Shown here one piece after another: positions 1 through 64,000 of a DNA stretch of 64,000 nt. This stretch comes from Spirosoma aerolatum. GTDB lineage: Bacteria > Bacteroidota > Bacteroidia > Cytophagales > Spirosomataceae. A model generated the notes under the pieces. It was given only the letters and a program-made list of their open reading frames with translations. It was not told where the DNA came from and ran no database searches. The stretch lies in the NCBI RefSeq assembly GCF_002056795.1, contig NZ_CP020104.1, positions 6,643,501-6,707,500 of the forward strand. The letters are read 5' to 3'. The position numbers were made by a program, and so were the translations under genes. Numbering within the stretch: the stretch's first letter is position 1; each line of letters opens with the position of its first letter.

Positions 1-1
1 G

Positions 2-472
2 TTGGTCAAGGGGGAAGAGTATCGAGGCAAAATTGCTTCCAAACGACGGTTCTTCTTTGGGTATCGGGTGCAAGTAGTGACCACCAGTACTAAGCAGCCC
101 GTGCAATTTTTTATTCTTCCGGGTTCGTACGCGGATATAACAGCTCTTCAGATGATGCATTTGCATTTGCCCGCAGGTAGCGAGGTGTTTGGTGATGCTG
201 CCTACACCGACTACGAACAAGAGGAACTGTACGCTGATTGTGAACAGATTTCCTTACAGATTCAACGCAAGAGTAATAGTCATCGGGCTGACCCGATTTG
301 GATAGCCGCTTACAAGAAGATGCGTCGTCAGGCAATCGAACAAGCTTTTAGTCAAGTCAAGTTGCGATTTCCTCAAAAGATTCATGCCGTTACCGAAGCG
401 GGTTTCCTGATCAAGCTTGTCTTATTTCTACTTGCATACGCTCTAGAATCAAACTTGTATCATACAACTTAG
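2..472 (+). CDS. IS982-family-like transposase, 3' part only
   Basis: The last 156 residues of a DDE transposase; the window edge cuts off its 5' part. The stretch GDAAYTDYEQE carries a catalytic Asp, and the segment AIEQAFSQVKLRFPQKIHAV followed by a hydrophobic helix (residues about 112-150) is the usual C-terminal end of IS982-family enzymes, with the catalytic Glu in AIEQAFSQ. The protein would cut and join the ends of its own insertion sequence. The reading frame is intact as far as it can be seen and ends at a normal stop. I did not identify the terminal inverted repeat or target duplication. It is followed by a bidirectional terminator. Family assignment is fairly sure; whether the complete element is active cannot be judged here. 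Confidence 0.8.
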   Translation: MVKGEEYRGKIASKRRFFFGYRVQVVTTSTKQPVQFFILPGSYADITALQMMHLHLPAGSEVFGDAAYTDYEQEELYADCEQISLQIQRKSNSHRADPIWIAAYKKMRRQAIEQAFSQVKLRFPQKIHAVTEAGFLIKLVLFLLAYALESNLYHTT

Positions 473-498
473 ATTATTTAGCCCTTATCCTCAACCTA

Positions 499-532
499 AA
501 AACGAGCCACTTTCACAGAAAGTGGCTCGTTT
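499..532. terminator. Bidirectional hairpin terminator
   Basis: A 14-bp stem (AAACGAGCCACTTT with its exact complement) closes on a 5-base loop, with A-rich and T-rich flanks on the two sides. It lies between the plus-strand transposase and the convergent minus-strand gene at 553-1233, so it can serve both. Confidence 0.8.
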
Positions 533-552
533 CTTTTAAACTGATGCATTAT

Positions 553-1233
553 CTACGCAGCCCGGCTACTCTGCGGACGACGCAGAATAGGTGACCGAAG
601 CGATTGTGCATTGGCTTCTTCTATGACCTGTTCCGACACCATACCCAGATGATTAGCCCGCTTCAGTACATAATCGAATGGCAGGTTGAAATAATTGGCA
701 ACTTCACTACGGAAACTATCGGGGAAACGGGTAAGCCGCAGACCAAAGAATTTACGCACCTCCGACTCAGGAAGCATAGCAGCCAGGGCTACCCGTTCAG
801 CTTCAGCCAGCAGTTCTTTTCTGACAGGATACAAATGTTCGAGGCCAACGGAAGCCGCCAGAATATTCAAAAACAGATTTTTGTACATCATCGACAACTC
901 GGCGGGCAATATCACCCATCCCTGCTCCCGAAACTTGGCCGAAAAGCCAGTCAGGCCTTGTTCTCCCCGGATTTCACCTGCAATAAACTCATCTGGAAAC
1001 TGAAGCCGGTCATCCGTTTTCTGTAGCCGGAATACAACGGCTTCAACAGGGCTTTTTTGAAAGAGCAGGTTAGCCGGGAGCGCCCGGGTTGCCTCCCACT
1101 GATCAGTCATACGCATAAACAAACTTTCGTTTACGGGCAGATTGTCGGGGTTACCGAGGCTTATGAGCATTCGACGGAAAGCGGCCAGAAAATCAATCTG
1201 GAGTTGGGCTGGATTCGAACGTCCTTTTTTCAT
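553..1233 (-). CDS. ImmA/IrrE-like protein lacking the HExxH motif
   Basis: A 226-residue soluble protein. Its second half, with AEAERVALAAMLPESEVRK followed by a segment ending LPFDYVLKRANHLGMV, resembles the end of ImmA/IrrE (DUF955) metallopeptidases, where an acidic residue after the zinc site is followed by a small winged-helix-like part. The HExxH zinc motif that should precede this region is absent; only EHLYPVRKE stands there. It is therefore probably not a working zinc peptidase, or belongs to a related non-peptidase family. The frame is open up to 1347, but a promoter-like site at 1312-1341 lies downstream of that ATG, so I prefer the ATG at 1233, which begins MKKGRSNPAQ. Confidence in the gene is good, in the family modest. 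Confidence 0.5.
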   Translation of the reverse strand: MKKGRSNPAQLQIDFLAAFRRMLISLGNPDNLPVNESLFMRMTDQWEATRALPANLLFQKSPVEAVVFRLQKTDDRLQFPDEFIAGEIRGEQGLTGFSAKFREQGWVILPAELSMMYKNLFLNILAASVGLEHLYPVRKELLAEAERVALAAMLPESEVRKFFGLRLTRFPDSFRSEVANYFNLPFDYVLKRANHLGMVSEQVIEEANAQSLRSPILRRPQSSRAA

Positions 1234-1311
1234 GCGGATTGAGTTGCCAGGTACGGTTTTGTCAACAATTGCTGGCTCATTAGTCGTGTTGTTCGTTGAA
1301 AATTGGGGAGG

Positions 1312-1341
1312 TAAATATAAACAATAACTCGCTGAAAACAA
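1312..1341 (-). promoter_or_regulatory. Bacteroidota-type promoter
   Basis: On the minus strand TTG (1341-1339) stands 19 bases before TATATTTA (1319-1312), close to the Bacteroidota consensus TTG-N19-TAnnTTTG. Transcription would start near 1304, which favours the start at 1233 for the following gene over the upstream ATG at 1347. Confidence 0.5.
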
Positions 1342-1449
1342 AGACATAAACCAGAGAAAGTATTATCCTGTTATTCATTCCGGTTTAGAGTTCGTATCTT
1401 GCTCTGACCAGACGGTCAATTACTTCTTTTATGACCTTCCGAAAGTCCA

Positions 1450-3459
1450 ATGACAGAGTTTAATCAGCCAGATTTCTTCCCTGCCAATCCTGGCCAAATG
1501 GCTGAACAAGTGGGTAGCGACCATCTGAACAGTATTTTCGAAACCGCCCCTGTTTGCATCGTATCGTACCGGGCCATACGAAACTCAGCCCACGAAATCG
1601 TCGATTTTAAACCATTACGCGTAAACCGGGAAGCGATAGCTGCCTGTGGACATACCCGCGAAGCAATCATGGCTTCGACACTACTGGAATTGTTTCCGCT
1701 ATTCCGGGGTAGTGCCCTGCTACAGGATTATTTAGCCGTTGTTCTGTCGGGCGAAAATCGCCGGAGCGATCACTATATTCCGGGTTTGGGTGGCTGGTTC
1801 AATGTGTCGGTTTCGTGTATCGCACCCGATGAGCTGGCGGTTGTGTTTATTGACGTTAATACCCGCAAAGAAGCCGAGTTAATGAGGCAGCAACAAGCCG
1901 AACTACTCACGCAAATAAGTCAGTCGATGCAAATGGCCGTTTCAAGCCATGTACCCATTCGGGACGAAAGTGGGCGGATTGTCGATTTTGAATACATTTA
2001 CTTTAACGAAAAAGCAAAGGATTGGCTTCCCGTCGATTGGCGGACTGTACTTGGACAAACCGTACGAACCATGCAGTTTACCGCCAACGTTGACCAAACG
2101 ATTGCCCGCCTGGCCCACGTTGTTGAAACGGGCGAAACGGATCATTTTGATGCCATCATTGCTGACGGCCGGATTTTCTACAACATCATTGCCCGTTCCG
2201 GCGAAGGAACTGTTTCAACCTTTATTGATGTAACCAAACAGCGACGGGCCGAACAAAAGATTCTGGAGTTAAAAGCCATTTCTGACCAACAGGCGGCTTT
2301 ATTACAAAGCATTCTAGACTCGTCATTAACCGCTATTGCCTGCTATGATGCTGTTCTGGACGAACGGGGAAGTGCAGTCGATTTTCGCTTTGTTCTGGCG
2401 AATCAGACTACTTTCGATATTCTGAACACCACAGCCAATGAACTATATGGTAAAACGATCGTCGAACTGAATCCTGCTCTGATGGGCAGCGCTGTTCTCG
2501 ACACGTACATCAGCGTTTATGAAACAGGGCAATCCACAATTATGGAGCGTCAGGCCCAGGAGCGTTTCTTTTATGTGTCGATTGTAAAGTTTGGCGATGG
2601 CGTTCTTTCATCGGCAATTGACATAACCGAAAATCAGCAGTATCGCGAACAGCTTGAAGCGGCCAATATGGCGCTTAAGCAAAGTAACGACAACCTCCAG
2701 AGTTTCGCTTATGTAGCCAGCCATGACCTGCAGGAGCCTCTACGAAAAATCCGGTCGTTCGGTGACCTGATTCTGAACGAATACAGCCCATTACTACCTG
2801 AAACGGCGCAGGATATGCTTCGCCGGATGCAGGCAGCTGCCGAGCGCATGAGCAATCTGATTCAGGACCTGCTGTCGTTGTCGCGACTCACCATACAGCA
2901 AGCTACCTTTGATGTTGTAGACCTGAATCAGCTACTGTCTGAAGTTCTGACCGATCTGGAAACGATCGTAGCCGATACGGGTGCCAAAGTTGAACGAAGT
3001 CTACTGCCTTCTGTGCCCGGAAATCCGCTACAACTCCGTCAGTTGTTTCAGAATCTGCTTTCCAACGCCCTGAAATTTCGCCAACCCGACCGCTCTCCTC
3101 ACGTGCGTATCGATCTTCATCAGGTGAATGCTCAGGAAGTCCCAACAAGTTCATTACCGTACACAGTTACGCGTGAAAATGCTCCAGCCAGCCTATCGAC
3201 ACGCATTCAGGCAGTTCATCCGGCTAAAACCTTTTATGCTATCACCATCAGCGATAATGGGATTGGCTTCGATGCCGAACGATATGGTGAAACGATCTTC
3301 GGCGCTTTTCAGCGGCTCCACGGCCGAAAGGGGAATTTTGTAGGTACGGGTATCGGACTGGCCATTGCCAAAAAAGTCGTCGAAAACCACTATGGCTGTA
3401 TTGTCGCTGACAGTCGCGAAGGGGAAGGTGCTTCCTTTACAGTGTACCTGCCTGCTTAA
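1450..3459 (+). CDS. PAS-domain sensor histidine kinase
   Basis: A 669-residue cytoplasmic kinase without membrane segments. Three PAS-like sensor domains can be placed at about residues 28-140, 160-265 and 285-390, the first two separated by a short coiled linker. A HisKA domain follows, with the phospho-accepting His425 in ASHDLQEPLRKI, then a HATPase domain with N box (QNLLSNALKFRQ), G1 box (DNGIGFD) and G2 box (GTGIGLAIAKK). It autophosphorylates in response to an unknown signal and passes the phosphate to a response regulator. No response regulator gene is adjacent, so it is an orphan in this window. The SHDLQEPL form of the H box is common in Cytophagales kinases related to phytochrome-type sensors. 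The start ATG has no strong ribosome binding site, as is usual in this phylum. Confidence 0.92.
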   Translation: MTEFNQPDFFPANPGQMAEQVGSDHLNSIFETAPVCIVSYRAIRNSAHEIVDFKPLRVNREAIAACGHTREAIMASTLLELFPLFRGSALLQDYLAVVLSGENRRSDHYIPGLGGWFNVSVSCIAPDELAVVFIDVNTRKEAELMRQQQAELLTQISQSMQMAVSSHVPIRDESGRIVDFEYIYFNEKAKDWLPVDWRTVLGQTVRTMQFTANVDQTIARLAHVVETGETDHFDAIIADGRIFYNIIARSGEGTVSTFIDVTKQRRAEQKILELKAISDQQAALLQSILDSSLTAIACYDAVLDERGSAVDFRFVLANQTTFDILNTTANELYGKTIVELNPALMGSAVLDTYISVYETGQSTIMERQAQERFFYVSIVKFGDGVLSSAIDITENQQYREQLEAANMALKQSNDNLQSFAYVASHDLQEPLRKIRSFGDLILNEYSPLLPETAQDMLRRMQAAAERMSNLIQDLLSLSRLTIQQATFDVVDLNQLLSEVLTDLETIVADTGAKVERSLLPSVPGNPLQLRQLFQNLLSNALKFRQPDRSPHVRIDLHQVNAQEVPTSSLPYTVTRENAPASLSTRIQAVHPAKTFYAITISDNGIGFDAERYGETIFGAFQRLHGRKGNFVGTGIGLAIAKKVVENHYGCIVADSREGEGASFTVYLPA

Positions 3460-3492
3460 GTCTATTTTTGCCTATTGGTATTTCGACGTTTG

Positions 3493-4611
3493 TTATAATC
3501 CTACAACCAGCCGTAAGCCCGGATACACCTTCTTGAAAAAGCCATTCATATAGAATTCTGGCTGTACTTTAAATAATCCTTTGTGATAAACAGTACTGCT
3601 CAAGCGGATCGTATTCGCATCAAAATAAGGCCCGCTTCGGTAAACGGGTATGCCTACGTTAAATGAAACGATCTGCCGACTAAAAGACAAGGGTTGCCGC
3701 CCTTTGCTAGCATAATAAAAGGCGAGGCCGACGTTTAAAAAATCGTTACGAAAGGTTTGGAACCGGCCATCGGTAGTCGATTGGTCGAAGAAGAATGTAG
3801 ATGTATAACCCACCGAATAACTTACGGTATGAAGCTGGCTGGGAATAAAATGAACATCAAGATTCAGCGACGGTGCCCACTGATTGCGTATTAAACCCAC
3901 CCCTACATTGGGCTGAAAACTCAAAAATGGTTTTTTAGCGGAACCCGGATGTAGAAAATGAAATGAGTTATCGGCTCGCTGAAGCATATCGAATGCCATT
4001 TTCGGACTAGTCAGGTCATGATTTTTATAGTTCTGTACGGCGTCGAGAGCCTGCCGCACTTTCGAATTGACTCCACCCTGGCGCATTAAGCGCTCAATAT
4101 CGTGAATGCTGTTAACAAACAGATAAACGCTATAATCATACGGACTGACCTGGCTGTAATTATAACGAAGCCCCCGCTGATCGTATGTTGATACCCAGTC
4201 AATCTGTAATGTATCCTGCTGTATCTTAACTTCTAACGGGTTTTCTCCATCCTGGAAACGAAAGTCCGTGGTCGCCTGTGGTGTCGAATGTAAAGTCAGA
4301 TCCCGTGCAGTTGCAGCAAGTCGAAACAAGGCATGCGTTGCCGCTGTAGGGTTTCGCGTAGTATCTTCCACTTTCCGATAATCGGCTATGAATAGGTGTA
4401 GTACCGAATCGATATTCTGATGGGCCGCCACCTGCGCATATCGGTTGAACCCAATTAACAAAGTAATACGCTGCCCCAGGTCGATCTCAATATGGCTACG
4501 GCCAATAAAGTTCTGCTGGGCTCCACGTTCAGTTAAACGCATTACCGTTTGAGACATAGTCATACGAGCCGTGCTTAGCAGAAGCACAGTGAGCAAAAAA
4601 AATAGACGCAT
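3493..4611 (-). CDS. Exported protein of unknown function in a sigma-factor operon
   Basis: A 372-residue protein with a signal peptide (residues 1-20, cleavage near TMSQT). Residues about 30-205 look like a soluble domain, and about 225-372 are rich in alternating aromatic and polar strands ending in GLRLVVGL, which fits an outer-membrane beta-barrel or beta-sandwich. I do not recognise a named family. It is the last gene of a three-gene minus-strand unit: only 2 bases separate it from the membrane protein upstream, which itself overlaps the ECF sigma gene. The arrangement suggests that the exported protein is either the sensor or a main target of that sigma factor. It converges on the histidine kinase gene with only 33 bases between them. 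Confidence 0.7.
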   Translation of the reverse strand: MRLFFLLTVLLLSTARMTMSQTVMRLTERGAQQNFIGRSHIEIDLGQRITLLIGFNRYAQVAAHQNIDSVLHLFIADYRKVEDTTRNPTAATHALFRLAATARDLTLHSTPQATTDFRFQDGENPLEVKIQQDTLQIDWVSTYDQRGLRYNYSQVSPYDYSVYLFVNSIHDIERLMRQGGVNSKVRQALDAVQNYKNHDLTSPKMAFDMLQRADNSFHFLHPGSAKKPFLSFQPNVGVGLIRNQWAPSLNLDVHFIPSQLHTVSYSVGYTSTFFFDQSTTDGRFQTFRNDFLNVGLAFYYASKGRQPLSFSRQIVSFNVGIPVYRSGPYFDANTIRLSSTVYHKGLFKVQPEFYMNGFFKKVYPGLRLVVGL

Positions 4612-4613
4612 GG

Positions 4614-5342
4614 TTATTGATTTGGTTTATTCGTTAAGGGCATCACCAGGGCTGGCCGATGATCATCTGACAGGGGTTCGGCTCGTTGCCCAGTGCCCAG
4701 TCGCACAAAGTTCTCGGTTGAATACAGTTTAGGTCGAGCTTCTTCTTCGGCCCGTAGTTCATTCTGGTGTACTATTCTGAAACGTCGTTTAGCCGGCAAA
4801 TCCGCCACGTTCCGTTTTAAGGGTATTAGTGGTTTTTCAACAACAGCAACGGTTTCTACAACCATGTCTAAGTCAGGCCTTGGAGACGGCATAGCTGCTA
4901 TCTCATTTATTGTGGGAACAGCTTCTACCGGTTCAGGTACTCTTGTTTTTGCCTTGGTGGCCGTTGTGCCTGCAGGCAATGCTGTAGTAAAAGACTGCGT
5001 CGGTACATTCGGCTGAGTAAGTTCAGTTGGCAAATTCTGTTTGAAAGGAAGTTTTGTAGCGGCTCTGGTCTTATGAGCTGTTTTTCCGTTAGCAGCCAGG
5101 GACTGTTTTTCAACAGACGGGTAAACCCAGTACCAAACAAACAGCAATCCGATCAAACAGGCGGCAATCCCCCACCGCATCCATCCGAACGACTGACGGG
5201 TCCCTGTTGGCTGAAGTTCAGGACGCAGTTGGGTCCAAAGCCGTTCTGAATCGAACGACGAACCCGGTGGTGGTGCATCAGGTAATCGGCGGAGTGTTTG
5301 CCGTACCCATTCGTCAGGCATTTCGTCGGGTTTCGGTTTCAT
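4614..5342 (-). CDS. Single-pass membrane protein, probable anti-sigma factor
   Basis: A 242-residue protein with a cytoplasmic N-terminal part (residues 1-55, with WVRQTLRRLPDAPPPGSSFD), one membrane helix at about 57-74 and a Pro/Thr-rich periplasmic part. Its gene overlaps the ECF sigma gene by 29 bases, which is the usual arrangement for a sigma factor and its antagonist and implies translational coupling. No zinc-binding HxxxCxxC motif and no FecR domain are visible, so the anti-sigma role rests on topology and gene order. The linker after the helix is low in complexity and may span the periplasm towards the exported protein encoded next. Confidence 0.65.
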   Translation of the reverse strand: MKPKPDEMPDEWVRQTLRRLPDAPPPGSSFDSERLWTQLRPELQPTGTRQSFGWMRWGIAACLIGLLFVWYWVYPSVEKQSLAANGKTAHKTRAATKLPFKQNLPTELTQPNVPTQSFTTALPAGTTATKAKTRVPEPVEAVPTINEIAAMPSPRPDLDMVVETVAVVEKPLIPLKRNVADLPAKRRFRIVHQNELRAEEEARPKLYSTENFVRLGTGQRAEPLSDDHRPALVMPLTNKPNQ

Positions 5343-5871
5343 AGCCGTTTTGAATTAACCAGGTTTGTAATACAGCTCTCGCTTTGCTTAGTTGCGATTT
5401 TGATGTGTTCTCAGAAATATGCAGTTGTTCTGCAATCTCCCGGTGTGTATAGCCTTCTATAACGTACAAATTGAATACAGTCCGGTAGCCCGTGGGGAGT
5501 TCGCGAATGAGCGCATAAATCCGCTCAACATCCAGCCCAGCATCGGGTAGTGCTACAGAATCGGGTTGGTCATCAATCTCATCGTCGGACAGAAAAGGGG
5601 GTAACTGGCGATTTGCCCGTAGATGCTGTAAAGCCTCGTTGACCACAATACGCCGGAGCCACGCTTCCAAACCATTTTCATCCCGATACGAAAAGCTGCT
5701 TATACTACGAAACGCCTTAAGAAAGGCATTCATGAGCACCTCCTCTGCTTCCGGCTCATGTCGAACATAACGCAGACTTACCCGAAACAATCGATTGATA
5801 TACTGATCGAACAGCCGTTTCTGGGCAAACGCATTGTCCCTCTGACACTGTTCAACCAGTTGTTTTAGCAT
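5314..5871 (-). CDS. ECF-type RNA polymerase sigma factor
   Basis: A 185-residue sigma factor with the two domains of the extracytoplasmic-function group. Region 2 is at about residues 12-80 (AEEVLMNAFLKAFRSI, with WLRRIVVNEALQHLR in 2.4) and region 4 at about 115-172, where GYTHREIAEQLHISENTSKSQLSKAR is the helix-turn-helix that reads the -35 element. A long acidic linker lies between them. It directs RNA polymerase to a stress or envelope regulon. The ATG at 5871 gives a full-length product. Its 3' end overlaps the start of the probable anti-sigma gene, and all three genes down to 3493 should form one transcript that probably drives its own expression. Confidence 0.93.
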   Translation of the reverse strand: MLKQLVEQCQRDNAFAQKRLFDQYINRLFRVSLRYVRHEPEAEEVLMNAFLKAFRSISSFSYRDENGLEAWLRRIVVNEALQHLRANRQLPPFLSDDEIDDQPDSVALPDAGLDVERIYALIRELPTGYRTVFNLYVIEGYTHREIAEQLHISENTSKSQLSKARAVLQTWLIQNGYETETRRNA

Positions 5872-5973
5872 AATGACCGATTCGTTTTCAATGACAGGAA
5901 TGCCATAGTGCCGAAAAGGGTTGCCTGATAGCTGAAAAAAAACAGTTTATGCTGGCTAACTGCCAGGAAAGGC

Positions 5974-5981
5974 TATTTTTG
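5974..5981 (+). promoter_or_regulatory. -7 promoter element for the acylase gene
   Basis: TATTTTTG matches TAnnTTTG exactly. The triplet 19 bases upstream is CTG rather than TTG, so the -33 element is weak. A start of transcription near 5988 lies after the alternative TTG start at 5984 and so supports translation from the ATG at 6020. Confidence 0.4.
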
Positions 5982-6019
5982 TTTTGCAACTTATTCGGTT
6001 TTCATACAACCTTTCATCA

Positions 6020-8230
6020 ATGATCTACCTTTCCCCTTCAGTTAGCCGTTCAGGACCTTTTCTGTTTTTACTGCTGATCTCGTTCATAGCCCAGGGCCAG
6101 CCGTTTACCAATGCAGAAATTACCCGCTGGAAGCAGCAGGCCAAACAGATCACCATTACCCGCGATACCTGGGGCGTTCCACACATCAGTGGTAAAACCG
6201 ATGCCGATGTCATTTTTGGGGTACTGTACACCCAATGTGAAGACGATTTCGCCCGGGTCGAGACCAATTACATCGACGCCATTGGTCGGATGGCTGAAGT
6301 GGAGGGCGAGTCAGCCCTGTACCACGACTTACGAGCCCGACTATTTCTGGATTCGACACAGGCCATAGCCATTTATAAAAAGAGCCCCGTCTGGATGAAA
6401 AAACTGCTGGACGCCTTTGCCGATGGCACCAATTATTACCTTTATACGCATCCAGAGGTAAAACCCCGGCTGCTCAAACGATTTCAGCCGTGGATGCCAC
6501 TAATGTTCAGTGAAGGAAGCATAGGCGGCAACATTAGCGTGATTTCGACGGATCGACTGAAGGCATTTTACGAACATAACAAGTTTACATCGTCGATCAA
6601 CGATTTTGACAAGTACGAACGAGAGCCTGTTGGTTCGAACGGTTTTGCCATTGCCCCCGCCAAAAGTGCCACAAAAAATGCGCTGCTGCTCATCAATCCG
6701 CATACGTCGTTCTATTTCCGGTCGGAGGTGCATCTAACCAGTCAGGAAGGTCTAAATGCGTATGGAGCCGTTACTTGGGGGCAATTCTTTATTTATCAGG
6801 GCTTTAATGAGTATTGTGGCTGGATGCATACTTCCAGCGGTGCCGACTCGATGGATGAGTACCTGGAAACGATTGAGAAAAAAGGCAATACCTATTACTA
6901 CAAATCCGGTACAGCACTCAAGCCGGTTCGGAGTCAGCGAATTCGGCTACCGTATAAATCCGGGAACAGCATCCAGTATAAAGAGTTTACCATGTACTGG
7001 ACCCAGCACGGCCCAGTAGTGGGCGAAAAAGACGGTAAGTGGATGTCGGTTGCCATGATGAATACACCCCTGAATGCACTGGAACAATCGTATCTGAGAA
7101 CCAAAGCGAAAGGGTATGCGAGCTATAAAGAAGTCATGAAGCTCAACGGCAACGCATCGAACAATACGGTTTTTGCCGACCGTGATGGTAATATCGCTTA
7201 CTGGCATGGCAACTTCATGCCCAAACGCGACCCTAAATTCGACTGGAGCCAGCCCGTTGATGGTAGCAACCCCGCTACAGACTGGAAGGGGATGCACACG
7301 GTCGATGAACTGGTACAGGTTCATAATCCGGCTAGTGGCTGGATACAAAACTGCAATTCGACGCCATTTACGGTTTCGGGTGGCAGCAGTCCTGCGCAAA
7401 GCGCGTATCCGGCCTACATGGCTCCTGATGCCGAAAATTACCGGGGCATTAATGCCGTTCGGGTGCTAAGCCAGAAGTCTATATTCACACTCGACACCCT
7501 GATTGCAGCCGCCAACGACCCGCATCTGGCCGGTTTCGATGAGTTAATTCCCGCACTAGTGAAAGCCTACGAATCAGTTAAAACGAACAATACGTCGAAT
7601 GAGGTAGCCGAAGCCGTTCAGGTGCTCAAAGACTGGAACAAATGCTACGGTACGGCATCAGTTGGTACGACGCTGGCTATTTTCTGGGGTGAAAAAATTC
7701 AGCGTCTGGCCCGCAGTCGCGTACCGGCTACCCAACGACTCGATTTCCTGAGTTTTACCGATTTCGTAATCAACCAAACGACACCACAGGAAAAAGTTAC
7801 GGTTCTAAACGAAACCCTGGCCGAATTAACCCGCGACTTCGGCACCTGGAAAACGCCCTGGGGCAACATCAACCGCTACCAACGCCTGACGGGTAACATT
7901 CAGGAAACCTACGACGATCAGAAGCCCAGTATTCCAGTTGGGTTTACGCCTTCCGTTTGGGGTTCACTGGCCGCCTATGGTGCTCGTACCGCCCCCAATA
8001 CAAAAAAACGCTATGGCTATGTGGGGAATAGTTTTGTAGCGGTAGTTGAATTTGGCAAACGGGTAAAAGCCCGCTCTGTGGTAACAGGTGGTCAAAGCAG
8101 CCGTCCCGGCGAAACCCACTTCACCGACCAGGCCGAACTCTATTGCGCCGGCAGATTCAAAGACGTCTGGTTCTATCCCGAAGACATAAAACAGCACATC
8201 GAAAAAACCTACCACCCCGGCGATAAATAA
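6020..8230 (+). CDS. Penicillin acylase family (Ntn) hydrolase
   Basis: A 736-residue secreted hydrolase of the penicillin G acylase / acyl-homoserine-lactone acylase family. A signal peptide covers about residues 1-26 (FLFLLLISFIAQGQ). The alpha-chain part has ITITRDTWGVPHISGKTDAD, typical of the family. The expected autocatalytic Ser is Ser206 in VGSNGFAI; after self-cleavage it would become the N-terminal nucleophile of the beta chain. The substrate cannot be told from sequence: beta-lactams, AHLs and other N-acyl compounds are all known for the family. The frame is open from a TTG at 5984, but the ATG at 6020 gives a cleaner signal peptide and fits the -7 element. It is divergent from the sigma-factor operon and has no partner gene. 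Confidence 0.9.
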   Translation: MIYLSPSVSRSGPFLFLLLISFIAQGQPFTNAEITRWKQQAKQITITRDTWGVPHISGKTDADVIFGVLYTQCEDDFARVETNYIDAIGRMAEVEGESALYHDLRARLFLDSTQAIAIYKKSPVWMKKLLDAFADGTNYYLYTHPEVKPRLLKRFQPWMPLMFSEGSIGGNISVISTDRLKAFYEHNKFTSSINDFDKYEREPVGSNGFAIAPAKSATKNALLLINPHTSFYFRSEVHLTSQEGLNAYGAVTWGQFFIYQGFNEYCGWMHTSSGADSMDEYLETIEKKGNTYYYKSGTALKPVRSQRIRLPYKSGNSIQYKEFTMYWTQHGPVVGEKDGKWMSVAMMNTPLNALEQSYLRTKAKGYASYKEVMKLNGNASNNTVFADRDGNIAYWHGNFMPKRDPKFDWSQPVDGSNPATDWKGMHTVDELVQVHNPASGWIQNCNSTPFTVSGGSSPAQSAYPAYMAPDAENYRGINAVRVLSQKSIFTLDTLIAAANDPHLAGFDELIPALVKAYESVKTNNTSNEVAEAVQVLKDWNKCYGTASVGTTLAIFWGEKIQRLARSRVPATQRLDFLSFTDFVINQTTPQEKVTVLNETLAELTRDFGTWKTPWGNINRYQRLTGNIQETYDDQKPSIPVGFTPSVWGSLAAYGARTAPNTKKRYGYVGNSFVAVVEFGKRVKARSVVTGGQSSRPGETHFTDQAELYCAGRFKDVWFYPEDIKQHIEKTYHPGDK

Positions 8231-8618
8231 GAGTAGCCGGGGTTAAGTCTATTCTGAATGCTGATGGGCCTGGGATTCATAATAGACTTACGTTAACCAT
8301 ACAGTATTCTTTTGACATAAATAGACTGATTATTAGCAGGAGGGAGGTCCGTAACTTTGCGTACAATAGTTTGTTGGGTGGCCCGGCTAAGGCTGGGAGT
8401 GCATTTCGGGGTTTCGGTCGACACGAAGTCCGGCTCGGACAGCGAGCTTTTAGGAGTTCATTTGCGGCTCCCGTTGACACGAGAATCGCCCCGGCTGGGC
8501 CAGTTTAGGCGTTCATGTCCACCCGGCGTGCGACAGCGGAAACGCCCCGGTCTGGCAGTCAACAAAGTGCGTTGGTAAGTAGCGTTCGATACGAGAAACG
8601 CCCAATTAAGTAGAAAAA
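8231..8618. other. Gene-free leader region before the 8619 gene
   Basis: I see no credible gene here. The stretch holds a -7-like TAACTTTG at 8352-8359 (no matching TTG at the right distance) and a degenerate 56-bp tandem repeat after it. If the -7 element is used, the gene at 8619 has a 5' leader of about 255 bases, nearly all repeat. Confidence 0.5.
8420..8607 (+). repeat. Degenerate 56-bp tandem repeat
   Basis: Units begin with GACACGA or close variants at 8420, 8476, 8532 and 8588, so three successive spacings are exactly 56 bp. Shared blocks include CGCCCCGG near the unit start, TTTAGGnGTTCAT in the middle of units one and two, and GCGTKC at the ends of units two and three. A weaker unit may precede at 8364-8419 (GGGAGTGCATTT). 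The period is not a multiple of three, so this is not a protein repeat. The copies differ at many positions, so the repeat is old. Confidence 0.5.
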
Positions 8619-9107
8619 ATGAGTAAACTTTTATGGATTCTTTTACTGGCTTTAGCTGGCTACTTGGTAGTCCGGAACAGGGCATTCATCAAACAGAGAT
8701 TTAGAACCGTCGCTTCAACTGAACCTGCTATGCTTTCCGATGAAGAACTAATTGCCCATGTACGCAAAGCGATTCTTCCTCAGTTCAAAGATTGGGTGCT
8801 TTTTGCCAATGGGACCTACGTCATTATTGAAGACTCAACCATCGCTGACAAGCCCAAAACAGCCATCGAGCTAATGAAAAAATATGGACCCATTCATGTG
8901 GGTAGTCCAGCTGCTGACTTTGGAGTCATTAGCCTTATTCATACGGAAGGCTGGGTGGTTAATGGGCATTATGCGGCTATGTACACCTATGTCCACCCTA
9001 GCGAGTTGGGAAAGGAAGCCCCGTCAGACCTAGAAATAGGTTTAAAGGGCAGAGCCAAACGGGATATGGATGGTAAAGGCCCCAAAGTGATTTATGTTAA
9101 CGATTAA
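8619..9107 (+). CDS. Small membrane-anchored protein of unknown function
   Basis: A 162-residue protein with one N-terminal hydrophobic helix (residues 3-18, LLWILLLALAGYLVV) followed by basic residues, which suggests a membrane anchor with the soluble part in the cytoplasm or a non-cleaved signal. The soluble part (about 40-162) has a predicted alpha/beta pattern with EELIAHVRKAILPQF and an LIHTEGWVVNGHYAAMYTYV core; I do not recognise it. The gene stands alone between two gene-poor stretches and has an unusual repeat-rich leader. Clean ATG start after an A-rich run. Confidence 0.65.
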   Translation: MSKLLWILLLALAGYLVVRNRAFIKQRFRTVASTEPAMLSDEELIAHVRKAILPQFKDWVLFANGTYVIIEDSTIADKPKTAIELMKKYGPIHVGSPAADFGVISLIHTEGWVVNGHYAAMYTYVHPSELGKEAPSDLEIGLKGRAKRDMDGKGPKVIYVND

Positions 9108-9867
9108 GTTTGACTCCGCGTGGGCAGCTTCTCGGCGTCAGGGAGCACGTCCCGTGGGGAAGCGGGGCAGCCCAACCAAATGAGGGTGTAAAGGTTGACA
9201 CTACGTGTGTTATCTTGAGTCGCCCGCTCATCCATCAGCCCTCATGGTCGTTGAGAGAATTAGCCAACAGAAAAGCGTGTATTCCGATTCTGGTGTGGCA
9301 GGCAGAACGTCTCATTAATTAACAAAGCGATTTTAGCTCGCTAGTCAGGTTTCGGCTGGCAGGTCAACCATATCGACAAGTCAAGGTCTGCGAAAGAGTT
9401 AATTTGAATACTTTGAATTTAGGTTAGGATAATGGATAATATGGTTTATTTCATGTTGGGTTGCTAGTATTCATAGTTAGTCTAGGACTCAAAACCTTAA
9501 ACTCCCAACTTGTTCGATTAAGGGAGTCATGTAGCGATTTAAAAGGAAATCCTGGAAGAGTTAAAGAAGATTAACCAATTAGCAAAATCGGATTAGCCAG
9601 TAGGTTTCTATCTGCTTCGCGCGGTTAAGCTACCGCTTACAGGCAACACATCCCGCAGGCGATTTTTCAGCCTACCCTCACTGAGCCCACGAGCTTACAT
9701 TCGTGGTTTCGAGTCGTTTTTCATCTATCAGCTCTCATGGCCGTTAGGCGAACTGCTTTTCATACCACAAAACCGAATAGGGGACCTTACCCATTACATT
9801 CGGCTGGGCAAGGCTGATTTTCATTGCATTTTAGTAGCTTCGCGTAGGACAATTTCAAACTACCATT
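9108..9867. other. 760-bp gene-poor stretch
   Basis: Only short, weak open frames occur (the longest, 9110-9322, is unconvincing). The stretch contains an imperfect repeat of about 42 bases, at 9217-9259 and 9711-9752, sharing the core ATCAGCYCTCATGGYCGTT. No tRNA, small-RNA or IS signature was recognised. It may be decayed accessory DNA. Confidence 0.4.
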
Positions 9868-10293
9868 ATGAAAATAAAACTCGTACTAATCTTATTAGTG
9901 CTTGGCACATATTTTTCAGCATTTGCTCAACAAAAACCCGATTCTAAAGCCAGCAACAAAGCGGATGCTGGCGAAAAAGGGTTGATTAAAGTGTCCATTT
10001 TATACCCTTATGCAGAAGGTAAAACCTTCGATATGGACTATTATGAGAAAAGTCATATGCCCTTTGTAGCTGGTTTGTTAGGGTCTAATCTGGTACGATA
10101 TACCATAGAAAAAGGTGTTTCAAGTGGCATGCCCAATTCGCCATTACCCTTTATGGCTATTGGGTGTTTTTATGTCAAGAGTTTAGCTGATTATCAGGCA
10201 GCTATCACCCCAAATAGAGACGCTATACGAGCCGACTTTCCCAAGTATACCAACATCAGTCCGACGATACTGATTAGTGAGGTAATAAAGTAG
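9868..10293 (+). CDS. Exported EthD-domain protein
   Basis: A 141-residue protein with a signal peptide (residues 1-20, ending AFAQ). Residues about 38-141 form an EthD-type dimeric alpha/beta barrel: VSILYPYAEGKTFDMDYYEK, then SHMPFVAGLLG with the family's conserved His, and the ending FPKYTNISPTILISEV. EthD-like proteins accompany oxidative degradation systems or bind small hydrophobic molecules; no catalytic role is proven for most. An exported form is typical of Cytophagales and Flavobacteria. Single gene with a hairpin downstream. Confidence 0.85.
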   Translation: MKIKLVLILLVLGTYFSAFAQQKPDSKASNKADAGEKGLIKVSILYPYAEGKTFDMDYYEKSHMPFVAGLLGSNLVRYTIEKGVSSGMPNSPLPFMAIGCFYVKSLADYQAAITPNRDAIRADFPKYTNISPTILISEVIK

Positions 10294-10326
10294 TTTTTTA
10301 GATTTTCCGAAACACTCAAAAGCACC

Positions 10327-10359
10327 ATTCCTTCAAGCTTCTGCTTAGCTTGAAGGAAT
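10327..10359. terminator. Hairpin after the EthD gene
   Basis: A perfect 13-bp stem (ATTCCTTCAAGCT) with a 7-base loop lies 34 bases after the stop codon. No T-run follows, so termination strength is uncertain. Confidence 0.55.
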
Positions 10360-10426
10360 CAGTGGCCTGGTATGCGTTGGTCGACCAATCAATCCGATAA
10401 TGTAGGATAGGCGTAGATAGATCATT

Positions 10427-11410
10427 ATGCAGAAACATACTATCTATCTGTTTATTCTGGGGTGCTTGCTCCCATTAGTAAATGTAGCGCAACGCATCGA
10501 TAATACGGCATCGTTTCGGCAAATGGGCTCCGACAATTACTTCCGTTTTCACTACGACAACGACTATTTTACAGCGACAGACCGATATTATACACAGGGG
10601 TACAATGTTGAAGTTGTCAATCCGTCACTCCAAAAAAATCCCCTGACGAAACTGCTCGTTACCTTAAAAGGTAATCCGGTCCAATATGGCCTGTCGTTGG
10701 AGCATTTTGGGTTTACGCCCACTACCCTCGGAAGCGATGCGATCCTGATAGGAGATCGTCCCTTTGCCGCGTGTATTCTCTTCAAAACGTTCAGTGTATC
10801 CACTGATACGCTGCGTCGGGTTCGCGTATCATCGTTGCTCAGTACGGGTATGGTAGGCCCGATTGCGTTTGGCTACGAAATGCAGGCGGCTATTCATCGG
10901 CTCATTAACGGTGTTGAACCCCATGGCTGGCAGCACCAGATTCGCAACGATGCCATTCTGAATTATAACCTTACCTACGAAAAGCAGCTATATGCCTATC
11001 GTCATGCGCTATCGGTAAGCACTACTGCCCAGGTTCAGGTCGGCACATTCCTGAATCGGGCACAAACAGGAATTGCAGTCATGCTAGGCCGATTCGATTC
11101 ACCGTTTAGCCAAACGACGACCAGTAAGCGGTTGCAGTTGTATGTTTATGCTCAGCCTTTAGTTAGCCTTGTTGCCTATGATGCTAGCCTGCAAGGCGGG
11201 TTATTTAACCGCAGTAGCCCGTACGTAATTCCGGCCGATCAACTGACACGGACTACATTTCAGGCAAACTATGGGGCCGTGTTACGCTATAAAAAACTCT
11301 ATCTGGAATATTATCAGTCGTTGCTTACCCGCGAATATGAAACGGGGATGCCTCATCGCTGGGGGGGCGTAAAAATCGGCGTGGCTTTCAATGTAACTTC
11401 CCACCGATAA
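10427..11410 (+). CDS. LpxR-family lipid A deacylase
   Basis: A 327-residue outer-membrane beta-barrel protein of the LpxR (DUF2219) family, which removes the 3'-acyloxyacyl chain from lipid A at the cell surface. Signal peptide at residues 1-21. The family's signature appears as YDNDYFTATDRYYTQGY (residues 43-59), carrying the Asn-Asp pair and Thr expected at the active site, then GDRPFAACILF in place of the usual GDRPYAGW, and HGWQHQIRN with conserved His/Gln. Alternating strands run to the end (GGVKIGVAFNV). Length fits the family. It is a single gene; a role in altering outer-membrane lipid is inferred from the family. Confidence 0.88.
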   Translation: MQKHTIYLFILGCLLPLVNVAQRIDNTASFRQMGSDNYFRFHYDNDYFTATDRYYTQGYNVEVVNPSLQKNPLTKLLVTLKGNPVQYGLSLEHFGFTPTTLGSDAILIGDRPFAACILFKTFSVSTDTLRRVRVSSLLSTGMVGPIAFGYEMQAAIHRLINGVEPHGWQHQIRNDAILNYNLTYEKQLYAYRHALSVSTTAQVQVGTFLNRAQTGIAVMLGRFDSPFSQTTTSKRLQLYVYAQPLVSLVAYDASLQGGLFNRSSPYVIPADQLTRTTFQANYGAVLRYKKLYLEYYQSLLTREYETGMPHRWGGVKIGVAFNVTSHR

Positions 11411-11531
11411 AATGAACCCAACGCGAGTCCTATAGAAACGTCTACTATCATGTCGGATAATAAATCTATAGGTATGTGTCTTGGTTAAGTGATTCCCGTT
11501 ACTCTATCTTCGTTGGAAATACATCTGCTAC

Positions 11532-12491
11532 ATGAAAATCAGAAAAGCCGTCATTACCGCAGCCGCACGTGGAGAACGTTTATACCCCGTTGCCGATACG
11601 ATACAGAAAGCCATGCTTCCCATCATCGATACCGATGGGCTGCACAAGCCCGTTATTCAGGCCATTGCCGAAGAGGCTTTTCTAAGCGGTATTGAAGAAA
11701 TCTGCGTGGTGTGTGCCCCCGGCGATGGCGACCGTTATATCAACGCCTTCACCTCCCTGCGTGATAACCTGATTAAATCCTATAAAAACGTTGACTGGGC
11801 TCAGGAGGAAGCCGAAAAAATTGATACCCTCATCAGTCGGGTTCGCTTTGCCGAACAGCCAGAACCGCTGGGGTATGGTCACGCCGTTTACTGTGCCAAA
11901 GACTTTGTGGCCGATGAGCCGTTTCTGCTCCTCCTCGGCGACTACCTGTATATCTCCAATCTGACCAGCAAACGGTGTGCTACGCAGCTCATCGAACTGG
12001 CTGTTCAGGAAGACTGCTCCGTATCGGCTGTCAACCCCACCATTGAGCATCAAATCGGGCGGTATGGCACACTTACGGGCAAGCATATACCCGGCATGAA
12101 TGGGGTATACCAGATTGAACGGCTTATTGAGAAACCCTCGCTGAGCGTAGCTGAGCTTGAACTCCAGACTCCTGGCCTGCGGGTTGGCTACTACCTCTGC
12201 TTCTTCGGTATGCACGTGTTTACCCCAACGGTGTTCAGCCTGCTGGAAAAACAGATCGCACAGGATGGTACAAATATTCCGCTGACACCGGCCCTTCAGG
12301 AACTGGCCCATATCGAAAAATATCTGGCGCTGGAGGTAAAGGGGAATCGATACGACTTAAGTGGGCGGCAGGGGCTTTTACGGGCGCAGATGGCCCTCGG
12401 TCTGGCAGGAGTGGCTCACGACGAAACGCTGACGTCGATGGTCGAACTATTAGCCGAAGCTAATTCGCGAAAGGCACAACTTACTCCCTAA
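11532..12491 (+). CDS. GalU-like sugar-1-phosphate nucleotidyltransferase
   Basis: A 319-residue protein of the NTP_transferase fold closest to GalU/UTP-glucose-1-phosphate uridylyltransferases. The nucleotide-binding loop reads AAARGERLYPVADTIQKAML, where GalU has AAGxGTRxLPxTK..PKxML; the Gly after AA is Ala here, while RL, the Gln-Lys pair and MLP are kept. EQPEPLGYGHAVYCAKD matches the GalU GLGHAV site and LLLGDYLY replaces the usual LLGDD. Expected reaction: NTP plus sugar-1-phosphate gives NDP-sugar. It lies 60 bases before the kinase-pyrophosphorylase fusion on the same strand, with no terminator between, so the two should act together. The changed loop and metal site leave the substrate or even activity open. 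Confidence 0.82.
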   Translation: MKIRKAVITAAARGERLYPVADTIQKAMLPIIDTDGLHKPVIQAIAEEAFLSGIEEICVVCAPGDGDRYINAFTSLRDNLIKSYKNVDWAQEEAEKIDTLISRVRFAEQPEPLGYGHAVYCAKDFVADEPFLLLLGDYLYISNLTSKRCATQLIELAVQEDCSVSAVNPTIEHQIGRYGTLTGKHIPGMNGVYQIERLIEKPSLSVAELELQTPGLRVGYYLCFFGMHVFTPTVFSLLEKQIAQDGTNIPLTPALQELAHIEKYLALEVKGNRYDLSGRQGLLRAQMALGLAGVAHDETLTSMVELLAEANSRKAQLTP

Positions 12492-12551
12492 CTAGCAGGT
12501 AGCCGAATCCACTGATCCCAAGAAGCGCTATTCTGTTTAGCCGAAATCAAC

Positions 12552-15500
12552 ATGAATATATTTATAGAAACCATTACGTCTACAGATCCTGCTATTCGTA
12601 ATCGATCCTTTTTTGACCTCAGCCGAAATTTATCTGCCCCTGGTTTACTAAAGGCGCTGCGCGAACTGGATGCCTTCCGAAAGTCGACTCCGAACCTGTA
12701 CGATAAAGTTAGAGCCATTCTTTTCCTGTATGCGGGTTTTCGTTTCTTCCTGATGGAAACCAACGAAATTCCGGCCATTGGAAAAATCCCCTACGCTGGT
12801 TTCGACGATTTGCTGTCGCGTCGGTTTGAACAGGCTATTGCTACATTTTTGCAGGAACTGGACAAGCAAGGCCCCAACGCTACTCTACTTAGTGCGCTGG
12901 CCGACAGCTATCATCAATTGTCGTTTCAGACGCTGGCCGATCAGGTTCGCAAAAGCGTCCGTTCCAGTAAAGGCAACCAGTGGATGTTTCGGGTAGGTCA
13001 TCAGGCTGAGCATCCGATTCGTATTCATCCGCGTCTGCTCCAACGCCCGGATAACTCCCTCTTCTACCCTATTCTGCACGAGCAAACCTCCGTTCGGATG
13101 GACTTAACCCATAGCGGTTGGTCAGACATTTTCTTTCTGGGTATGGACTATCCCGAAGGAGCCCGCGTCATCAATATTTCCATCGACTTAGGTGTATTCG
13201 GTCGTGATAAAGACATTCGCCCACCGCTGAACTGCTATGTCCGGGTCATTCCTGAACCCGTTCTTCGCCTGACTAGTGTCGATTTGAACACAACCAAAGA
13301 CGTTCACGACCTCGACGATCTGTTCAACTTCGGGAATGACTACCTGAGTCTGGTTAAAGCGGGCGTTATTGCTTCGGGGCTGATTCCACCTTCGTTCGAA
13401 GGGACGAATCAATCGCTGGCCGACATTCTGGCCCGGATTGTGGCGCCGGGCATGGGCATTGAACTGGTCACGAAAGTCAACGATATTCCGAAAGGTTCGC
13501 GGTTTGCGGTATCGACCAACCTGTTGGGCTCCATTATCAGCCTGCTGATGCGGGCTACCTGCCAAACCCAACGGCTGGAAGGTGGCTTGCAGGAAAGTGA
13601 GCGTCGGTTGGTAGCCTCCCGGGCTATTCTGGGCGAATGGATTGGCGGTTCGGGCGGTGGCTGGCAGGATTCGGGTGGCGTTTGGCCGGGCATCAAAGCC
13701 ATTCAGGGTACGTTTGCGCAGGAAGGTGACCCCGAATCTGGTATCAGCCGGGGAACGTTATTACCCCGTCACCGGGTATTACAGGGCGAAGAAATCCATC
13801 CCGACATTCAGGAGAAAATCATGCACTCGCTGGTACTGATGCATGGCGGCATGGCCTCCAACGTTGGGCCTATTCTGGAGATGGTCACCGAAAAATACCT
13901 GCTTCGGGGCGCTAACGAATGGAATGCCCGCCAGCAGACAAACCAGATTTTCGATAACATCCTGAGTGCCATTAAAGAAGGCGACATTAAGAAACTGGGC
14001 CAAAATACCGCCCGCAACTGGGAATACCCGATCAAAACCATTATTCCCTGGGCCTCCACGTATTTCACGGAACAGATCATTGCCAAAGCAAAGAAGCAAA
14101 TCGGCGACGATTATTATGGGTTTCTGATGCTGGGCGGTATGTCGGGGGGCGGCATGGGTATGTTCGTCAACCCAGCTCATTACGAAGACTACAAAGTACA
14201 GGTGCTGGAGATGCTTCGGAAAACAAAAAACGAGCTTTCCGACTCGCTGCCCTTTGCCATGGAGCCGGTCGTGTACAACTGGAGTATTAACAACAAAGGC
14301 ACCTGGGCTAACCTTCTGGAAGGGAATCAGGCCATGATGCCCGAACAATACTACGGTATTCAGGTATCGGAACTGGTCCGGAAAGATCCAAAGTCAATCC
14401 CTTACGTTCGACGGGCCGAAATCGATTACTTTACAACTTACTGCGATCAGAATAATCTGGCATACCCCCTGTTACGAACCATCGTCAGCAACTTGTTTAA
14501 AGTATCGGACCCAACTTCACAGGGCAACCGAAGCGTCGAAAACGAGAAAGCAGACCAGATCAAAAAAGAAAACGGGTTCGACTTCATTCAGCATAACGAA
14601 ATCCGGGAAGAACTGCAAAAAGGACGCATTGGATTATCGCGTAACCGGCTATCGGCCGAAACCACGATTGATGACGTACTGCCGGGTGACCTTGTCCCGC
14701 TTGAATCAATAACGTCGGCCATCCAGACGGGCGAAGCAGCCATACGAGCAGGTAAAGTGGGCATTATGGGGCTGGCGGCTGGCGTCGGTAGTCGTTGGAC
14801 CAAAGGGGCCGGGGTTATCAAGGCTATCAACCCATTCGTAGAAATTGACGGAGTTCATCGGAGTTTTCTGGAAATTCATCTGGCTAAAACCCGCAAAGTT
14901 TCCGAACGATACAACGCCCCTATTCCCTACATCGTAGCAACGAGTTACTTAACCCACGAACCCATCCGAAAAAAACTGACACAAACGGGTAATTTCGGGT
15001 ATCAGGGCCCCACTTATCTGTCGCCGGGCCGTTCGATTGGACAACGTTTTGTACCGATGGAGCGCGATTTACGGTTTTTGTGGGAAGATATGCCCCAGGA
15101 AACACTGGACGAGAACAAACAGAAAGTTCGGGATGCGGTGCGTCAATCGATGATTGCCTGGGCCAAATCGAAAGGAGAAGGCAGCGATTATGTCGATAAT
15201 ATTGCCGCGCAACGATTTTCGCCCCTGGGCCACTGGTATGAAGTCTCGAACCTGTTACGCAATGGGGTGCTGGCAAAGCTACTAGCGGAACAACCGCAGG
15301 TTGAAACGATCATGCTGCATAACATCGATACCCTCGGTGCCGATGTCAATCCAGCGGCTTTAGGTTATCACCTTGAATCGGGAAATACGCTTACGTTTGA
15401 AGTCGTACCCCGTCGTATCGAAGACCGAGGGGGTGGACTCGCCCGAGTCAATGGTCAGCTTCGGTTGCTGGAAGGGCTGGCCCAGCCCCGCGAAGAGGAT

Positions 15501-15902
15501 GAGTTGAATCTGAGCTATTATAACACCAATACCACCTGGATTCAGGTCGATCCATTGCTCCAGCTATTTGGCCTTACCCGCGCCGATCTGCAAACCAGCG
15601 ATGACGCCCAACTGGCCAAAGCCGTACGAAGTGTAGCCCATCGCATGCCAACCTACGTGACCATCAAAGATGTAAAATACCGCTGGGGACATGGTCAGGA
15701 AGATATATATCCGGTAGCGCAAATTGAAAAGCTCTGGAGCGATATGTCGGCCCTGTCCGATGTAAAGTGCGGGTATATTGACGTACCTCGCTATCGTGGT
15801 CAGCAGATGAAAGACCCTGCTCAGTTAGACTCCTGGGTAACCGATGGTAGCAAAGATCATGTAGCTTCGCTCTGTACGTTTGAACCGGCCGAAGTTCAAT
15901 AA
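12552..15902 (+). CDS. Fused L-fucokinase-like GHMP kinase / UDPGP-type pyrophosphorylase
   Basis: A 1116-residue cytoplasmic protein with two enzyme parts. The first half carries a GHMP kinase of the L-fucokinase type: VRMDLTHSGWSD (about residue 181) as the sugar-binding start, GSGGGWQDSGGVWPGIK (about 366) like the fucokinase GGGWQDQxGG loop, and LMLGGMSGGGMG (about 526) as motif 3. The second half is a UDPGP-type pyrophosphorylase: MGLAAGVGSRWTKGAG (about 739), HNIDTLGADVNP (about 923) and YNTNTTWIQVD (about 990). The likely reactions are sugar to sugar-1-phosphate, then to NDP-sugar, in one chain. Bacteroides FKP combines similar activities but with the pyrophosphorylase first; here the order is reversed and the pyrophosphorylase is of the UDP-sugar type. 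The sugar is unknown. Confidence 0.85.
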   Translation: MNIFIETITSTDPAIRNRSFFDLSRNLSAPGLLKALRELDAFRKSTPNLYDKVRAILFLYAGFRFFLMETNEIPAIGKIPYAGFDDLLSRRFEQAIATFLQELDKQGPNATLLSALADSYHQLSFQTLADQVRKSVRSSKGNQWMFRVGHQAEHPIRIHPRLLQRPDNSLFYPILHEQTSVRMDLTHSGWSDIFFLGMDYPEGARVINISIDLGVFGRDKDIRPPLNCYVRVIPEPVLRLTSVDLNTTKDVHDLDDLFNFGNDYLSLVKAGVIASGLIPPSFEGTNQSLADILARIVAPGMGIELVTKVNDIPKGSRFAVSTNLLGSIISLLMRATCQTQRLEGGLQESERRLVASRAILGEWIGGSGGGWQDSGGVWPGIKAIQGTFAQEGDPESGISRGTLLPRHRVLQGEEIHPDIQEKIMHSLVLMHGGMASNVGPILEMVTEKYLLRGANEWNARQQTNQIFDNILSAIKEGDIKKLGQNTARNWEYPIKTIIPWASTYFTEQIIAKAKKQIGDDYYGFLMLGGMSGGGMGMFVNPAHYEDYKVQVLEMLRKTKNELSDSLPFAMEPVVYNWSINNKGTWANLLEGNQAMMPEQYYGIQVSELVRKDPKSIPYVRRAEIDYFTTYCDQNNLAYPLLRTIVSNLFKVSDPTSQGNRSVENEKADQIKKENGFDFIQHNEIREELQKGRIGLSRNRLSAETTIDDVLPGDLVPLESITSAIQTGEAAIRAGKVGIMGLAAGVGSRWTKGAGVIKAINPFVEIDGVHRSFLEIHLAKTRKVSERYNAPIPYIVATSYLTHEPIRKKLTQTGNFGYQGPTYLSPGRSIGQRFVPMERDLRFLWEDMPQETLDENKQKVRDAVRQSMIAWAKSKGEGSDYVDNIAAQRFSPLGHWYEVSNLLRNGVLAKLLAEQPQVETIMLHNIDTLGADVNPAALGYHLESGNTLTFEVVPRRIEDRGGGLARVNGQLRLLEGLAQPREEDELNLSYYNTNTTWIQVDPLLQLFGLTRADLQTSDDAQLAKAVRSVAHRMPTYVTIKDVKYRWGHGQEDIYPVAQIEKLWSDMSALSDVKCGYIDVPRYRGQQMKDPAQLDSWVTDGSKDHVASLCTFEPAEVQ

Positions 15903-15906
15903 ATGT

Positions 15907-15998
15907 TTTTACCCAAAATAGAACACAGATTTTTAGGATGGTTATGATTTACACAGATCATAATCATCCTAAAAATCTGTGTTCTATTTTGGGTAAAA
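15907..15998. terminator. 92-base hairpin with 42-bp stem
   Basis: Arms 15907-15940 and 15965-15998 are perfectly complementary over 34 bp, and eight more pairs (one G-T) continue inward to an 8-base loop. It begins 5 bases after the stop of the fusion enzyme. It is far longer than an ordinary terminator and has no T-run after it on the plus strand. Confidence 0.7.
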
Positions 15999-16047
15999 CT
16001 GTGTATCGATTGCTTTTACCGACAAGCCACGTATCGCTCACATACTC

Positions 16048-16497
16048 ATGAAATTACCATTTACCTGTTTCTCATTCGCAGTTATTGTCCTGCTATCTTC
16101 CTGCTCTACCAAACAATCAGACACACCGCTTGTCGGTACCTGGGAGCTGGTGTCGGCCACAACGATAGAAAAAGATTCCAGTTTTTCTACGTTCGATCCG
16201 ACCCACAAAATGATCAAGATTATTAATCCAACGCATTTTGCCTTCCTCAATCATGCCATTAATCCCCCGAAAGACTCGACGAATCAGTTCACAGCAGGGG
16301 GGGGCAGCTATACGCTGAAAGACAGCGTTTATACCGAAAATCTGGACTATTTTAGCGATAAGGCATGGGAAAACCATAAATTCGAGTTTGTTGTCAACAT
16401 CTCGAACGACACGCTGATACAGAAAGGAGTTGAGAAAGTAGAAAAGCTGGGTATCGACCACATCATTATTGAGAAGTACAAACGAGTTACGAAGTAG
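16048..16497 (+). CDS. Lipocalin-like lipoprotein
   Basis: A 149-residue lipoprotein: signal peptide with lipobox LLSSC (Cys19), then a beta-rich domain starting LVGTWELVSAT, a form common in lipocalin-like and DUF4488-type proteins of Bacteroidota. Beta strands continue to IIIEKYKRV at the C-terminus. Such proteins may bind small hydrophobic ligands, but no function is assigned here. The gene is preceded by the large hairpin and faces the P1 peptidase gene, which converges on it. Confidence 0.65.
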   Translation: MKLPFTCFSFAVIVLLSSCSTKQSDTPLVGTWELVSATTIEKDSSFSTFDPTHKMIKIINPTHFAFLNHAINPPKDSTNQFTAGGGSYTLKDSVYTENLDYFSDKAWENHKFEFVVNISNDTLIQKGVEKVEKLGIDHIIIEKYKRVTK

Positions 16498-16572
16498 CGT
16501 AGTAATTAATACTGCTATTCTCAATACCGACTAAATCGACACCACGGTTCGAAAACAAAGGCCTAACTTTAA

Positions 16573-17769
16573 TCAATTCTTATTCAAACGGTTATATTGC
16601 TTTAAGACCTTGCGGATCGTTTCGTGGGGTAACGCTGGAATGAAGTTGTCGTTGATGCCTCTCATGTCTTTGGCCGCTACCAGCGCGTTCAGGATCGCTT
16701 CTTCGGTAGCCTGGGCAGTGGCCGTAAACAAGGGGTCAATTTGATCGTTCGTCAGCATCTCCACCGACTTTGTCCTGGCTTTGCGGTCAAACACGCCGGA
16801 GTTTGCCGTCGAAAAGGCCAGGAAAATATCGCCCGAACTATTGCCACCTACACCACCCATTTTACCAATACCCAGCGAAACCCGTTGGGCAATACGCTTT
16901 AACTGGTGTGGTAGTAGAGGAGCGTCGGTTGCCACAATGGCAATGATCGAACCCCGCTCGTCGGATTGTTTTGCTTTGGGCTTCCCATAAATTTGTTCGC
17001 CGTTGAGTTGCCAGGCCAGGGTATCGAGCAACGCCCGTCCCACAGGTACACCCGCAATAGTCAACTGCGCCCGACTCCCGAAATTAGCCTGAACCAATAC
17101 GCCAACGGTATACCCATTAACTACCCTCGATGATGTACCCGTCCCTCCTTTAAAGCCCAGACAAACCATACCCGTTCCACCGCCAACGGCCCCTTCTGCC
17201 ACGGGACCACTTTTAGCCCCGTCGAGAGCAGTCATCACATGCTCTTTCTTAACATGAAAGCCATTGATGTCATTCAGCATGCCATCGTATGTTTCGGCAA
17301 CGAGCGGGTACGAAAACCAGATGTCGCTGCCCAAATCTTTGTAGAACTTGTTTTGGGCTTCCCAGGCTACAGCCGCATCGCGGACTATGCCCACGCTATG
17401 CGTGTTGGTAATCAGAATCGGCGTTTCCAGAAAGCCGGATTCGGTTATCCAGGTTGTACCGGTCATTTCGCCATTTCCATTGAGCGTGTGCCAGTTTGCA
17501 AAGACAGGATCGCAGGTTTTACCCCGTGGTAAAATAGCCGTAACCCCCGTACGAACAGGCCCTTTTCCTACATCCAGTTTGCCATTGCCCGAAATAAGCG
17601 TGACCATACCTACTTCAACGCCTTTCACATCGGTGATGGCATTGTATCGCCCTGGTGTTCCATCGAGTGGGATACCGAGATCACGGGCACGAGGAGCCGT
17701 CTGTGCCTGGGCTAGTGACAACAACGTTAAACCTACCAGTAGATAAGTCAGAGTGATTTTCATTTGCAT
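16573..17769 (-). CDS. P1-family (S58, DmpA-like) aminopeptidase
   Basis: A 398-residue exported enzyme of the DmpA/BapA family, which releases N-terminal residues, including D- or beta-amino acids in some members. Signal peptide at about residues 1-22 (ending AQAQ); ATG at 17763 is an alternative start two codons later. GIPLDGTPGRYNAITDVKGV is the family's N-terminal signature, and GGVGGNSSGDIFLAFSTAN (serines near residue 311) is the site of self-cleavage that frees the catalytic Ser of the beta chain. Length fits the family. Single gene; the long hairpin upstream belongs to glmS. Confidence 0.9.
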   Translation of the reverse strand: MQMKITLTYLLVGLTLLSLAQAQTAPRARDLGIPLDGTPGRYNAITDVKGVEVGMVTLISGNGKLDVGKGPVRTGVTAILPRGKTCDPVFANWHTLNGNGEMTGTTWITESGFLETPILITNTHSVGIVRDAAVAWEAQNKFYKDLGSDIWFSYPLVAETYDGMLNDINGFHVKKEHVMTALDGAKSGPVAEGAVGGGTGMVCLGFKGGTGTSSRVVNGYTVGVLVQANFGSRAQLTIAGVPVGRALLDTLAWQLNGEQIYGKPKAKQSDERGSIIAIVATDAPLLPHQLKRIAQRVSLGIGKMGGVGGNSSGDIFLAFSTANSGVFDRKARTKSVEMLTNDQIDPLFTATAQATEEAILNALVAAKDMRGINDNFIPALPHETIRKVLKQYNRLNKN

Positions 17770-17811
17770 AGAAACTTATTGAAAGCATGCTTTACAAAAC
17801 AGCTAATTTAA

Positions 17812-17887
17812 GATTAAACACAGAGGCACCGCGATCACAGAGAAATTTACGTAAAACTCTGTGATCGCGGTGCCTCTGTGTTTAATC
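17812..17887. terminator. Long hairpin after glmS (31-bp stem)
   Basis: Arms 17812-17842 and 17857-17887 are perfectly complementary around a 14-base loop that is itself near-palindromic (AAATTTACGTAAAA). It lies 18 bases past the stop of glmS and 43 bases upstream of the P1 peptidase start. Most likely the glmS terminator. Confidence 0.7.
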
Positions 17888-17904
17888 AATTTTATAGGCC
17901 TGAA

Positions 17905-19743
17905 TTACTCCACCGTTACTGATTTGGCCAGGTTTCGTGGCTGGTCAACGTTGCGGCCACGCATAACAGCGATGTCGTAAGCCAGCAATTGAAGGGGCAC
18001 TACCGACACTAAAGGCATCAGAACTTCATGAACTTTCGGGATCTCAATGGTAAAATCGACCATACTCGGCAGATGCGTATCGCCCTCCGTCGTGATTGCG
18101 ATCACGCGTCCTTTCCTTGCTTTGACTTCCTGAATATTCGAGACCACTTTCTCGTACGACGAATCTTTGGTCGCAATCACAACCACTGGCATATCTTCGT
18201 CGATGAGTGCAATAGGTCCGTGCTTCATTTCAGCAGCCGGATAACCTTCGGCATGGATGTAACTGATTTCTTTCAGTTTCAGGGCTCCTTCCAGCGCAAC
18301 AGGGAAGTTTAAACCACGACCCAGGTAGATGAAATTGCGGGCGTAGGTGAAAATGTAAGCGATCTCCTTGATTTTGTCGGCGGCCTGCAACACTTTCTCC
18401 ACCTTAGCCGGAATGCTTTCCATTTCGGCCAGCAATTGCCGGAAGAGCGAGTCCGAAATAGTGCCTTTCCGTTTTGCTGCTGCTAATGCCATCAACGTCA
18501 GGACCGTTACCTGCGCTGTAAACGCTTTGGTACTAGCGACGCCTATTTCGGGACCTGCGTGGGTATAGGCTCCCGCATCCGTTGCCCGTGCGATGGAAGA
18601 GCCCACCACGTTGCAAACACCAAAAATCGTGGCCCCTTTCGATTTCGCCAGCTCGATAGCGGCCAATGTATCAGCCGTTTCTCCCGATTGAGAAATAGCA
18701 ATCACAATATCACCCTCTTTAATGATCGGATTTCGATACCGAAACTCCGACGCATATTCTACTTCTACCGGAATTCGGGCTAGTTCTTCAAAAATATACT
18801 CCGCCACCAGACCAGCGTGCCACGACGTACCACAACCAACGATCACAATCCGTTTCGACTTCGCCAGTTTATCCAGATAATCACGCAAACCACCCAGTTG
18901 CAGGGTTCCGGCATCAGCCTGTACGCGTCCGCGCATGGAGTCGGCAATGGAACGGGGTTGTTCGAAAATCTCTTTAAGCATGAAATGATCGAAACCACCT
19001 TTTTCGATGGCTTCGAGTTCCAGCTCTACCTTATGGACATAAGGTGTAGTGGTCGTATTATCGAGTGTGACAACTTTCAGTGCACCGTTTTTGATGACAG
19101 CGATTTCGTAATCATTCAGGTAGATTACGTCTTTGGTATACTCCACAATCGGGGTGGCATCCGATGCCAGAAAGAACTCATTTTCGCCAACGCCAATAAC
19201 CAGGGGCGATCCTTTCCGAGCCGCAATCAACTGGGTCGGATCGGCTTCGCTCATAATCACAATCGCATACGCCCCTACAACTTCCTGCAACGCCAACCGA
19301 ACGGCCTCTTCCAGGCTACCGCCGTTGTTTTCCCAAATGTCCTCGATAAACTGCCCTAATACTTCCGTATCGGTTTCGCTGGTGAAGGTGTGCCCTTTTT
19401 TGAGCAGCGCCTGCTTAATGGCCGCGTAGTTTTCAATAATTCCATTGTGAATAATTGCCAGCTTTCGATGAAAGGAATAATGCGGGTGCGCATTGACATC
19501 GTTAGGTTCTCCGTGAGTGGCCCAGCGCGTATGGCCCATGCCAATGGTTGCCTGTGTTTCTTTACCATCCAGCTCCTGTTCCAGGGCAACAACTTTGCCC
19601 TTTTTCTTATAGATCTTTAGTGCGTGCCCGTTCATCAGAGCAACACCGGCGCTATCGTAACCCCGATACTCCAGGCGCTTCAAGCCTTTTATGACAAGTG
19701 GACACGCTTCCCGGTGCCCAACATATGCTACAATTCCACACAT
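17905..19743 (-). CDS. glmS: Glutamine-fructose-6-phosphate aminotransferase
   Basis: A 612-residue isomerizing GlmS that makes glucosamine-6-phosphate from fructose-6-phosphate and glutamine, the first step to UDP-GlcNAc for wall and lipopolysaccharide. The glutaminase domain (about 1-220) starts MCGIVAYVG with the catalytic Cys2, and contains HTRWATHG and HNGIIENY. Two SIS sugar-isomerase domains follow, with GCGTSWHAGLVAEY (about residue 303) and SQSGETADT, and the C-terminus NLAKSVTVE is the expected ending. No ribozyme is seen upstream. It stands as a single gene between its terminator and the glycogen-synthase-like gene. Confidence 0.98.
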   Translation of the reverse strand: MCGIVAYVGHREACPLVIKGLKRLEYRGYDSAGVALMNGHALKIYKKKGKVVALEQELDGKETQATIGMGHTRWATHGEPNDVNAHPHYSFHRKLAIIHNGIIENYAAIKQALLKKGHTFTSETDTEVLGQFIEDIWENNGGSLEEAVRLALQEVVGAYAIVIMSEADPTQLIAARKGSPLVIGVGENEFFLASDATPIVEYTKDVIYLNDYEIAVIKNGALKVVTLDNTTTTPYVHKVELELEAIEKGGFDHFMLKEIFEQPRSIADSMRGRVQADAGTLQLGGLRDYLDKLAKSKRIVIVGCGTSWHAGLVAEYIFEELARIPVEVEYASEFRYRNPIIKEGDIVIAISQSGETADTLAAIELAKSKGATIFGVCNVVGSSIARATDAGAYTHAGPEIGVASTKAFTAQVTVLTLMALAAAKRKGTISDSLFRQLLAEMESIPAKVEKVLQAADKIKEIAYIFTYARNFIYLGRGLNFPVALEGALKLKEISYIHAEGYPAAEMKHGPIALIDEDMPVVVIATKDSSYEKVVSNIQEVKARKGRVIAITTEGDTHLPSMVDFTIEIPKVHEVLMPLVSVVPLQLLAYDIAVMRGRNVDQPRNLAKSVTVE

Positions 19744-19827
19744 AATCAGGAGTCGTTTTGATTAACAACGAACAAACTCTGCCTGTCGGCAATCCGCTGA
19801 ACAAGTTATATTCAGGAAGTAAAGTAA

Positions 19828-19860
19828 ATGCAAAAAGCCGGACGTTCCGGCTTTTTGCAT
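19828..19860. terminator. Hairpin terminator
   Basis: A perfect 15-bp stem (ATGCAAAAAGCCGGA and its complement) closes on a 3-base loop. It lies downstream of the glycogen-synthase-like gene (minus strand) and upstream of glmS. Confidence 0.75.
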
Positions 19861-19905
19861 GATTGATTTCACAATCGGTCAGAAAAATGGCGCTCTAACT
19901 AGCCC

Positions 19906-20712
19906 TTAACCAGCCAGTTGAGTATACAGGTTGTAATAACGATCGGTCAGATCTTCGGCTTCAGCCAGATCGAATTTATGTTCTGGCATATCGTTCAGAA
20001 TGGCGTTCAGGCTTTCGCTCGACTCTTCATCGGCCCGAACTACGGCGTCGGCATAGGCACAGCCAATCCGAATAAACCCTTGAAAATCGGCCGTTTTCAG
20101 CTCGGCCAGCATTTCATCATCAATGTCCATCATACGGGCTTTTTCGATAATATCGCCCTCGAACCGATGCTCAAACGAATTGTTGTAGACGGTAAAAACT
20201 GACTTTGTGTCTTTAAACATCGGGTCGTTTTTGTAGGTCGTTTTCAGATACAGTGGAATCAGGGCTGTCATCCAGTCGTTGCAGTGAACGATGTCAGGTG
20301 CCCATCCCAATTTTTTTACAGTTTCCAGGACCCCTTTGCAGAAGAAAATCGCCCGTTCGTCGTTATCATCATAGAATCGGTTTTCTTTGTCGTGAAAAAC
20401 ATATTTCCGCTGGAAATAATCTTCGTTATCGATAAAGTAAACCTGAAGCTTAGCCGTTGGGATCGATGCCACCTTGATAATCAGGGGCTTTTCGTCGTCA
20501 CCAACCGCAATGTTAATACCTGACAACCGAACTACCTCGTGCAGCCTGTTTTTCCGCTCGTTGATCAATCCAAACCGGGGCACCAGAATTCTGATTTCCA
20601 TCCCCCGCTCCTGCATGGCTTGTGGCAGTTTGCGAACAAAGTCGGCAACCTCAGAAGTTTTTAAGAAAGGATTGATTTCACTAGCGACATAAAGGATGCG
20701 TAATTTGCTCAT
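19906..20712 (-). CDS. Glycogen/starch synthase catalytic-domain-like protein (single domain)
   Basis: A 268-residue protein matching only the N-terminal GT5 domain of glycogen synthases: ILYVASEINPFLKTSEVADF at the start, EIRILVPRFGLINER, and HCNDWMTALIPLYLKTTY. The C-terminal GT1 half is missing, and the KTGGL motif that binds ADP-glucose reads KTSEVADF. It may therefore be a non-catalytic or altered-function relative. Such short versions recur in Bacteroidota next to panC, and here the gene is divergent from panC. A good TTG-N20-TAATTTTG promoter precedes it. Family is clear; enzyme activity is doubtful. Confidence 0.8.
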   Translation of the reverse strand: MSKLRILYVASEINPFLKTSEVADFVRKLPQAMQERGMEIRILVPRFGLINERKNRLHEVVRLSGINIAVGDDEKPLIIKVASIPTAKLQVYFIDNEDYFQRKYVFHDKENRFYDDNDERAIFFCKGVLETVKKLGWAPDIVHCNDWMTALIPLYLKTTYKNDPMFKDTKSVFTVYNNSFEHRFEGDIIEKARMMDIDDEMLAELKTADFQGFIRIGCAYADAVVRADEESSESLNAILNDMPEHKFDLAEAEDLTDRYYNLYTQLAG

Positions 20713-20754
20713 AATCGGGAAGCGTGTGTTGTCTTGAGAGAATCAAAAAACTTG

Positions 20755-20785
20755 CAAAATTAAACAAATTTTTCCCGTATTTCAA
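20755..20785 (-). promoter_or_regulatory. Promoter of the glycogen-synthase-like gene
   Basis: On the minus strand TTG (20785-20783) is followed after 20 bases by TAATTTTG (20762-20755), an exact TAnnTTTG match. The ATG at 20712 is 43 bases downstream. Confidence 0.55.
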
Positions 20786-20846
20786 TACATTTTCTGCTAA
20801 AAAAGAGACGAAACCTGTATCATTGCAGGCTCAAAAAAGTAGCCTC

Positions 20847-21686
20847 ATGAAACGTTTTGAAAAAGCCGATACGATTCGTCAATACCTGCATACATTCCGT
20901 ACCGAAAGCACCATTGGTTTTGTTCCAACTATGGGGGCACTTCACGAAGGACATATGGCATTGATCGAAACGGCCCGTCGGGAGAATGACGTCGTTGTGA
21001 GCAGTATTTTTGTCAATCCGGTACAATTTAATAATCCTGACGACCTCGCCCGTTATCCTCGAACACTCGAAGAAGATTGTCAGAAACTCGAAGCGGCTGG
21101 CTGTGATGCCGTATTTGCGCCCTCCGTTGACGAAATGTACCCTAATTCGCCAACTCTACATCTGAATTTTGGCTCGCTGGAAACAGTTATGGAAGGCGCT
21201 TTCCGGCCTGGACATTTTAATGGGGTCGGTATTGTAGTTGCCAAACTGTTCAACATTGTTCAGCCCGACCGCGCTTACTTTGGTCAGAAAGATCTGCAGC
21301 AGGTAGGCGTTATTCGACAACTCATCCGCGATTTAAGTTTTCCCGTTGAGTTGATCCGTTGCCCTATCGTACGCGAAACGGACGGGTTGGCTATGTCGTC
21401 GCGAAACCGTAATCTTACTGCTGCCGAACGTGACCAAGCCCCAGCCATGTTTGAGGCTCTGACACGCGCTCATGACGCTCTGATCGACGAGCAAAGCGTT
21501 GCTCAGACCAAAGAAATGATTACCGATTTTTTCAATAAAAAGCCCGATTTTCGGCTAGAATACGTCGAGATTGTGAATGCTAATTCGCTTCAGCCAACCG
21601 ACTACGTACTGGCACCGGGCCAAACAGCTATTTGTTTGGCTGCTCATCTGGGCAAAGTCCGGTTAATTGATAACCTGGTATTTTAA
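20847..21686 (+). CDS. panC: Pantoate-beta-alanine ligase
   Basis: A 279-residue pantothenate synthetase that joins pantoate and beta-alanine using ATP, the last step of vitamin B5 synthesis. PTMGALHEGH (residues 27-36) is the HIGH-type nucleotide site, FVNPVQFNNPDD and FGQKDLQQVGVI bind substrate, and MSSRNRNL replaces KMSKS. The frame is open from further upstream, but the ATG at 20847 gives the usual family length and start (MKRFEKADTIRQYL). panD does not follow directly; a peptidase remnant does. Confidence 0.97.
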   Translation: MKRFEKADTIRQYLHTFRTESTIGFVPTMGALHEGHMALIETARRENDVVVSSIFVNPVQFNNPDDLARYPRTLEEDCQKLEAAGCDAVFAPSVDEMYPNSPTLHLNFGSLETVMEGAFRPGHFNGVGIVVAKLFNIVQPDRAYFGQKDLQQVGVIRQLIRDLSFPVELIRCPIVRETDGLAMSSRNRNLTAAERDQAPAMFEALTRAHDALIDEQSVAQTKEMITDFFNKKPDFRLEYVEIVNANSLQPTDYVLAPGQTAICLAAHLGKVRLIDNLVF

Positions 21687-21691
21687 ATCAT

Positions 21692-21857
21692 CTATTTACC
21701 CGCTTCATTGGCAATTAGCCACGCCGTTTGAAACACCAGGGGGCCCGTTTCTGGAGCAATTCGTCATCAATTTTATCGACCATATCCGACGGCTGGTGAT
21801 AGTCAGTGTGCTCAAGAAAAACAGGGCCGGAACTCCTGCTTTAACAAAGTTATATAG
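21692..21857 (-). pseudogene. 3' remnant of an M28 family peptidase
   Basis: Read on the minus strand with two frame changes, this stretch gives YNFVKAGVPALFFL, then EHTDYHQPSDMVDKIDDELL, then QKRAPLVFQTAWLIANEAGK and a TAG stop at 21694. This is the standard C-terminal end of Bacteroidota M28 peptidases, including the conserved DYHQPSD motif with its metal-binding His. Each junction lacks one base: one after FFL, one in a run of five Cs. The rest of the gene is gone; the VanX-like gene begins just beyond. Only about 55 codons remain. Confidence 0.85.
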
Positions 21858-21886
21858 ACGTACACCTATAGGAATTGTTACTCGTG

Positions 21887-22570
21887 TCAATCCACAATAC
21901 GAAATGCCATTTTTGCCTTTTCACGAGAAAGGGCGTTGAAATGCCACCACTCGTACTCAATAGGCGTGAAACCGCCCTGACGCATAGCCGTACGGAGAAT
22001 TAGTCGATTGTCGATCTGCTTTTGCGTCAGTTTTCCGGCTTTTAACAAACTAGCTTCACGGGAAGGGTAAGCTAGTTCACCGAAAAAATCATATTTGGTA
22101 CCCATATCCAGTGGTTTCCCATCTGCGGTAGCTACTGTCAAATCAACTGCACAACCGTAATTATGAATTGAACCTTCACGGGGGTCAGCAACGTATTTTC
22201 GTCGTTCGCGTTCCGACAAATCCGGCAGCGCGTTCCATAAATTCCATTGGGCCGAACGGGGTCGGGCGGCATCATACACCAGCAACCGAAGGGTAGGGTG
22301 ATGCGCCTGCAAATATTGGCTGGCCAATGCCAGTTTACGGGCTGCCATCGGTTGCATATATGCCCGTGTGAGTTCGCCATACACATCCTTTCCGACAAAG
22401 TTATCCGTCGTTGAATATTTGAGTTCGACCAGAATCGTTGGATCAACCGACTGAACATCCACCAGCCCCTGTTTAATCATGGCCGCTTCGACGGGTTGAG
22501 CAAGAACCGGAAAAAGAGCGAACGAGCGAACGAATGAAAGCGAGATGATGTAGAAGACGATTTTCCTCAT
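21887..22570 (-). CDS. VanX-like D-alanyl-D-alanine dipeptidase (M15D)
   Basis: A 227-residue exported zinc dipeptidase of the M15D family. Signal peptide at residues 1-24. The motif SIHNYGCAVDLT supplies the His and Asp zinc ligands (SxHxxGxAxD), and YEWWHF supplies the general base Glu and third ligand His. DAARPRSAQWNLW is also typical. Such periplasmic forms recycle D-Ala-D-Ala from wall turnover; in enterococci the homologue gives vancomycin resistance, but no vanH/vanA is near. The frame is open from a TTG at 22591, but the ATG at 22570 starts directly at the signal peptide. The signal-peptide DNA contains a short run of GAGCGAAC-like repeats. Confidence 0.92.
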   Translation of the reverse strand: MRKIVFYIISLSFVRSFALFPVLAQPVEAAMIKQGLVDVQSVDPTILVELKYSTTDNFVGKDVYGELTRAYMQPMAARKLALASQYLQAHHPTLRLLVYDAARPRSAQWNLWNALPDLSERERRKYVADPREGSIHNYGCAVDLTVATADGKPLDMGTKYDFFGELAYPSREASLLKAGKLTQKQIDNRLILRTAMRQGGFTPIEYEWWHFNALSREKAKMAFRIVD

Positions 22571-22704
22571 GTTATCCTTGATTTGAGCCAAATGTTCGCG
22601 TAAACTTACAGGGTTCTAATTAAACGCCCGAGTGTAAAGCGTGAAATAGCCTACGTCTGCTCATTCAAGCTTTCGCTCTTTTACTCTTTCGCTCTTTACC
22701 ACCG

Positions 22705-23940
22705 ATGGCTCTTAATTACATTTGGGTTGCCTTCTTTGTCATTGCTTTTCTGGTAGCGTTGGCCAAACTCATTTTTCTGGGTGATACTGAAATCTTCAAA
22801 ATCGTTGTTGAGGGACTGTTCGATTCATCCAAAGTAGCCGTTATGGATATTGCGCTTCCACTGGCAGGCGTTATGACGTTTTTCCTGGGGTTGCTTAACA
22901 TTGGCGAGAAAGCAGGGGCTATCAACTTTATGGCACGAATTATCGGCCCATTTTTTCATAAACTCTTCCCTGAAGTTCCCAAAGATCATCCGGCCAATGG
23001 GCAAATGATTATGAACTTTTCGGCCAATATGATTGGGTTGGACAATGCGGCCACTCCCTTTGGTCTAAAAGCCATGGCCAGCTTACAGGAACTTAACCCC
23101 AACAAAGACACGGCTTCCAATGCGCAGATCATGTTTCTGGTGCTGCATACCTCAGGCCTACAGATTATTCCGCTGAGTATTATGGCGCAACGAGCTATCC
23201 TGGGAGCCAAAGACCCGTCGGATGTTTTCATCCCCTGCGTGATCGGAACCTATGTAACAACCGTAGTAGCACTAATAGCAGTGGCCATCAAGCAGCGCAT
23301 CAACCTGCTCAATACCACCGTACTGGGTTGGCTAGGTGGTATTACCGCATTGATCGGCTTAGCTTTATGGGCACTGGCAGGCCGCCCCAAAGAGGAAATT
23401 GAAACTATTTCGAAAGTATTTGGCAATCTGGTTCTGTTGACTATTATCGTGGCTTTTCTGCTAGGCGCCCTCTGGCGAAAAGTCCCCATTTTTGAGACGT
23501 TTATTGAAGGCGCCAAAGGCGGATTTGAGACCACCGTAAAGATTATTCCTTATCTGGTAGGTATGCTGGTGGCTATTGGTGCCTTCCGAAATGCAGGTGC
23601 TATGGACTACCTCGTTGGCGGACTGAAGTATCTGTTTTCGCTTACAGGCCTGAATACCGACTTTACAGATGCGCTGCCCGTTGCGTTGATGAAACCTCTG
23701 AGTGGGGCTGGTGCCCGTGCGTTGATGATCGACGCCATGAAGCAATTCGGCCCCGATTCGTTTGTAGGCCGTCTGGTCTGCATTTTCCAGGGTTCGGCCG
23801 ATACGACCTTTTACATCGTAGCCCTCTATTTTGGCTCGGTAGGCATTCGTAACTCGCGTCATGCGATTCCTTATGGCCTGTTTGCCGATTTTGTTGGCGT
23901 CATTGCGGGTATCGCCTTAGGATATTTCTTCTTCCACTAA
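22705..23940 (+). CDS. SpmA/SpmB-fusion nucleoside-recognition membrane protein
   Basis: A 411-residue polytopic inner-membrane protein with about ten hydrophobic segments. It joins the SpmA-like half (residues 1-200, with GLLNIGEKAG and NMIGLDNAATPFG) and the SpmB-like half (about 230-411, with FETFIEGAKGGFETTVKIIPYLVGML and GSADTTFYIVALYFGSV), both of the nucleoside recognition (Gate) family. In Bacillus the separate proteins affect spore dehydration; in this non-spore-former it is probably a transporter of unknown substrate. Single gene, with pyrimidine-rich DNA before the start. Confidence 0.88.
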   Translation: MALNYIWVAFFVIAFLVALAKLIFLGDTEIFKIVVEGLFDSSKVAVMDIALPLAGVMTFFLGLLNIGEKAGAINFMARIIGPFFHKLFPEVPKDHPANGQMIMNFSANMIGLDNAATPFGLKAMASLQELNPNKDTASNAQIMFLVLHTSGLQIIPLSIMAQRAILGAKDPSDVFIPCVIGTYVTTVVALIAVAIKQRINLLNTTVLGWLGGITALIGLALWALAGRPKEEIETISKVFGNLVLLTIIVAFLLGALWRKVPIFETFIEGAKGGFETTVKIIPYLVGMLVAIGAFRNAGAMDYLVGGLKYLFSLTGLNTDFTDALPVALMKPLSGAGARALMIDAMKQFGPDSFVGRLVCIFQGSADTTFYIVALYFGSVGIRNSRHAIPYGLFADFVGVIAGIALGYFFFH

Positions 23941-24664
23941 TCAACAGATCATTAGTGAAGCAGGGCACTGAGGATTTCTTACTATCCTTAGAATGTCCAT
24001 TTAACGGGCAAGTGAAAAATATAACTTTTCAAGGATTTACAACTTGTTATATCAACTAGTTAAGGCGCCATTGCCTCGTAAGTAGTTCAACGTAAAATAC
24101 AATAATAAGTGTTTAAACATTTAATTTTACTACTGCTAAATCAAACCTAATTTTATACCATAAAAACATATGAATACAGATTTTTTATTAGAAAAATACC
24201 ACTTATAACAAAATATTATCTGTTACCCAAATTTAACTTTTTGTACTTTTATTTAAGTAATACTACTATTTGACTAGCATCTTTCTGCCTCATTAGGCTG
24301 GAAATTTCAAATAAAATCTGCCAACTGTGATCCTATTGGTTATATATACTTAAACAAAAAAAAGTTTGTATACGTCTAGTGACAAAAATGCATCTTCCTC
24401 AAACAGTGACAGTTATTTTAATTGCTCTCTATAAAATCACAGATTAGTTAAAAGAATCACAATTGAACAAGATACATTTTTTAAAATTCTCAACAATCAA
24501 CCAGAATTATTAAAAAATCTATAGTCCCCGAAATATCCCCTAAAATCAATTATTAGAATATTACAAAATTTCTTAACCGAAGGATAGTAGCAATTTGTAT
24601 TCTGCACCTTAACTTTGTTCGCCAATTTATTGGACGTTTAATATTATTTAATCTCTACTAACAA
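23941..24664. other. AT-rich 724-bp intergenic region
   Basis: No gene is seen. Base composition is much richer in A and T than the neighbours. Near its end is a -7 element (TAACTTTG, 24610-24617) and the leader of the first susC-like gene, conserved with that of the second. No terminator hairpin was recognised after 23940. Confidence 0.6.
24610..24617 (+). promoter_or_regulatory. -7 element of the first susC-like gene
   Basis: TAACTTTG is an exact TAnnTTTG match 55 bases before the ATG. The second susC-like gene has TATATTTG at the equivalent position (53 bases before its ATG), and the DNA between -7 and ATG is conserved in both, which supports use. No TTG lies at the right distance upstream. 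Confidence 0.55.
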
Positions 24665-27600
24665 ATGCGGAAAATTTTATTTGGAAGTTGGATGCTTACG
24701 TTATTGTTCTGTCTCCCCGGTTTTGCACAGGATATAACCGTAAGCGGCCAAGTCACTTCATCAGATGATGGGTCGCTTCTGCCAGGAGTGACTGTACAGG
24801 TAAAAGGTAGCAATCGGGGAACAAACACCGACGCTCAGGGCAATTACCGCCTGACGGCTTCTGCCAATAGCACATTAGTATTTAGTTTTATCGGCTATAC
24901 GGCGCAGGAAGTTCCGGTCAACAATCGTTCTGTTGTCAATGTCCTGCTGAAGGGCGATATGCAACAGCTCAGTGAAGTGGTTGTCATTGGTTACGGTACG
25001 CAGACCCGCCAGGATGCCACCGGAAGTATTTCCTCCGTGAAAGGAGCGACAATCGCCCAGATGCCTATTCAAAGCTTCGAATCAGGGCTGGCAGGTCGGT
25101 CGGCAGGTGTACAGATTACGGTACCAAACGGCGTATTGAACAACCCTCCCGTGTTTCGGATTCGGGGTACAAACTCCATCTCGCTGAGCTCTTATCCGTT
25201 GATCGTTGTGGATGGTGTTCCTACCTTCACGGGCGATCAGGGAAGCACCAATGCACCATCGAACCCATTGGCCAGTATCAATCCCAACGACATCGAAAGC
25301 ATGGACGTAGCCAAGGATGCAGCCGCTACCGCTATTTATGGTAGCCGTGCCGCCAATGGTGTCGTTTTCATCACCACTAAACGAGGTAAGTCGGGCAAGG
25401 TTCGGGTTAATTACGATGGCTGGTTAGGTTTTTCAAACACCTACCGTCTGCCCGAAATGCTGAACGCCAGTCAGTATATTTCGTTCAAATCACAGGCCGT
25501 TGCCAACAACCCAACCGCTTCGGCTGTCAAATTCACCCAAACCAACGATGCCAACGGCAACCCGATCGATACCCGCTGGTACGATTATATCTATCGCCAG
25601 GGAGTATCGCATAGCCATAGTGTAAACGTTTCGGGTGGTAGCGAAAATACGAATTACTACTTTTCGGTAGGTTATACCAACCAGAAAGGGGTCCTGAATA
25701 AGAACGACTTCGGCCGTATGAATGCGCTGTTCAATGTAGATAGCAAGCTGAGTAAGCTGTTTACGATTGGGGGTAAAATCGCCGTTTCGAACGAGAAAAA
25801 CCTGTCGGCTGGTACATCGGGTTCGTTGAACGGCGAAGCATTCAATACTGCCGGTTTAGGTCGTGTAGGGTTGGTATTGCCTCCAATCCTGTCGCCTTAT
25901 AATAACGATGGGACGTATAACTTAAACGGTTCAGCTATTGGTATTGCCAATAATATCGTTGGTACATCGGTTTCTTATCCAAACCCGCTGCCTATGCTGG
26001 ATCAGAACCGGTCGAACACCGAGAACAACCACATCCAGTCGAACGCTTATATTCAGTTCAAACCACTTGACTGGATTACCCTGCGAAGCACCTATGGTAT
26101 CGATTATCTGCTTGTCGACAACGACTTGTTCCAGTCGCCACAGTCAAGTGATGGGTACAGCTCAACGGGTAATGCCACCAGCAACTTCCGTAAACTGAAA
26201 ACCTGGTTATGGACCAATACGGCTCAGTTCGAAAAATCGTTCGGTGGAGCGCACAACTTCAACTTATTGATCGGTCAGGAACAGCAACGGACCACAACCC
26301 TGGGTTACGGTATAAACCGCCAGAATCTATCTGACCCTAACTACACGGTTATTCAGGCCGGTTACACTGTCAATAACCCATCGAGTATGGCTTATGGCGA
26401 AAACTACCTATTATCGGGCTTTGGTCGTTTGAACTATAACTATAAAGAGAAATACTTCCTGAGTGGTAACATACGTCAGGATGAGTATTCAGCCCTGGGT
26501 GAGAAAAAAGGGGTTTTCTACGGTGTTTCGGCAGGTTGGGAAATCGCCCAGGAGAATTTCTGGAAATCGGCTTCGCTGGATAATGTTTTCAGCAGCTTCA
26601 AACTACGGGGCAGCTACGGCAAAGTAGGTAACATTGGTGGTATCAATGACTACTCACCGTATTCGTTATACGCGTCTGGTTTATATGGCGGAGCGGCTAC
26701 GCTGGCCTTCAACGTGGTTGGTAATCCAGCTCTCAAATGGGAAACGAGTACCAAAACCGACATTGGCTTTACGTTTGGCCTGTTGAACAACCGGATTTCG
26801 GGCGAAGTAGCCTACTACAAGAATGATATTGACAACCTGATTCTGAACGTGGCTCAGGCACCATCTACCGGTATTCCGGGTACGTTGTCAGGCGTTGCCT
26901 ATCCACCACAGAACGTAGGTACGATGTACAACAAAGGGTTAGAACTTTCGCTGAATGCCCGGATCATCAACACCAAGGATTTCCAGTGGAACTCGAACTT
27001 CAATATTACCTTCAACAAAAACGAAGTAACGGCACTGGCTCCAGGTCTGAGCGTTCTGCAAACCGGTACATCAAGCCTGGAAACGGTGAACCAAACAGCT
27101 CCGGGCTATTCGCTGGGTTATTTATGGGTGGTAAAAACCAATGGTGTCGATCCAGCTACGGGTAAGCGAATCTTCGTCAATTCGGCAGGTCAGAACGTAT
27201 ATTACCAGTACTACGCCCCCACCGGCGAATTTAACTATTCGACCACACCCGATGGTAAAACCAAATACATAAGCCCAACGGGTGGTACGTCTATCACACA
27301 GGCTACTGATGGTGTGATGTATGCTAACGTAGTGCCTAAGCAGTATGGCGGCTGGGATAATAACTTCAAATACAAAAACTTCGATCTGGGCGTTCTGCTC
27401 ACCTATCAGTTAGGCTTCTCGGTTTACTACGGCACCAACGCTGGTTTGCACGATCAACGGTTCTGGAACAATGCCACCGATGTTCTGACAGATGCCTGGC
27501 AGAAAGAGGGCGATACGGGCAAAAAATATGCGAAGCCTGTATTTAATGACAATACGTCAAATGGCTCGGCGTTCCCGCTGGACATCAACGTCTTCAAGGG

Positions 27601-27853
27601 CGACTTCCTGAAAGTTCGGTCGGTTACGTTTGGCTATACATTGCCCAACAACTTGCTGTCGAGAGTCAAGATGAGCAACCTGCGCCTGTATGTGAGCGGT
27701 CAGAATCTGGCTGTTCTTACGAAATACCCTGGCCCAGATCCAGAAGTATCGTCAAACGGAGCTACAACGTCAGGAAACAGTGCTCAGGGCGTCGACAGAA
27801 ATACAATTGGTAATGCTCGCACGATCACCTTTGGTATCCGAGCTGGATTCTAA
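24665..27853 (+). CDS. SusC/RagA-type TonB-dependent outer-membrane transporter
   Basis: A 1062-residue outer-membrane channel. Signal peptide 1-21 (ending GFAQ), then a CarboxypepD-like domain (about 23-97, ITVSGQVTSSDDGSLLPGVT), a TonB box region (LSEVVVIGYGTQ, about 102-113), a plug domain (about 115-240, with PLIVVDGVP and the RAANGVVFITTKRG end) and a barrel closing in TITFGIRAGF. Together with the lipoprotein encoded 18 bases downstream it imports an oligomer with energy from TonB. The substrate is unknown; no hydrolase gene is linked. N-terminus and leader are very close to those of the second SusC-like gene, so the pairs probably share an ancestor. Confidence 0.96.
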   Translation: MRKILFGSWMLTLLFCLPGFAQDITVSGQVTSSDDGSLLPGVTVQVKGSNRGTNTDAQGNYRLTASANSTLVFSFIGYTAQEVPVNNRSVVNVLLKGDMQQLSEVVVIGYGTQTRQDATGSISSVKGATIAQMPIQSFESGLAGRSAGVQITVPNGVLNNPPVFRIRGTNSISLSSYPLIVVDGVPTFTGDQGSTNAPSNPLASINPNDIESMDVAKDAAATAIYGSRAANGVVFITTKRGKSGKVRVNYDGWLGFSNTYRLPEMLNASQYISFKSQAVANNPTASAVKFTQTNDANGNPIDTRWYDYIYRQGVSHSHSVNVSGGSENTNYYFSVGYTNQKGVLNKNDFGRMNALFNVDSKLSKLFTIGGKIAVSNEKNLSAGTSGSLNGEAFNTAGLGRVGLVLPPILSPYNNDGTYNLNGSAIGIANNIVGTSVSYPNPLPMLDQNRSNTENNHIQSNAYIQFKPLDWITLRSTYGIDYLLVDNDLFQSPQSSDGYSSTGNATSNFRKLKTWLWTNTAQFEKSFGGAHNFNLLIGQEQQRTTTLGYGINRQNLSDPNYTVIQAGYTVNNPSSMAYGENYLLSGFGRLNYNYKEKYFLSGNIRQDEYSALGEKKGVFYGVSAGWEIAQENFWKSASLDNVFSSFKLRGSYGKVGNIGGINDYSPYSLYASGLYGGAATLAFNVVGNPALKWETSTKTDIGFTFGLLNNRISGEVAYYKNDIDNLILNVAQAPSTGIPGTLSGVAYPPQNVGTMYNKGLELSLNARIINTKDFQWNSNFNITFNKNEVTALAPGLSVLQTGTSSLETVNQTAPGYSLGYLWVVKTNGVDPATGKRIFVNSAGQNVYYQYYAPTGEFNYSTTPDGKTKYISPTGGTSITQATDGVMYANVVPKQYGGWDNNFKYKNFDLGVLLTYQLGFSVYYGTNAGLHDQRFWNNATDVLTDAWQKEGDTGKKYAKPVFNDNTSNGSAFPLDINVFKGDFLKVRSVTFGYTLPNNLLSRVKMSNLRLYVSGQNLAVLTKYPGPDPEVSSNGATTSGNSAQGVDRNTIGNARTITFGIRAGF

Positions 27854-27871
27854 TTCAAGTTTAAGAAACAC

Positions 27872-29350
27872 ATGAAACGTTATTTCAAATACATAGCCGT
27901 TGTTTGTCTGACGCTGTTGGGAGCTAGTTCCTGCAATCGGGATCTGCTTACCCCGATCCCCCAGACATCCGTATCCGACGCATCTGCTTTCAGCACCGCC
28001 ACACGGGTACAAACCCAATTGCTGTCATTATATGGTGCCTTAAAAGACGGTAACTTCTACGGTGGCCGGTATGTAATTTACGGCGATATCCGGGGTGAAG
28101 AATTTATCAACGAAACCTCTAACCTTGTTACGGGTTCCGACGTTTGGGGCTTAAACGCTACTAATAGTGCTACTGCCGTAGTCAATCTGTGGTATTTCGC
28201 TTATCTGGCTATTAACAAGTGTAACATCTTCCTGGATGGTATGGCCGCTGGCGGATCGAATGTAGTTGGTACGGATGCTTCAGCAAAGTACATTGCCGAA
28301 GCTAAATTTATCCGGGCACTGAGCTATTACAGTCTGCTTCAGTATTACGCCCGCCCCTATGCCGACGGTAACGGAAGCAAGCCTGGTGTTCCGCTACGTC
28401 TGAATGGTATCAAAGGAGTAGGCCAATCCGATCTGGTACGTAGCAGTGTAGCTGACGTATATGCTCAGGTATTGAAAGATCTGAACGAAGCCGAAGCAGG
28501 TTTGCCTTCAACCTATGCTACAGCCGCCGATAATACGACACGGGCTCATAAAAACACAGCCATTGCGTTGAAAACACGGGTATATCTGAGCATGCAGAAT
28601 TACCCGTCGGTGATTACAGAAGCGAACAAGATTGTAAGCACAACCGCTCCTTTCAAAGCACCAACGGGCGTAGCGAATCAATTGCAGGCTGATATCGCCA
28701 CTGTGTTTACAAACTACACCACGACGGAGTCTATCCTATCAATGCCGATGACATCGACTTCAGGTGATTTCCCAGGTACACAAAACCAGTTGGCCTACTA
28801 CTTCTCGCCCAATACTGCGAATGGTGGTGTGGGTAATGGCGAATACTCCCTTAATGCTAAGGGAATTATCGCTGAACCAACCTGGACAGCTACCGACAAA
28901 CGGCGGTCGTTCATTAAACAGTCAGGTTCGGGGGCTAACCTGAAAAACTGGTTGATTAAATACAAAGCACCGAGCCCATATACGGATTATGTTCCAGTGA
29001 TGCGCTATTCTGAAGTGCTGCTGAATCTGGCAGAAGCCAAAGTTCGGAGTACCAATACGGTTGATGCTCAAGCCGTAGCCCTGTTAAATGCCGTTCGGAA
29101 TCGTTCCGATGCAGCCACGACATTCACAGCAGCTAACTTCGCTACGCCAACCGATCTGATCAATGCGATTTTACTGGAGCGCCGAATTGAGTTTCTCGGT
29201 GAAGGGTTACGAAATAACGATCTGGTACGCCTACTCCAGACAATTCCGGCTAAAGGAACGGTTCCGGCCAAAACGGCTTCCGAACCTAATTACATCTGGC
29301 CTATTTCAGCATCCGAACTGGCGTTGAACAAACTGGCTACGGATAACTAA
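27872..29350 (+). CDS. SusD/RagB-type substrate-binding lipoprotein
   Basis: A 492-residue surface lipoprotein with lipobox LLGASSC (Cys21). The N-terminal TPR-like helices (WYFAYLAINKCNIFLDGM, AKFIRALSYYSLLQYYARPY) and the C-terminal EVLLNLAEAKVR and LLERRIEFLGEGLRNNDLVR are characteristic. It caps the transporter encoded upstream and binds the substrate at the cell surface. It is the last gene of its operon; a strong terminator follows. Confidence 0.95.
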   Translation: MKRYFKYIAVVCLTLLGASSCNRDLLTPIPQTSVSDASAFSTATRVQTQLLSLYGALKDGNFYGGRYVIYGDIRGEEFINETSNLVTGSDVWGLNATNSATAVVNLWYFAYLAINKCNIFLDGMAAGGSNVVGTDASAKYIAEAKFIRALSYYSLLQYYARPYADGNGSKPGVPLRLNGIKGVGQSDLVRSSVADVYAQVLKDLNEAEAGLPSTYATAADNTTRAHKNTAIALKTRVYLSMQNYPSVITEANKIVSTTAPFKAPTGVANQLQADIATVFTNYTTTESILSMPMTSTSGDFPGTQNQLAYYFSPNTANGGVGNGEYSLNAKGIIAEPTWTATDKRRSFIKQSGSGANLKNWLIKYKAPSPYTDYVPVMRYSEVLLNLAEAKVRSTNTVDAQAVALLNAVRNRSDAATTFTAANFATPTDLINAILLERRIEFLGEGLRNNDLVRLLQTIPAKGTVPAKTASEPNYIWPISASELALNKLATDN

Positions 29351-29371
29351 TCCGATTGGCTTAGTACACAT

Positions 29372-29405
29372 AAAGGCGGCTACTCCGAGCAGGGTAGCCG
29401 CCTTT
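29372..29405 (+). terminator. Rho-independent terminator of the first susCD operon
   Basis: A 12-bp stem (AAAGGCGGCTAC) with a 10-base loop is followed by a T-run, 22 bases after the SusD stop. Confidence 0.88.
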
Positions 29406-29663
29406 TTTATTAACAATAACAACTAGCTAATGATTATAGAACGAATAACGTAATCTAGGCTAGCCCGGATTCCTAACAAGACAGTGCCAACCAACAAGTT
29501 TTTTTTACCAGTTTTTGTATAAATTCTAGTTTCAGTGCAACGTACTTACGGCAAAAATGTCTTTATAAATTTAAGTAAAATCAATCAATTAAGTACAATC
29601 CACCAATGGCATTACTGTAAAAAAAAGTGGCTGACATTTATCTACTACTTGAGAAACAGGCAG

Positions 29664-29671
29664 TATATTTG
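29664..29671 (+). promoter_or_regulatory. -7 element of the second susC-like gene
   Basis: TATATTTG is an exact TAnnTTTG match 53 bases before the ATG at 29717, at the position equivalent to 24610-24617 in the first operon. The rest of the 29406-29716 interval shows no gene. Confidence 0.5.
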
Positions 29672-29716
29672 TTCCCATTTTTGACTATTTTAATATCAAT
29701 TAATCTCTACTCACAA

Positions 29717-32700
29717 ATGCGGAAAATTCTATTGGGAAGCTGGTTGCTTTCGTTATTGCTCTGTTTGCCCCTTATGGCGCAGGACATTACCGTGAGCGGC
29801 CGCGTCACTTCATCAGATGACGGTTCCACCTTACCCGGCGTGAGCGTTCAGGTAAAAGGAACTACAAAAGGTACTACAACCGACGCCAACGGACGTTACC
29901 AAATCAGTGTACCGGCTGCAGCCCGGCTTATTTTTAGTTTCATTGGCTACACCAGCCAAGACCTTGCAGTCGGCAATCAAACGACGCTCAACGTTGCTTT
30001 AGTGGCTGGCTCCCAGTCGCTCGATGAGATCGTCGTAACGGCTCAAGGTATCGAACGCGACAAGCGATCGCTGGGCTATGCAACCCAGGAAGTGGGCGGT
30101 AATATTCTGGCACAACGCTCAGAACCAAACCTGCTCAATGCTCTTCAGGGTAAAGTATCTGGCGTACAGATCAACACGCAAAGTGGTGCTCCCGGTGCAT
30201 CGACCAACATCAACATTCGCGGGATTACCTCGTTCAATGGATCGAACCAGCCGCTGATCGTGGTGGATGGTATCATTTTCAGCAACGATGTCAATAACAC
30301 CCAGAATACGCTGTTTGGCTCGCAACCATCGAACCGTCTGGCCGATGTTAACCCCGAAAGTATTGAATCGGTTAACATTCTGAAAGGACCAGCTGCTGCC
30401 GTATTATATGGTTCGCGTGCATCGGCCGGGGCTATTGTGATCACCACAAAGTCGGGTCGTAATAACAACAACAAAACCGAAGTAACGGTAAATTCGTCAT
30501 ATAACGTTCAGAACGTGTACGGCATCCCTAAATTCCAGAACGACTACGGGCAAGGTGCCAATAACCTGTTCAACTCGACATCGACCAACTCCTGGGGCCC
30601 TCCTTTTGCTGGCGGACCAACGTCGGTGACCAACACTCAGGGCAATGTAGTACCCTATCAGGCATATCCCAACAACGTGAAAGACTTTTATCGCCAGGGA
30701 ATGATTCTGCAAAACTCGGTTAATATTGCCTCGGGCGATGCAAACCGAAATTACATCCTGGCCATTGGCAATACGCTACAGAACGGGGTGGTACAAAATA
30801 CCAAATTCAACCGGACAAACGTTCAGTTGGGCGGAGAAACACGCTTACAGAATGGCCTCCGCATTAGCGCACAGGGCAACTACGTACAGACCGTTTCGGT
30901 AGGTATTCCAGGTGGTAACGGAGCCAGTGCGTTCGGGCAGATTACGCGTATCCCACGTAGTTATGACCTGCCCAATGAGCCCTATCAGGATGCCAACGGC
31001 AAGAGCCTTTACTTTACGCCAAGCACCAACAACCCACAATGGAGCGTCAATAATGAAAAGCTGGACGGTCAGGTAGACCGTTTCTTTGGCAATTTCCAGG
31101 TTGGGTATGACATTACCAAGTGGTTGAACGTAGCCTATCGGGTTACGGGCGATACCTACGCTGATCGCCGGAAACTGACGTTACCGATTGGTGCCGGACG
31201 TTCTCCACTGGGTGAAGTACAACAGGATAATTTCTTCCGTAGCGAACTTAATGGCGACCTGCTTATTTCAGCTCGTAAAGACAATCTGTTTGTTGAAGGT
31301 CTGAATGCAAATTTATTGCTGGGAAACAATATCAACCAGCGTAAATCGCAGGAGCTTTATACCGATGCCGCTTCGCTGACGATTCCAGGCTTCTACAACG
31401 TCAGCAACGGTACTGTGTTTACAGGCAGTGGTGAAACAAGTACCCTCCGTCGATTAGTAGGTTATTATGGTCAGTTGTCGTTAAATTATAACAACTACCT
31501 CTTCCTGGAACTGTCAGGGCGGGCCGACCAATCGTCGACGTTGCCGAAAGCCAACAATACCTACTTCTATCCATCGGCAGCCGTAAGTTTCGTTCCGACC
31601 GACGCGTTCAAACTCAACTCGGACATTCTCTCGTATGCGAAGGTTCGGGCCAGCCTTGCCCGCGTAGGACGTGATGCCGATCCATACCTGCTCAACTCGG
31701 TGTATGTTTCCCAATCGTATGGTAACAACGTAGCTAGTATCACATTCCCGCTGTCGATTGCAGGAGCCAACATTCCTGGTTTCGGGGTTAGCTCACGTAT
31801 CGGCAATAACAACCTGACACCTGAGTTTGTAACGTCCTGGGAAGTTGGTGCCAATCTGGGCTTTTTCAAGAATCGACTCAGCATTGATGCTACCTACTTC
31901 GAATCGCGTAGTACAGACCAGATTTTCAATGTAGCCATCTCGAACTCGACGGGCTATAGCACCCGTACGACCAACGTCGGAGAATTACAAAACAAGGGGG
32001 TTGAACTGGTGGTCAATGCAACGCCTGTGCGTGTAAGCGGTTTCAAATGGGATCTTACCCTGAACTATACCCTGATTCGGAATAAAGTAGTATCGATCGC
32101 TCCAGGTGTGAAATCAGCCAATATTACGGGTAACTCGTTTACGGGTATTGCTCCATCTATCTACGAAGGATATCCCTATGGTGTTATTGTCGGTACGGCC
32201 AATTCACGCGTGCAAAATACCGATCCTAATGGTCAATACTACGACGCAACCGGCCAGTATGCAGGTCAGTATGTAGTGAATGGCACAACAGGTGCCTTTG
32301 CACCAGGTATTCCGAATTCGGTTATTTCGACGCCACAGCCGAATTATACGGCCGGTCTGACCAATACCTTCTCATATAAAGGGATTTCGTTGTCTGTACT
32401 GATCGATACGCGCCAGGGTGGACAGCTTTATTCGTTCCCAATGGTTGACCTTCGGTCAAACGGGTCACTGTATGTAACCAGTCTTGACCGCGACCAACCT
32501 CGCGTTTTACCAGGTGTTATCCAAAACGCCGACGGGACCTTCCGACCAAATAACATCCAGGTACCGGCTCAAACGTACTGGGCAAACCTGGGTGGTCTGG
32601 CTTCAGAAGCCGCCGTATTCGATGCCACGGTGTATCGCCTGCGTGAAATCGCCCTGAACTATACGCTACCGAAAAGCTGGATTGGCAAAACGCCATTCGG

Positions 32701-32866
32701 TTCAATCTCAGTAGGTGTTAGCGGACGAAATCTGTACTTCTATGCGCCGAACTTCCCATCTGATCCAGAAATCAACACGCAGGGAGCTGGCAATATCCAG
32801 GGGCTTGACTTGAACGGCCCGCCGAATACCCGCAACTTCGGTGGTAACGTTCGGCTCACGTTCTAA
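29717..32866 (+). CDS. SusC/RagA-type TonB-dependent outer-membrane transporter (second)
   Basis: A 1049-residue SusC-like channel. Signal peptide 1-21 (MRKILLGSWLLSLLLCLPLM), CarboxypepD-like domain (about 23-97, DITVSGRVTSSDDGSTLPGV), TonB box region (LDEIVVTAQG), plug (about 115-255, with NIRGITSFNGSNQPLIVVDG and ASAGAIVITTKSG) and barrel ending NFGGNVRLTF. The frame is open from 29627, but the ATG at 29717 gives the signal peptide and matches the start of the first SusC-like gene. Followed after 22 bases by a SusD-like gene and then a small lipoprotein, so it is the head of a three-gene operon. Substrate unknown. Confidence 0.96.
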   Translation: MRKILLGSWLLSLLLCLPLMAQDITVSGRVTSSDDGSTLPGVSVQVKGTTKGTTTDANGRYQISVPAAARLIFSFIGYTSQDLAVGNQTTLNVALVAGSQSLDEIVVTAQGIERDKRSLGYATQEVGGNILAQRSEPNLLNALQGKVSGVQINTQSGAPGASTNINIRGITSFNGSNQPLIVVDGIIFSNDVNNTQNTLFGSQPSNRLADVNPESIESVNILKGPAAAVLYGSRASAGAIVITTKSGRNNNNKTEVTVNSSYNVQNVYGIPKFQNDYGQGANNLFNSTSTNSWGPPFAGGPTSVTNTQGNVVPYQAYPNNVKDFYRQGMILQNSVNIASGDANRNYILAIGNTLQNGVVQNTKFNRTNVQLGGETRLQNGLRISAQGNYVQTVSVGIPGGNGASAFGQITRIPRSYDLPNEPYQDANGKSLYFTPSTNNPQWSVNNEKLDGQVDRFFGNFQVGYDITKWLNVAYRVTGDTYADRRKLTLPIGAGRSPLGEVQQDNFFRSELNGDLLISARKDNLFVEGLNANLLLGNNINQRKSQELYTDAASLTIPGFYNVSNGTVFTGSGETSTLRRLVGYYGQLSLNYNNYLFLELSGRADQSSTLPKANNTYFYPSAAVSFVPTDAFKLNSDILSYAKVRASLARVGRDADPYLLNSVYVSQSYGNNVASITFPLSIAGANIPGFGVSSRIGNNNLTPEFVTSWEVGANLGFFKNRLSIDATYFESRSTDQIFNVAISNSTGYSTRTTNVGELQNKGVELVVNATPVRVSGFKWDLTLNYTLIRNKVVSIAPGVKSANITGNSFTGIAPSIYEGYPYGVIVGTANSRVQNTDPNGQYYDATGQYAGQYVVNGTTGAFAPGIPNSVISTPQPNYTAGLTNTFSYKGISLSVLIDTRQGGQLYSFPMVDLRSNGSLYVTSLDRDQPRVLPGVIQNADGTFRPNNIQVPAQTYWANLGGLASEAAVFDATVYRLREIALNYTLPKSWIGKTPFGSISVGVSGRNLYFYAPNFPSDPEINTQGAGNIQGLDLNGPPNTRNFGGNVRLTF

Positions 32867-32888
32867 TCAACTTATTCTTCTTTAAGTC

Positions 32889-34352
32889 ATGAAATTCATC
32901 AATTATAAACGCTACCTGTTAATACCCTTTTTATTGGGTATGGGCGCTTGTAGCAAATATCTTGACGTTAACGTCACGCCCAACAACCCCACATCGGTTA
33001 CACCTGCCGTATTATTGCCGGGTGCTCAGGCCGGTACCGCATTTTCCAATGCTAACGAACTGAATCGCTTTGCCGAAGTACTGGTTCAACATTTGGCAGG
33101 TGCAGCAAACAGCCCATCTACCTATGATGTGTTCCAAACCAACGGAGCCGATTTTGGTAACCAATGGACTACTGAAATCTACGGAGGTGCACTGGTCAAC
33201 TATCAGAAATTAATCGAGCTGGGTGACGCAACCGATTCAAAAGCTTATAGCGGTATTGCTAAGATCCTGAAGGCCTATACCTTCTCGATTGCTACCGATG
33301 TTTGGGGTGATATTCCTTACTCGCAGGCTTTATTGGGCGAAAAGTTTCTGACACCTCGTCTTGATAAGCAGGAGGATATCTACAAAGGCAATTCGTCGCA
33401 GGGTATTCAGAGCCTGTTCGATCTGGTACGTGAAGGCATCAAAGACCTGGACTCACCATCAGCCCTGAAACCAGGAGCCGACGATGTCATCTATGGGGGT
33501 AATCTGACCAAGTGGAAGCAGGCAGGGAATACTCTACTGCTCAAATTTGCTATGACTATCAGCCGTAAAGAACCAGCCCTGGCTACCAGCGTCATCAACG
33601 AGGTGCTGACGGGTAACAACTACATTACGACCAACGCCAACGACATGAACTTTACGTTTGGAGCTAGTGTAGGTAGCCAGGACCCTCGCTATACGTACTC
33701 GTTTGTAAGCTCATTCCAGAACGACATTATTCTGAGTACTCGGTATTTGAACCTGCTGAACAGCCTGAACGATCCTCGGTTGCCGATCTTCTTCACCAAG
33801 CCCGGTGCCAATTACGTAACCATCGATAATGGGTTCCGGGGTACGCTACCGACACCTGTAGCCAACTGGTCACGGTATAACAAGTATGTAACGGGTAACT
33901 CGGGTGAAGGTCCAGTAAGGTTAGTAACGAACTTCCAACGGGCATTCATTCTGGCCGAAGCGGCTCTACGACTGGGTACTCCCGGCGATCCACAGGCTCT
34001 CTACACCGAAGGCATCAAGGCTTCCATGACTCTGGCCGGACTTACCGCCGACCAAATCAACGCGTACCTGACCGCCAACCCAACTGTAGCGACTCTTTCG
34101 GGTACCAACGAACAGAAAATCGCCCAGATCATCACCCAGAAGTACATCGCCTGGACCGGAAATGGACTCGAAGCCTGGAATGATTACCGTCGGACTGGAT
34201 ACCCCGTTCTGCAACCTTCCCAGAATGCGGCCGGTATCGATGGTACCCGACCCGTTCGGGCCGTGTATATCAACAATGAACTTCAACAAAATCCCAACTT
34301 CCCGAACCCCGCTCCCCAGTCGAACGTACGGGTGTGGTGGGATGTGGATTAA
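32889..34352 (+). CDS. SusD/RagB-type lipoprotein (SusD-like_2 form)
   Basis: A 487-residue surface lipoprotein with lipobox LLGMGAC (Cys21) and the start CSKYLDVNVTPNNPTSVTPAVL, typical of the SusD-like_2 branch, which differs from the RagB form in the first operon. It carries AKILKAYTFSIATDVWGDIPYSQAL and, near the end, QKYIAWTGNGLEAWNDYRRTGYP. It binds the cargo of the transporter encoded just upstream. Confidence 0.94.
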   Translation: MKFINYKRYLLIPFLLGMGACSKYLDVNVTPNNPTSVTPAVLLPGAQAGTAFSNANELNRFAEVLVQHLAGAANSPSTYDVFQTNGADFGNQWTTEIYGGALVNYQKLIELGDATDSKAYSGIAKILKAYTFSIATDVWGDIPYSQALLGEKFLTPRLDKQEDIYKGNSSQGIQSLFDLVREGIKDLDSPSALKPGADDVIYGGNLTKWKQAGNTLLLKFAMTISRKEPALATSVINEVLTGNNYITTNANDMNFTFGASVGSQDPRYTYSFVSSFQNDIILSTRYLNLLNSLNDPRLPIFFTKPGANYVTIDNGFRGTLPTPVANWSRYNKYVTGNSGEGPVRLVTNFQRAFILAEAALRLGTPGDPQALYTEGIKASMTLAGLTADQINAYLTANPTVATLSGTNEQKIAQIITQKYIAWTGNGLEAWNDYRRTGYPVLQPSQNAAGIDGTRPVRAVYINNELQQNPNFPNPAPQSNVRVWWDVD

Positions 34353-34381
34353 TGGTTAACTGAACTGACATACGCATTTTC

Positions 34382-34900
34382 ATGAAAAAGATACTTTTAA
34401 ACCTGTTGTTGCTGGCCGTAGTGGCTGGTGGCAGCTTCTCCTGCAAAGACGATCTGGTCTACAGCGATCTGGTGCGGGACAATCGTCCGGCCATTCCCGT
34501 AACGTTTCCAGGAACGACCACCTATGGTTTTAATCCCTTCATCATCAGTTCGCTGGCAGCGGGTGGGCCCATTCAATTTACCTTGTCGATTCCGGCCAGC
34601 AGTGGTCGTACCATCAAGGAGATCACCAAGGTACTGGGTGGTGGTACGGGCATCACTATCGGCAACCTGAATTCAGGAACGTACGCTACAACCCTGCTGA
34701 ACTCGGCTCCAATTGCAGGCAGTGGGACTACAGCCGTATTTACGACGACAATTGCCGATTTTAAGAAGAAATATCCGAGTGTAGCTACCGCTCCGGTTGC
34801 GTTGCCTAACTACACCGAGATCCAGTTTTTGTTCTTGATAACGCTGGACGATGGTACACAGATTATTCCCGAACCTGTTCGCGTTCGGATCGTGAATTAA
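34382..34900 (+). CDS. Small lipoprotein of the second susCD operon
   Basis: A 172-residue lipoprotein with lipobox GGSFSC (Cys21) and a beta-rich body rich in Gly, Thr and Ser. I do not recognise a family; position as third gene, 29 bases after susD, recalls the SusE/SusF-like surface lipoproteins that help bind the substrate. It ends with EPVRVRIVN, and a 25-bp hairpin follows at once. Confidence 0.65.
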   Translation: MKKILLNLLLLAVVAGGSFSCKDDLVYSDLVRDNRPAIPVTFPGTTTYGFNPFIISSLAAGGPIQFTLSIPASSGRTIKEITKVLGGGTGITIGNLNSGTYATTLLNSAPIAGSGTTAVFTTTIADFKKKYPSVATAPVALPNYTEIQFLFLITLDDGTQIIPEPVRVRIVN

Positions 34901-34907
34901 TCTGACG

Positions 34908-34966
34908 AGCTATACAAACATAAAAGCCCTCCGATATGATTGGAGGGCTTTTATGTTTGTATAGCT
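34908..34966. terminator. 25-bp hairpin after the second susCD operon
   Basis: Arms 34908-34932 and 34942-34966 are perfectly complementary around a 9-base loop. The GC core (GCCCTCC) is flanked by AT-rich pairs. It ends the operon and lies upstream of the S8 protease. Confidence 0.85.
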
Positions 34967-35020
34967 GATGCACAACTGCCAATTATTGCGTATTTTGAAC
35001 AACGCATTCATCAACCTGCT

Positions 35021-36982
35021 ATGACTCTTCGAAAAATTGCCTTGTTACTTATTCCAGGATTAGTTGTTTTGGCGATAAGCGCACAGGCACAATTACCTCT
35101 TCGTGGCACCGTCTGGACGGCTACCGTCCGTATACCCAACGAAACGCTTGCCCAACTGGCCTTTCGACTCGATACGTTGCTGGCAACAACCGAATCGAAT
35201 CCGTCTTCTATCGAAACCATGGTGTATGAGCTTACTGGCGATACGCTCAGAATACAAAAAGTGAACGGGCAAAGCCCTTGCGGAACCACCGAACCAGGCC
35301 TTTATCAACTTACTTATAAAAATAACGGGGAAACGTTCTCCCTGACACCAATTCGGGATGACTGCAGTGAGCGACGACGCTTGTTAGGGCAGCTAGCGCA
35401 GGTTGCCCGGAAGCGGCTTAATCCAAATCAGCCTCCTCGCAACTGGCCCTACCTCGATCCACAACATGATTCAATAGCCGGTATCAGTCTTTACCAAGCC
35501 TATGAGTTATTAAAAGGCCGCCCTTCGGTGCCAGTTGTCGTTGGCATTATGGATTCGGGCGTTGATCTGACTCACGAAGACCTGCGTGATGTGATCTGGG
35601 TGAATACCAAAGAAATTGCTGGTAACCAGACAGATGACGATAAGAACGGGTATACCGACGATGTGAATGGCTGGAACTTCATGGGTGCTAAAGACGGAAC
35701 TACCTATGAGTCCGATCAACCCGAAGCCACCCAAGTCTACGCGCTTTTCCGGGAGAAGTACGACAAAGCCGATCCTGAAAAGCTAAACCCCATCGAAAAA
35801 CGGCAATATAACACCTACCAGATCGCCAAAAAGCAATTTCTACAACGTTATAAAGCCATTCAACCCCGACACCTCGCCTTGGCGGATACAGCCCAGTTCT
35901 GGAACGTAGCGAATCAAATTCGGGTAAAATTACCCGATACGATTACAACACCCACGGCTATACGGCGTATCGATTTGGGAACTGACTCCGTAGCCAATGC
36001 CGTCCGCACCATTCTGGCCGACGCCTACATTCCGCAGTACGGCAGTTTTCGCAACTATCTTTCACTAGTCCGTCAGAACTGGCCCCGGTTTCGGCAGATT
36101 ATGGGTAGTGAGTCCGACATAGCCTACAATCTTACGTTTAATCCAAGGCAAGCCGTGGGTGACGATCCCGCCAATCCGAACGAGCGCTATTATGGCAGTC
36201 CACGCATGCTGATTGGCCAGTCGCAGGAGCTAGCCCTGCATGGAAGCCACGTAGCGGGTATTATTGGCGCCAAACGTAATAACGGCCGAGGAATCGACGG
36301 GGTAGCCGATCATGTTCAGATCATGCCGGTTTCAGTAGTTCCGTCGGGTGGCGATGAACGGGATAAAGATGTCGCCAACGGCATCCGGTATGCGGTTGAA
36401 AATGGAGCCAAAGTCATTAACATGAGTTTCGGAAAGCGATTGTCGCCCTACAAAGAACAGGTTGATGCGGCTATCCGATTTGCAGAAGACCACGACGTGC
36501 TAATCGTTCATGCCGCAGGAAACAACGGCGAAAATTATGACTCGATCCCGGCCTATCCAACAGCCCGGTATGAGAACGGTCAGATTGCTAAAAATGTATT
36601 GGTCGTGGGCAACAGCACCTGGCGACTCAGCGAAGACTTACCCAGCCGATCGTCTAACTATGGCCTTCAAACGGTCGATCTGTTTGCACCGGGTACAGCT
36701 ATTCTATCGACACTACCCCGGAATCAGTATGCCAGTTTATCCGGCACCAGTATGGCATCACCCATGACAGCCGGTGTAGCTGCTCTACTCCGATCTTATT
36801 TCCCGAAACTGACCGCCATTCAGGTCAAAGAAATCCTGATAAAAAGCAGTTATCAACCCAACTTCACCGTTCGTAAACCCGGTCGCTCCATGCAGAAAGT
36901 GCCTTTCAGCGAATTGAGTCGTGCGGGTGGTATTCTCAATGCACGAAATGCCGTAAAAATGGCCATGGAGCTGATGAAGTAA
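35021..36982 (+). CDS. Secreted S8 (subtilisin-like) serine peptidase
   Basis: A 653-residue exported protease. Signal peptide at about 1-23 (ending SAQAQ). The catalytic triad is Asp178 (GIMDSGVD), His410 (HGSHVAGIIG) and Ser577 (SGTSMASPMTAG). Between Asp and His there are about 230 residues, against about 30 in subtilisin, so a large insertion (about 205-400, charged and partly helical) sits near the active site. Residues 24-150 are probably a pro-domain. The frame is open from 34940, inside the terminator; the ATG at 35021 fits better. No C-terminal T9SS domain is seen. It may degrade proteins outside the cell; linkage to the SusCD operon is only positional. Confidence 0.92.
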   Translation: MTLRKIALLLIPGLVVLAISAQAQLPLRGTVWTATVRIPNETLAQLAFRLDTLLATTESNPSSIETMVYELTGDTLRIQKVNGQSPCGTTEPGLYQLTYKNNGETFSLTPIRDDCSERRRLLGQLAQVARKRLNPNQPPRNWPYLDPQHDSIAGISLYQAYELLKGRPSVPVVVGIMDSGVDLTHEDLRDVIWVNTKEIAGNQTDDDKNGYTDDVNGWNFMGAKDGTTYESDQPEATQVYALFREKYDKADPEKLNPIEKRQYNTYQIAKKQFLQRYKAIQPRHLALADTAQFWNVANQIRVKLPDTITTPTAIRRIDLGTDSVANAVRTILADAYIPQYGSFRNYLSLVRQNWPRFRQIMGSESDIAYNLTFNPRQAVGDDPANPNERYYGSPRMLIGQSQELALHGSHVAGIIGAKRNNGRGIDGVADHVQIMPVSVVPSGGDERDKDVANGIRYAVENGAKVINMSFGKRLSPYKEQVDAAIRFAEDHDVLIVHAAGNNGENYDSIPAYPTARYENGQIAKNVLVVGNSTWRLSEDLPSRSSNYGLQTVDLFAPGTAILSTLPRNQYASLSGTSMASPMTAGVAALLRSYFPKLTAIQVKEILIKSSYQPNFTVRKPGRSMQKVPFSELSRAGGILNARNAVKMAMELMK

Positions 36983-37002
36983 CGATGTAGTCAATCGCGG
37001 TT

Positions 37003-37716
37003 TCACCAATCTACCTCCTGCTTATCATGCCAGAATTTACCCGTTTCCGATTGGGGCGCGTCGGTTGCCAGCCAAACGATGGTTTCAGCACCTTTCTCAA
37101 CAGGGCGACTGGCACTAGGCCCACCCATATCGGTACGTACCCAACCCGGATCAACGCAGTTTACAGCAATACGATCTGCCTTAAGAGCACCGGCAAACTG
37201 CTTTGTAACGGCATTTAGGGCTGCTTTTGAAATGCTGTAGGCTGGCGCATAGGTCGACATATCTTTAATGATCCCCGCTCCGCTGGATACGTTGATAATG
37301 CGGCCACCATCGGGACTTTTCCGCAAATGATCCAGAAAATCCTGAATAACCAGGATAGGTCCGGTTACGTTAGCTTTAAATGTCCGGTCGAGCATTTCAG
37401 CATTCAGTTTAAGAATGGTTTCGCCATGATCTTCGAGAATACCGGCATTGTTGACCAGTACATCCAGATGGTCAGCCTTCTGCGAAAATGTACCACAGGC
37501 CGTTCGTACACTAACCGGGTCTGTTACATCGATCTGAATAAATGTGGACTCGTAACCTGCCTGACAAAGCTCTTCCGAAGCTTCACGCCCTTTAGCCATG
37601 TCGCGGGCACCGATAAACACAGCAAAGCCCTGCTTAGCCAACTGCCAGGCAATTTCTTTTCCGATTCCCCGGTTTGCTCCGGTAATAAATGCTGTGCGAT
37701 GATGGTGAGTTTTCAT
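37003..37716 (-). CDS. Short-chain dehydrogenase/reductase
   Basis: A 237-residue classical SDR with a Rossmann fold. The cofactor motif TGANRGIGKE (about 10-19), LVNNAGILEDHG (about 85-96), a catalytic Ser in INVSSGAG and the YSISK motif (Tyr and Lys) are all present, followed by VDPGWVRTDMGG. It oxidises an alcohol or reduces a ketone/aldehyde with NAD(P)(H); Arg after the ANRG motif favours NADP(H). The frame extends to 37815 only because it reads through a palindrome, and the ATG at 37716 gives the usual start. It is divergent from the outer-membrane gene at 37898. Confidence 0.93.
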   Translation of the reverse strand: MKTHHHRTAFITGANRGIGKEIAWQLAKQGFAVFIGARDMAKGREASEELCQAGYESTFIQIDVTDPVSVRTACGTFSQKADHLDVLVNNAGILEDHGETILKLNAEMLDRTFKANVTGPILVIQDFLDHLRKSPDGGRIINVSSGAGIIKDMSTYAPAYSISKAALNAVTKQFAGALKADRIAVNCVDPGWVRTDMGGPSASRPVEKGAETIVWLATDAPQSETGKFWHDKQEVDW

Positions 37717-37721
37717 ACGTT

Positions 37722-37773
37722 TTCGTGGATTTAGTAAAACAGTGGGTACCCACTGTTTTACTAAATCCACGAA
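37722..37773. repeat. Perfect 52-bp palindrome without loop
   Basis: The centre is GGTACC at 37745-37750, and both 26-base arms match perfectly (37722-37747 and 37748-37773). It begins 5 bases upstream of the SDR start codon, so it would sit in the 5' leader of that gene, and lies in a divergent promoter region, not at a gene end. Either a regulatory or cruciform-forming site, or a terminator-like element left by rearrangement. Confidence 0.8.
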
Positions 37774-37897
37774 GCGCCAAAATGTTTGTGAAAAAACAAC
37801 CGTATGCTCAAGCAACAGACCGTTTCCTCAGTGCTATGCAGGAATTTAGTAGCTTAGCGTCTAATCTTGCCTATTGGCTTCGCTAATTCTGTACCCC

Positions 37898-38761
37898 ATG
37901 AAACCCTTGTATTTTATTTTTGCGATAATCGGGCTGACCAGCCAGTTGTCTTTGGCACAGTCGGGTACGACAAATCGGGCAACAACGCAGCCGAATTCAC
38001 GAACGGTCGTAACCAACCGTCAGCAGGAATTATACGATCAGTATCACGGTATTAGCAAAAAGCCAAGTAGCTCAACGCCAGCCGCAGCAACCACAGCAAC
38101 TACGAATCGTGCGGCACCCGAGCAACCGACCGTCAGTACAACTACCCAGCCGCCGGCAGTAGACGCCCCCAGGAAAGCAATGACGCGGGAAACCATGACA
38201 CGTCCCGAACGGATTGCACTGGATGGCACTTCATCGAGCTTTCGCCTTGGAGCTCGTGGAGGGGTTACCTATCCGTTCTACACAGAAAAAATCGCTGGAA
38301 TCGAGGCACAAGCCGGCTTTACGGGCGGTGTAGTTCTTAATTTCGGGAAGGGAACTATTTCGTTTCAACCAGAAGTGAATTATACGCGCTATACGCAACG
38401 GGTAACTGACCTTTTTGCTCAGACAGTAAATGTCGCTACTGACTTCATAGAAGTACCTCTTTTTCTGAAAATTTCATCAGGTACCTATGCCGGAAGTCGG
38501 TTCTTTGTCAACATTGGTCCGTATGGGTCTTATCTTTCAAGTGCCAGCATTGATGGAAAAAAACGAGATGTCAGCAATACGCCAGGCCGCTTTGGGTTCG
38601 GTGGAGCAGCCGGTATAGGGGCGGCCCTGAAAGCAGGTCCCGGTCATGTTACGATTGAAGTACGAGGGCTGTATCCGTTGAGCGATACCGATGGTAATTT
38701 CAGTACTGACTCAAAGATCGTATGGGGTCAAGGAGCTTTAGGCTATATCTTTCCGCTATAA
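37898..38761 (+). CDS. Outer-membrane beta-barrel protein (PorT-like)
   Basis: A 287-residue protein with a signal peptide (1-21, ending SLAQ), a low-complexity Thr/Ala/Pro-rich linker (about 22-110) and a C-terminal eight-strand-type barrel (about 118-287), beginning FRLGARGGVTYPFYTEKIAG and ending WGQGALGYIFPL. This resembles the outer-membrane beta-barrel (PorT/OMP_b-brl) families, common in Bacteroidota and mostly of unknown role. The ATG at 37898 is preferred to an upstream alternative at 37874. Single gene with a strong terminator. Confidence 0.78.
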   Translation: MKPLYFIFAIIGLTSQLSLAQSGTTNRATTQPNSRTVVTNRQQELYDQYHGISKKPSSSTPAAATTATTNRAAPEQPTVSTTTQPPAVDAPRKAMTRETMTRPERIALDGTSSSFRLGARGGVTYPFYTEKIAGIEAQAGFTGGVVLNFGKGTISFQPEVNYTRYTQRVTDLFAQTVNVATDFIEVPLFLKISSGTYAGSRFFVNIGPYGSYLSSASIDGKKRDVSNTPGRFGFGGAAGIGAALKAGPGHVTIEVRGLYPLSDTDGNFSTDSKIVWGQGALGYIFPL

Positions 38762-38792
38762 CGATAAAATTTCTCATAGAGTGGGTTTTTGG

Positions 38793-38822
38793 AATGGCGG
38801 CAATCCCCTGGGTGCCGCCATT
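38793..38822 (+). terminator. Rho-independent terminator
   Basis: A 10-bp stem (AATGGCGGCA) and 10-base loop, followed by TTTG after the right arm, 31 bases after the stop of the barrel gene. Confidence 0.85.
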
Positions 38823-38827
38823 TTTGT

Positions 38828-38926
38828 AATGATTGAATGAGAGAATGGTTGAATGATTGAATACCATCCGGCAGAATATGCAGCGTACGCTATTCAATCA
38901 TTCAACCATTCTCTCATTCAATCATT
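38828..38926. repeat. Long hairpin with 36-bp stem
   Basis: Arms 38828-38863 and 38891-38926 are perfectly complementary around a 27-base loop. The arm itself is a low-complexity text of GAATGATT/GAATGAGAGAATGG-like words. It follows the ordinary terminator by 5 bases, and its right arm touches the stop codon of the convergent small gene, so it can end that transcript. Confidence 0.75.
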
Positions 38927-39153
38927 TAAAAGAGTAGCTTCCAGCCGTTAAAGAACAAATCCTTACCCGGTTGACCTGACCACTGTTTGTTGTCATCAAC
39001 AGCCAGTGGCTCATCATCCACTTCGAACGTTCGCCCTTCTTTTTGCACTACAATGGCCGAAATTCCCTTTTCAGCCAACGACCGGCATATGGCTCTCGTG
39101 GTATTTGTGGGCTTCCCCGCTACTAATCCGATGGTTGAATCGTTGGTTTTCAT
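38926..39153 (-). CDS. 75-residue protein of unknown function, MarR-linked
   Basis: A short acidic/basic mixed protein beginning MKTNDSTIGLVAGKPTNTTR and ending GKDLFFNGWKLLF, with no signal peptide or membrane helix. I do not recognise it. It lies 45 bases downstream of the marR-type gene on the same strand, and the gap contains a second copy of the dyad found at the marR promoter. That makes a real, MarR-controlled gene likely despite the short length. Confidence 0.55.
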   Translation of the reverse strand: MKTNDSTIGLVAGKPTNTTRAICRSLAEKGISAIVVQKEGRTFEVDDEPLAVDDNKQWSGQPGKDLFFNGWKLLF

Positions 39154-39166
39154 GGTTATTGAGTTG

Positions 39167-39182
39167 TTGTATGTGCAAACAA
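39167..39182 (-). promoter_or_regulatory. MarR-type operator, copy 1
   Basis: TTGTATGTGCAAACAA is a 16-bp dyad (TTGTnTG-NN-CAnACAA). It lies 13 bases upstream of the 75-residue gene and is identical to the copy at 39706-39721; 26 bases including the flank differ at only two positions. Confidence 0.65.
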
Positions 39183-39198
39183 ATTTTTCAAATTAATT

Positions 39199-39663
39199 TT
39201 AGGCCCCATCACCCAGCGCCTTCGATGCCTTAAAGATCTGCTGTGTAAGCTGACAAACGTTGGTTTCGCCCAATACCTGCGAATAACGCTCGCTCACCCG
39301 ATCCCAGGCAGCCGAAATGTCAGGCTGGATGGACTCCCCTTCTTCGGTTGGGAAAATCAGCGTCTTTTTCCCTTCTGACTCTCGACGAACCAATCGTTTT
39401 TGCTCTAGTTTCTCAACTAGACGCGTAATGGTAGATGGCGTCAGGCAGAGGGTTTCGCTCAATTCCGAAGGGGTAATACCCGGCTGCGACACCACTTCGC
39501 AGAGCATATAGGCGTGCGAATAACACATTCCGAAACGACCAAACTCTTCGTCGCCAATGGCGGTAATCGCCCGTGCCAACGCATTTGCCGAAAACAACAG
39601 ACAAGCGCTGTACCGTGATGTCGATGAACTCTCTGCAACAGCGATCGTTTTCTCTCCTTTCAT
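39199..39663 (-). CDS. MarR-family transcriptional regulator
   Basis: A 154-residue winged-helix repressor. The DNA-binding part is at about residues 55-115: ITPSELSETLCLTPSTITR is the helix-turn-helix and LVEKLEQKRLVRRESEGKKT the wing, followed by FPTEEG. N- and C-terminal helices form the dimer. The frame is open to 39717, but the promoter at 39688-39717 overlaps that ATG, so the ATG at 39663 is chosen. An operator-like dyad covers the -33 element, so the gene is probably autoregulated. A cysteine in the middle (RFGMCYSHAY) could sense redox state, as in OhrR-type members, but this is only a possibility. Confidence 0.9.
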   Translation of the reverse strand: MKGEKTIAVAESSSTSRYSACLLFSANALARAITAIGDEEFGRFGMCYSHAYMLCEVVSQPGITPSELSETLCLTPSTITRLVEKLEQKRLVRRESEGKKTLIFPTEEGESIQPDISAAWDRVSERYSQVLGETNVCQLTQQIFKASKALGDGA

Positions 39664-39687
39664 CTTCTTCAGTTTCGAATGACTCTG

Positions 39688-39717
39688 CAAAGTTAGCGAT
39701 GATATTTGTATGTGCAA
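39688..39717 (-). promoter_or_regulatory. marR promoter, full Bacteroidota consensus
   Basis: TTG (39717-39715), exactly 19 bases, then TAACTTTG (39695-39688): a complete match to TTG-N19-TAnnTTTG on the minus strand. Transcription should begin near 39681, 18 bases before the ATG at 39663. Confidence 0.8.
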
Positions 39718-39721
39718 ACAA
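39706..39721 (-). promoter_or_regulatory. MarR-type operator, copy 2
   Basis: The same 16-bp dyad TTGTATGTGCAAACAA as at 39167-39182, here covering the -33 element of the marR promoter, an arrangement expected for an autorepressor that blocks RNA polymerase. Confidence 0.72.
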
Positions 39722-39731
39722 TATTTTCAAA

Positions 39732-39795
39732 AAGTAGTAGGAGCCAGTAGTTAGGCATGAGCATGCTGACGCCTAACTACTCGCTCCTACTACTT
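39732..39795. terminator. 25-bp hairpin after the CtlX-like gene
   Basis: Arms 39732-39756 and 39771-39795 pair over 25 positions with one mismatch, around a 14-base loop. It overlaps the stop codon of the CtlX-like gene and ends 10 bases short of the marR operator, insulating the two minus-strand genes. Confidence 0.7.
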
Positions 39796-40719
39796 TCTCG
39801 GTAAATGTACTTCTGCCATCATACAGCGGGCCGACCCTCCACCGTTGCTTTCGATCGTAGACAGATCAAAGTGGAACAGGGATGCATAATCGTCTAACTG
39901 GTCAATCTGACGAGCGGTTAGCGATTCGAAGGCACGGGTCGACATAACCAGTACCTTCTGCCCTTTCTTTGTAAGAACCAGGAGCATGTTTCCGGCAAAA
40001 CTAGCCATTTGCTCCAGCGATATTTCGATAATACGCTTGCCCAGTTTTTCCAGTTCATGGCGTACCATCAGCCGCTCGTCGGGATCTGTAATAGCTGCCA
40101 GGCAAATCACGGCAAACGTATCCGCAATACACATAACCACATTGGTATGGTAAACCGCTTTACCATGGGCATCGATCGCTTTAAAGGCCACAGTCCGATA
40201 CCCAGTCTGACGGCTGAACTCAGCCAGTACATCAGAATCCGTACGGGTTGATAAACTGGCAAAGGCTACTTTATTCATCCGGTCAAGCACGAGGCTACCC
40301 GTCCCTTCCAGAAATTTACCTTCCTGCTCAAACGAAGTCAAATCAACCACGCGGGCAACATGAAACCGTTTGGCCAGATCGTCGATAATATCCTGGCGTC
40401 GTTCGAGCCGACGGTTTTCAGCCTGCATAGGATAGAGCACAACCGTACCGCTGGCATGAAACGATATCCAGTTATTCGGGAAAATCGAATCGGGTGTATG
40501 CGGATCAGCCGTATCCTCATACACCATGACATCAACACCTAATGCCTGCAACTGGCGAACCATCTCATCAAACTCTTGCAGCGCATCTTCCTGGGCTATA
40601 TTGTTTGCCTGGGTCGCCAGTTTACTATCCTGAAACGCGTTAGAGTCAGCGGTTTGCTCATTGAATCCAAAGCGAACCGGGCGGATCATCAATATACGGG
40701 AGGTGGCCTGTGATTGCAT
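39790..40719 (-). CDS. ctlX: CtlX-like citrulline/arginine hydrolase (amidinotransferase fold)
   Basis: A 309-residue enzyme of the guanidino-group-modifying family, closest to citrulline utilization hydrolase CtlX. Features are MIRPVRFGFNEQTADSNAFQ at the start, DSIFPNNWISFH, the catalytic His region KAVYHTNVVM, and the nucleophile Cys299 in GGGSARCMMAEVHLP. Members hydrolyse ureido or guanidino groups of amino acids in the cytoplasm. It lies 129 bases downstream of the arginine deiminase gene on the same strand, so both probably serve arginine/citrulline breakdown. Exact substrate is inferred from the family. Confidence 0.85.
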   Translation of the reverse strand: MQSQATSRILMIRPVRFGFNEQTADSNAFQDSKLATQANNIAQEDALQEFDEMVRQLQALGVDVMVYEDTADPHTPDSIFPNNWISFHASGTVVLYPMQAENRRLERRQDIIDDLAKRFHVARVVDLTSFEQEGKFLEGTGSLVLDRMNKVAFASLSTRTDSDVLAEFSRQTGYRTVAFKAIDAHGKAVYHTNVVMCIADTFAVICLAAITDPDERLMVRHELEKLGKRIIEISLEQMASFAGNMLLVLTKKGQKVLVMSTRAFESLTARQIDQLDDYASLFHFDLSTIESNGGGSARCMMAEVHLPRK

Positions 40720-40848
40720 GCACGTAGTCGATCAGTTGGAAAGCCTTACGGCCAAATCGGGTAGCAAATTACTATTGATGTCGCAATTGTTCAACAATTC
40801 CCTCAAAGAGTCCTGTAAGGTTTGAGAAACCAATTGAATCAGAAACAA

Positions 40849-42351
40849 TTATAGTTCCTCTCGCCACAGGGGCAGGCTCATACAATGGGAGCCTCCCCGC
40901 GCCCGACTTAGTTCGGCCGAAGGCAGCATAATAAATGTATTTTCAATGGTTTCGGGTGAAGACTCCCCCGATTCAAAACGTTCCAGCAACTCCTCTGCGC
41001 CTACCACATCAAAACCCGCCTTCCGGAAAGCTTCGGCGGTTTTTTCGTTGCGGTCATACCCTACCACCACCCCGTCTTTTAGCGCCAGCAGGTTACATGA
41101 ATCCGTCCATTGCTCACGGGCTCCAAAAGGAAACTCGTTATTGCCCGAATAAATAAACTGCACAGGTTCAGTAGCGCCCAGATCATTTTTACTGATGTCG
41201 GTCAGGAGGTCTTCCAGGTTTTCAATCTCTATAGGCTTGTGCTCAAGCCCCTTGATAAACTGTAGGATTTTCAAATCTTCTGACACATCTTTTGGGGCAA
41301 AGAAATGAATCACATCCCGTTTTTTGGCCTCGTCGCCCGTACGGGCCAGCGAACCCAGTAACACCCATACATTCCGTTTTACCTGGGTAAAAATGGTATC
41401 GATATGCATATAATCCCGCTTTTTAGGGATCTGCAAAACGGTCACTGTATCAACCAGATTCCTGCTAAAAACGATACGCATTACCTGCTGGGCAGCATAC
41501 AACGTCGTTCGCTCACTTACACCAATCAGCAGGTGCCGTTTGGCAATCATCATCACATCTCCCCCCTCCAGTGTTGAGCGGGTTACATCGCGGTTTGTAT
41601 CAGCATCAGGTAATAAAAATGCATATTCATTATCGGGGATCTCGATAATTTTATCCTGATAACCCGCAAACAAGGGGTGGTAAAAAAATATATACTGCGT
41701 GAGTAAGGCTTCACGGGTTCGGGCCAGTTTAGCCGGTTTGTTGAGCAGGATATGGTCATTGATGACAATGCCAATATCGCGGGTGAAAATAAAATTGGGC
41801 AAGGGTGCAAAAAGCATGGTTCGATCAGGCAGCGAGCCAGAAATCATGATTTTGGCAAGCTCAGTAGGTTCATACTGGCTCAATTGCTGCTGCGTTCGGA
41901 AAGCAGCCCGCTCAATGCCACAGATCGTTGCAATCAGCCGGGTCCGAATACCCTCATCCTGCAGAATATCCGCCAGAAGCAACTGAATATCAATGACCTT
42001 ATCGGACTTAAAATACTCCGCATGATCGGGCTTAAAAAACGCCCGGTCCGAACCAGGGCCCAGTGACGCTATTTTACCACGGATCGTATCGGGGTCCAGA
42101 AAATATAACAGAAGCTTCACATAATAGTCGTACTCATCCCGACGCATCATATCCAGATGCACAATGTCTTCAAAGAGCCAGTCCTGTGCTTTAGAGGGTA
42201 TCACTTTGCCTAAACCCCGATCAGGGCTATGAATCAGCAGCCGTCGAAGGGTACCGATTTCGGAGGCAACCTGAATACGAAAGGGGTCAACAGGAGGATA
42301 ATCTGTTTCCGTTTGTGTTTCTGAAAAAATATTTCTCTGCTCGTTTTCCAT
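40849..42351 (-). CDS. Arginine deiminase family protein
   Basis: A 500-residue enzyme of the arginine deiminase branch (arginine to citrulline plus ammonia). SEIGTLRRLLIHSPDRGL opens the domain; FTRDIGIVI, LEGGDVMMI, HIDTIFTQV and the C-terminal SRARGGSHCMSLPLWRE (nucleophile Cys490) supply the active-site Asp, Glu, His and Cys. It is about 90 residues longer than classical ArcA, with extra material at 60-150, as in other Bacteroidota. arcB and arcC do not follow; instead a CtlX-like gene does, so energy recovery by the usual ADI pathway is not shown. Confidence 0.88.
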   Translation of the reverse strand: MENEQRNIFSETQTETDYPPVDPFRIQVASEIGTLRRLLIHSPDRGLGKVIPSKAQDWLFEDIVHLDMMRRDEYDYYVKLLLYFLDPDTIRGKIASLGPGSDRAFFKPDHAEYFKSDKVIDIQLLLADILQDEGIRTRLIATICGIERAAFRTQQQLSQYEPTELAKIMISGSLPDRTMLFAPLPNFIFTRDIGIVINDHILLNKPAKLARTREALLTQYIFFYHPLFAGYQDKIIEIPDNEYAFLLPDADTNRDVTRSTLEGGDVMMIAKRHLLIGVSERTTLYAAQQVMRIVFSRNLVDTVTVLQIPKKRDYMHIDTIFTQVKRNVWVLLGSLARTGDEAKKRDVIHFFAPKDVSEDLKILQFIKGLEHKPIEIENLEDLLTDISKNDLGATEPVQFIYSGNNEFPFGAREQWTDSCNLLALKDGVVVGYDRNEKTAEAFRKAGFDVVGAEELLERFESGESSPETIENTFIMLPSAELSRARGGSHCMSLPLWREEL

Positions 42352-42547
42352 AATATCTCCTCCATTAACCGTGACTAGTCAGTAACGTTCAATATATAAC
42401 TGACTCTGGCATTCAAAACTACCAAAAAGCAATGATTCTATTTTGGATTGCAAGTTAACACCCTGGCTCAATCAATACAGTTGGAACCTTTTAAGAGCAA
42501 AAGCTTTATTATACATCTCGCCATTTCTTATAAGGCAATACATAGAA

Positions 42548-43288
42548 TTAGGACTTTCGCTTAAAGGGCGGCCCCGTTGAACAACTTTACCTTGAAAGGA
42601 ACCTCTTTCAGCTTGACGATTAACCCGTAGTCATCGTTTGCTCACTAAAAACTAACGAATCTAAATGCTGATACCCCGTATCCCGATGCAGACTCACCAG
42701 CCGGTTGCTCTTCAGTGTGGTGAAGAAGGCCCAATCCGAGCGATGAATTAGTTTGAGATTATCGACCGATGTATACCAGGAGTCGAATAAAATCCGCCGA
42801 GCTTTGAGTTGTTTATGGGTGATGAGCCGTTTGAACATCTCCTGGAAATGATCATTCTTAGTCTTGCCATCCGTGTCAGGATGGAAGATGCGGTAGTCAA
42901 TAGGCCAGTATGGCTCATCGTTACCCGCCGAGTGAACAAAGTTGATCAATCCAATGGTTTTGACTGTACCATGCTCATTACCTGAGTATTACTTCTTAAC
43001 CAGTTCGATAAAATGGGAGTATCGTTTGTCCTGAACGCTATCATCAACTAGCACCAACGCGGTCTGGGAATCGTTGATGTAGGACTGAACAATTGCTCAT
43101 AAATCAGTCGGTGTAAAGCGTTCTCAACGCAGGAAATCACTGACCACGTCGTGACTCAGATTGGGTTTATGGTCAGCCATGTGGGTGCAGGTGTAGTTGA
43201 AGGGCGTACTGATCAGATATTGGATATAGTCCTGTTTTGCAATCATAGAGCTAAACTCTCAAATTTGACCCACAACCGAAAGTCCTAA
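42548..43288. mobile_element. Degenerate insertion sequence with intact 12-bp ends
   Basis: TTAGGACTTTCG at 42548-42559 and its exact complement CGAAAGTCCTAA at 43277-43288 bound a dead transposase gene on the minus strand. The body of 741 bp is shorter than expected for a full element of this transposase type, so part of the 3' coding region has been lost. No clear target duplication was seen. Confidence 0.78.
42561..43246 (-). pseudogene. Dead DDE transposase (IS4/IS701-like)
   Basis: From the ATG at 43246 the frame reads MIAKQDYIQYLISTPFNYT, then DVVSDFLR-stop-ERFTPTDL-stop-AIVQ, then LVLVDDSVQDKRYSHFIE (first catalytic Asp), LVKK-stop-YSGNEHG, and continues as INFVHSAG... to ILFDSWYTSVDNL (second Asp) and FFTTLKSNRLVS. 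All three stops are in the same frame. Near 42625 the frame shifts to give GLIVKLKEVPFKVKLF before stopping at the IS end. The segment with the catalytic Glu is missing. It cannot move itself, but its ends might still be recognised by a related transposase. Confidence 0.85.
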
Positions 43289-43532
43289 TATTCATATGTT
43301 ATTTTAATTAAAAACACATAAAGAAATAATATAACCAAATGGCATACTATTTGATACAAACAATTTTAAGTATACACATCACTATAATTATATACACAAA
43401 TATCAACTACTTCTATTTAATGTATAGTAATTCCCTTATATAATTAATGATCTTCTACACTACCACCTTTACGGCATATTTTTTGAAATAAGTGCGTACG
43501 GTTCGTATCCATTTATTTGCAACATAGAAAGT

Positions 43533-46500
43533 ATGTCTACATTTACTACAAAGCAGTTTTATTGGCTCTTATCCCTCAGGAGCACCAGGTTGAGGATAAA
43601 GGCAGGTAAGTCATTACTAGATGTCAGTAGCAGTTGGCAGACAGGGCTACGAACAGTAATGGTACCGCTCTTTTTATTTATCCTATCCATTGGCTTTGTT
43701 AAAGCGCAATGTTCCGTTACAATTAATAAAGTTACCACCTCTGGCTGCTATTCACTTAGCGGGGTCAGCAAAGCCACCGTCAGTGTGGAGGTGGCCTGGA
43801 ACAATGCACCGGCCAATCAGTATATCGTGGTCACTACTGGCGCACTCAGCCGTACCATCACGCCAGGAACAATTAGCGTAAAATATGGCAATGGCGGTAG
43901 CACTGACCCCACTGGCTCGCAGACCATTGTTTCACCCCAGGTTGTGGCCTTCGAGGTAAACGCCAATGGAACATCTGCCGGGATAACCGCTAAATTCAAT
44001 TCCACCACTGCTTGTTCCAGCACCAGTTCCTACACAGCCCCTTCGGGCTGCTTGCCTACGGTTTGTGCATCGGGCAGCTTGGGTGGCCAGGTATTTAATG
44101 ATTATAATGCCAATGGTGTCAAAGACAATGGAGAAACGAATGGCGTTGGTGGCGTCGTTGTTAAAATTTACCCCTGTGATAACAGCGCACCTGTTTCGGT
44201 CACGACCGATGCGTATGGAATATGGTCGACGAGTGCATCGCTGGCGTATCCGGTACGGGTTGAGTTTACCAACATACCTGACACCTACTTAGCTTCCTCA
44301 ACCTTACAGGGTTCTGGCAGTCGGACTACCGTCCAGTTCATAACGGCCAGCAATTGTAATGTAAACCTAGGGGTGAATGACCCTATCGATTATTGCCAGA
44401 ATAATCCTCTTATTGTTTTACCTACCTATGTGAGTGGTAATCCATTAGGAGGAGGAAATGCAGGAACCTACCGGGCATTGCTTGGCTTTCCATATGATGC
44501 AGGTGGTAATGGCACGAGTGATGCCATGACATTCACGGTACCAGCCTCCTCAGTAGGTACCCTCTGGGCACAAGCCTATAGCAAAATCACGAAACGTCTG
44601 TTCAGTGCGGCTACCTTAAAACGCCATGCCGGTTTGGGACCTGGTGGTTTAGGTGCTATCTATATTACGAACCTAACCAACCAGAGTAGCCCATCAACAC
44701 CTGAATATATTGACCTGACCGCTAGTCCATTTAATATTGACGTAGGTAGCAGTAGCGTACCGGCCAATGGCACCGGCGGTCGTAATCTAAATAATGATAA
44801 AACTCAGCCTTCAACAGACCCTACCTCATTTAGTCTGATCGGAACAGTGGGGATAGGTGGCATGAGTATGTCTGGCGACGGAGAGACCCTCTATTTGATG
44901 AACATCAAAAACGGGTCGCTATATGCGCTGGACCTAAGTACGTATAACACAACTAAGAATAAGAGCGATATTACTCTGAAAGGAGGCCCATACGCTGTTC
45001 CTAGTTTGGGTTGTGTGGGTGGCACTCAACGCTCATGGGCTGTTAAGTTCTCTAAAGGCAAAGTGTATGTAGGCACGGTTTGTGATGCGTCATCGGGCAA
45101 TAAATCGAATCTGAGAGCTGGCGTATTTGTTTTTGACCCAACAACAAATACCTTCAGTAACACGCCTATTTTCGATTTTCCGCTTACCTATCCTAAAGGC
45201 TACCCCGATTGGGCAGATACGGACATAACCGGCTGGTTTCCTTGGAGCAATTCATTCAGCGATCAGATTACAACAATCACATTCGGTTCAGGCGGAGACG
45301 CATCGATTACGCTGATCCATCCACAGCCCATGCTGACGGATATCGAATTTGACATTGATGGGTCGATGATTCTTGCACTGGGTGACCGGGCTGGCTTACA
45401 GCAAGGCCATTTGAACTATGGTTTATCGGGAAATACTCTTTATAGTGGCCGGGTTGGCGGAGATCTATTACGTGCTTTTTCGCGCCAGGGTACCTTTGTG
45501 CTGGAAAATGCAGCCAAAGCCGGCCCTATTGTTGGGACCCGTACCAAAAATAACCAGGGCCCAGGCTTTGGCGAGTTTTATGTTGACGACTCAGGGGCTG
45601 GAGCTGGCACAGATGGTTTATACCATACCGAGATCGGCCTGGGTTCGCTGGCACTACGCCCTGGTTCAGGCGAAGTTGTAGCAGGGGTGATGGATCCAAC
45701 TGGCGTCAATACAGATTATAACTTTGTACGGTTTTCAGGTGGTGTCAGACGTATGAGCAATACCGACGGCTCAGTGAATGATGCGTATGCCCTATATTCA
45801 TCGCCAATCACCGTCTCCGGACGGGATGGTACATTTGGTAAGGCAACCGGACTGGGCGATATCGAACTGCTTTGCGACGAACTCAAATTAATTGAAATCG
45901 GAAACCGCGTTTGGATCGATACCAATCAGGATGGCCTACAGGATGCCTGCGAGCCTGCTTTAGCGGGGGTAAACGTTTCGCTTTACCGAAGCGGTACGCT
46001 CGTTGCCAGCACAACTACAAATGCCAATGGGGAATATTATTTCAACAGCCTGCCTACCAGTAGTACCGTAACCGGCACTTTCTCAACGACTAACCTATTG
46101 CCTAACACCGCTTATCAGTTGGTATTTGGCACAAGTGGTCAGTATACGAATAGTGTACTCACGCTAAATAATGGCAAATACGGCCTGACGACGGCCAATA
46201 GTCAGGTAACCAACGCCAATGACCTGAACGATTCGGATGCCCAGATCACGACAGTGGCTAGTCTGACAGCCCCGGTTATTAGCCTGACCACGGGCGCTTA
46301 CGGTGAAAATAATCACACATTGGATGTAGGCTTTATCTGTCTGCCGACTACAGCCGGAAGCATTAGCTCTACACTTGCTGTTTGTAATATCGGAACCGGA
46401 ACCTCTCAAAATAACGGCCGTATTTTAGTGTCGAATATTCAGAACGCCAACAAGGCTTTCATATCCACTTCATCGACTCTGCCGTCGTATACAGCCGCCA

Positions 46501-49500
46501 GTGGCCAGACAGTATCAAGCTCTGCGGTATCATTTACGGGGCTGGCGAATCCAACCAGTAGCACGGGTACTACCTATTATATCACATTATACAACGGCCC
46601 GACCTGCTATACCGTCATCAGTACTACGTTGGCTCAGGCATTGTGCTGTGATCTGGTATCGGTTAACGCAACACCTTCGGCTTGTACCCCTGCTACCAAC
46701 CAGTTCAGTGTCTCGGGTACGATTAGCCTGACCAACAGCCCCGCTCAAAGTCTAACGGTAAGCAGTGGTTCTGCCACTGAAATTGTCAGTGTTTCGGCGG
46801 GCCAGACGTCGGCGAGTTATAGCCTGACAGGACTTACCAGCGGAACCGGCACTGGAGTTGTAACGGTATTAGCTTCGGCGACAACCAGTTGTGGGGCTAG
46901 TGTCAGTGCGTCTTATTCCGCCCCCAGCTCCTGTAGCATAGGTCTCAACCTGAGTGCCAATCCAGGACCATGTGTCAGTGCCAGCAACAGCTATACCCTC
47001 GGCGGGACTATTACCCTCACCAATGCCATTGCTGGTACAGCAATCATTACCGATGGAGGCATTTCAACGACCGTCGCGATTGCGCAGGGAGCCACGTCGG
47101 TCCCTTACTCGTTGAGTGGCCTCACATCGGGCAGCGGTTCACACACGGTCATTATCAGCTATGCCAGTAAAACAGCCAGCATAACCTACGCAGCACCGGC
47201 AGCCTGTGCCGTGGCGGTGGCCGTAACCGTTACCCCGGGTATCTGTCAGACAGCGACAAATCAGTACAGCGTGTCGGGTTCACTCAGCCTGACCAATGCC
47301 ATTGCCGGTATCGCCACCATTACCGATGGCGCTAACTCGACCACAGTAACTGTGCCATCAGGCGCTACATCGGTAGCCTATTCATTAACAGGATTAGCTT
47401 CAGGCACAAACTCGCATACAATTAATGTCAGCTATGCTAGTAAAACCGCTAGTGTTACCTACTCAGCACCAGCTTCCTGTACGGTAGCCATTGCCCTTAC
47501 GGTTACACCGGGTATCTGTCAGAGCGCTACCAATCAGTACAGTATTTCTGGTACACTCAGCCTGACCAATGCCGTGGCGGGCACAGCGACCATTACCGAC
47601 GGAGCTAACTCGACCACAGTAACTGTGCCATCAGGCGCTACATCGGTAGCCTATTCGCTGAGTGGGCTCTCCTCGGGTACGGGCTCTCACACCGTTACGG
47701 CCAGCTATGCCAGTAAAACGGCCAGCCTGACTTATTCAGCACCAGCTTCCTGTACGGTAGCCATTGCCCTTACGGTTACACCGGGTATCTGTCAGAGCGC
47801 TACCAATCAGTACAGTATTTCTGGTACGCTCAGCCTGACCAATGCCGTGGCGGGTATAGCGACCATTACCGACGGAGCCAGCACCACGACCGTTTCGGTA
47901 TCCGCAAACGCCCCTTCGGTACCCTATCTACTGAGCGGACTTATCTCGGATGAGGCTATCCACACTGTCACGGTAAGTTATGCCGGTAAAACCGCCAGCC
48001 TAACCTACACTGCTCCAGCCTCCTGCTCGGTCGCTCCACCCTGTTTACTAACTGTGGTTGTGACTCCCGGCCTGTGTCAGAGTGCCACTAACCAGTATAG
48101 TATCACAGGTTCTGTATCAGCGACGAACGCGATCGGAAGTCAGGTTATCATGATTACGGATGGAACGGCCAGTACAACACTGACCCTAACCGAAAATGGC
48201 CCAGCCAGCTTTACCTTAACTGGGTTAGACTCGGATGGAAATCTGCACACGGTAAGTGCTTCGGCAGATAACTGTGGACTGGCCAGTACAACTTATACAG
48301 CACCAGCTTCCTGTACGGTAGCCATTGCCCTCACGGTTACACCGGGTATCTGTCAGAGCGCTACCAATCAGTACAGTATATCAGGTTCACTTAGTCTGAC
48401 CAATGCGGTAGCGGGTATAGCGACTATTACCGATGGGGCCAACTCGACAACGGTAACCGTACCTGCAGGAGCTACTTCCGTCGCCTATTCGCTATTAGAG
48501 TTGAATTCAGGTACGGATTCTCATACCGTTACGGCCAGTTACGCAGGAAAAACAGCTAGCCTGACCTATTCAGCGCCGGAATCCTGTACCGTTGGTTTGG
48601 CGATAGATGTCAATCAGCCGAGTCCTTGTGACGTCAATGCGGGTCAATATAACATCGCTGGGGCTCTTTCGCTGACTAATGCTGTCAACGGGATAGCCGT
48701 CCTTACCGATGGGCCCGTCAGTACGACAGTAGCGATTATTGCGGGATCGAGCACCGTTCCGTATACAATTCTGGCCATTCCTTCGGGGGCTGAGTCGCGC
48801 ACGGTCACTGTAGCTTACGAAGGCAAAACGGCTAGTGCTATTTATACCGCACCTATTGGCTGTATCGTCTCCGACATCTGTAGCCCAATTTTCGCGAAAG
48901 TCACCCCAGGTCAGTGTGCTACAGCGACCAATACCTATTCCACAACGGCCGTAGTATTGCTTACGAATCCGGTAGCTGGTACGGTTACGATCAGCACCCA
49001 GGGCCAGAGCCAGACCTTTGTGACCGCTGCTGCTGCCAGCGCTTCGTTTACAGCTACGTTTACCAATCTGCCTTCTGATGGAGCCGTCCATAGTCTGACA
49101 GCAACGCTACCAGGCTGTCCACCGGCCAGCGCTACGTATACTGCACCAGCCTCTTGCCAGGAGCCGAATCTGGTACTTGAAAAAATGGTCGATAAGTCGA
49201 AGGCCCAGATCGGCCAGATCCTGACCTACACCATCGTGCTGACCAATACTGGTACTGCCAACGCAACCAACGTGACGGTGCGGGATTCGACCACCACCGG
49301 GCTGACTTTCATCACCAACTCAGCCTCCCCTCCAACCGGTACCACTTTCACCCAGGGATACCCAACCAGCACCTGGTTCATCCCTGTCATCTCCCCTGGA
49401 CAGAGCCTTTCGCTCACCTTCCAGGCCAAAGCCGATAGCACTGGAATCCTCTACAACACGGCCTCCATACCCGGCGATACCGCCAAGGTCTGTACATCCA

Positions 49501-50093
49501 TCCCCGTCCATATGTGTGCCGGGGACGACTACGCCTTCGAACTCTCGGCACCCGCCGGACGGACCGCCTACCAGTGGTTTAAGGATGGTACGCCCATCGA
49601 AGGAGCGACCACAAACATCCTCAGTGTGACCGCAGCAGGCACCTACTCGCTGGTGCTCGATGGCAACACGGGTCAGTGTCCTGACTTTAGCTGCTGTCCC
49701 TTCATTGTCGAGGAGGACACCCTGCCCACCTATCAGGCCCTGGCCCTGCCGGTGAGTTGTGTGGGCAACAGCCCCCAGGCCAACGGTAAGCTGGTGCTCA
49801 GTGGCTTTGGCTCAGGGTTAACCTACCAGTACTCGCTGGGAGCCAGCTTCAATGCAGCGGCCTCGTTGTCGGGGGCTCCCCAGGCCATTCCGGTGGATGG
49901 GGTGCTGGTAAGCAATCTGGTCAATCCGGCCACGGCCCAGTCGTACACGGTCCGGGTTTATGCAGGTTCGGGTTGTTATCGGGATGTGACGGTGTTGTTG
50001 TTGCCGACGGTGTGTGGTTGTCCGGCCGAGGTGTGTGTACCGTATGTGATCACGCAGACCAAACGACCTCTACGAATTGGTGATCCTAGATAG
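43533..50093 (+). CDS. Giant modular surface protein 1 (SdrD-B / repeat / DUF11-like)
   Basis: A 2186-residue exported protein. A long signal peptide (1-59, hydrophobic core VPLFLFILSIGFVKA) is followed by an Ig-like domain (about 60-175), an SdrD-B-like domain with a calcium-type loop (FNDYNANGVKDNGE, about 180-290), a propeller-like region (about 295-785, with IGGMSMSGDGETLYLMN), a second SdrD-B-like domain (WIDTNQDGLQDACEP, about 790-930), nine Cys-containing repeats of about 95 residues (1037-1876), a DUF11-like domain (1877-1985), an Ig-like domain and a tail ending VCVPYVITQTKRPLRIGDPR. It is probably a surface adhesin or fibre. It shares its architecture with the next gene. No LPXTG motif and no recognised T9SS C-terminal domain are present. 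The 244 bp upstream are AT-rich with no clear promoter. Confidence 0.85.
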   Translation: MSTFTTKQFYWLLSLRSTRLRIKAGKSLLDVSSSWQTGLRTVMVPLFLFILSIGFVKAQCSVTINKVTTSGCYSLSGVSKATVSVEVAWNNAPANQYIVVTTGALSRTITPGTISVKYGNGGSTDPTGSQTIVSPQVVAFEVNANGTSAGITAKFNSTTACSSTSSYTAPSGCLPTVCASGSLGGQVFNDYNANGVKDNGETNGVGGVVVKIYPCDNSAPVSVTTDAYGIWSTSASLAYPVRVEFTNIPDTYLASSTLQGSGSRTTVQFITASNCNVNLGVNDPIDYCQNNPLIVLPTYVSGNPLGGGNAGTYRALLGFPYDAGGNGTSDAMTFTVPASSVGTLWAQAYSKITKRLFSAATLKRHAGLGPGGLGAIYITNLTNQSSPSTPEYIDLTASPFNIDVGSSSVPANGTGGRNLNNDKTQPSTDPTSFSLIGTVGIGGMSMSGDGETLYLMNIKNGSLYALDLSTYNTTKNKSDITLKGGPYAVPSLGCVGGTQRSWAVKFSKGKVYVGTVCDASSGNKSNLRAGVFVFDPTTNTFSNTPIFDFPLTYPKGYPDWADTDITGWFPWSNSFSDQITTITFGSGGDASITLIHPQPMLTDIEFDIDGSMILALGDRAGLQQGHLNYGLSGNTLYSGRVGGDLLRAFSRQGTFVLENAAKAGPIVGTRTKNNQGPGFGEFYVDDSGAGAGTDGLYHTEIGLGSLALRPGSGEVVAGVMDPTGVNTDYNFVRFSGGVRRMSNTDGSVNDAYALYSSPITVSGRDGTFGKATGLGDIELLCDELKLIEIGNRVWIDTNQDGLQDACEPALAGVNVSLYRSGTLVASTTTNANGEYYFNSLPTSSTVTGTFSTTNLLPNTAYQLVFGTSGQYTNSVLTLNNGKYGLTTANSQVTNANDLNDSDAQITTVASLTAPVISLTTGAYGENNHTLDVGFICLPTTAGSISSTLAVCNIGTGTSQNNGRILVSNIQNANKAFISTSSTLPSYTAASGQTVSSSAVSFTGLANPTSSTGTTYYITLYNGPTCYTVISTTLAQALCCDLVSVNATPSACTPATNQFSVSGTISLTNSPAQSLTVSSGSATEIVSVSAGQTSASYSLTGLTSGTGTGVVTVLASATTSCGASVSASYSAPSSCSIGLNLSANPGPCVSASNSYTLGGTITLTNAIAGTAIITDGGISTTVAIAQGATSVPYSLSGLTSGSGSHTVIISYASKTASITYAAPAACAVAVAVTVTPGICQTATNQYSVSGSLSLTNAIAGIATITDGANSTTVTVPSGATSVAYSLTGLASGTNSHTINVSYASKTASVTYSAPASCTVAIALTVTPGICQSATNQYSISGTLSLTNAVAGTATITDGANSTTVTVPSGATSVAYSLSGLSSGTGSHTVTASYASKTASLTYSAPASCTVAIALTVTPGICQSATNQYSISGTLSLTNAVAGIATITDGASTTTVSVSANAPSVPYLLSGLISDEAIHTVTVSYAGKTASLTYTAPASCSVAPPCLLTVVVTPGLCQSATNQYSITGSVSATNAIGSQVIMITDGTASTTLTLTENGPASFTLTGLDSDGNLHTVSASADNCGLASTTYTAPASCTVAIALTVTPGICQSATNQYSISGSLSLTNAVAGIATITDGANSTTVTVPAGATSVAYSLLELNSGTDSHTVTASYAGKTASLTYSAPESCTVGLAIDVNQPSPCDVNAGQYNIAGALSLTNAVNGIAVLTDGPVSTTVAIIAGSSTVPYTILAIPSGAESRTVTVAYEGKTASAIYTAPIGCIVSDICSPIFAKVTPGQCATATNTYSTTAVVLLTNPVAGTVTISTQGQSQTFVTAAAASASFTATFTNLPSDGAVHSLTATLPGCPPASATYTAPASCQEPNLVLEKMVDKSKAQIGQILTYTIVLTNTGTANATNVTVRDSTTTGLTFITNSASPPTGTTFTQGYPTSTWFIPVISPGQSLSLTFQAKADSTGILYNTASIPGDTAKVCTSIPVHMCAGDDYAFELSAPAGRTAYQWFKDGTPIEGATTNILSVTAAGTYSLVLDGNTGQCPDFSCCPFIVEEDTLPTYQALALPVSCVGNSPQANGKLVLSGFGSGLTYQYSLGASFNAAASLSGAPQAIPVDGVLVSNLVNPATAQSYTVRVYAGSGCYRDVTVLLLPTVCGCPAEVCVPYVITQTKRPLRIGDPR
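46644..49160 (+). repeat. Nine protein-coding repeats in giant protein 1
   Basis: Modules of about 90-97 codons with the frame ATNQYSxSGxLSLTNAxAG...SYAxKTASLTYSAPASC. The most alike copies begin near 47471, 47744 and 48305 (shifts of 273 and 834 bases, whole codons) and are almost identical at DNA level over about 130 bases, which indicates recent duplication or conversion. Confidence 0.85.
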
Positions 50094-50149
50094 ACATAAA
50101 ATCGGGCGTGAATCACGGCTACCGTTGATTCGCTTTGCCGGTTAACCAA

Positions 50150-50203
50150 CTATAGAACAGAAAGCGGTACCGAGGTTCCTCGATACCGCTTTCTGTTCTA
50201 TAG
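50150..50203. terminator. Hairpin after giant gene 1
   Basis: A 20-bp perfect stem (50150-50169 with 50184-50203) continues after one mismatch with 5 more pairs to a 2-base loop. It ends the first giant gene. Confidence 0.82.
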
Positions 50204-50857
50204 TAATCAATCAAAATCGTCTCGAATAGCCATCCTTGGCCTACAGCATTTGTTTACCAAATCAATCAGAACGCCATCAACAACCTATTTATGTTACTCT
50301 ATAAAAATATTCTCTAATTAAAATCACATTTTTTCAGCATTGGTCTGAAAAATTTAACTTATAAGGAGCTACTAAGGAGCAAAATACAGCTAGTTACAGT
50401 ATGGGTCAAGTACACTAAACAACGGACTATGCAGAGCAAAAAAAATACAAATAGCCCTTTTTCATATATAAAACAGCTTTATTCTATGATCACCAACGAA
50501 TTTCCAATTTACTGGCATGGCATTTGTGGAGTCCACTATTTGACCAATGTAACCGTTGTCAATGAAGTAAAATTAAGGACTTCATTGGGCGTTTACGTCA
50601 ACCACTACAGCTATTTTAAAAACAACTGGTAAATCAAGTTGCCTGTTTATCAACTTGATAGTTTGCGTCTAAGGCACTTACCGTTTTTGACTGTAGTACA
50701 GTGGCTGGCCTAGCAGAATGGGAACGTTCGTCAAAGCCGACAGGCATTACTCAGCTATATCCAACAAAGACATCCAGGAAACATTAAACCACTTTCGGGT
50801 GGATAGATGTGCTGTTACTTCAACGTTCCGTGTAATTCATTTTAATTTTTTTACTCT
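50204..50857. other. Gene-free interval between the giant genes
   Basis: About 650 bp, AT-rich in its first half. The one open frame of note (50429-50632, 67 residues) has no recognisable features and is not called. A T-rich run directly precedes the ATG at 50858. Promoter elements could not be fixed. Confidence 0.5.
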
Positions 50858-53800
50858 ATGCCTACCTGTACTATGGCGTCGACCACGCAAGTAATTCAGA
50901 AACGGCCTTTTACTCCTGGTGGACTGGTAAAAGCAACCTGTCTTACCGTGTCTTTGTTCTTTTTAACGCAGCTATTCTCTGTGGGATTAGCCCAATGCAT
51001 TTCCAATTCGACACTAACCATTCCCGTTACATTAAGTGGCGACGATGCTACGGAAGTCACCTCTGGAACCGTTTCGACCATTAACACCTCTAGTGCCGAT
51101 CTGGCTTTTTTCAATCGGTATATTGGTATCCGTTTCGCGTCGGTGTACATTCCAAAATCGGCGACGATAACAAACGCCTATATTCAATTTACGGGCAACA
51201 GTGCTACGTCTACTTCGGCCGGTATATCGAACGTAGGGATTCGTGGACACAACGTTGCCAATTCGAATTCATTTACTGCCGCTATCGGATCCAATGATAT
51301 TTCAAGCCGTTATACTACAGCACCAACATCGGCATCGGTCAACTGGACAAATTCAGCCACCTGGACTAATGGGGCTCAGGGTGTGAATCAACGCACGCCC
51401 GATCTGAAGGCCATTGTGCAGGAAATCGTTAATCGCTCCGACTGGAAACCCAATAATGCGATTACGTTATTACTCAACGCTACTTCAGGCACAGGCCCTT
51501 CGGCCAATGCCTACGATGAGCCCAGCAGCGGTGACCCTAAACTGGTTATCACGTATCAGGCCACAACGACCGTTACCGTTACGCCAACCGTTTCTGGATG
51601 CTACAACACTACGGCAGGTAGTCGGGCTACAGTAAGTGTAGAAGTTGGCTGGACCGATGCTCCAGCCAACGATAACCTGGTTATTAAGTTGGGGAATCAG
51701 ACGCGGCAAGTTACGCCTGGTATTAATGTCATCAGCTTTTTTGATCCAGACCCTTACGAAACCCAGGTACCGGTAGAGTTCGCATCCCCTCAGGTATTCA
51801 CCTTCGAAATTCCAGCCGACGGGTCGGGCGGTACAGTAACCGCTTCTTTTGCGAGCAACACCGTCTGTACGAGTACGGCCTCCTTCACTGCCCCGGCGGC
51901 CTGTCAGCCAATAACCTGTACCTCCGGTACTGACCTGAGTGGTACTGCCTTCAATGATTTTAATGGCGACGGGGTCAAAAATGCCGGGGAAACAACAGGG
52001 GTTTCTGGTATTGTTGTGAAAGCATACGATTGTGCCGGTACGGTGTATACCACGACGACCGATGTAAACGGCCAATATAAATTAACCATCCCCCTCGCTA
52101 ATTATCCCGTTCGGCTGGAGTTTACGAACCTCCCATCAGCCTACTCAGCTCAGGGAACGCCGAATGGGGTAGATGGTCGGACAACGGTCCAATTCATCAC
52201 AGCGCCCGATTGCGGAGTCGATCTGGGCATGTCGGACCCAACGGATTATTGCCAGAACAATCCCAAAATTTTCGTACCCTGCTACGTGAATGGAAACCCA
52301 TTGGCTAGCGGAACAGCGGGTACACAGGATGCCTTTGTATCCGTAAATTATAACGATTTTTCAACTTCTACCGGATCGGGCAACTATACGAATTCAACCA
52401 ATCCGGCTCATATTGCCAGTGCCTCTCAGGTTGGGGCGCTTTGGGGCACGGTTTACAACAAACAAACCAAAACCATATTTACCTCATCGGTACTGCGTCG
52501 GCATGCTGGTTTGGGCCCATTAGGGCTGGGCGGTATTTATGCCATCAATCCAACCACCAATGCGGTCAGTAATTTTCTGGACGTCACCAACCTGGGTATC
52601 AACGTCGGATCAGCCAGCGTAGGTAGCAATGTCAGCCGTGGATTATCGGCCAGCGCTATTTCGTTTAGCCATGATTCGGCCGCCTTTGCACAGGTCGGTA
52701 AAGTTGGTATTGGCGGCTTAACTATTTCGTCGGACGGCAACCAGCTTTATTTCGTCAACCTATTCGATAAAAAAGTCTACCGCTTAGATATCTCAGCCTA
52801 TAATGCGGGCGGTGCATCGCCAACTACGTCGACTTCATTTGCCATCCCCAATGGCTGCTCGAATGGCAATAATTCCCGACCCTGGGGTATCAAATACCAT
52901 AAAGGCAAGGTATACGTAGGCGTCATCTGCGATGGGTCAGTAACGGACAATCGGTCGGATATGCGGGCTTTTGTGTATGCCCTGGACCCTGTAGCCAATA
53001 CCTGGAGTACTATTTTTGACTTCCCCCTGACCTATCCGAAAGGCCCGGCACTGCTGAACGATGATATACAGGCAGGAGCCGCTTCGAACAACTGGCGCAC
53101 CTGGACAGATAACTTTGATCAACTGGTCTTTGTCGATGGGCATTACCTGTTGCGTAGCCAGCCTATTCTGTCGGGGATTGAATTCGACATCGACAACTCG
53201 ATGGTACTCGGCTTTGCTGACCGCACAGGGTTACAGGGGGCGGCCGATAATTATGGCACACGGGCAGCCGACACCAAATTGTATTATGCCATTAGTGGTG
53301 GTGATATACTCCGGGCAGCCAATATCAATGGTGTTTACATTCTGGAAAACAATGCAAAGGTCGCTGGTATTACCGGTGCTTTACCAAACAATAGCCAGGG
53401 ACCAGGTTCGGGCGAATTTTATAATGACGACTTCGTTCAGGTTGGTATTTTGGTCCATACCGAGAATGCGCTGGGAGGTCTGGCTATACGTCCGGGTTCA
53501 GGAAACGTGCTGACTTCGGCAATGGACCCCTTGAACGAAGTACCCTATGCCAATGGATTCCGCCAGTTTTCAAACGCCAACGGCTCGATTCAGTCATCCT
53601 ATGTAGTTTTTCAGAACGGAAACTTCCAGAAATCGGTCGGTTTGGGTGACTTTGAGTTAGGTTGTACTACGCCTACTTTCATTGAAATCGGTAACCGTGT
53701 CTGGTTCGACACCGATAATGATGGAATTCAGGACCCCTGCGAACAGAGTTTGTCGGGTGTTAATGTCTCGTTATATAAAGCAGGAGCGGTTGTAGCGACC

Positions 53801-56800
53801 ACAACGACGAACGCGAATGGCGAGTATTACTTCTCATCAAAAAGCAAACTGACCAACGGTACCTGGAATGGCACAGGGGCGGATACAACACTTCTGCCCA
53901 ACACAGCCTATCAGGTGGTATTCGGAACTGGCGGCCAGTTTACAGGTGGTTCGCTTACTATTAGCTCGAATCGGTATCAGCTTACCCAGGCACTAAGCAC
54001 TGCTCCTACCGCCAGTACACTGAACGATTCCAACGTTCAACTGGCAACAATCGGTGGCAATAGTTTACCGGCTATCAGTTTCACTACGGGCGGGGCCGGT
54101 ACAGTCAATCATACCCTCGATGCTGGTTTTACCTGTGCGCCAGCCGTAATCGCCAGTCTTGTGGCCACCCCTGCTGTCTGCGTAGGCCAAACGGTAACGG
54201 CTAATAGTGCCCGTATCGATCTGACAGGGGTTCAGAATGGAGATAAAGCATTCTTATACACAGCCGGTCCAGCGCCATCGTACACAGCCGTTAGCGGACA
54301 ACCCGTATCTTCCTCTGCGGTTTCGTTTACTGGATTAGCCGACCCTGCTACATCGGCTGGGCAGAGTTACTCGATCATTGTCTATAGCGGTCCAGTCTGC
54401 TCAACGGTGGTCTCGGTAACGTTGGCCAAAGCCGTTTGTGGCACCTGTGCCATAGGGGTAGCGGCAACACCAGGAGCCTGCCAGGCGGCAACCAACAGCT
54501 ACACGGTTACCGGAACCGTTAGCCTGACCAGCGCTACTGCCGGACTTGTCACGGTGACGGATGGCAGCAGTACTACCTCATTCAGTGTTTCCGTAGGGCA
54601 AATTTCAGCGACCTATTCCTTAACAGGTTTACTCTCTAATGCCAGCCTACATACGGTAACGGCTACGTTACCCGGATGCAGTACGGCAACCACAACTTAT
54701 ACGGCCCCTGCCTCGTGTTCGGTGGCACCATCATGCGGTTTGGCAATGGTGGTTACCCCCGGCCTGTGTACATCCGCGACAAATACTTATGCACTCTCGG
54801 GCACGATTACGTCAACCAATGTACCAGCCAGTGGTACGCTGACAATAAATTCGGATGCATTTACGCCCAGAAGTCTTACATTACCGGCAGGCAATGCTTC
54901 AGGAACCTTCAGCTATTCAGGCTTAGTGAGTAATGGCCAAACCTATACCATCACGGCCAGCTATTCCAACTCAGCCTGCGCTCCTGTCAGCCAGACCTTT
55001 ACCGCACCTGTTTCCTGCTCGGTAGCTCCGCCCTGCTCGCTCAGTGCCGTAGCTACAGCGGGACAATGCAGCACAGCCACCAATACCTATTCTGCTTCGG
55101 TTGTCGTGAGTCTGACCAACAGTTCGGCCGGTACGCTCACCGTTAGTTTACCCGGCACCAGTCCAATCAGTCAAACGATTGCGGCTAACACCCCCACTTT
55201 CACGGCTGTCTTCAACGGACTAGTCTCCGATGGTCTTAGCCATACGGCCACCATCAGCCTGCCCGATTGCGGTACCACTACAGCCACCTTCACCGCTCCA
55301 GCTTCCTGCTCCATCGCCCCTGTCTGCTCGCTCAGTGCGGTGGCTTCGGCCGGAACCTGTAGCTCAGCTACTAACACCTATTCGGCTTCGGTAACCGTGA
55401 CCGTACTCAACCCTGTGGCGGCTACCCTGACGGTTAATCTGGCAGGAGGCTCACAGACCTTCTCCACCACGGCCAATGCCCAGAACACCTTCACGGCTGT
55501 CTTCAACGGGTTGGTCTCCGATGGACTCAGTCATACGGCCACCGTTAGTCTGCCCGGTTGTGGCACGACCACTGCCACCTATACCGCTCCAGCCAGTTGT
55601 TCGGTGGCTCCAGTTTGTTCCATCAGTGCGGTGGCTACGGCTGGTCAGTGTGCTACGGCCACCAACACCTATTCGTCAACAGTAGTGGTAACGGTCAACA
55701 ATCCAACATCGGGTACGCTTTTAATTACGGACGGTACGCAAACCCAGCCGTTCGCTACCACTGCCGGTGCAACCAATACCTTTACGGTTATTTTCCCTGG
55801 ATTAGTCTCCAATGGCAGTACGCATTCTGTAGTGGCCACACTGCCGGGTTGTTCGACAGCAACGACAACGTATACAGCACCAGCGAGTTGCTCGGTAGCA
55901 CCTGGCTGTAACCTGAGTGTAACGGCTAGTGGCTCCAACTGTAATCCGGCTACGAACCAGTACGTATTGAGTGGAACGATAAACCTGACCAACAGCCCGA
56001 CCAGTCAAACTCTGACCCTAACGGATGGCAGCTATGTCCGTTCGCTAACGGCCAACGCCGGTACAACGTCAATTGCTTTCAGCTACACAACCCTGCAAAG
56101 CGACGGAGCCGTACATACGGTGACGGTGACCAGCAGTGCCTCGGCCTGCGCTACCACCAGCACCACGTATACAGCCCCTGCCAGTTGCTCGGTGGCTCCG
56201 GTTTGCTCGATCAGCGCCGTGGCCACACCCGGACTCTGCAGCACCGCCACCAACACATTCTCCAACACGGTAACGGTTACGATGAACAACCCAACTACCG
56301 GAATACTAACGGTTACGGATGGAGTTAATAGCGTAACCTTTACCGTTCCGGCTTCAACAGGGACGACTACTGCCGTCGCTACCTTCAATGGCATCGTATC
56401 CAATGGGGCTTCGCACACAGTAACGGCCACTTTACCCGGTTGTTCAACGACAACAACAACCTACACAGCCCCCGGCTCGTGTACACAACCGACTGGTACG
56501 CAACTGACCTTATCGAAATACGTCAGCAAACCTAAAGCTAAACTTGGTGACGTACTGACCTATACTGTTGTATTGACCAATACAGGCAGCACAACGGCCA
56601 CTAATGTTGCGGTTCGCGATTCGATGACAACGGGACTACGTTATGTAGGCGGTTCAGCTACTGCTCCGACAGGTACAACCTTCAATCAGGGAACCCCGCT
56701 TAGCACTTGGACAGTAGGAAGTCTTACTCCCTCTCAGAGCTTTACGCTAACTTACCAGGCCATTGCCGACAGCTCGGGGATTCTGTATAACAAAGCAACC

Positions 56801-59800
56801 ATACCGGGCGATACAGCTAAAGTATGTACTACGATTCCGGTACAGGTTTGTACAGGCGATGTTTATCTGTTCAGACTGAACGCACCCGCTGGCCGAACCA
56901 GTTATAAGTGGTACAAAAACGGCGTATTGATCGTAGGGCAGACGACGCATATCCTCGACATTACGACACCTGGAAGCTACAGTTTGGCTGCCGATAGTTT
57001 ATCGGGTCTATGCCCTAGTTTTAGTTGCTGCCCCTTCATTGTTGAGGAAGATACGCTGCCAACGTTCCAGGCTTCAGCCCTGGCGGCTACCTGTGCAGGT
57101 GGTTTGGTGCAGGCAAACGGTCAACTCGTGTTAAGCAACTTCAAAACAGGATACACCTATCAATATTCCACAGGCACTGATTTCAATGAATCCGCTCCAC
57201 TCTCAGGAACCGCCCAAACGATTCCGGTCAATGGAATAATTGCGAACAATTTACCAAATCCGGTTTCGGCTCAGGCGTATACAGTAAGGGTTTTCAACAG
57301 CAGCGGTTGTTATACGGATGTTACAGTCACCTTAAATCCGACCGCATGTATCTGCTCATTATCGGCCGTAGCCACGCCAAGCCAGTGTAATACGGCGACT
57401 AATACCTATTCGGCTCTGGTGGCCGTCAGCCTGACAAATTCATTGACTGGCACCATCACGGTGAGTATTCCTGGAGCATCACCCGTTAGCCAGACAGTAG
57501 CCGCCAATACATCGGTGGTAACGATCACAGTTCCTGGCCTGCCATCAGACGGCGCTATTCATACAGCAACGGTATCCCTACCTGGTTGCTCGACAGCTAC
57601 AGCGGTTTACTCCGCTCCGGCCTCCTGCTCGGTAGCTCCGCCCTGCTCGCTCAGTGCCGTAGCTACGGCGGGACAATGCAGCACGGCCACCAATACCTAT
57701 TCTGCTTCGGTTGTCGTGAGTCTGACCAACAGTTCGGCCGGTACGCTCACCCTTAGCTTACCCGGCACCAGTCCAATCAGTCAGACCATCAGTGCCAATA
57801 CCAGCTCGTTCACGGCTGTCTTCAACGGACTAGTCTCCGATGGTCTTAGCCATACGGCCACCATCAGCCTACCCGGTTGCGGCACTACAGCGGCCAGCTA
57901 TACCGCGCCGACAAGCTGTTCAGTAGCGATTCCAGTTCTGGCCTTAACTGTAACGCCCGGAACTTGCCAGAGTGCAACCAACCAGTATTCTATTTCGGGA
58001 ACGCTTTCACTCACCAATGCTCCGGCCAGTACAGTTATCTTCTCAGATGGCCTTGTGGCGACTACCGTATCGGTCAGTGCAGGCGCTACTTCCGTAGCGT
58101 ATACGCTGGCAGGTTTGAGCAGCGGGACAGGCTCACATACGGTAACGGCCAGCTTAGTTGGTCAGGTGGTCAGTGCGACCTATACCGCTCCGACTAGCTG
58201 TTCAGTAGCCCCTGTCTGCTCAATGACGGCTATTGCCACACCAAGTCAGTGTATGCCAGGCACCAACACGTACTCGGCACTGGTTGCGGTAAGCTTAAGC
58301 AATCCAGTGAACGGTACCATTACGGTGAGTATTCCTGGAGCATCACCCGTTAGCCAGACAGTAGCCGCCAATACATCGGTAGCTACCGTAGTAGTCCCCG
58401 GCTTGCTTTCTGATGGAGGGATTCATACCGCAACCGTAACACTACCCGGCTGCTCAACGACCACATCGGTGTATTCGGCACCTGTTTCCTGCTCGGTAGC
58501 TCCGCCCTGCTCGCTCAGTGCCGTAGCTACGGCGGGACAATGCAGCACGGCCACCAATACCTATTCTGCTTCGGTTGTTGTGAGTCTGACCAACAGTTCG
58601 GCTGGTACGCTCACCCTTAGCTTACCCGGCACCAGTCCAATCAGTCAAACGATTGCGGCTAACACCCCCACTTTCACGGCTGTCTTCAACGGACTAGTCT
58701 CCGACGGTCTTAGCCATACGGCCACCATCAGCCTGCCCGATTGCGGTACCACTACAGCCACCTTCACCGCTCCAGCTTCCTGCTCCATCGCCCCTGTCTG
58801 CTCGCTCAGTGCGGTGGCTTCGGCCGGAACCTGTAGCTCAGCTACCAACACCTATTCGGCTTCGGTAACCGTGACCGTACTCAACCCTGTGGCGGCTACC
58901 CTGACGGTTAATCTGGCAGGAGGCTCACAGACCTTCTCCACCACGGCCAATGCCCAGAACACCTTCACGGCTGTCTTCAATGGGTTGGTCTCCGATGGAC
59001 TCAGTCATACAGCCACCGTTAGTCTACCCGGTTGTGGCACGACCACTGCCACCTATACCGCTCCAGCCAGTTGCTCGGTAGCTCCGCCCTGTTCCATAAC
59101 TGCCGTCGCTACGGCTGGTCAGTGCGCCACCGCTACCAACACCTACTCGGCTCTGGTAGTGGTTAGCCTGACGAATCCTGTCAACGGCACCATCACGGTC
59201 AGTATTCCTGGAGCCTCTCCTGTCAGCCAGACGGTAGCCGCCAACGCATCAGTGGCAACCATCTCCGTGCCCGGCCTGCCTTCTGATGGCGCTATTCATA
59301 CGGCAACGGTAACGTTGCCCGGCTGCTCGACTACTACGGCCGTATATTCGGCTCCAGCTTCCTGCTCCGTAGCTCCACCCTGCTCGCTCAGTGCCGTGGC
59401 TACGGCAGGAACCTGTAGCACGGCCACCAACACCTACTCGGCTTCAGTAACGGTAACGGTTTTGAATCCTTCAAACGGGACGCTTAGCGTGAATTTGGGC
59501 GGAAATACGCAAACAGTCTCTACAACAGCCAATGGTCAGAATACCTTCACGGTTATCTTTACGAACCTGCCTTCAGATGGACTCACTCATACGGCCACCG
59601 CGAGTCTGCCGGGCTGTGGTACATCCACAAGTAGCTATACGGCCCCTTCCTGCTCAGTCGCGCCGGTTTGTTCCATAACTGCCGTCGCTACGGCTGGTCA
59701 GTGTACCACCGCTACCAACACCTACTCGGCTCTGGTAGTGGTTAGCCTGACAAATCCTGTCAACGGCACTATCACGGTCAGTATTCCTGGAGCCTCTCCT

Positions 59801-60559
59801 GTCAGCCAGACGGTAGCCGCCAACGCATCAGTGGCAACCATCTCCGTGCCCGGCCTGCCTTCTGATGGCGCTATTCATACGGCAACGGTAACGTTGCCTG
59901 GCTGCTCGACTACTACGGCCGTATATTCGGCTCCAGCTTCCTGCTCCGTAGCATCGACCTGCTCCATGAGTGCTGTCGTTACGGCAGGGGTATGTCAGTC
60001 AGCAACCAACACATTTACGACAAAGGCGGTCATCACGTTGGCTAACCCAGTTACAGGCATACTCACCGTGACCGATGGCCCTACTAGTATGACCTTTGCC
60101 ACTGTGACGGGCGCTAGTGCATCCTTTACGGCTACGTTTGCCAATCTGGTTTCGGATGGTTCCAGCCATACGGTCGTCGCTTCGCTACCGGGCTGCTCAA
60201 CAACTGTAAGCACCTATACCGCTCCGGCTAGCTGTAGCGTTGGCATGACTATATCCGTAACAGATCCGGGTGTGTGTCAGCCCAATACGAACACCTATAA
60301 CACAACGGGTGTCATTGCACTGACCAACGCTCCTGCGGGTATTATGACGATTTCAGACGGTATACTCAGCCTGACCGTAACGGTTGCGGCCGGAACTACA
60401 TCAGTACCGTATTCCATGATGGGACTATTAAGTGGCTCAGGACTACATACGGTGACGGTGAGCTTTGCCGGACAAACGGCTCAGACAACCTACATGGCTC
60501 CTGTTCCATGCTGCGTATCACCCGTCTGTGTTCCCATACGAATCAAGCGGGTACGGTAG
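50858..60559 (+). CDS. Giant modular surface protein 2 (SdrD-B / repeat / DUF11-like)
   Basis: A 3233-residue exported protein, paralogue of the preceding one. Signal peptide about 1-46 (LFFLTQLFSVGLAQC). A DNRLRE-like beta domain (about 50-235, LSGDDATEVTSG, IGIRFASVYIPKSATITNAYI), absent from the paralogue, is followed by an Ig-like domain, SdrD-B-like domain one (FNDFNGDGVKNAGE), a propeller-like region (VGIGGLTISSDGNQLYFVN), SdrD-B-like domain two (WFDTDNDGIQDPCE, about 947-960), seven repeats (1196-1877), DUF11-like and Ig-like domains (1878-2160, with SCCPFIVEEDTLPTFQA), then eleven more repeats (2164-3220) and the tail CCVSPVCVPIRIKRVR. The additional repeats follow the module that ends the paralogue, so the protein grew by adding a second repeat block. 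Probable surface adhesin. Confidence 0.86.
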   Translation: MPTCTMASTTQVIQKRPFTPGGLVKATCLTVSLFFLTQLFSVGLAQCISNSTLTIPVTLSGDDATEVTSGTVSTINTSSADLAFFNRYIGIRFASVYIPKSATITNAYIQFTGNSATSTSAGISNVGIRGHNVANSNSFTAAIGSNDISSRYTTAPTSASVNWTNSATWTNGAQGVNQRTPDLKAIVQEIVNRSDWKPNNAITLLLNATSGTGPSANAYDEPSSGDPKLVITYQATTTVTVTPTVSGCYNTTAGSRATVSVEVGWTDAPANDNLVIKLGNQTRQVTPGINVISFFDPDPYETQVPVEFASPQVFTFEIPADGSGGTVTASFASNTVCTSTASFTAPAACQPITCTSGTDLSGTAFNDFNGDGVKNAGETTGVSGIVVKAYDCAGTVYTTTTDVNGQYKLTIPLANYPVRLEFTNLPSAYSAQGTPNGVDGRTTVQFITAPDCGVDLGMSDPTDYCQNNPKIFVPCYVNGNPLASGTAGTQDAFVSVNYNDFSTSTGSGNYTNSTNPAHIASASQVGALWGTVYNKQTKTIFTSSVLRRHAGLGPLGLGGIYAINPTTNAVSNFLDVTNLGINVGSASVGSNVSRGLSASAISFSHDSAAFAQVGKVGIGGLTISSDGNQLYFVNLFDKKVYRLDISAYNAGGASPTTSTSFAIPNGCSNGNNSRPWGIKYHKGKVYVGVICDGSVTDNRSDMRAFVYALDPVANTWSTIFDFPLTYPKGPALLNDDIQAGAASNNWRTWTDNFDQLVFVDGHYLLRSQPILSGIEFDIDNSMVLGFADRTGLQGAADNYGTRAADTKLYYAISGGDILRAANINGVYILENNAKVAGITGALPNNSQGPGSGEFYNDDFVQVGILVHTENALGGLAIRPGSGNVLTSAMDPLNEVPYANGFRQFSNANGSIQSSYVVFQNGNFQKSVGLGDFELGCTTPTFIEIGNRVWFDTDNDGIQDPCEQSLSGVNVSLYKAGAVVATTTTNANGEYYFSSKSKLTNGTWNGTGADTTLLPNTAYQVVFGTGGQFTGGSLTISSNRYQLTQALSTAPTASTLNDSNVQLATIGGNSLPAISFTTGGAGTVNHTLDAGFTCAPAVIASLVATPAVCVGQTVTANSARIDLTGVQNGDKAFLYTAGPAPSYTAVSGQPVSSSAVSFTGLADPATSAGQSYSIIVYSGPVCSTVVSVTLAKAVCGTCAIGVAATPGACQAATNSYTVTGTVSLTSATAGLVTVTDGSSTTSFSVSVGQISATYSLTGLLSNASLHTVTATLPGCSTATTTYTAPASCSVAPSCGLAMVVTPGLCTSATNTYALSGTITSTNVPASGTLTINSDAFTPRSLTLPAGNASGTFSYSGLVSNGQTYTITASYSNSACAPVSQTFTAPVSCSVAPPCSLSAVATAGQCSTATNTYSASVVVSLTNSSAGTLTVSLPGTSPISQTIAANTPTFTAVFNGLVSDGLSHTATISLPDCGTTTATFTAPASCSIAPVCSLSAVASAGTCSSATNTYSASVTVTVLNPVAATLTVNLAGGSQTFSTTANAQNTFTAVFNGLVSDGLSHTATVSLPGCGTTTATYTAPASCSVAPVCSISAVATAGQCATATNTYSSTVVVTVNNPTSGTLLITDGTQTQPFATTAGATNTFTVIFPGLVSNGSTHSVVATLPGCSTATTTYTAPASCSVAPGCNLSVTASGSNCNPATNQYVLSGTINLTNSPTSQTLTLTDGSYVRSLTANAGTTSIAFSYTTLQSDGAVHTVTVTSSASACATTSTTYTAPASCSVAPVCSISAVATPGLCSTATNTFSNTVTVTMNNPTTGILTVTDGVNSVTFTVPASTGTTTAVATFNGIVSNGASHTVTATLPGCSTTTTTYTAPGSCTQPTGTQLTLSKYVSKPKAKLGDVLTYTVVLTNTGSTTATNVAVRDSMTTGLRYVGGSATAPTGTTFNQGTPLSTWTVGSLTPSQSFTLTYQAIADSSGILYNKATIPGDTAKVCTTIPVQVCTGDVYLFRLNAPAGRTSYKWYKNGVLIVGQTTHILDITTPGSYSLAADSLSGLCPSFSCCPFIVEEDTLPTFQASALAATCAGGLVQANGQLVLSNFKTGYTYQYSTGTDFNESAPLSGTAQTIPVNGIIANNLPNPVSAQAYTVRVFNSSGCYTDVTVTLNPTACICSLSAVATPSQCNTATNTYSALVAVSLTNSLTGTITVSIPGASPVSQTVAANTSVVTITVPGLPSDGAIHTATVSLPGCSTATAVYSAPASCSVAPPCSLSAVATAGQCSTATNTYSASVVVSLTNSSAGTLTLSLPGTSPISQTISANTSSFTAVFNGLVSDGLSHTATISLPGCGTTAASYTAPTSCSVAIPVLALTVTPGTCQSATNQYSISGTLSLTNAPASTVIFSDGLVATTVSVSAGATSVAYTLAGLSSGTGSHTVTASLVGQVVSATYTAPTSCSVAPVCSMTAIATPSQCMPGTNTYSALVAVSLSNPVNGTITVSIPGASPVSQTVAANTSVATVVVPGLLSDGGIHTATVTLPGCSTTTSVYSAPVSCSVAPPCSLSAVATAGQCSTATNTYSASVVVSLTNSSAGTLTLSLPGTSPISQTIAANTPTFTAVFNGLVSDGLSHTATISLPDCGTTTATFTAPASCSIAPVCSLSAVASAGTCSSATNTYSASVTVTVLNPVAATLTVNLAGGSQTFSTTANAQNTFTAVFNGLVSDGLSHTATVSLPGCGTTTATYTAPASCSVAPPCSITAVATAGQCATATNTYSALVVVSLTNPVNGTITVSIPGASPVSQTVAANASVATISVPGLPSDGAIHTATVTLPGCSTTTAVYSAPASCSVAPPCSLSAVATAGTCSTATNTYSASVTVTVLNPSNGTLSVNLGGNTQTVSTTANGQNTFTVIFTNLPSDGLTHTATASLPGCGTSTSSYTAPSCSVAPVCSITAVATAGQCTTATNTYSALVVVSLTNPVNGTITVSIPGASPVSQTVAANASVATISVPGLPSDGAIHTATVTLPGCSTTTAVYSAPASCSVASTCSMSAVVTAGVCQSATNTFTTKAVITLANPVTGILTVTDGPTSMTFATVTGASASFTATFANLVSDGSSHTVVASLPGCSTTVSTYTAPASCSVGMTISVTDPGVCQPNTNTYNTTGVIALTNAPAGIMTISDGILSLTVTVAAGTTSVPYSMMGLLSGSGLHTVTVSFAGQTAQTTYMAPVPCCVSPVCVPIRIKRVR
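54446..56490 (+). repeat. Repeat block A of giant protein 2 (seven modules)
   Basis: Modules of about 97 codons, most with four Cys: one at the start (CSLSAVATAGQC gives two), one in LPGC and one in TAPASC. Neighbouring modules are joined by SVAPP/SVAPV. Confidence 0.85.
55004..55600 (+). repeat. Segmental duplication, copy 1 (two modules)
   Basis: About 597 bp covering two modules, nearly identical to 58478-59074 (shift 3474 bases, 1158 codons). The first module is also close to 57614-57890 (shift 2610 bases, 870 codons). Confidence 0.85.
58478..59074 (+). repeat. Segmental duplication, copy 2 (two modules)
   Basis: Near-identical partner of 55004-55600, with only scattered single-base differences by eye. 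It spans the modules CSLSAVATAGQCSTATNTYS and CSLSAVASAGTCSSATNTYS. Confidence 0.85.
59092..59372 (+). repeat. Single-module duplication, copy 1
   Basis: 281 bp nearly identical to 59671-59951 (shift 579 bases, 193 codons), coding for the module with ATNTYSALVVVSLTNPVNGT. Confidence 0.85.
59671..59951 (+). repeat. Single-module duplication, copy 2
   Basis: Partner of 59092-59372 with only a few base differences. One unrelated module lies between the copies. Confidence 0.85.
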
Positions 60560-60579
60560 AGAACCTCTTGATCGCAATT

Positions 60580-60617
60580 CAGAAAGCCCTCTGACCGTCT
60601 GGTTGGAGGGCTTTCTG
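60580..60617 (+). terminator. Terminator after giant gene 2
   Basis: A 12-bp stem (CAGAAAGCCCTC) around a loop that contains a small inner ACC/GGT stem, 20 bases after the stop, followed by TTCGTTTG. Confidence 0.8.
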
Positions 60618-60723
60618 TTCGTTTGTGTGACTAGATGCCGGTGAATTTAGGATTAGCAGCCGGTACGCCAACTTTTAAGTAGTTGATTTTGTTACCCGAA
60701 CAGAGAGATACTGATTCATCTGT

Positions 60724-60731
60724 TATCTTTG
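60724..60731 (+). promoter_or_regulatory. -7 element of sufC
   Basis: TATCTTTG, an exact TAnnTTTG match 36 bases before the ATG at 60767. No TTG stands at the right distance. Confidence 0.5.
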
Positions 60732-60766
60732 CGGCTCATTTGCCAACGAGGGCATTACAACCTATT

Positions 60767-61516
60767 ATGTTATCCATCAGTAATTTACAAGCCTCTATCG
60801 GCGACAAAGAAATATTACGAGGTCTCAATCTGGAAGTCAACCCCGGTGAGGTTCACGCAATTATGGGTCCTAACGGTGCAGGAAAAAGCACCCTGGCATC
60901 TGTATTGGCAGGTCGGGAAGATTACGACGTAACGGGCGGCAGCGTTACCTTCGACGGTAAGGACTTATTGGACATGGCCCCTGAACAACGGGCGGCCGAA
61001 GGTATTTTTCTGGCCTTTCAATATCCAGTCGAAATACCGGGCGTCAGTACAACCAACTTCCTCAAGACGGCGATGAACGAAATCCGAAAATATCGGAGTC
61101 AGGACCCGCTCGATGCTGTGCAGTTTCTGAAGTTGATGAAAGAAAAGATGAAACTCGTCAACATCGACCAATCACTGCTGAGCCGATCATTGAACGAAGG
61201 ATTTTCGGGGGGAGAAAAGAAACGAAATGAAATCTTCCAGATGGCCATGCTGGAACCCAAACTAGCTATTCTGGACGAAACGGATTCGGGGCTGGATATC
61301 GATGCCCTGCGGATTGTAGCCGATGGTGTCAATAAACTCCGGTCGCCAGAGCGCGCTACGATTGTGGTTACGCACTACCAGCGGCTACTCGACTACATCG
61401 TACCTGATTTTGTGCATGTTCTGTACAAAGGTCGTATCGTAAAATCAGGCCCGAAAGAGTTGGCTCTCGAACTGGAAGAAAAAGGCTACGACTGGATTAA
61501 AGCCGAAGCAATCTGA
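60767..61516 (+). CDS. sufC: Fe-S cluster assembly ATPase SufC
   Basis: A 249-residue soluble ABC ATPase that powers the SufBCD scaffold in iron-sulfur cluster assembly. Walker A GPNGAGKST (residues 34-42), Q-loop FLAFQYP, signature FSGGEKKRNE, Walker B LAILDETDSGLDID and the switch His in VVTHYQRLLDYI are all present, and the SGLDID form is typical of SufC. The frame is open from 60683, but the ATG at 60767 gives the standard start. sufD follows after 106 bases; sufB is not in the window downstream and may lie elsewhere. Confidence 0.97.
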   Translation: MLSISNLQASIGDKEILRGLNLEVNPGEVHAIMGPNGAGKSTLASVLAGREDYDVTGGSVTFDGKDLLDMAPEQRAAEGIFLAFQYPVEIPGVSTTNFLKTAMNEIRKYRSQDPLDAVQFLKLMKEKMKLVNIDQSLLSRSLNEGFSGGEKKRNEIFQMAMLEPKLAILDETDSGLDIDALRIVADGVNKLRSPERATIVVTHYQRLLDYIVPDFVHVLYKGRIVKSGPKELALELEEKGYDWIKAEAI

Positions 61517-61622
61517 TATAGGGTATACACTGTATAATACATGAATGTATAGTGCAATTGACATAAAGCGCATCATTCACAGTATATCATACACCTTACA
61601 TCCTACATCATACATCAAAAAT

Positions 61623-62948
61623 ATGACTCCCTCTTACGCATCTTATAACGAGTTTAAAGAGCAATTGCTGGCGGCTTTTCGGGACAACGAAGAGCGAATG
61701 AACGGCGAGCGTAAAAGCGCGCTGCATCAGATCCGGCGTAGTGCTCTGAGACAATTCGACCAGCTTGGCTTTCCAACCATTCGGAACGAAGAATGGAAAT
61801 ACTCCAGTGTAAATGGCCTCTTGAAACAGTCGTTTGAACTGGACGAGACAACCACACTGACGATAGATGACCTGGCTCCGCTGGAAATTCCAAACCTTGA
61901 TGGCAACATTATTTATTTTATCAATGGGCGCTATCATGCTGAATTATCCAGGCTCATCAGCCCGGCCGACCAGGTTCAGATCATGAGTTTCGCCGATGCT
62001 ACAAAAGCAGATCCTGAGCTAATCGATACCCACTTCGCCCAGTATGCCGACTATCAGGAGAATGCTTTTACGGCCCTAAACACCGCGCTGGCTAACGACG
62101 GTATTGTGATCCGGGTACCTGCCAACGCAACGGTGGAGCAACCGATCATTCTTCGGTTTATTACCGACACACGCACTAAAAACATCACCTCGCAACCCCG
62201 TAATCTGGTACTGGTGGGCAAAAATGCTGAGGTCATGATGGCCGAGTCGTATCGGACTCTGGGCGAAGGCACCAGCTTCGTGAACGTCGTTACTGAGATT
62301 GTCCTCGAACGGGATGCCCGGATGCAGTATTACAAGGTGCAGAACGAAACCGAACAGGCGTATCATATTGGGACCACGCAGGTAAACCAGGCCGATAACA
62401 GTCATTTTTATTCGGCTACGGTCACGCTCAACGGCAGCTTTGTGCGTAACAACCTGAATATTGTACTGAATGGTCAGCAGGCCGAAGCGTTTATGTATGG
62501 CCTCTACATGCCAAACGGCCGTCAGCATGTCGATAACCACACGTTGGTAGACCATGCCATGCCCAATTCGTACAGTAATGAACTGTACAAGGGTATTCTG
62601 GACGACAACAGTACAGGGGTTTTCAACGGTAAGATTTTCGTCCGGCCCGACGCCCAGAAAACCAACGCGTATCAGTCGTGTAAGAATGTCGTCCTTTCGT
62701 CTGGCGCTACGATGAACACCAAGCCGCAGTTAGAAATTTTTGCGGACGATGTAAAGTGTTCTCACGGAACTACGACCGGTCAGCTCAACGACGAAGCCTT
62801 ATTTTATATGCGTTCACGAGGGATTCCGAAAGACGAGGCCCGGACGTTGCTGCTGTATGCATTCTCGCAGGATGTGCTGAGCCAGATCAAAATTCAACCT
62901 ATCCGGGAATATCTGGAAAAGGTGGTGACACAAAAACTGACGAAATAA
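61623..62948 (+). CDS. sufD: Fe-S cluster assembly protein SufD
   Basis: A 441-residue SufD with the right-handed beta-helix core of the SufB/SufD family. RNEEWKYSSVNGLL near the N-terminus, FVNVVTEIVLERDARMQYYKVQNE in the helix, SNELYKGILDDNSTGVFNGKIFV, and the C-terminal DDVKCSHGTTTGQLNDEALFYMRSRG are family signatures; the conserved His of CSHG is involved in cluster handling. It forms SufBC2D with SufC. The frame is open from 61545, but the ATG at 61623 fits the family length. The 106-bp gap to sufC contains low-complexity TACATC/TACACC words and no terminator. Confidence 0.96.
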   Translation: MTPSYASYNEFKEQLLAAFRDNEERMNGERKSALHQIRRSALRQFDQLGFPTIRNEEWKYSSVNGLLKQSFELDETTTLTIDDLAPLEIPNLDGNIIYFINGRYHAELSRLISPADQVQIMSFADATKADPELIDTHFAQYADYQENAFTALNTALANDGIVIRVPANATVEQPIILRFITDTRTKNITSQPRNLVLVGKNAEVMMAESYRTLGEGTSFVNVVTEIVLERDARMQYYKVQNETEQAYHIGTTQVNQADNSHFYSATVTLNGSFVRNNLNIVLNGQQAEAFMYGLYMPNGRQHVDNHTLVDHAMPNSYSNELYKGILDDNSTGVFNGKIFVRPDAQKTNAYQSCKNVVLSSGATMNTKPQLEIFADDVKCSHGTTTGQLNDEALFYMRSRGIPKDEARTLLLYAFSQDVLSQIKIQPIREYLEKVVTQKLTK

Positions 62949-62969
62949 ATCTAACTGAATAAACTGTTG

Positions 62970-62993
62970 AATAGCTCCTTATCTGGAGCTATT
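62970..62993. terminator. Hairpin between sufD and the hybrid kinase
   Basis: A 9-bp stem (AATAGCTCC) with a 6-base loop lies 21 bases after sufD and 13 bases before the convergent hybrid kinase stop; it may end both. Confidence 0.65.
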
Positions 62994-63006
62994 CTGCTTT
63001 ATGCCC

Positions 63007-64000
63007 CTACGCTTCGCCATCAACGCTGGACTGAACATACTGGCTTAATTGGGGCAATACAGCTTTCACTTCCCGGATATATTGCTCTACTAATGGCTGG
63101 ATGTCACTAAACGCTTTCTTTTCTCGTATCAGTGCTTCCGTTTCCAGGATCAATCGGGTCGCTTCGTGCATACCCAGCATTTTGGTGTGGACCTGCTGGG
63201 TGTGAATGAGTCGCTTTATTTCCTCTACATTCTGCTGGCTTATTGCTAGTTGTAAGGCATCCATGCCCTGCGGGGTCTCATTCAGGTAAATGTCGATTAA
63301 CTCAGTGGCCAATTCCATGTTATTACCAACGGCGTTGAGTAAAGGATCAATTGAAAACTGAGTCGATAAAGGTGTTATCTGCACCTGTAAAGAGGTTGGG
63401 CGAACCAGCCGATTGGCCGACACGTATTTGCGCATGAGCAACTGAAGCTCCTCCAGTTGGAACGGCTTCGGCAGAAAATCATTCATTCCCGCTTTCAAAC
63501 ACTCTTCCTGCTCACTGGGCAGCGCATGGGCTGTCATGGCAATAATAGGCACTGTACTTTTCAGGGTTGACCGGATCTGACGAGTCGTTTCATAGCCATC
63601 CATAACCGGCATCTGGAGATCCATCAGAATCACATCAAAAGCCGCTTCGGCCAGCATAGCAAGTGCTTTCTGGCCATTGTCGGCTACCTGAACATGATAT
63701 CCCAATCGTTTCAGTACCTGAACGGCCAGCTTTTGATTCATCAGATTATCTTCAACCACCAACACCCACACATCCCCTTCAATGGGAGCCATAGTCGACA
63801 AAATCGGCTGATTAAAGGTATTCGGCTGCTGGGCTATCGGGTAAGGGATCGCTACGATAAAACGAGACCCCTGCCCCACCGTACTGCTCACCTGAACCGA
63901 ACCACCCTGAAGTTCGGTCAATGCTTTGACAATGTTTAGCCCCAGTCCCGTTCCTCCATAATACCGGGTCGTAAAATCGTCAGCCTGCTGAAAACGTTCA
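63007..64000 (-). CDS. Hybrid histidine kinase, C-terminal part (ATPase end, receiver, Hpt-like)
   Basis: The gene runs off the right edge; about 331 codons are visible. The frame upstream of 63921 reads FQQADDFTTRYYGGTGLGLN, the G2 box end of a HATPase domain, so 63921 is not the start. A receiver domain follows (WVLVVEDNLMNQKLAVQVLK to MNDFLPKPFQ) with the phospho-accepting Asp in ILMDLQMPVMDG and the conserved Lys in PKPF. A C-terminal helical bundle (about the last 120 residues) with KRLIHTQQVHTKMLGMHEA looks like a histidine phosphotransfer domain; the Lys that usually follows the His in HxLK is Gln here. Expected flow is His to Asp to His. Signal and target unknown. Confidence 0.92.
   Translation of the reverse strand, partial: ERFQQADDFTTRYYGGTGLGLNIVKALTELQGGSVQVSSTVGQGSRFIVAIPYPIAQQPNTFNQPILSTMAPIEGDVWVLVVEDNLMNQKLAVQVLKRLGYHVQVADNGQKALAMLAEAAFDVILMDLQMPVMDGYETTRQIRSTLKSTVPIIAMTAHALPSEQEECLKAGMNDFLPKPFQLEELQLLMRKYVSANRLVRPTSLQVQITPLSTQFSIDPLLNAVGNNMELATELIDIYLNETPQGMDALQLAISQQNVEEIKRLIHTQQVHTKMLGMHEATRLILETEALIREKKAFSDIQPLVEQYIREVKAVLPQLSQYVQSSVDGEA

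Follow-up and report, generated by a model that had tools for sequence, protein, structure and literature searches.

The window (the whole stretch of 64,000 nucleotides that was analysed) carries on its forward strand a pair of genes, each component of which belongs to a known superfamily. The first gene (11532..12491) encodes a GalU-fold protein of 319 aa, hereafter the partner. The second (12552..15902, forward strand) encodes a protein of 1116 aa in which a GHMP kinase is fused to a pyrophosphorylase. By ORF positions the gap between them measures exactly 60 bases (12492..12551). The sequence-only reading had described just such a GalU-like gene 60 bases upstream of the fusion, with an AAARGERL motif, and the motif does occupy residues 10-17 of the partner. 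A terminator-like hairpin with 20 counted pairs lies past the fusion stop (15929..15976, forward strand); it comes from a consensus scan only, which returned seven such sites in the region vs 5.1 in shuffles. ARAGORN found no tRNA in the window (1-64000), and no Rfam family reached its gathering score there. The genome (7.96 Mb) also possesses a canonical GalU (contig 1, 5494135-5494947) with an intact GFGTR loop and 33% identity to the partner. Among the matches listed, the closest named relative at the locus is Spirosoma sp. 48-14, with 99% identity.

Profile matches, PDB matches and residue mapping place an FKP-type GHMP kinase domain at residues 177-539 of the fusion (13080..14168). This region aligns with the kinase half of the FKP family (NCBIfam PRK13412, positions 612-934, E 2.5e-20), and the score of the fusion, 71.8 bits (73.9 in the genome search), is below the family cut-off of 721. 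Even so, no NCBIfam family other than FKP comes within E 1, and the PDB kinases matched by the fusion are all FKP (9iip, 5yys and 9iit, E 2.5e-10 to 1.9e-9). The C-terminal part exceeds the cut-off of Pfam UDPGP (PF01704; 52.4 bits vs 22), which is the only Pfam family above its cut-off in the fusion; the best stretch, residues 886-1006 (15207..15569), forms the UDPGP core, and the C-terminal part also matches eukaryotic-type UGPases in PDB. Residues 736-816 align with UGPases as well, and because this stretch is not significant on its own the start of the domain near residue 736 is placed provisionally. No Pfam domain of the N-terminal fucose pyrophosphorylase type was detected ahead of the kinase at E<=10. 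The regions 1 to about 170 and about 545 to 735 matched no family, yet both are conserved, the former over residues 1-160 (12552..13031). Profile and PDB matches thus agree with the proposal that the domain order is reversed, kinase first and pyrophosphorylase second, opposite to FKP, and that the pyrophosphorylase belongs to a family other than that of FKP. Homologues of the same order span the length of the fusion at 51-99% identity, which argues against a chance ORF.

Catalytic residues were compared in the window's fusion and in those of 80 related loci (81 sequences); positions of the Bacteroides fragilis enzyme (BfFKP) were mapped through the PDB-match alignment, and the roles of its kinase residues are those given in PMC11982464. 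The equivalents of BfFKP R592, W599, D601, S719, E751, G759, Q761 and D762 are unchanged in 81/81. In the window's protein they include R182, W190 and D192 (for R592, W599 and D601; 13095..13130), S321 (for S719) and E362, Q372 and D373 (for E751, Q761 and D762; 13635..13670). Three positions differ: S720 is replaced by T (T322 in the window) and T602 by I (I193), each in 81/81, and A900 by S in 79/81, A being kept in two. The ATP loop at residues 312-323 (13485..13520), IPKGSR[FL]AVSTN, is family-specific and nearly invariant, and departs from the IPAGSGLGTSS of FKP. Equivalents of R592, D601 and D762 are reported to be nearly 100% invariant in FKPs (PMC12732313). However, the D767A mutant of TxFKP kept about 40% of its activity according to the same source (PMC12732313), which makes the invariance of D373 a less convincing argument for catalysis than it would seem.

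In the UDPGP domain, too, the catalytic residues mapped by alignment vary little or not at all. Its phosphate-loop-like segment at residues 741-757 (14772..14822), LAAGVGSRWTKGAGVIK, contains the GxG[ST]R signature and K757. Within it G744, R748 and K757 are present in 81/81, G746 in 80/81 and S or T at position 747 in 81/81. Further along, H894, N924, D926, G961 and E974 are invariant (81/81), position 991 is N in 76 sequences and S in five, and K1039 and K1042 are kept in 80/80. Judged by these residues, both halves of the fusion look active.

The partner matches Pfam NTP_transferase (60.9 bits), hence its description as GalU-fold, and scores 143.7 bits against the GalU family TIGR01099, under the cut-off of 326.8. 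Our set of 83 partners consists of 76 from the related loci and the window's own, to which two unlinked proteins and four from Bacteroidota genomes were added (without G171 and G038); 78 of them cover the phosphate loop. At residues 10-30 (11559..11621, forward strand) the window's partner reads AAARGERL...QKAMLP, vs PAAGFGTRF...PKEMLP in the genome's own GalU. Across the 78 sequences G is found at position 12 in 39 and at position 14 in 58, whereas position 15, the T/S of GxG(T/S)R, is T or S in none; the window has ARGER. R16 is kept in 69/78. The lysine of the PKEML segment, K26, is K in 51/78, the window among them, R in one and deleted in 26. Outside the loop, Q109, which presumably touches the base, and D137 are kept in 79/79, E200-K201 in 82/82 and R273 in 83/83, and the position of D275 is N in 18/83.

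Two types of partner can be distinguished. In type A (n=52, the window included) the loop keeps its length, with G14 in 52/52 and both R16 and K26 in 51/52. In type B (n=26) eight positions including K26 are missing from every sequence, G14 is found in 6/26, R16 in 18/26 and N at position 275 in 13/26. Changes at T20/R21 of the GalU loop cost about 500-fold, and GalF, whose GxG(T/S)R loop is broken by M and H, keeps little activity (PMC4643126); a Glu-Lys pair and two Asp are reported to be critical in a related GDP-mannose enzyme (PMC9168903). Metal and sugar-phosphate residues kept and a triphosphate loop changed are what one would expect of a product sensor, by analogy with GMPPA. Type B partners are most naturally read as non-catalytic, and the earlier suggestion that the GalU-like protein is possibly non-catalytic is strong for that clade, where part of the loop is deleted together with its lysine. 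It applies less to the window's own partner, which retains the R and the K. Since type A keeps G14, R16 and K26, and 18 of the 26 type B partners keep R16, weak catalysis by the partner is possible, above all in the window, whose type A protein may have weak or even normal activity.

The two genes are tightly linked. The partner lies directly upstream of the fusion on the same strand in 76/80 related loci, with a gap of -4 to 249 bases (median 33.5); in five of these loci (L035, L041, L042, L054, L065) the upstream partner runs into a contig end and is incomplete. Two of the other loci (L019 and L022) are uninformative, since their sequence starts at a contig end or close to one. The remaining two, L058 and L076, both from MAGs, have no partner upstream; their genomes hold one on another contig. 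Among 296 Bacteroidota genomes the fusion is present in seven, and the partner is adjacent to it in the same seven. At E<=1e-30 the partner search matched these seven genomes and one more (G067), where the match is a canonical GalU (380 bits). The gene pair, whose conservation had been put forward as a check, is not confined to this genome; the linkage shows functional coupling, not proof of a complex.

The histories of the two proteins also agree. Their pairwise identities correlate with r = 0.94 (71 rows including the window), which is not proof of coupling, as shared ancestry alone would give such a correlation. In a partner tree of 60 rows, whose alignment included the loop columns but neither 20 close relatives, five truncated sequences nor a GalU-fold protein from G001, type B forms one side of a branch (SH-aLRT 100). 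The deletion requires a single change on this tree, and therefore the segment was lost once. A FastTree phylogeny of the fusion (64 rows) contains a 26-row clade with support 100 that shares 25 of the 26 type B genomes; L076 is absent from this tree, and the partner of L065 is truncated. Three Planctomycetota adjoin the type B clade in both trees. After the segment loss the partner has been retained with the fusion across six phyla, going by record titles and kinship.

The family is widespread but patchy. Scanning a single genome for each species gave at least 593 matching stretches, 588 of them encoding a relative (these are stretches, maybe not distinct genes), from which the 80 loci, at 54-99% identity, were kept for comparison. 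They come from Bacteroidota, Verrucomicrobiota, Planctomycetota, Chloroflexota, Hydrogenedentota, Acidobacteriota, Armatimonadota, Kiritimatiellota, Lentisphaerota, Fibrobacterota and Ignavibacteriota; these phyla were read from record titles, a few from taxonomy. Many of the records are MAGs, and mis-binning may lie behind titles like Williamsia or Thalassobius. In a protein search the best 120 of at least 8000 candidates showed 79-97% identity over 99-100% of the query. Homologues of the fusion are common in databases and, where named at all, are usually given the automatic name UTP--glucose-1-phosphate uridylyltransferase. Patchiness is evident in Bacteroidota (7/296 genomes; an eighth match, in G243, is a protein of FKP length with E 1e-11) and within the genus of the window, where the fusion occurs in 15/36 genomes, or 15/32 when completeness of 90% or more and contamination of 5% or less are required. 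PF01704 matches seven of the 296 Bacteroidota genomes, all of them those that bear the fusion, and one copy, in G259, stands alone; in this sample the UDPGP domain occurs almost only inside the fusion.

Some irregular copies were also encountered. In one congener (G342, contig 1, 8079087-8082346) the fusion falls into two frames that part near residue 527, and the second of them contains a stop. A single plasmid record out of 72,556, from Hymenobacter volaticus (NZ_CP095065.1, L126 9001-12277), carries a copy; it matches in three pieces, has no CDS in the incomplete gene table and may be disrupted, and a sugar phosphate nucleotidyltransferase is annotated just upstream. As for mobility, the phage search added one weak match (20% of the query, 26.5% identity). 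An apparent three-domain fusion in L070 was rejected, as the DNA has a stop between the genes. Kinase-only candidates, in the best 120 listed, are all of 428-736 aa; 98/120 start within the first 10 residues of the fusion and their ends scatter over fusion residues 500-849. The ten that were read lack the pyrophosphorylase end, and several have an off-family tail, as after a frame shift. Given the scattered ends and odd tails we took these stand-alone kinases for broken or cut genes, although a real form is possible.

With the domains, the kept and changed catalytic residues, the co-occurrence and the matching trees as what the sequences offer, we give an even chance to the pair being a bifunctional sugar-1-kinase/NDP-sugar pyrophosphorylase with a dedicated, most likely regulatory, GalU-fold partner. 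The FKP-type domain would use ATP to phosphorylate C1 of a free sugar, and the UDPGP-type domain would couple the resulting sugar-1-phosphate with a nucleotide, UTP being the most likely one, into an NDP-sugar. Known UDPGP enzymes (UGP, USP and UAP) use UTP, which would make a UDP-sugar the default product of the fusion. The partner would most likely bind the fusion and sense the NDP-sugar or the sugar-1-phosphate, thereby setting the activity or stability of the fusion as GMPPA does for GMPPB. That the partner is regulatory at least in the type B clade would be the best reading of its residues.

Rather unlikely, in our opinion, is a pair in which both nucleotidyltransferases are catalytic and the kinase makes one sugar-1-phosphate that is converted into two NDP-sugars, or into one sugar carried by different nucleotides. 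Such activity would fit the window's partner, which keeps G14, R16, K26, Q109, D137, E200-K201 and D275, and the type A proteins in general with their almost invariant R and K. It is harder to reconcile with a loop that lacks T/S in each of the 78 partners covering it and with the eight-residue deletion, lysine included, in 26/78, where the gene is still retained with the fusion. The sequence-only reading had argued from two nucleotidyltransferases to one or two NDP-sugars; none of the 78 partners has an unaltered phosphate loop and 26 have lost part of it, which leaves this as the less supported part of that reading.

A broader form of the preferred reading, with a regulatory partner, is unlikely as a whole, although worth spelling out: the pair might form an NDP-sugar synthase of two components, widespread and so far undescribed. 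Its GalU-fold subunit, catalytically dead or on the way there and of another family than the catalytic domain, would sense the product and thereby regulate the kinase-UDPGP fusion, and the product may be an NDP-sugar outside the FKP pathways, for example a UDP-linked L-fuco- or D-arabino-configured sugar.

We see only a slim chance that the pair provides an alternative GDP-fucose salvage route as a functional equivalent of FKP. The exclusive similarity of its kinase to FKP would agree with this, as would the window genome, where a profile search found no other FKP-like protein; on the other hand, the pyrophosphorylase is of the UDPGP family, the equivalent of T602, which contacts the C3-OH, is invariably I, and two genomes (G019 and G303) carry the fusion and a true FKP together. 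It is just as improbable that the fusion is a general UDP-glucose synthase in GalU's stead with the kinase as an add-on, for although the UGP-type core is conserved and GalU is above its family cut-off in just 5 of 20 chosen fusion-bearing genomes, replacement was rejected because this low count matches the phylum norm (6/296 Bacteroidota above the cut-off, 10/296 at E<=1e-70), GalU at E<=1e-70 is found in 2/7 fusion bearers vs 8/289 others, which is no avoidance, the fusion is patchy in the genus, and the window genome has its own canonical GalU.

The proposed kinase-pyrophosphorylase with a regulatory partner resembles several known systems in part. Like FKP/FKGP of B. fragilis and Arabidopsis, the fusion combines a GHMP sugar-1-kinase and a pyrophosphorylase in one polypeptide and has the same mapped kinase residues; it differs by the opposite domain order, another pyrophosphorylase family and another ATP loop. 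In an unrooted kinase tree 12 fusion kinases and five single-domain kinases, which we take to be HddA-like heptose kinases, each occupy one side of a branch (100/100). Three FKPs lie between them, and the fusion stem is 8.2 changes per column long; being unrooted and with so long a stem, the tree is compatible with an origin from FKP and with other origins alike. A single origin with an N-terminal pyrophosphorylase is favoured for the known FKPs (PMC12732313), and consequently the kinase-UDPGP protein probably arose by a separate fusion event. The word UDP does not appear in the main text of that work on FKP evolution.

With the UDPGP family (UGP/USP, PF01704) the fusion shares GH, NxDxLGA, LLE and N-x-x-x-W elements that align with UGPases, whereas it has GxG[ST]RWTxGAGVxK with Arg, GHW for GHG and an attached kinase. 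The partner shares with GalU/GalF the fold and part of the site, and the GxG(T/S)R loop is broken in GalF too (PMC4643126), but the partner accompanies a fusion of another nucleotidyltransferase family and one clade is without the lysine-bearing segment. GMPPA is a non-catalytic subunit of nucleotidyltransferase fold that regulates the catalytic GMPPB (PMC11228364, PMC9168903). A regulatory subunit of the same fold is proposed here, in line with the linkage and the matching trees; GMPPA and GMPPB are paralogues, whereas our partner and catalytic domain are from different families. Zebrafish DrGKUP likewise joins a sugar kinase to a nucleotidyltransferase, but in it the pyrophosphorylase comes first and is of the short bacterial type, and the kinase is a glucuronokinase (PMC3938481). 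The pair is real and well conserved, and it is undescribed as far as the literature was searched: neither the pairing of the two genes nor a fusion of a GHMP kinase with UDPGP was found described, most subscription journals lying outside the search.

If the preferred reading is true, many genomes carry a mis-named enzyme, as a sugar kinase goes unseen under the label UTP--glucose-1-phosphate uridylyltransferase, and the second protein of the pair is labelled GalU-like yet is not GalU. It would also represent a second, independent fusing of a sugar kinase to a pyrophosphorylase, and possibly a one-pot biocatalyst for NDP-sugars. The passage from type A to type B would then let one follow, in a natural series, how an enzyme becomes a regulatory pseudoenzyme next to a neighbour that remains active.

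As to the substrate of the fusion, an L-fucose/D-arabinose-type sugar is a first guess only. Clustering of 486 neighbour ORFs from 55 loci gave two clusters that recur in three or more loci. Thirty of 179 near neighbours were scanned, 29 by Pfam and 10 by NCBIfam (nine common to both), and included a few glycan genes (PMT_2, flippase, GT2, NDP-sugar epimerase, RmlA) and many unrelated ones. The 55 loci clustered and 30 neighbours scanned gave no hint of a substrate. In two Hydrogenedentota a PMT_2-type membrane glycosyltransferase comes next after the fusion (L040 11318-13894 and L041 4086-6701); in L032 and L038 large unassigned proteins occupy that place. A gene that we take to be phosphoglycerate-kinase-like is found near the fusion in L062 (5527-6735) and three other loci. 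In these 4/55 loci it is encoded upstream on the other strand, at a distance of about 2.2-2.5 kb from the fusion.
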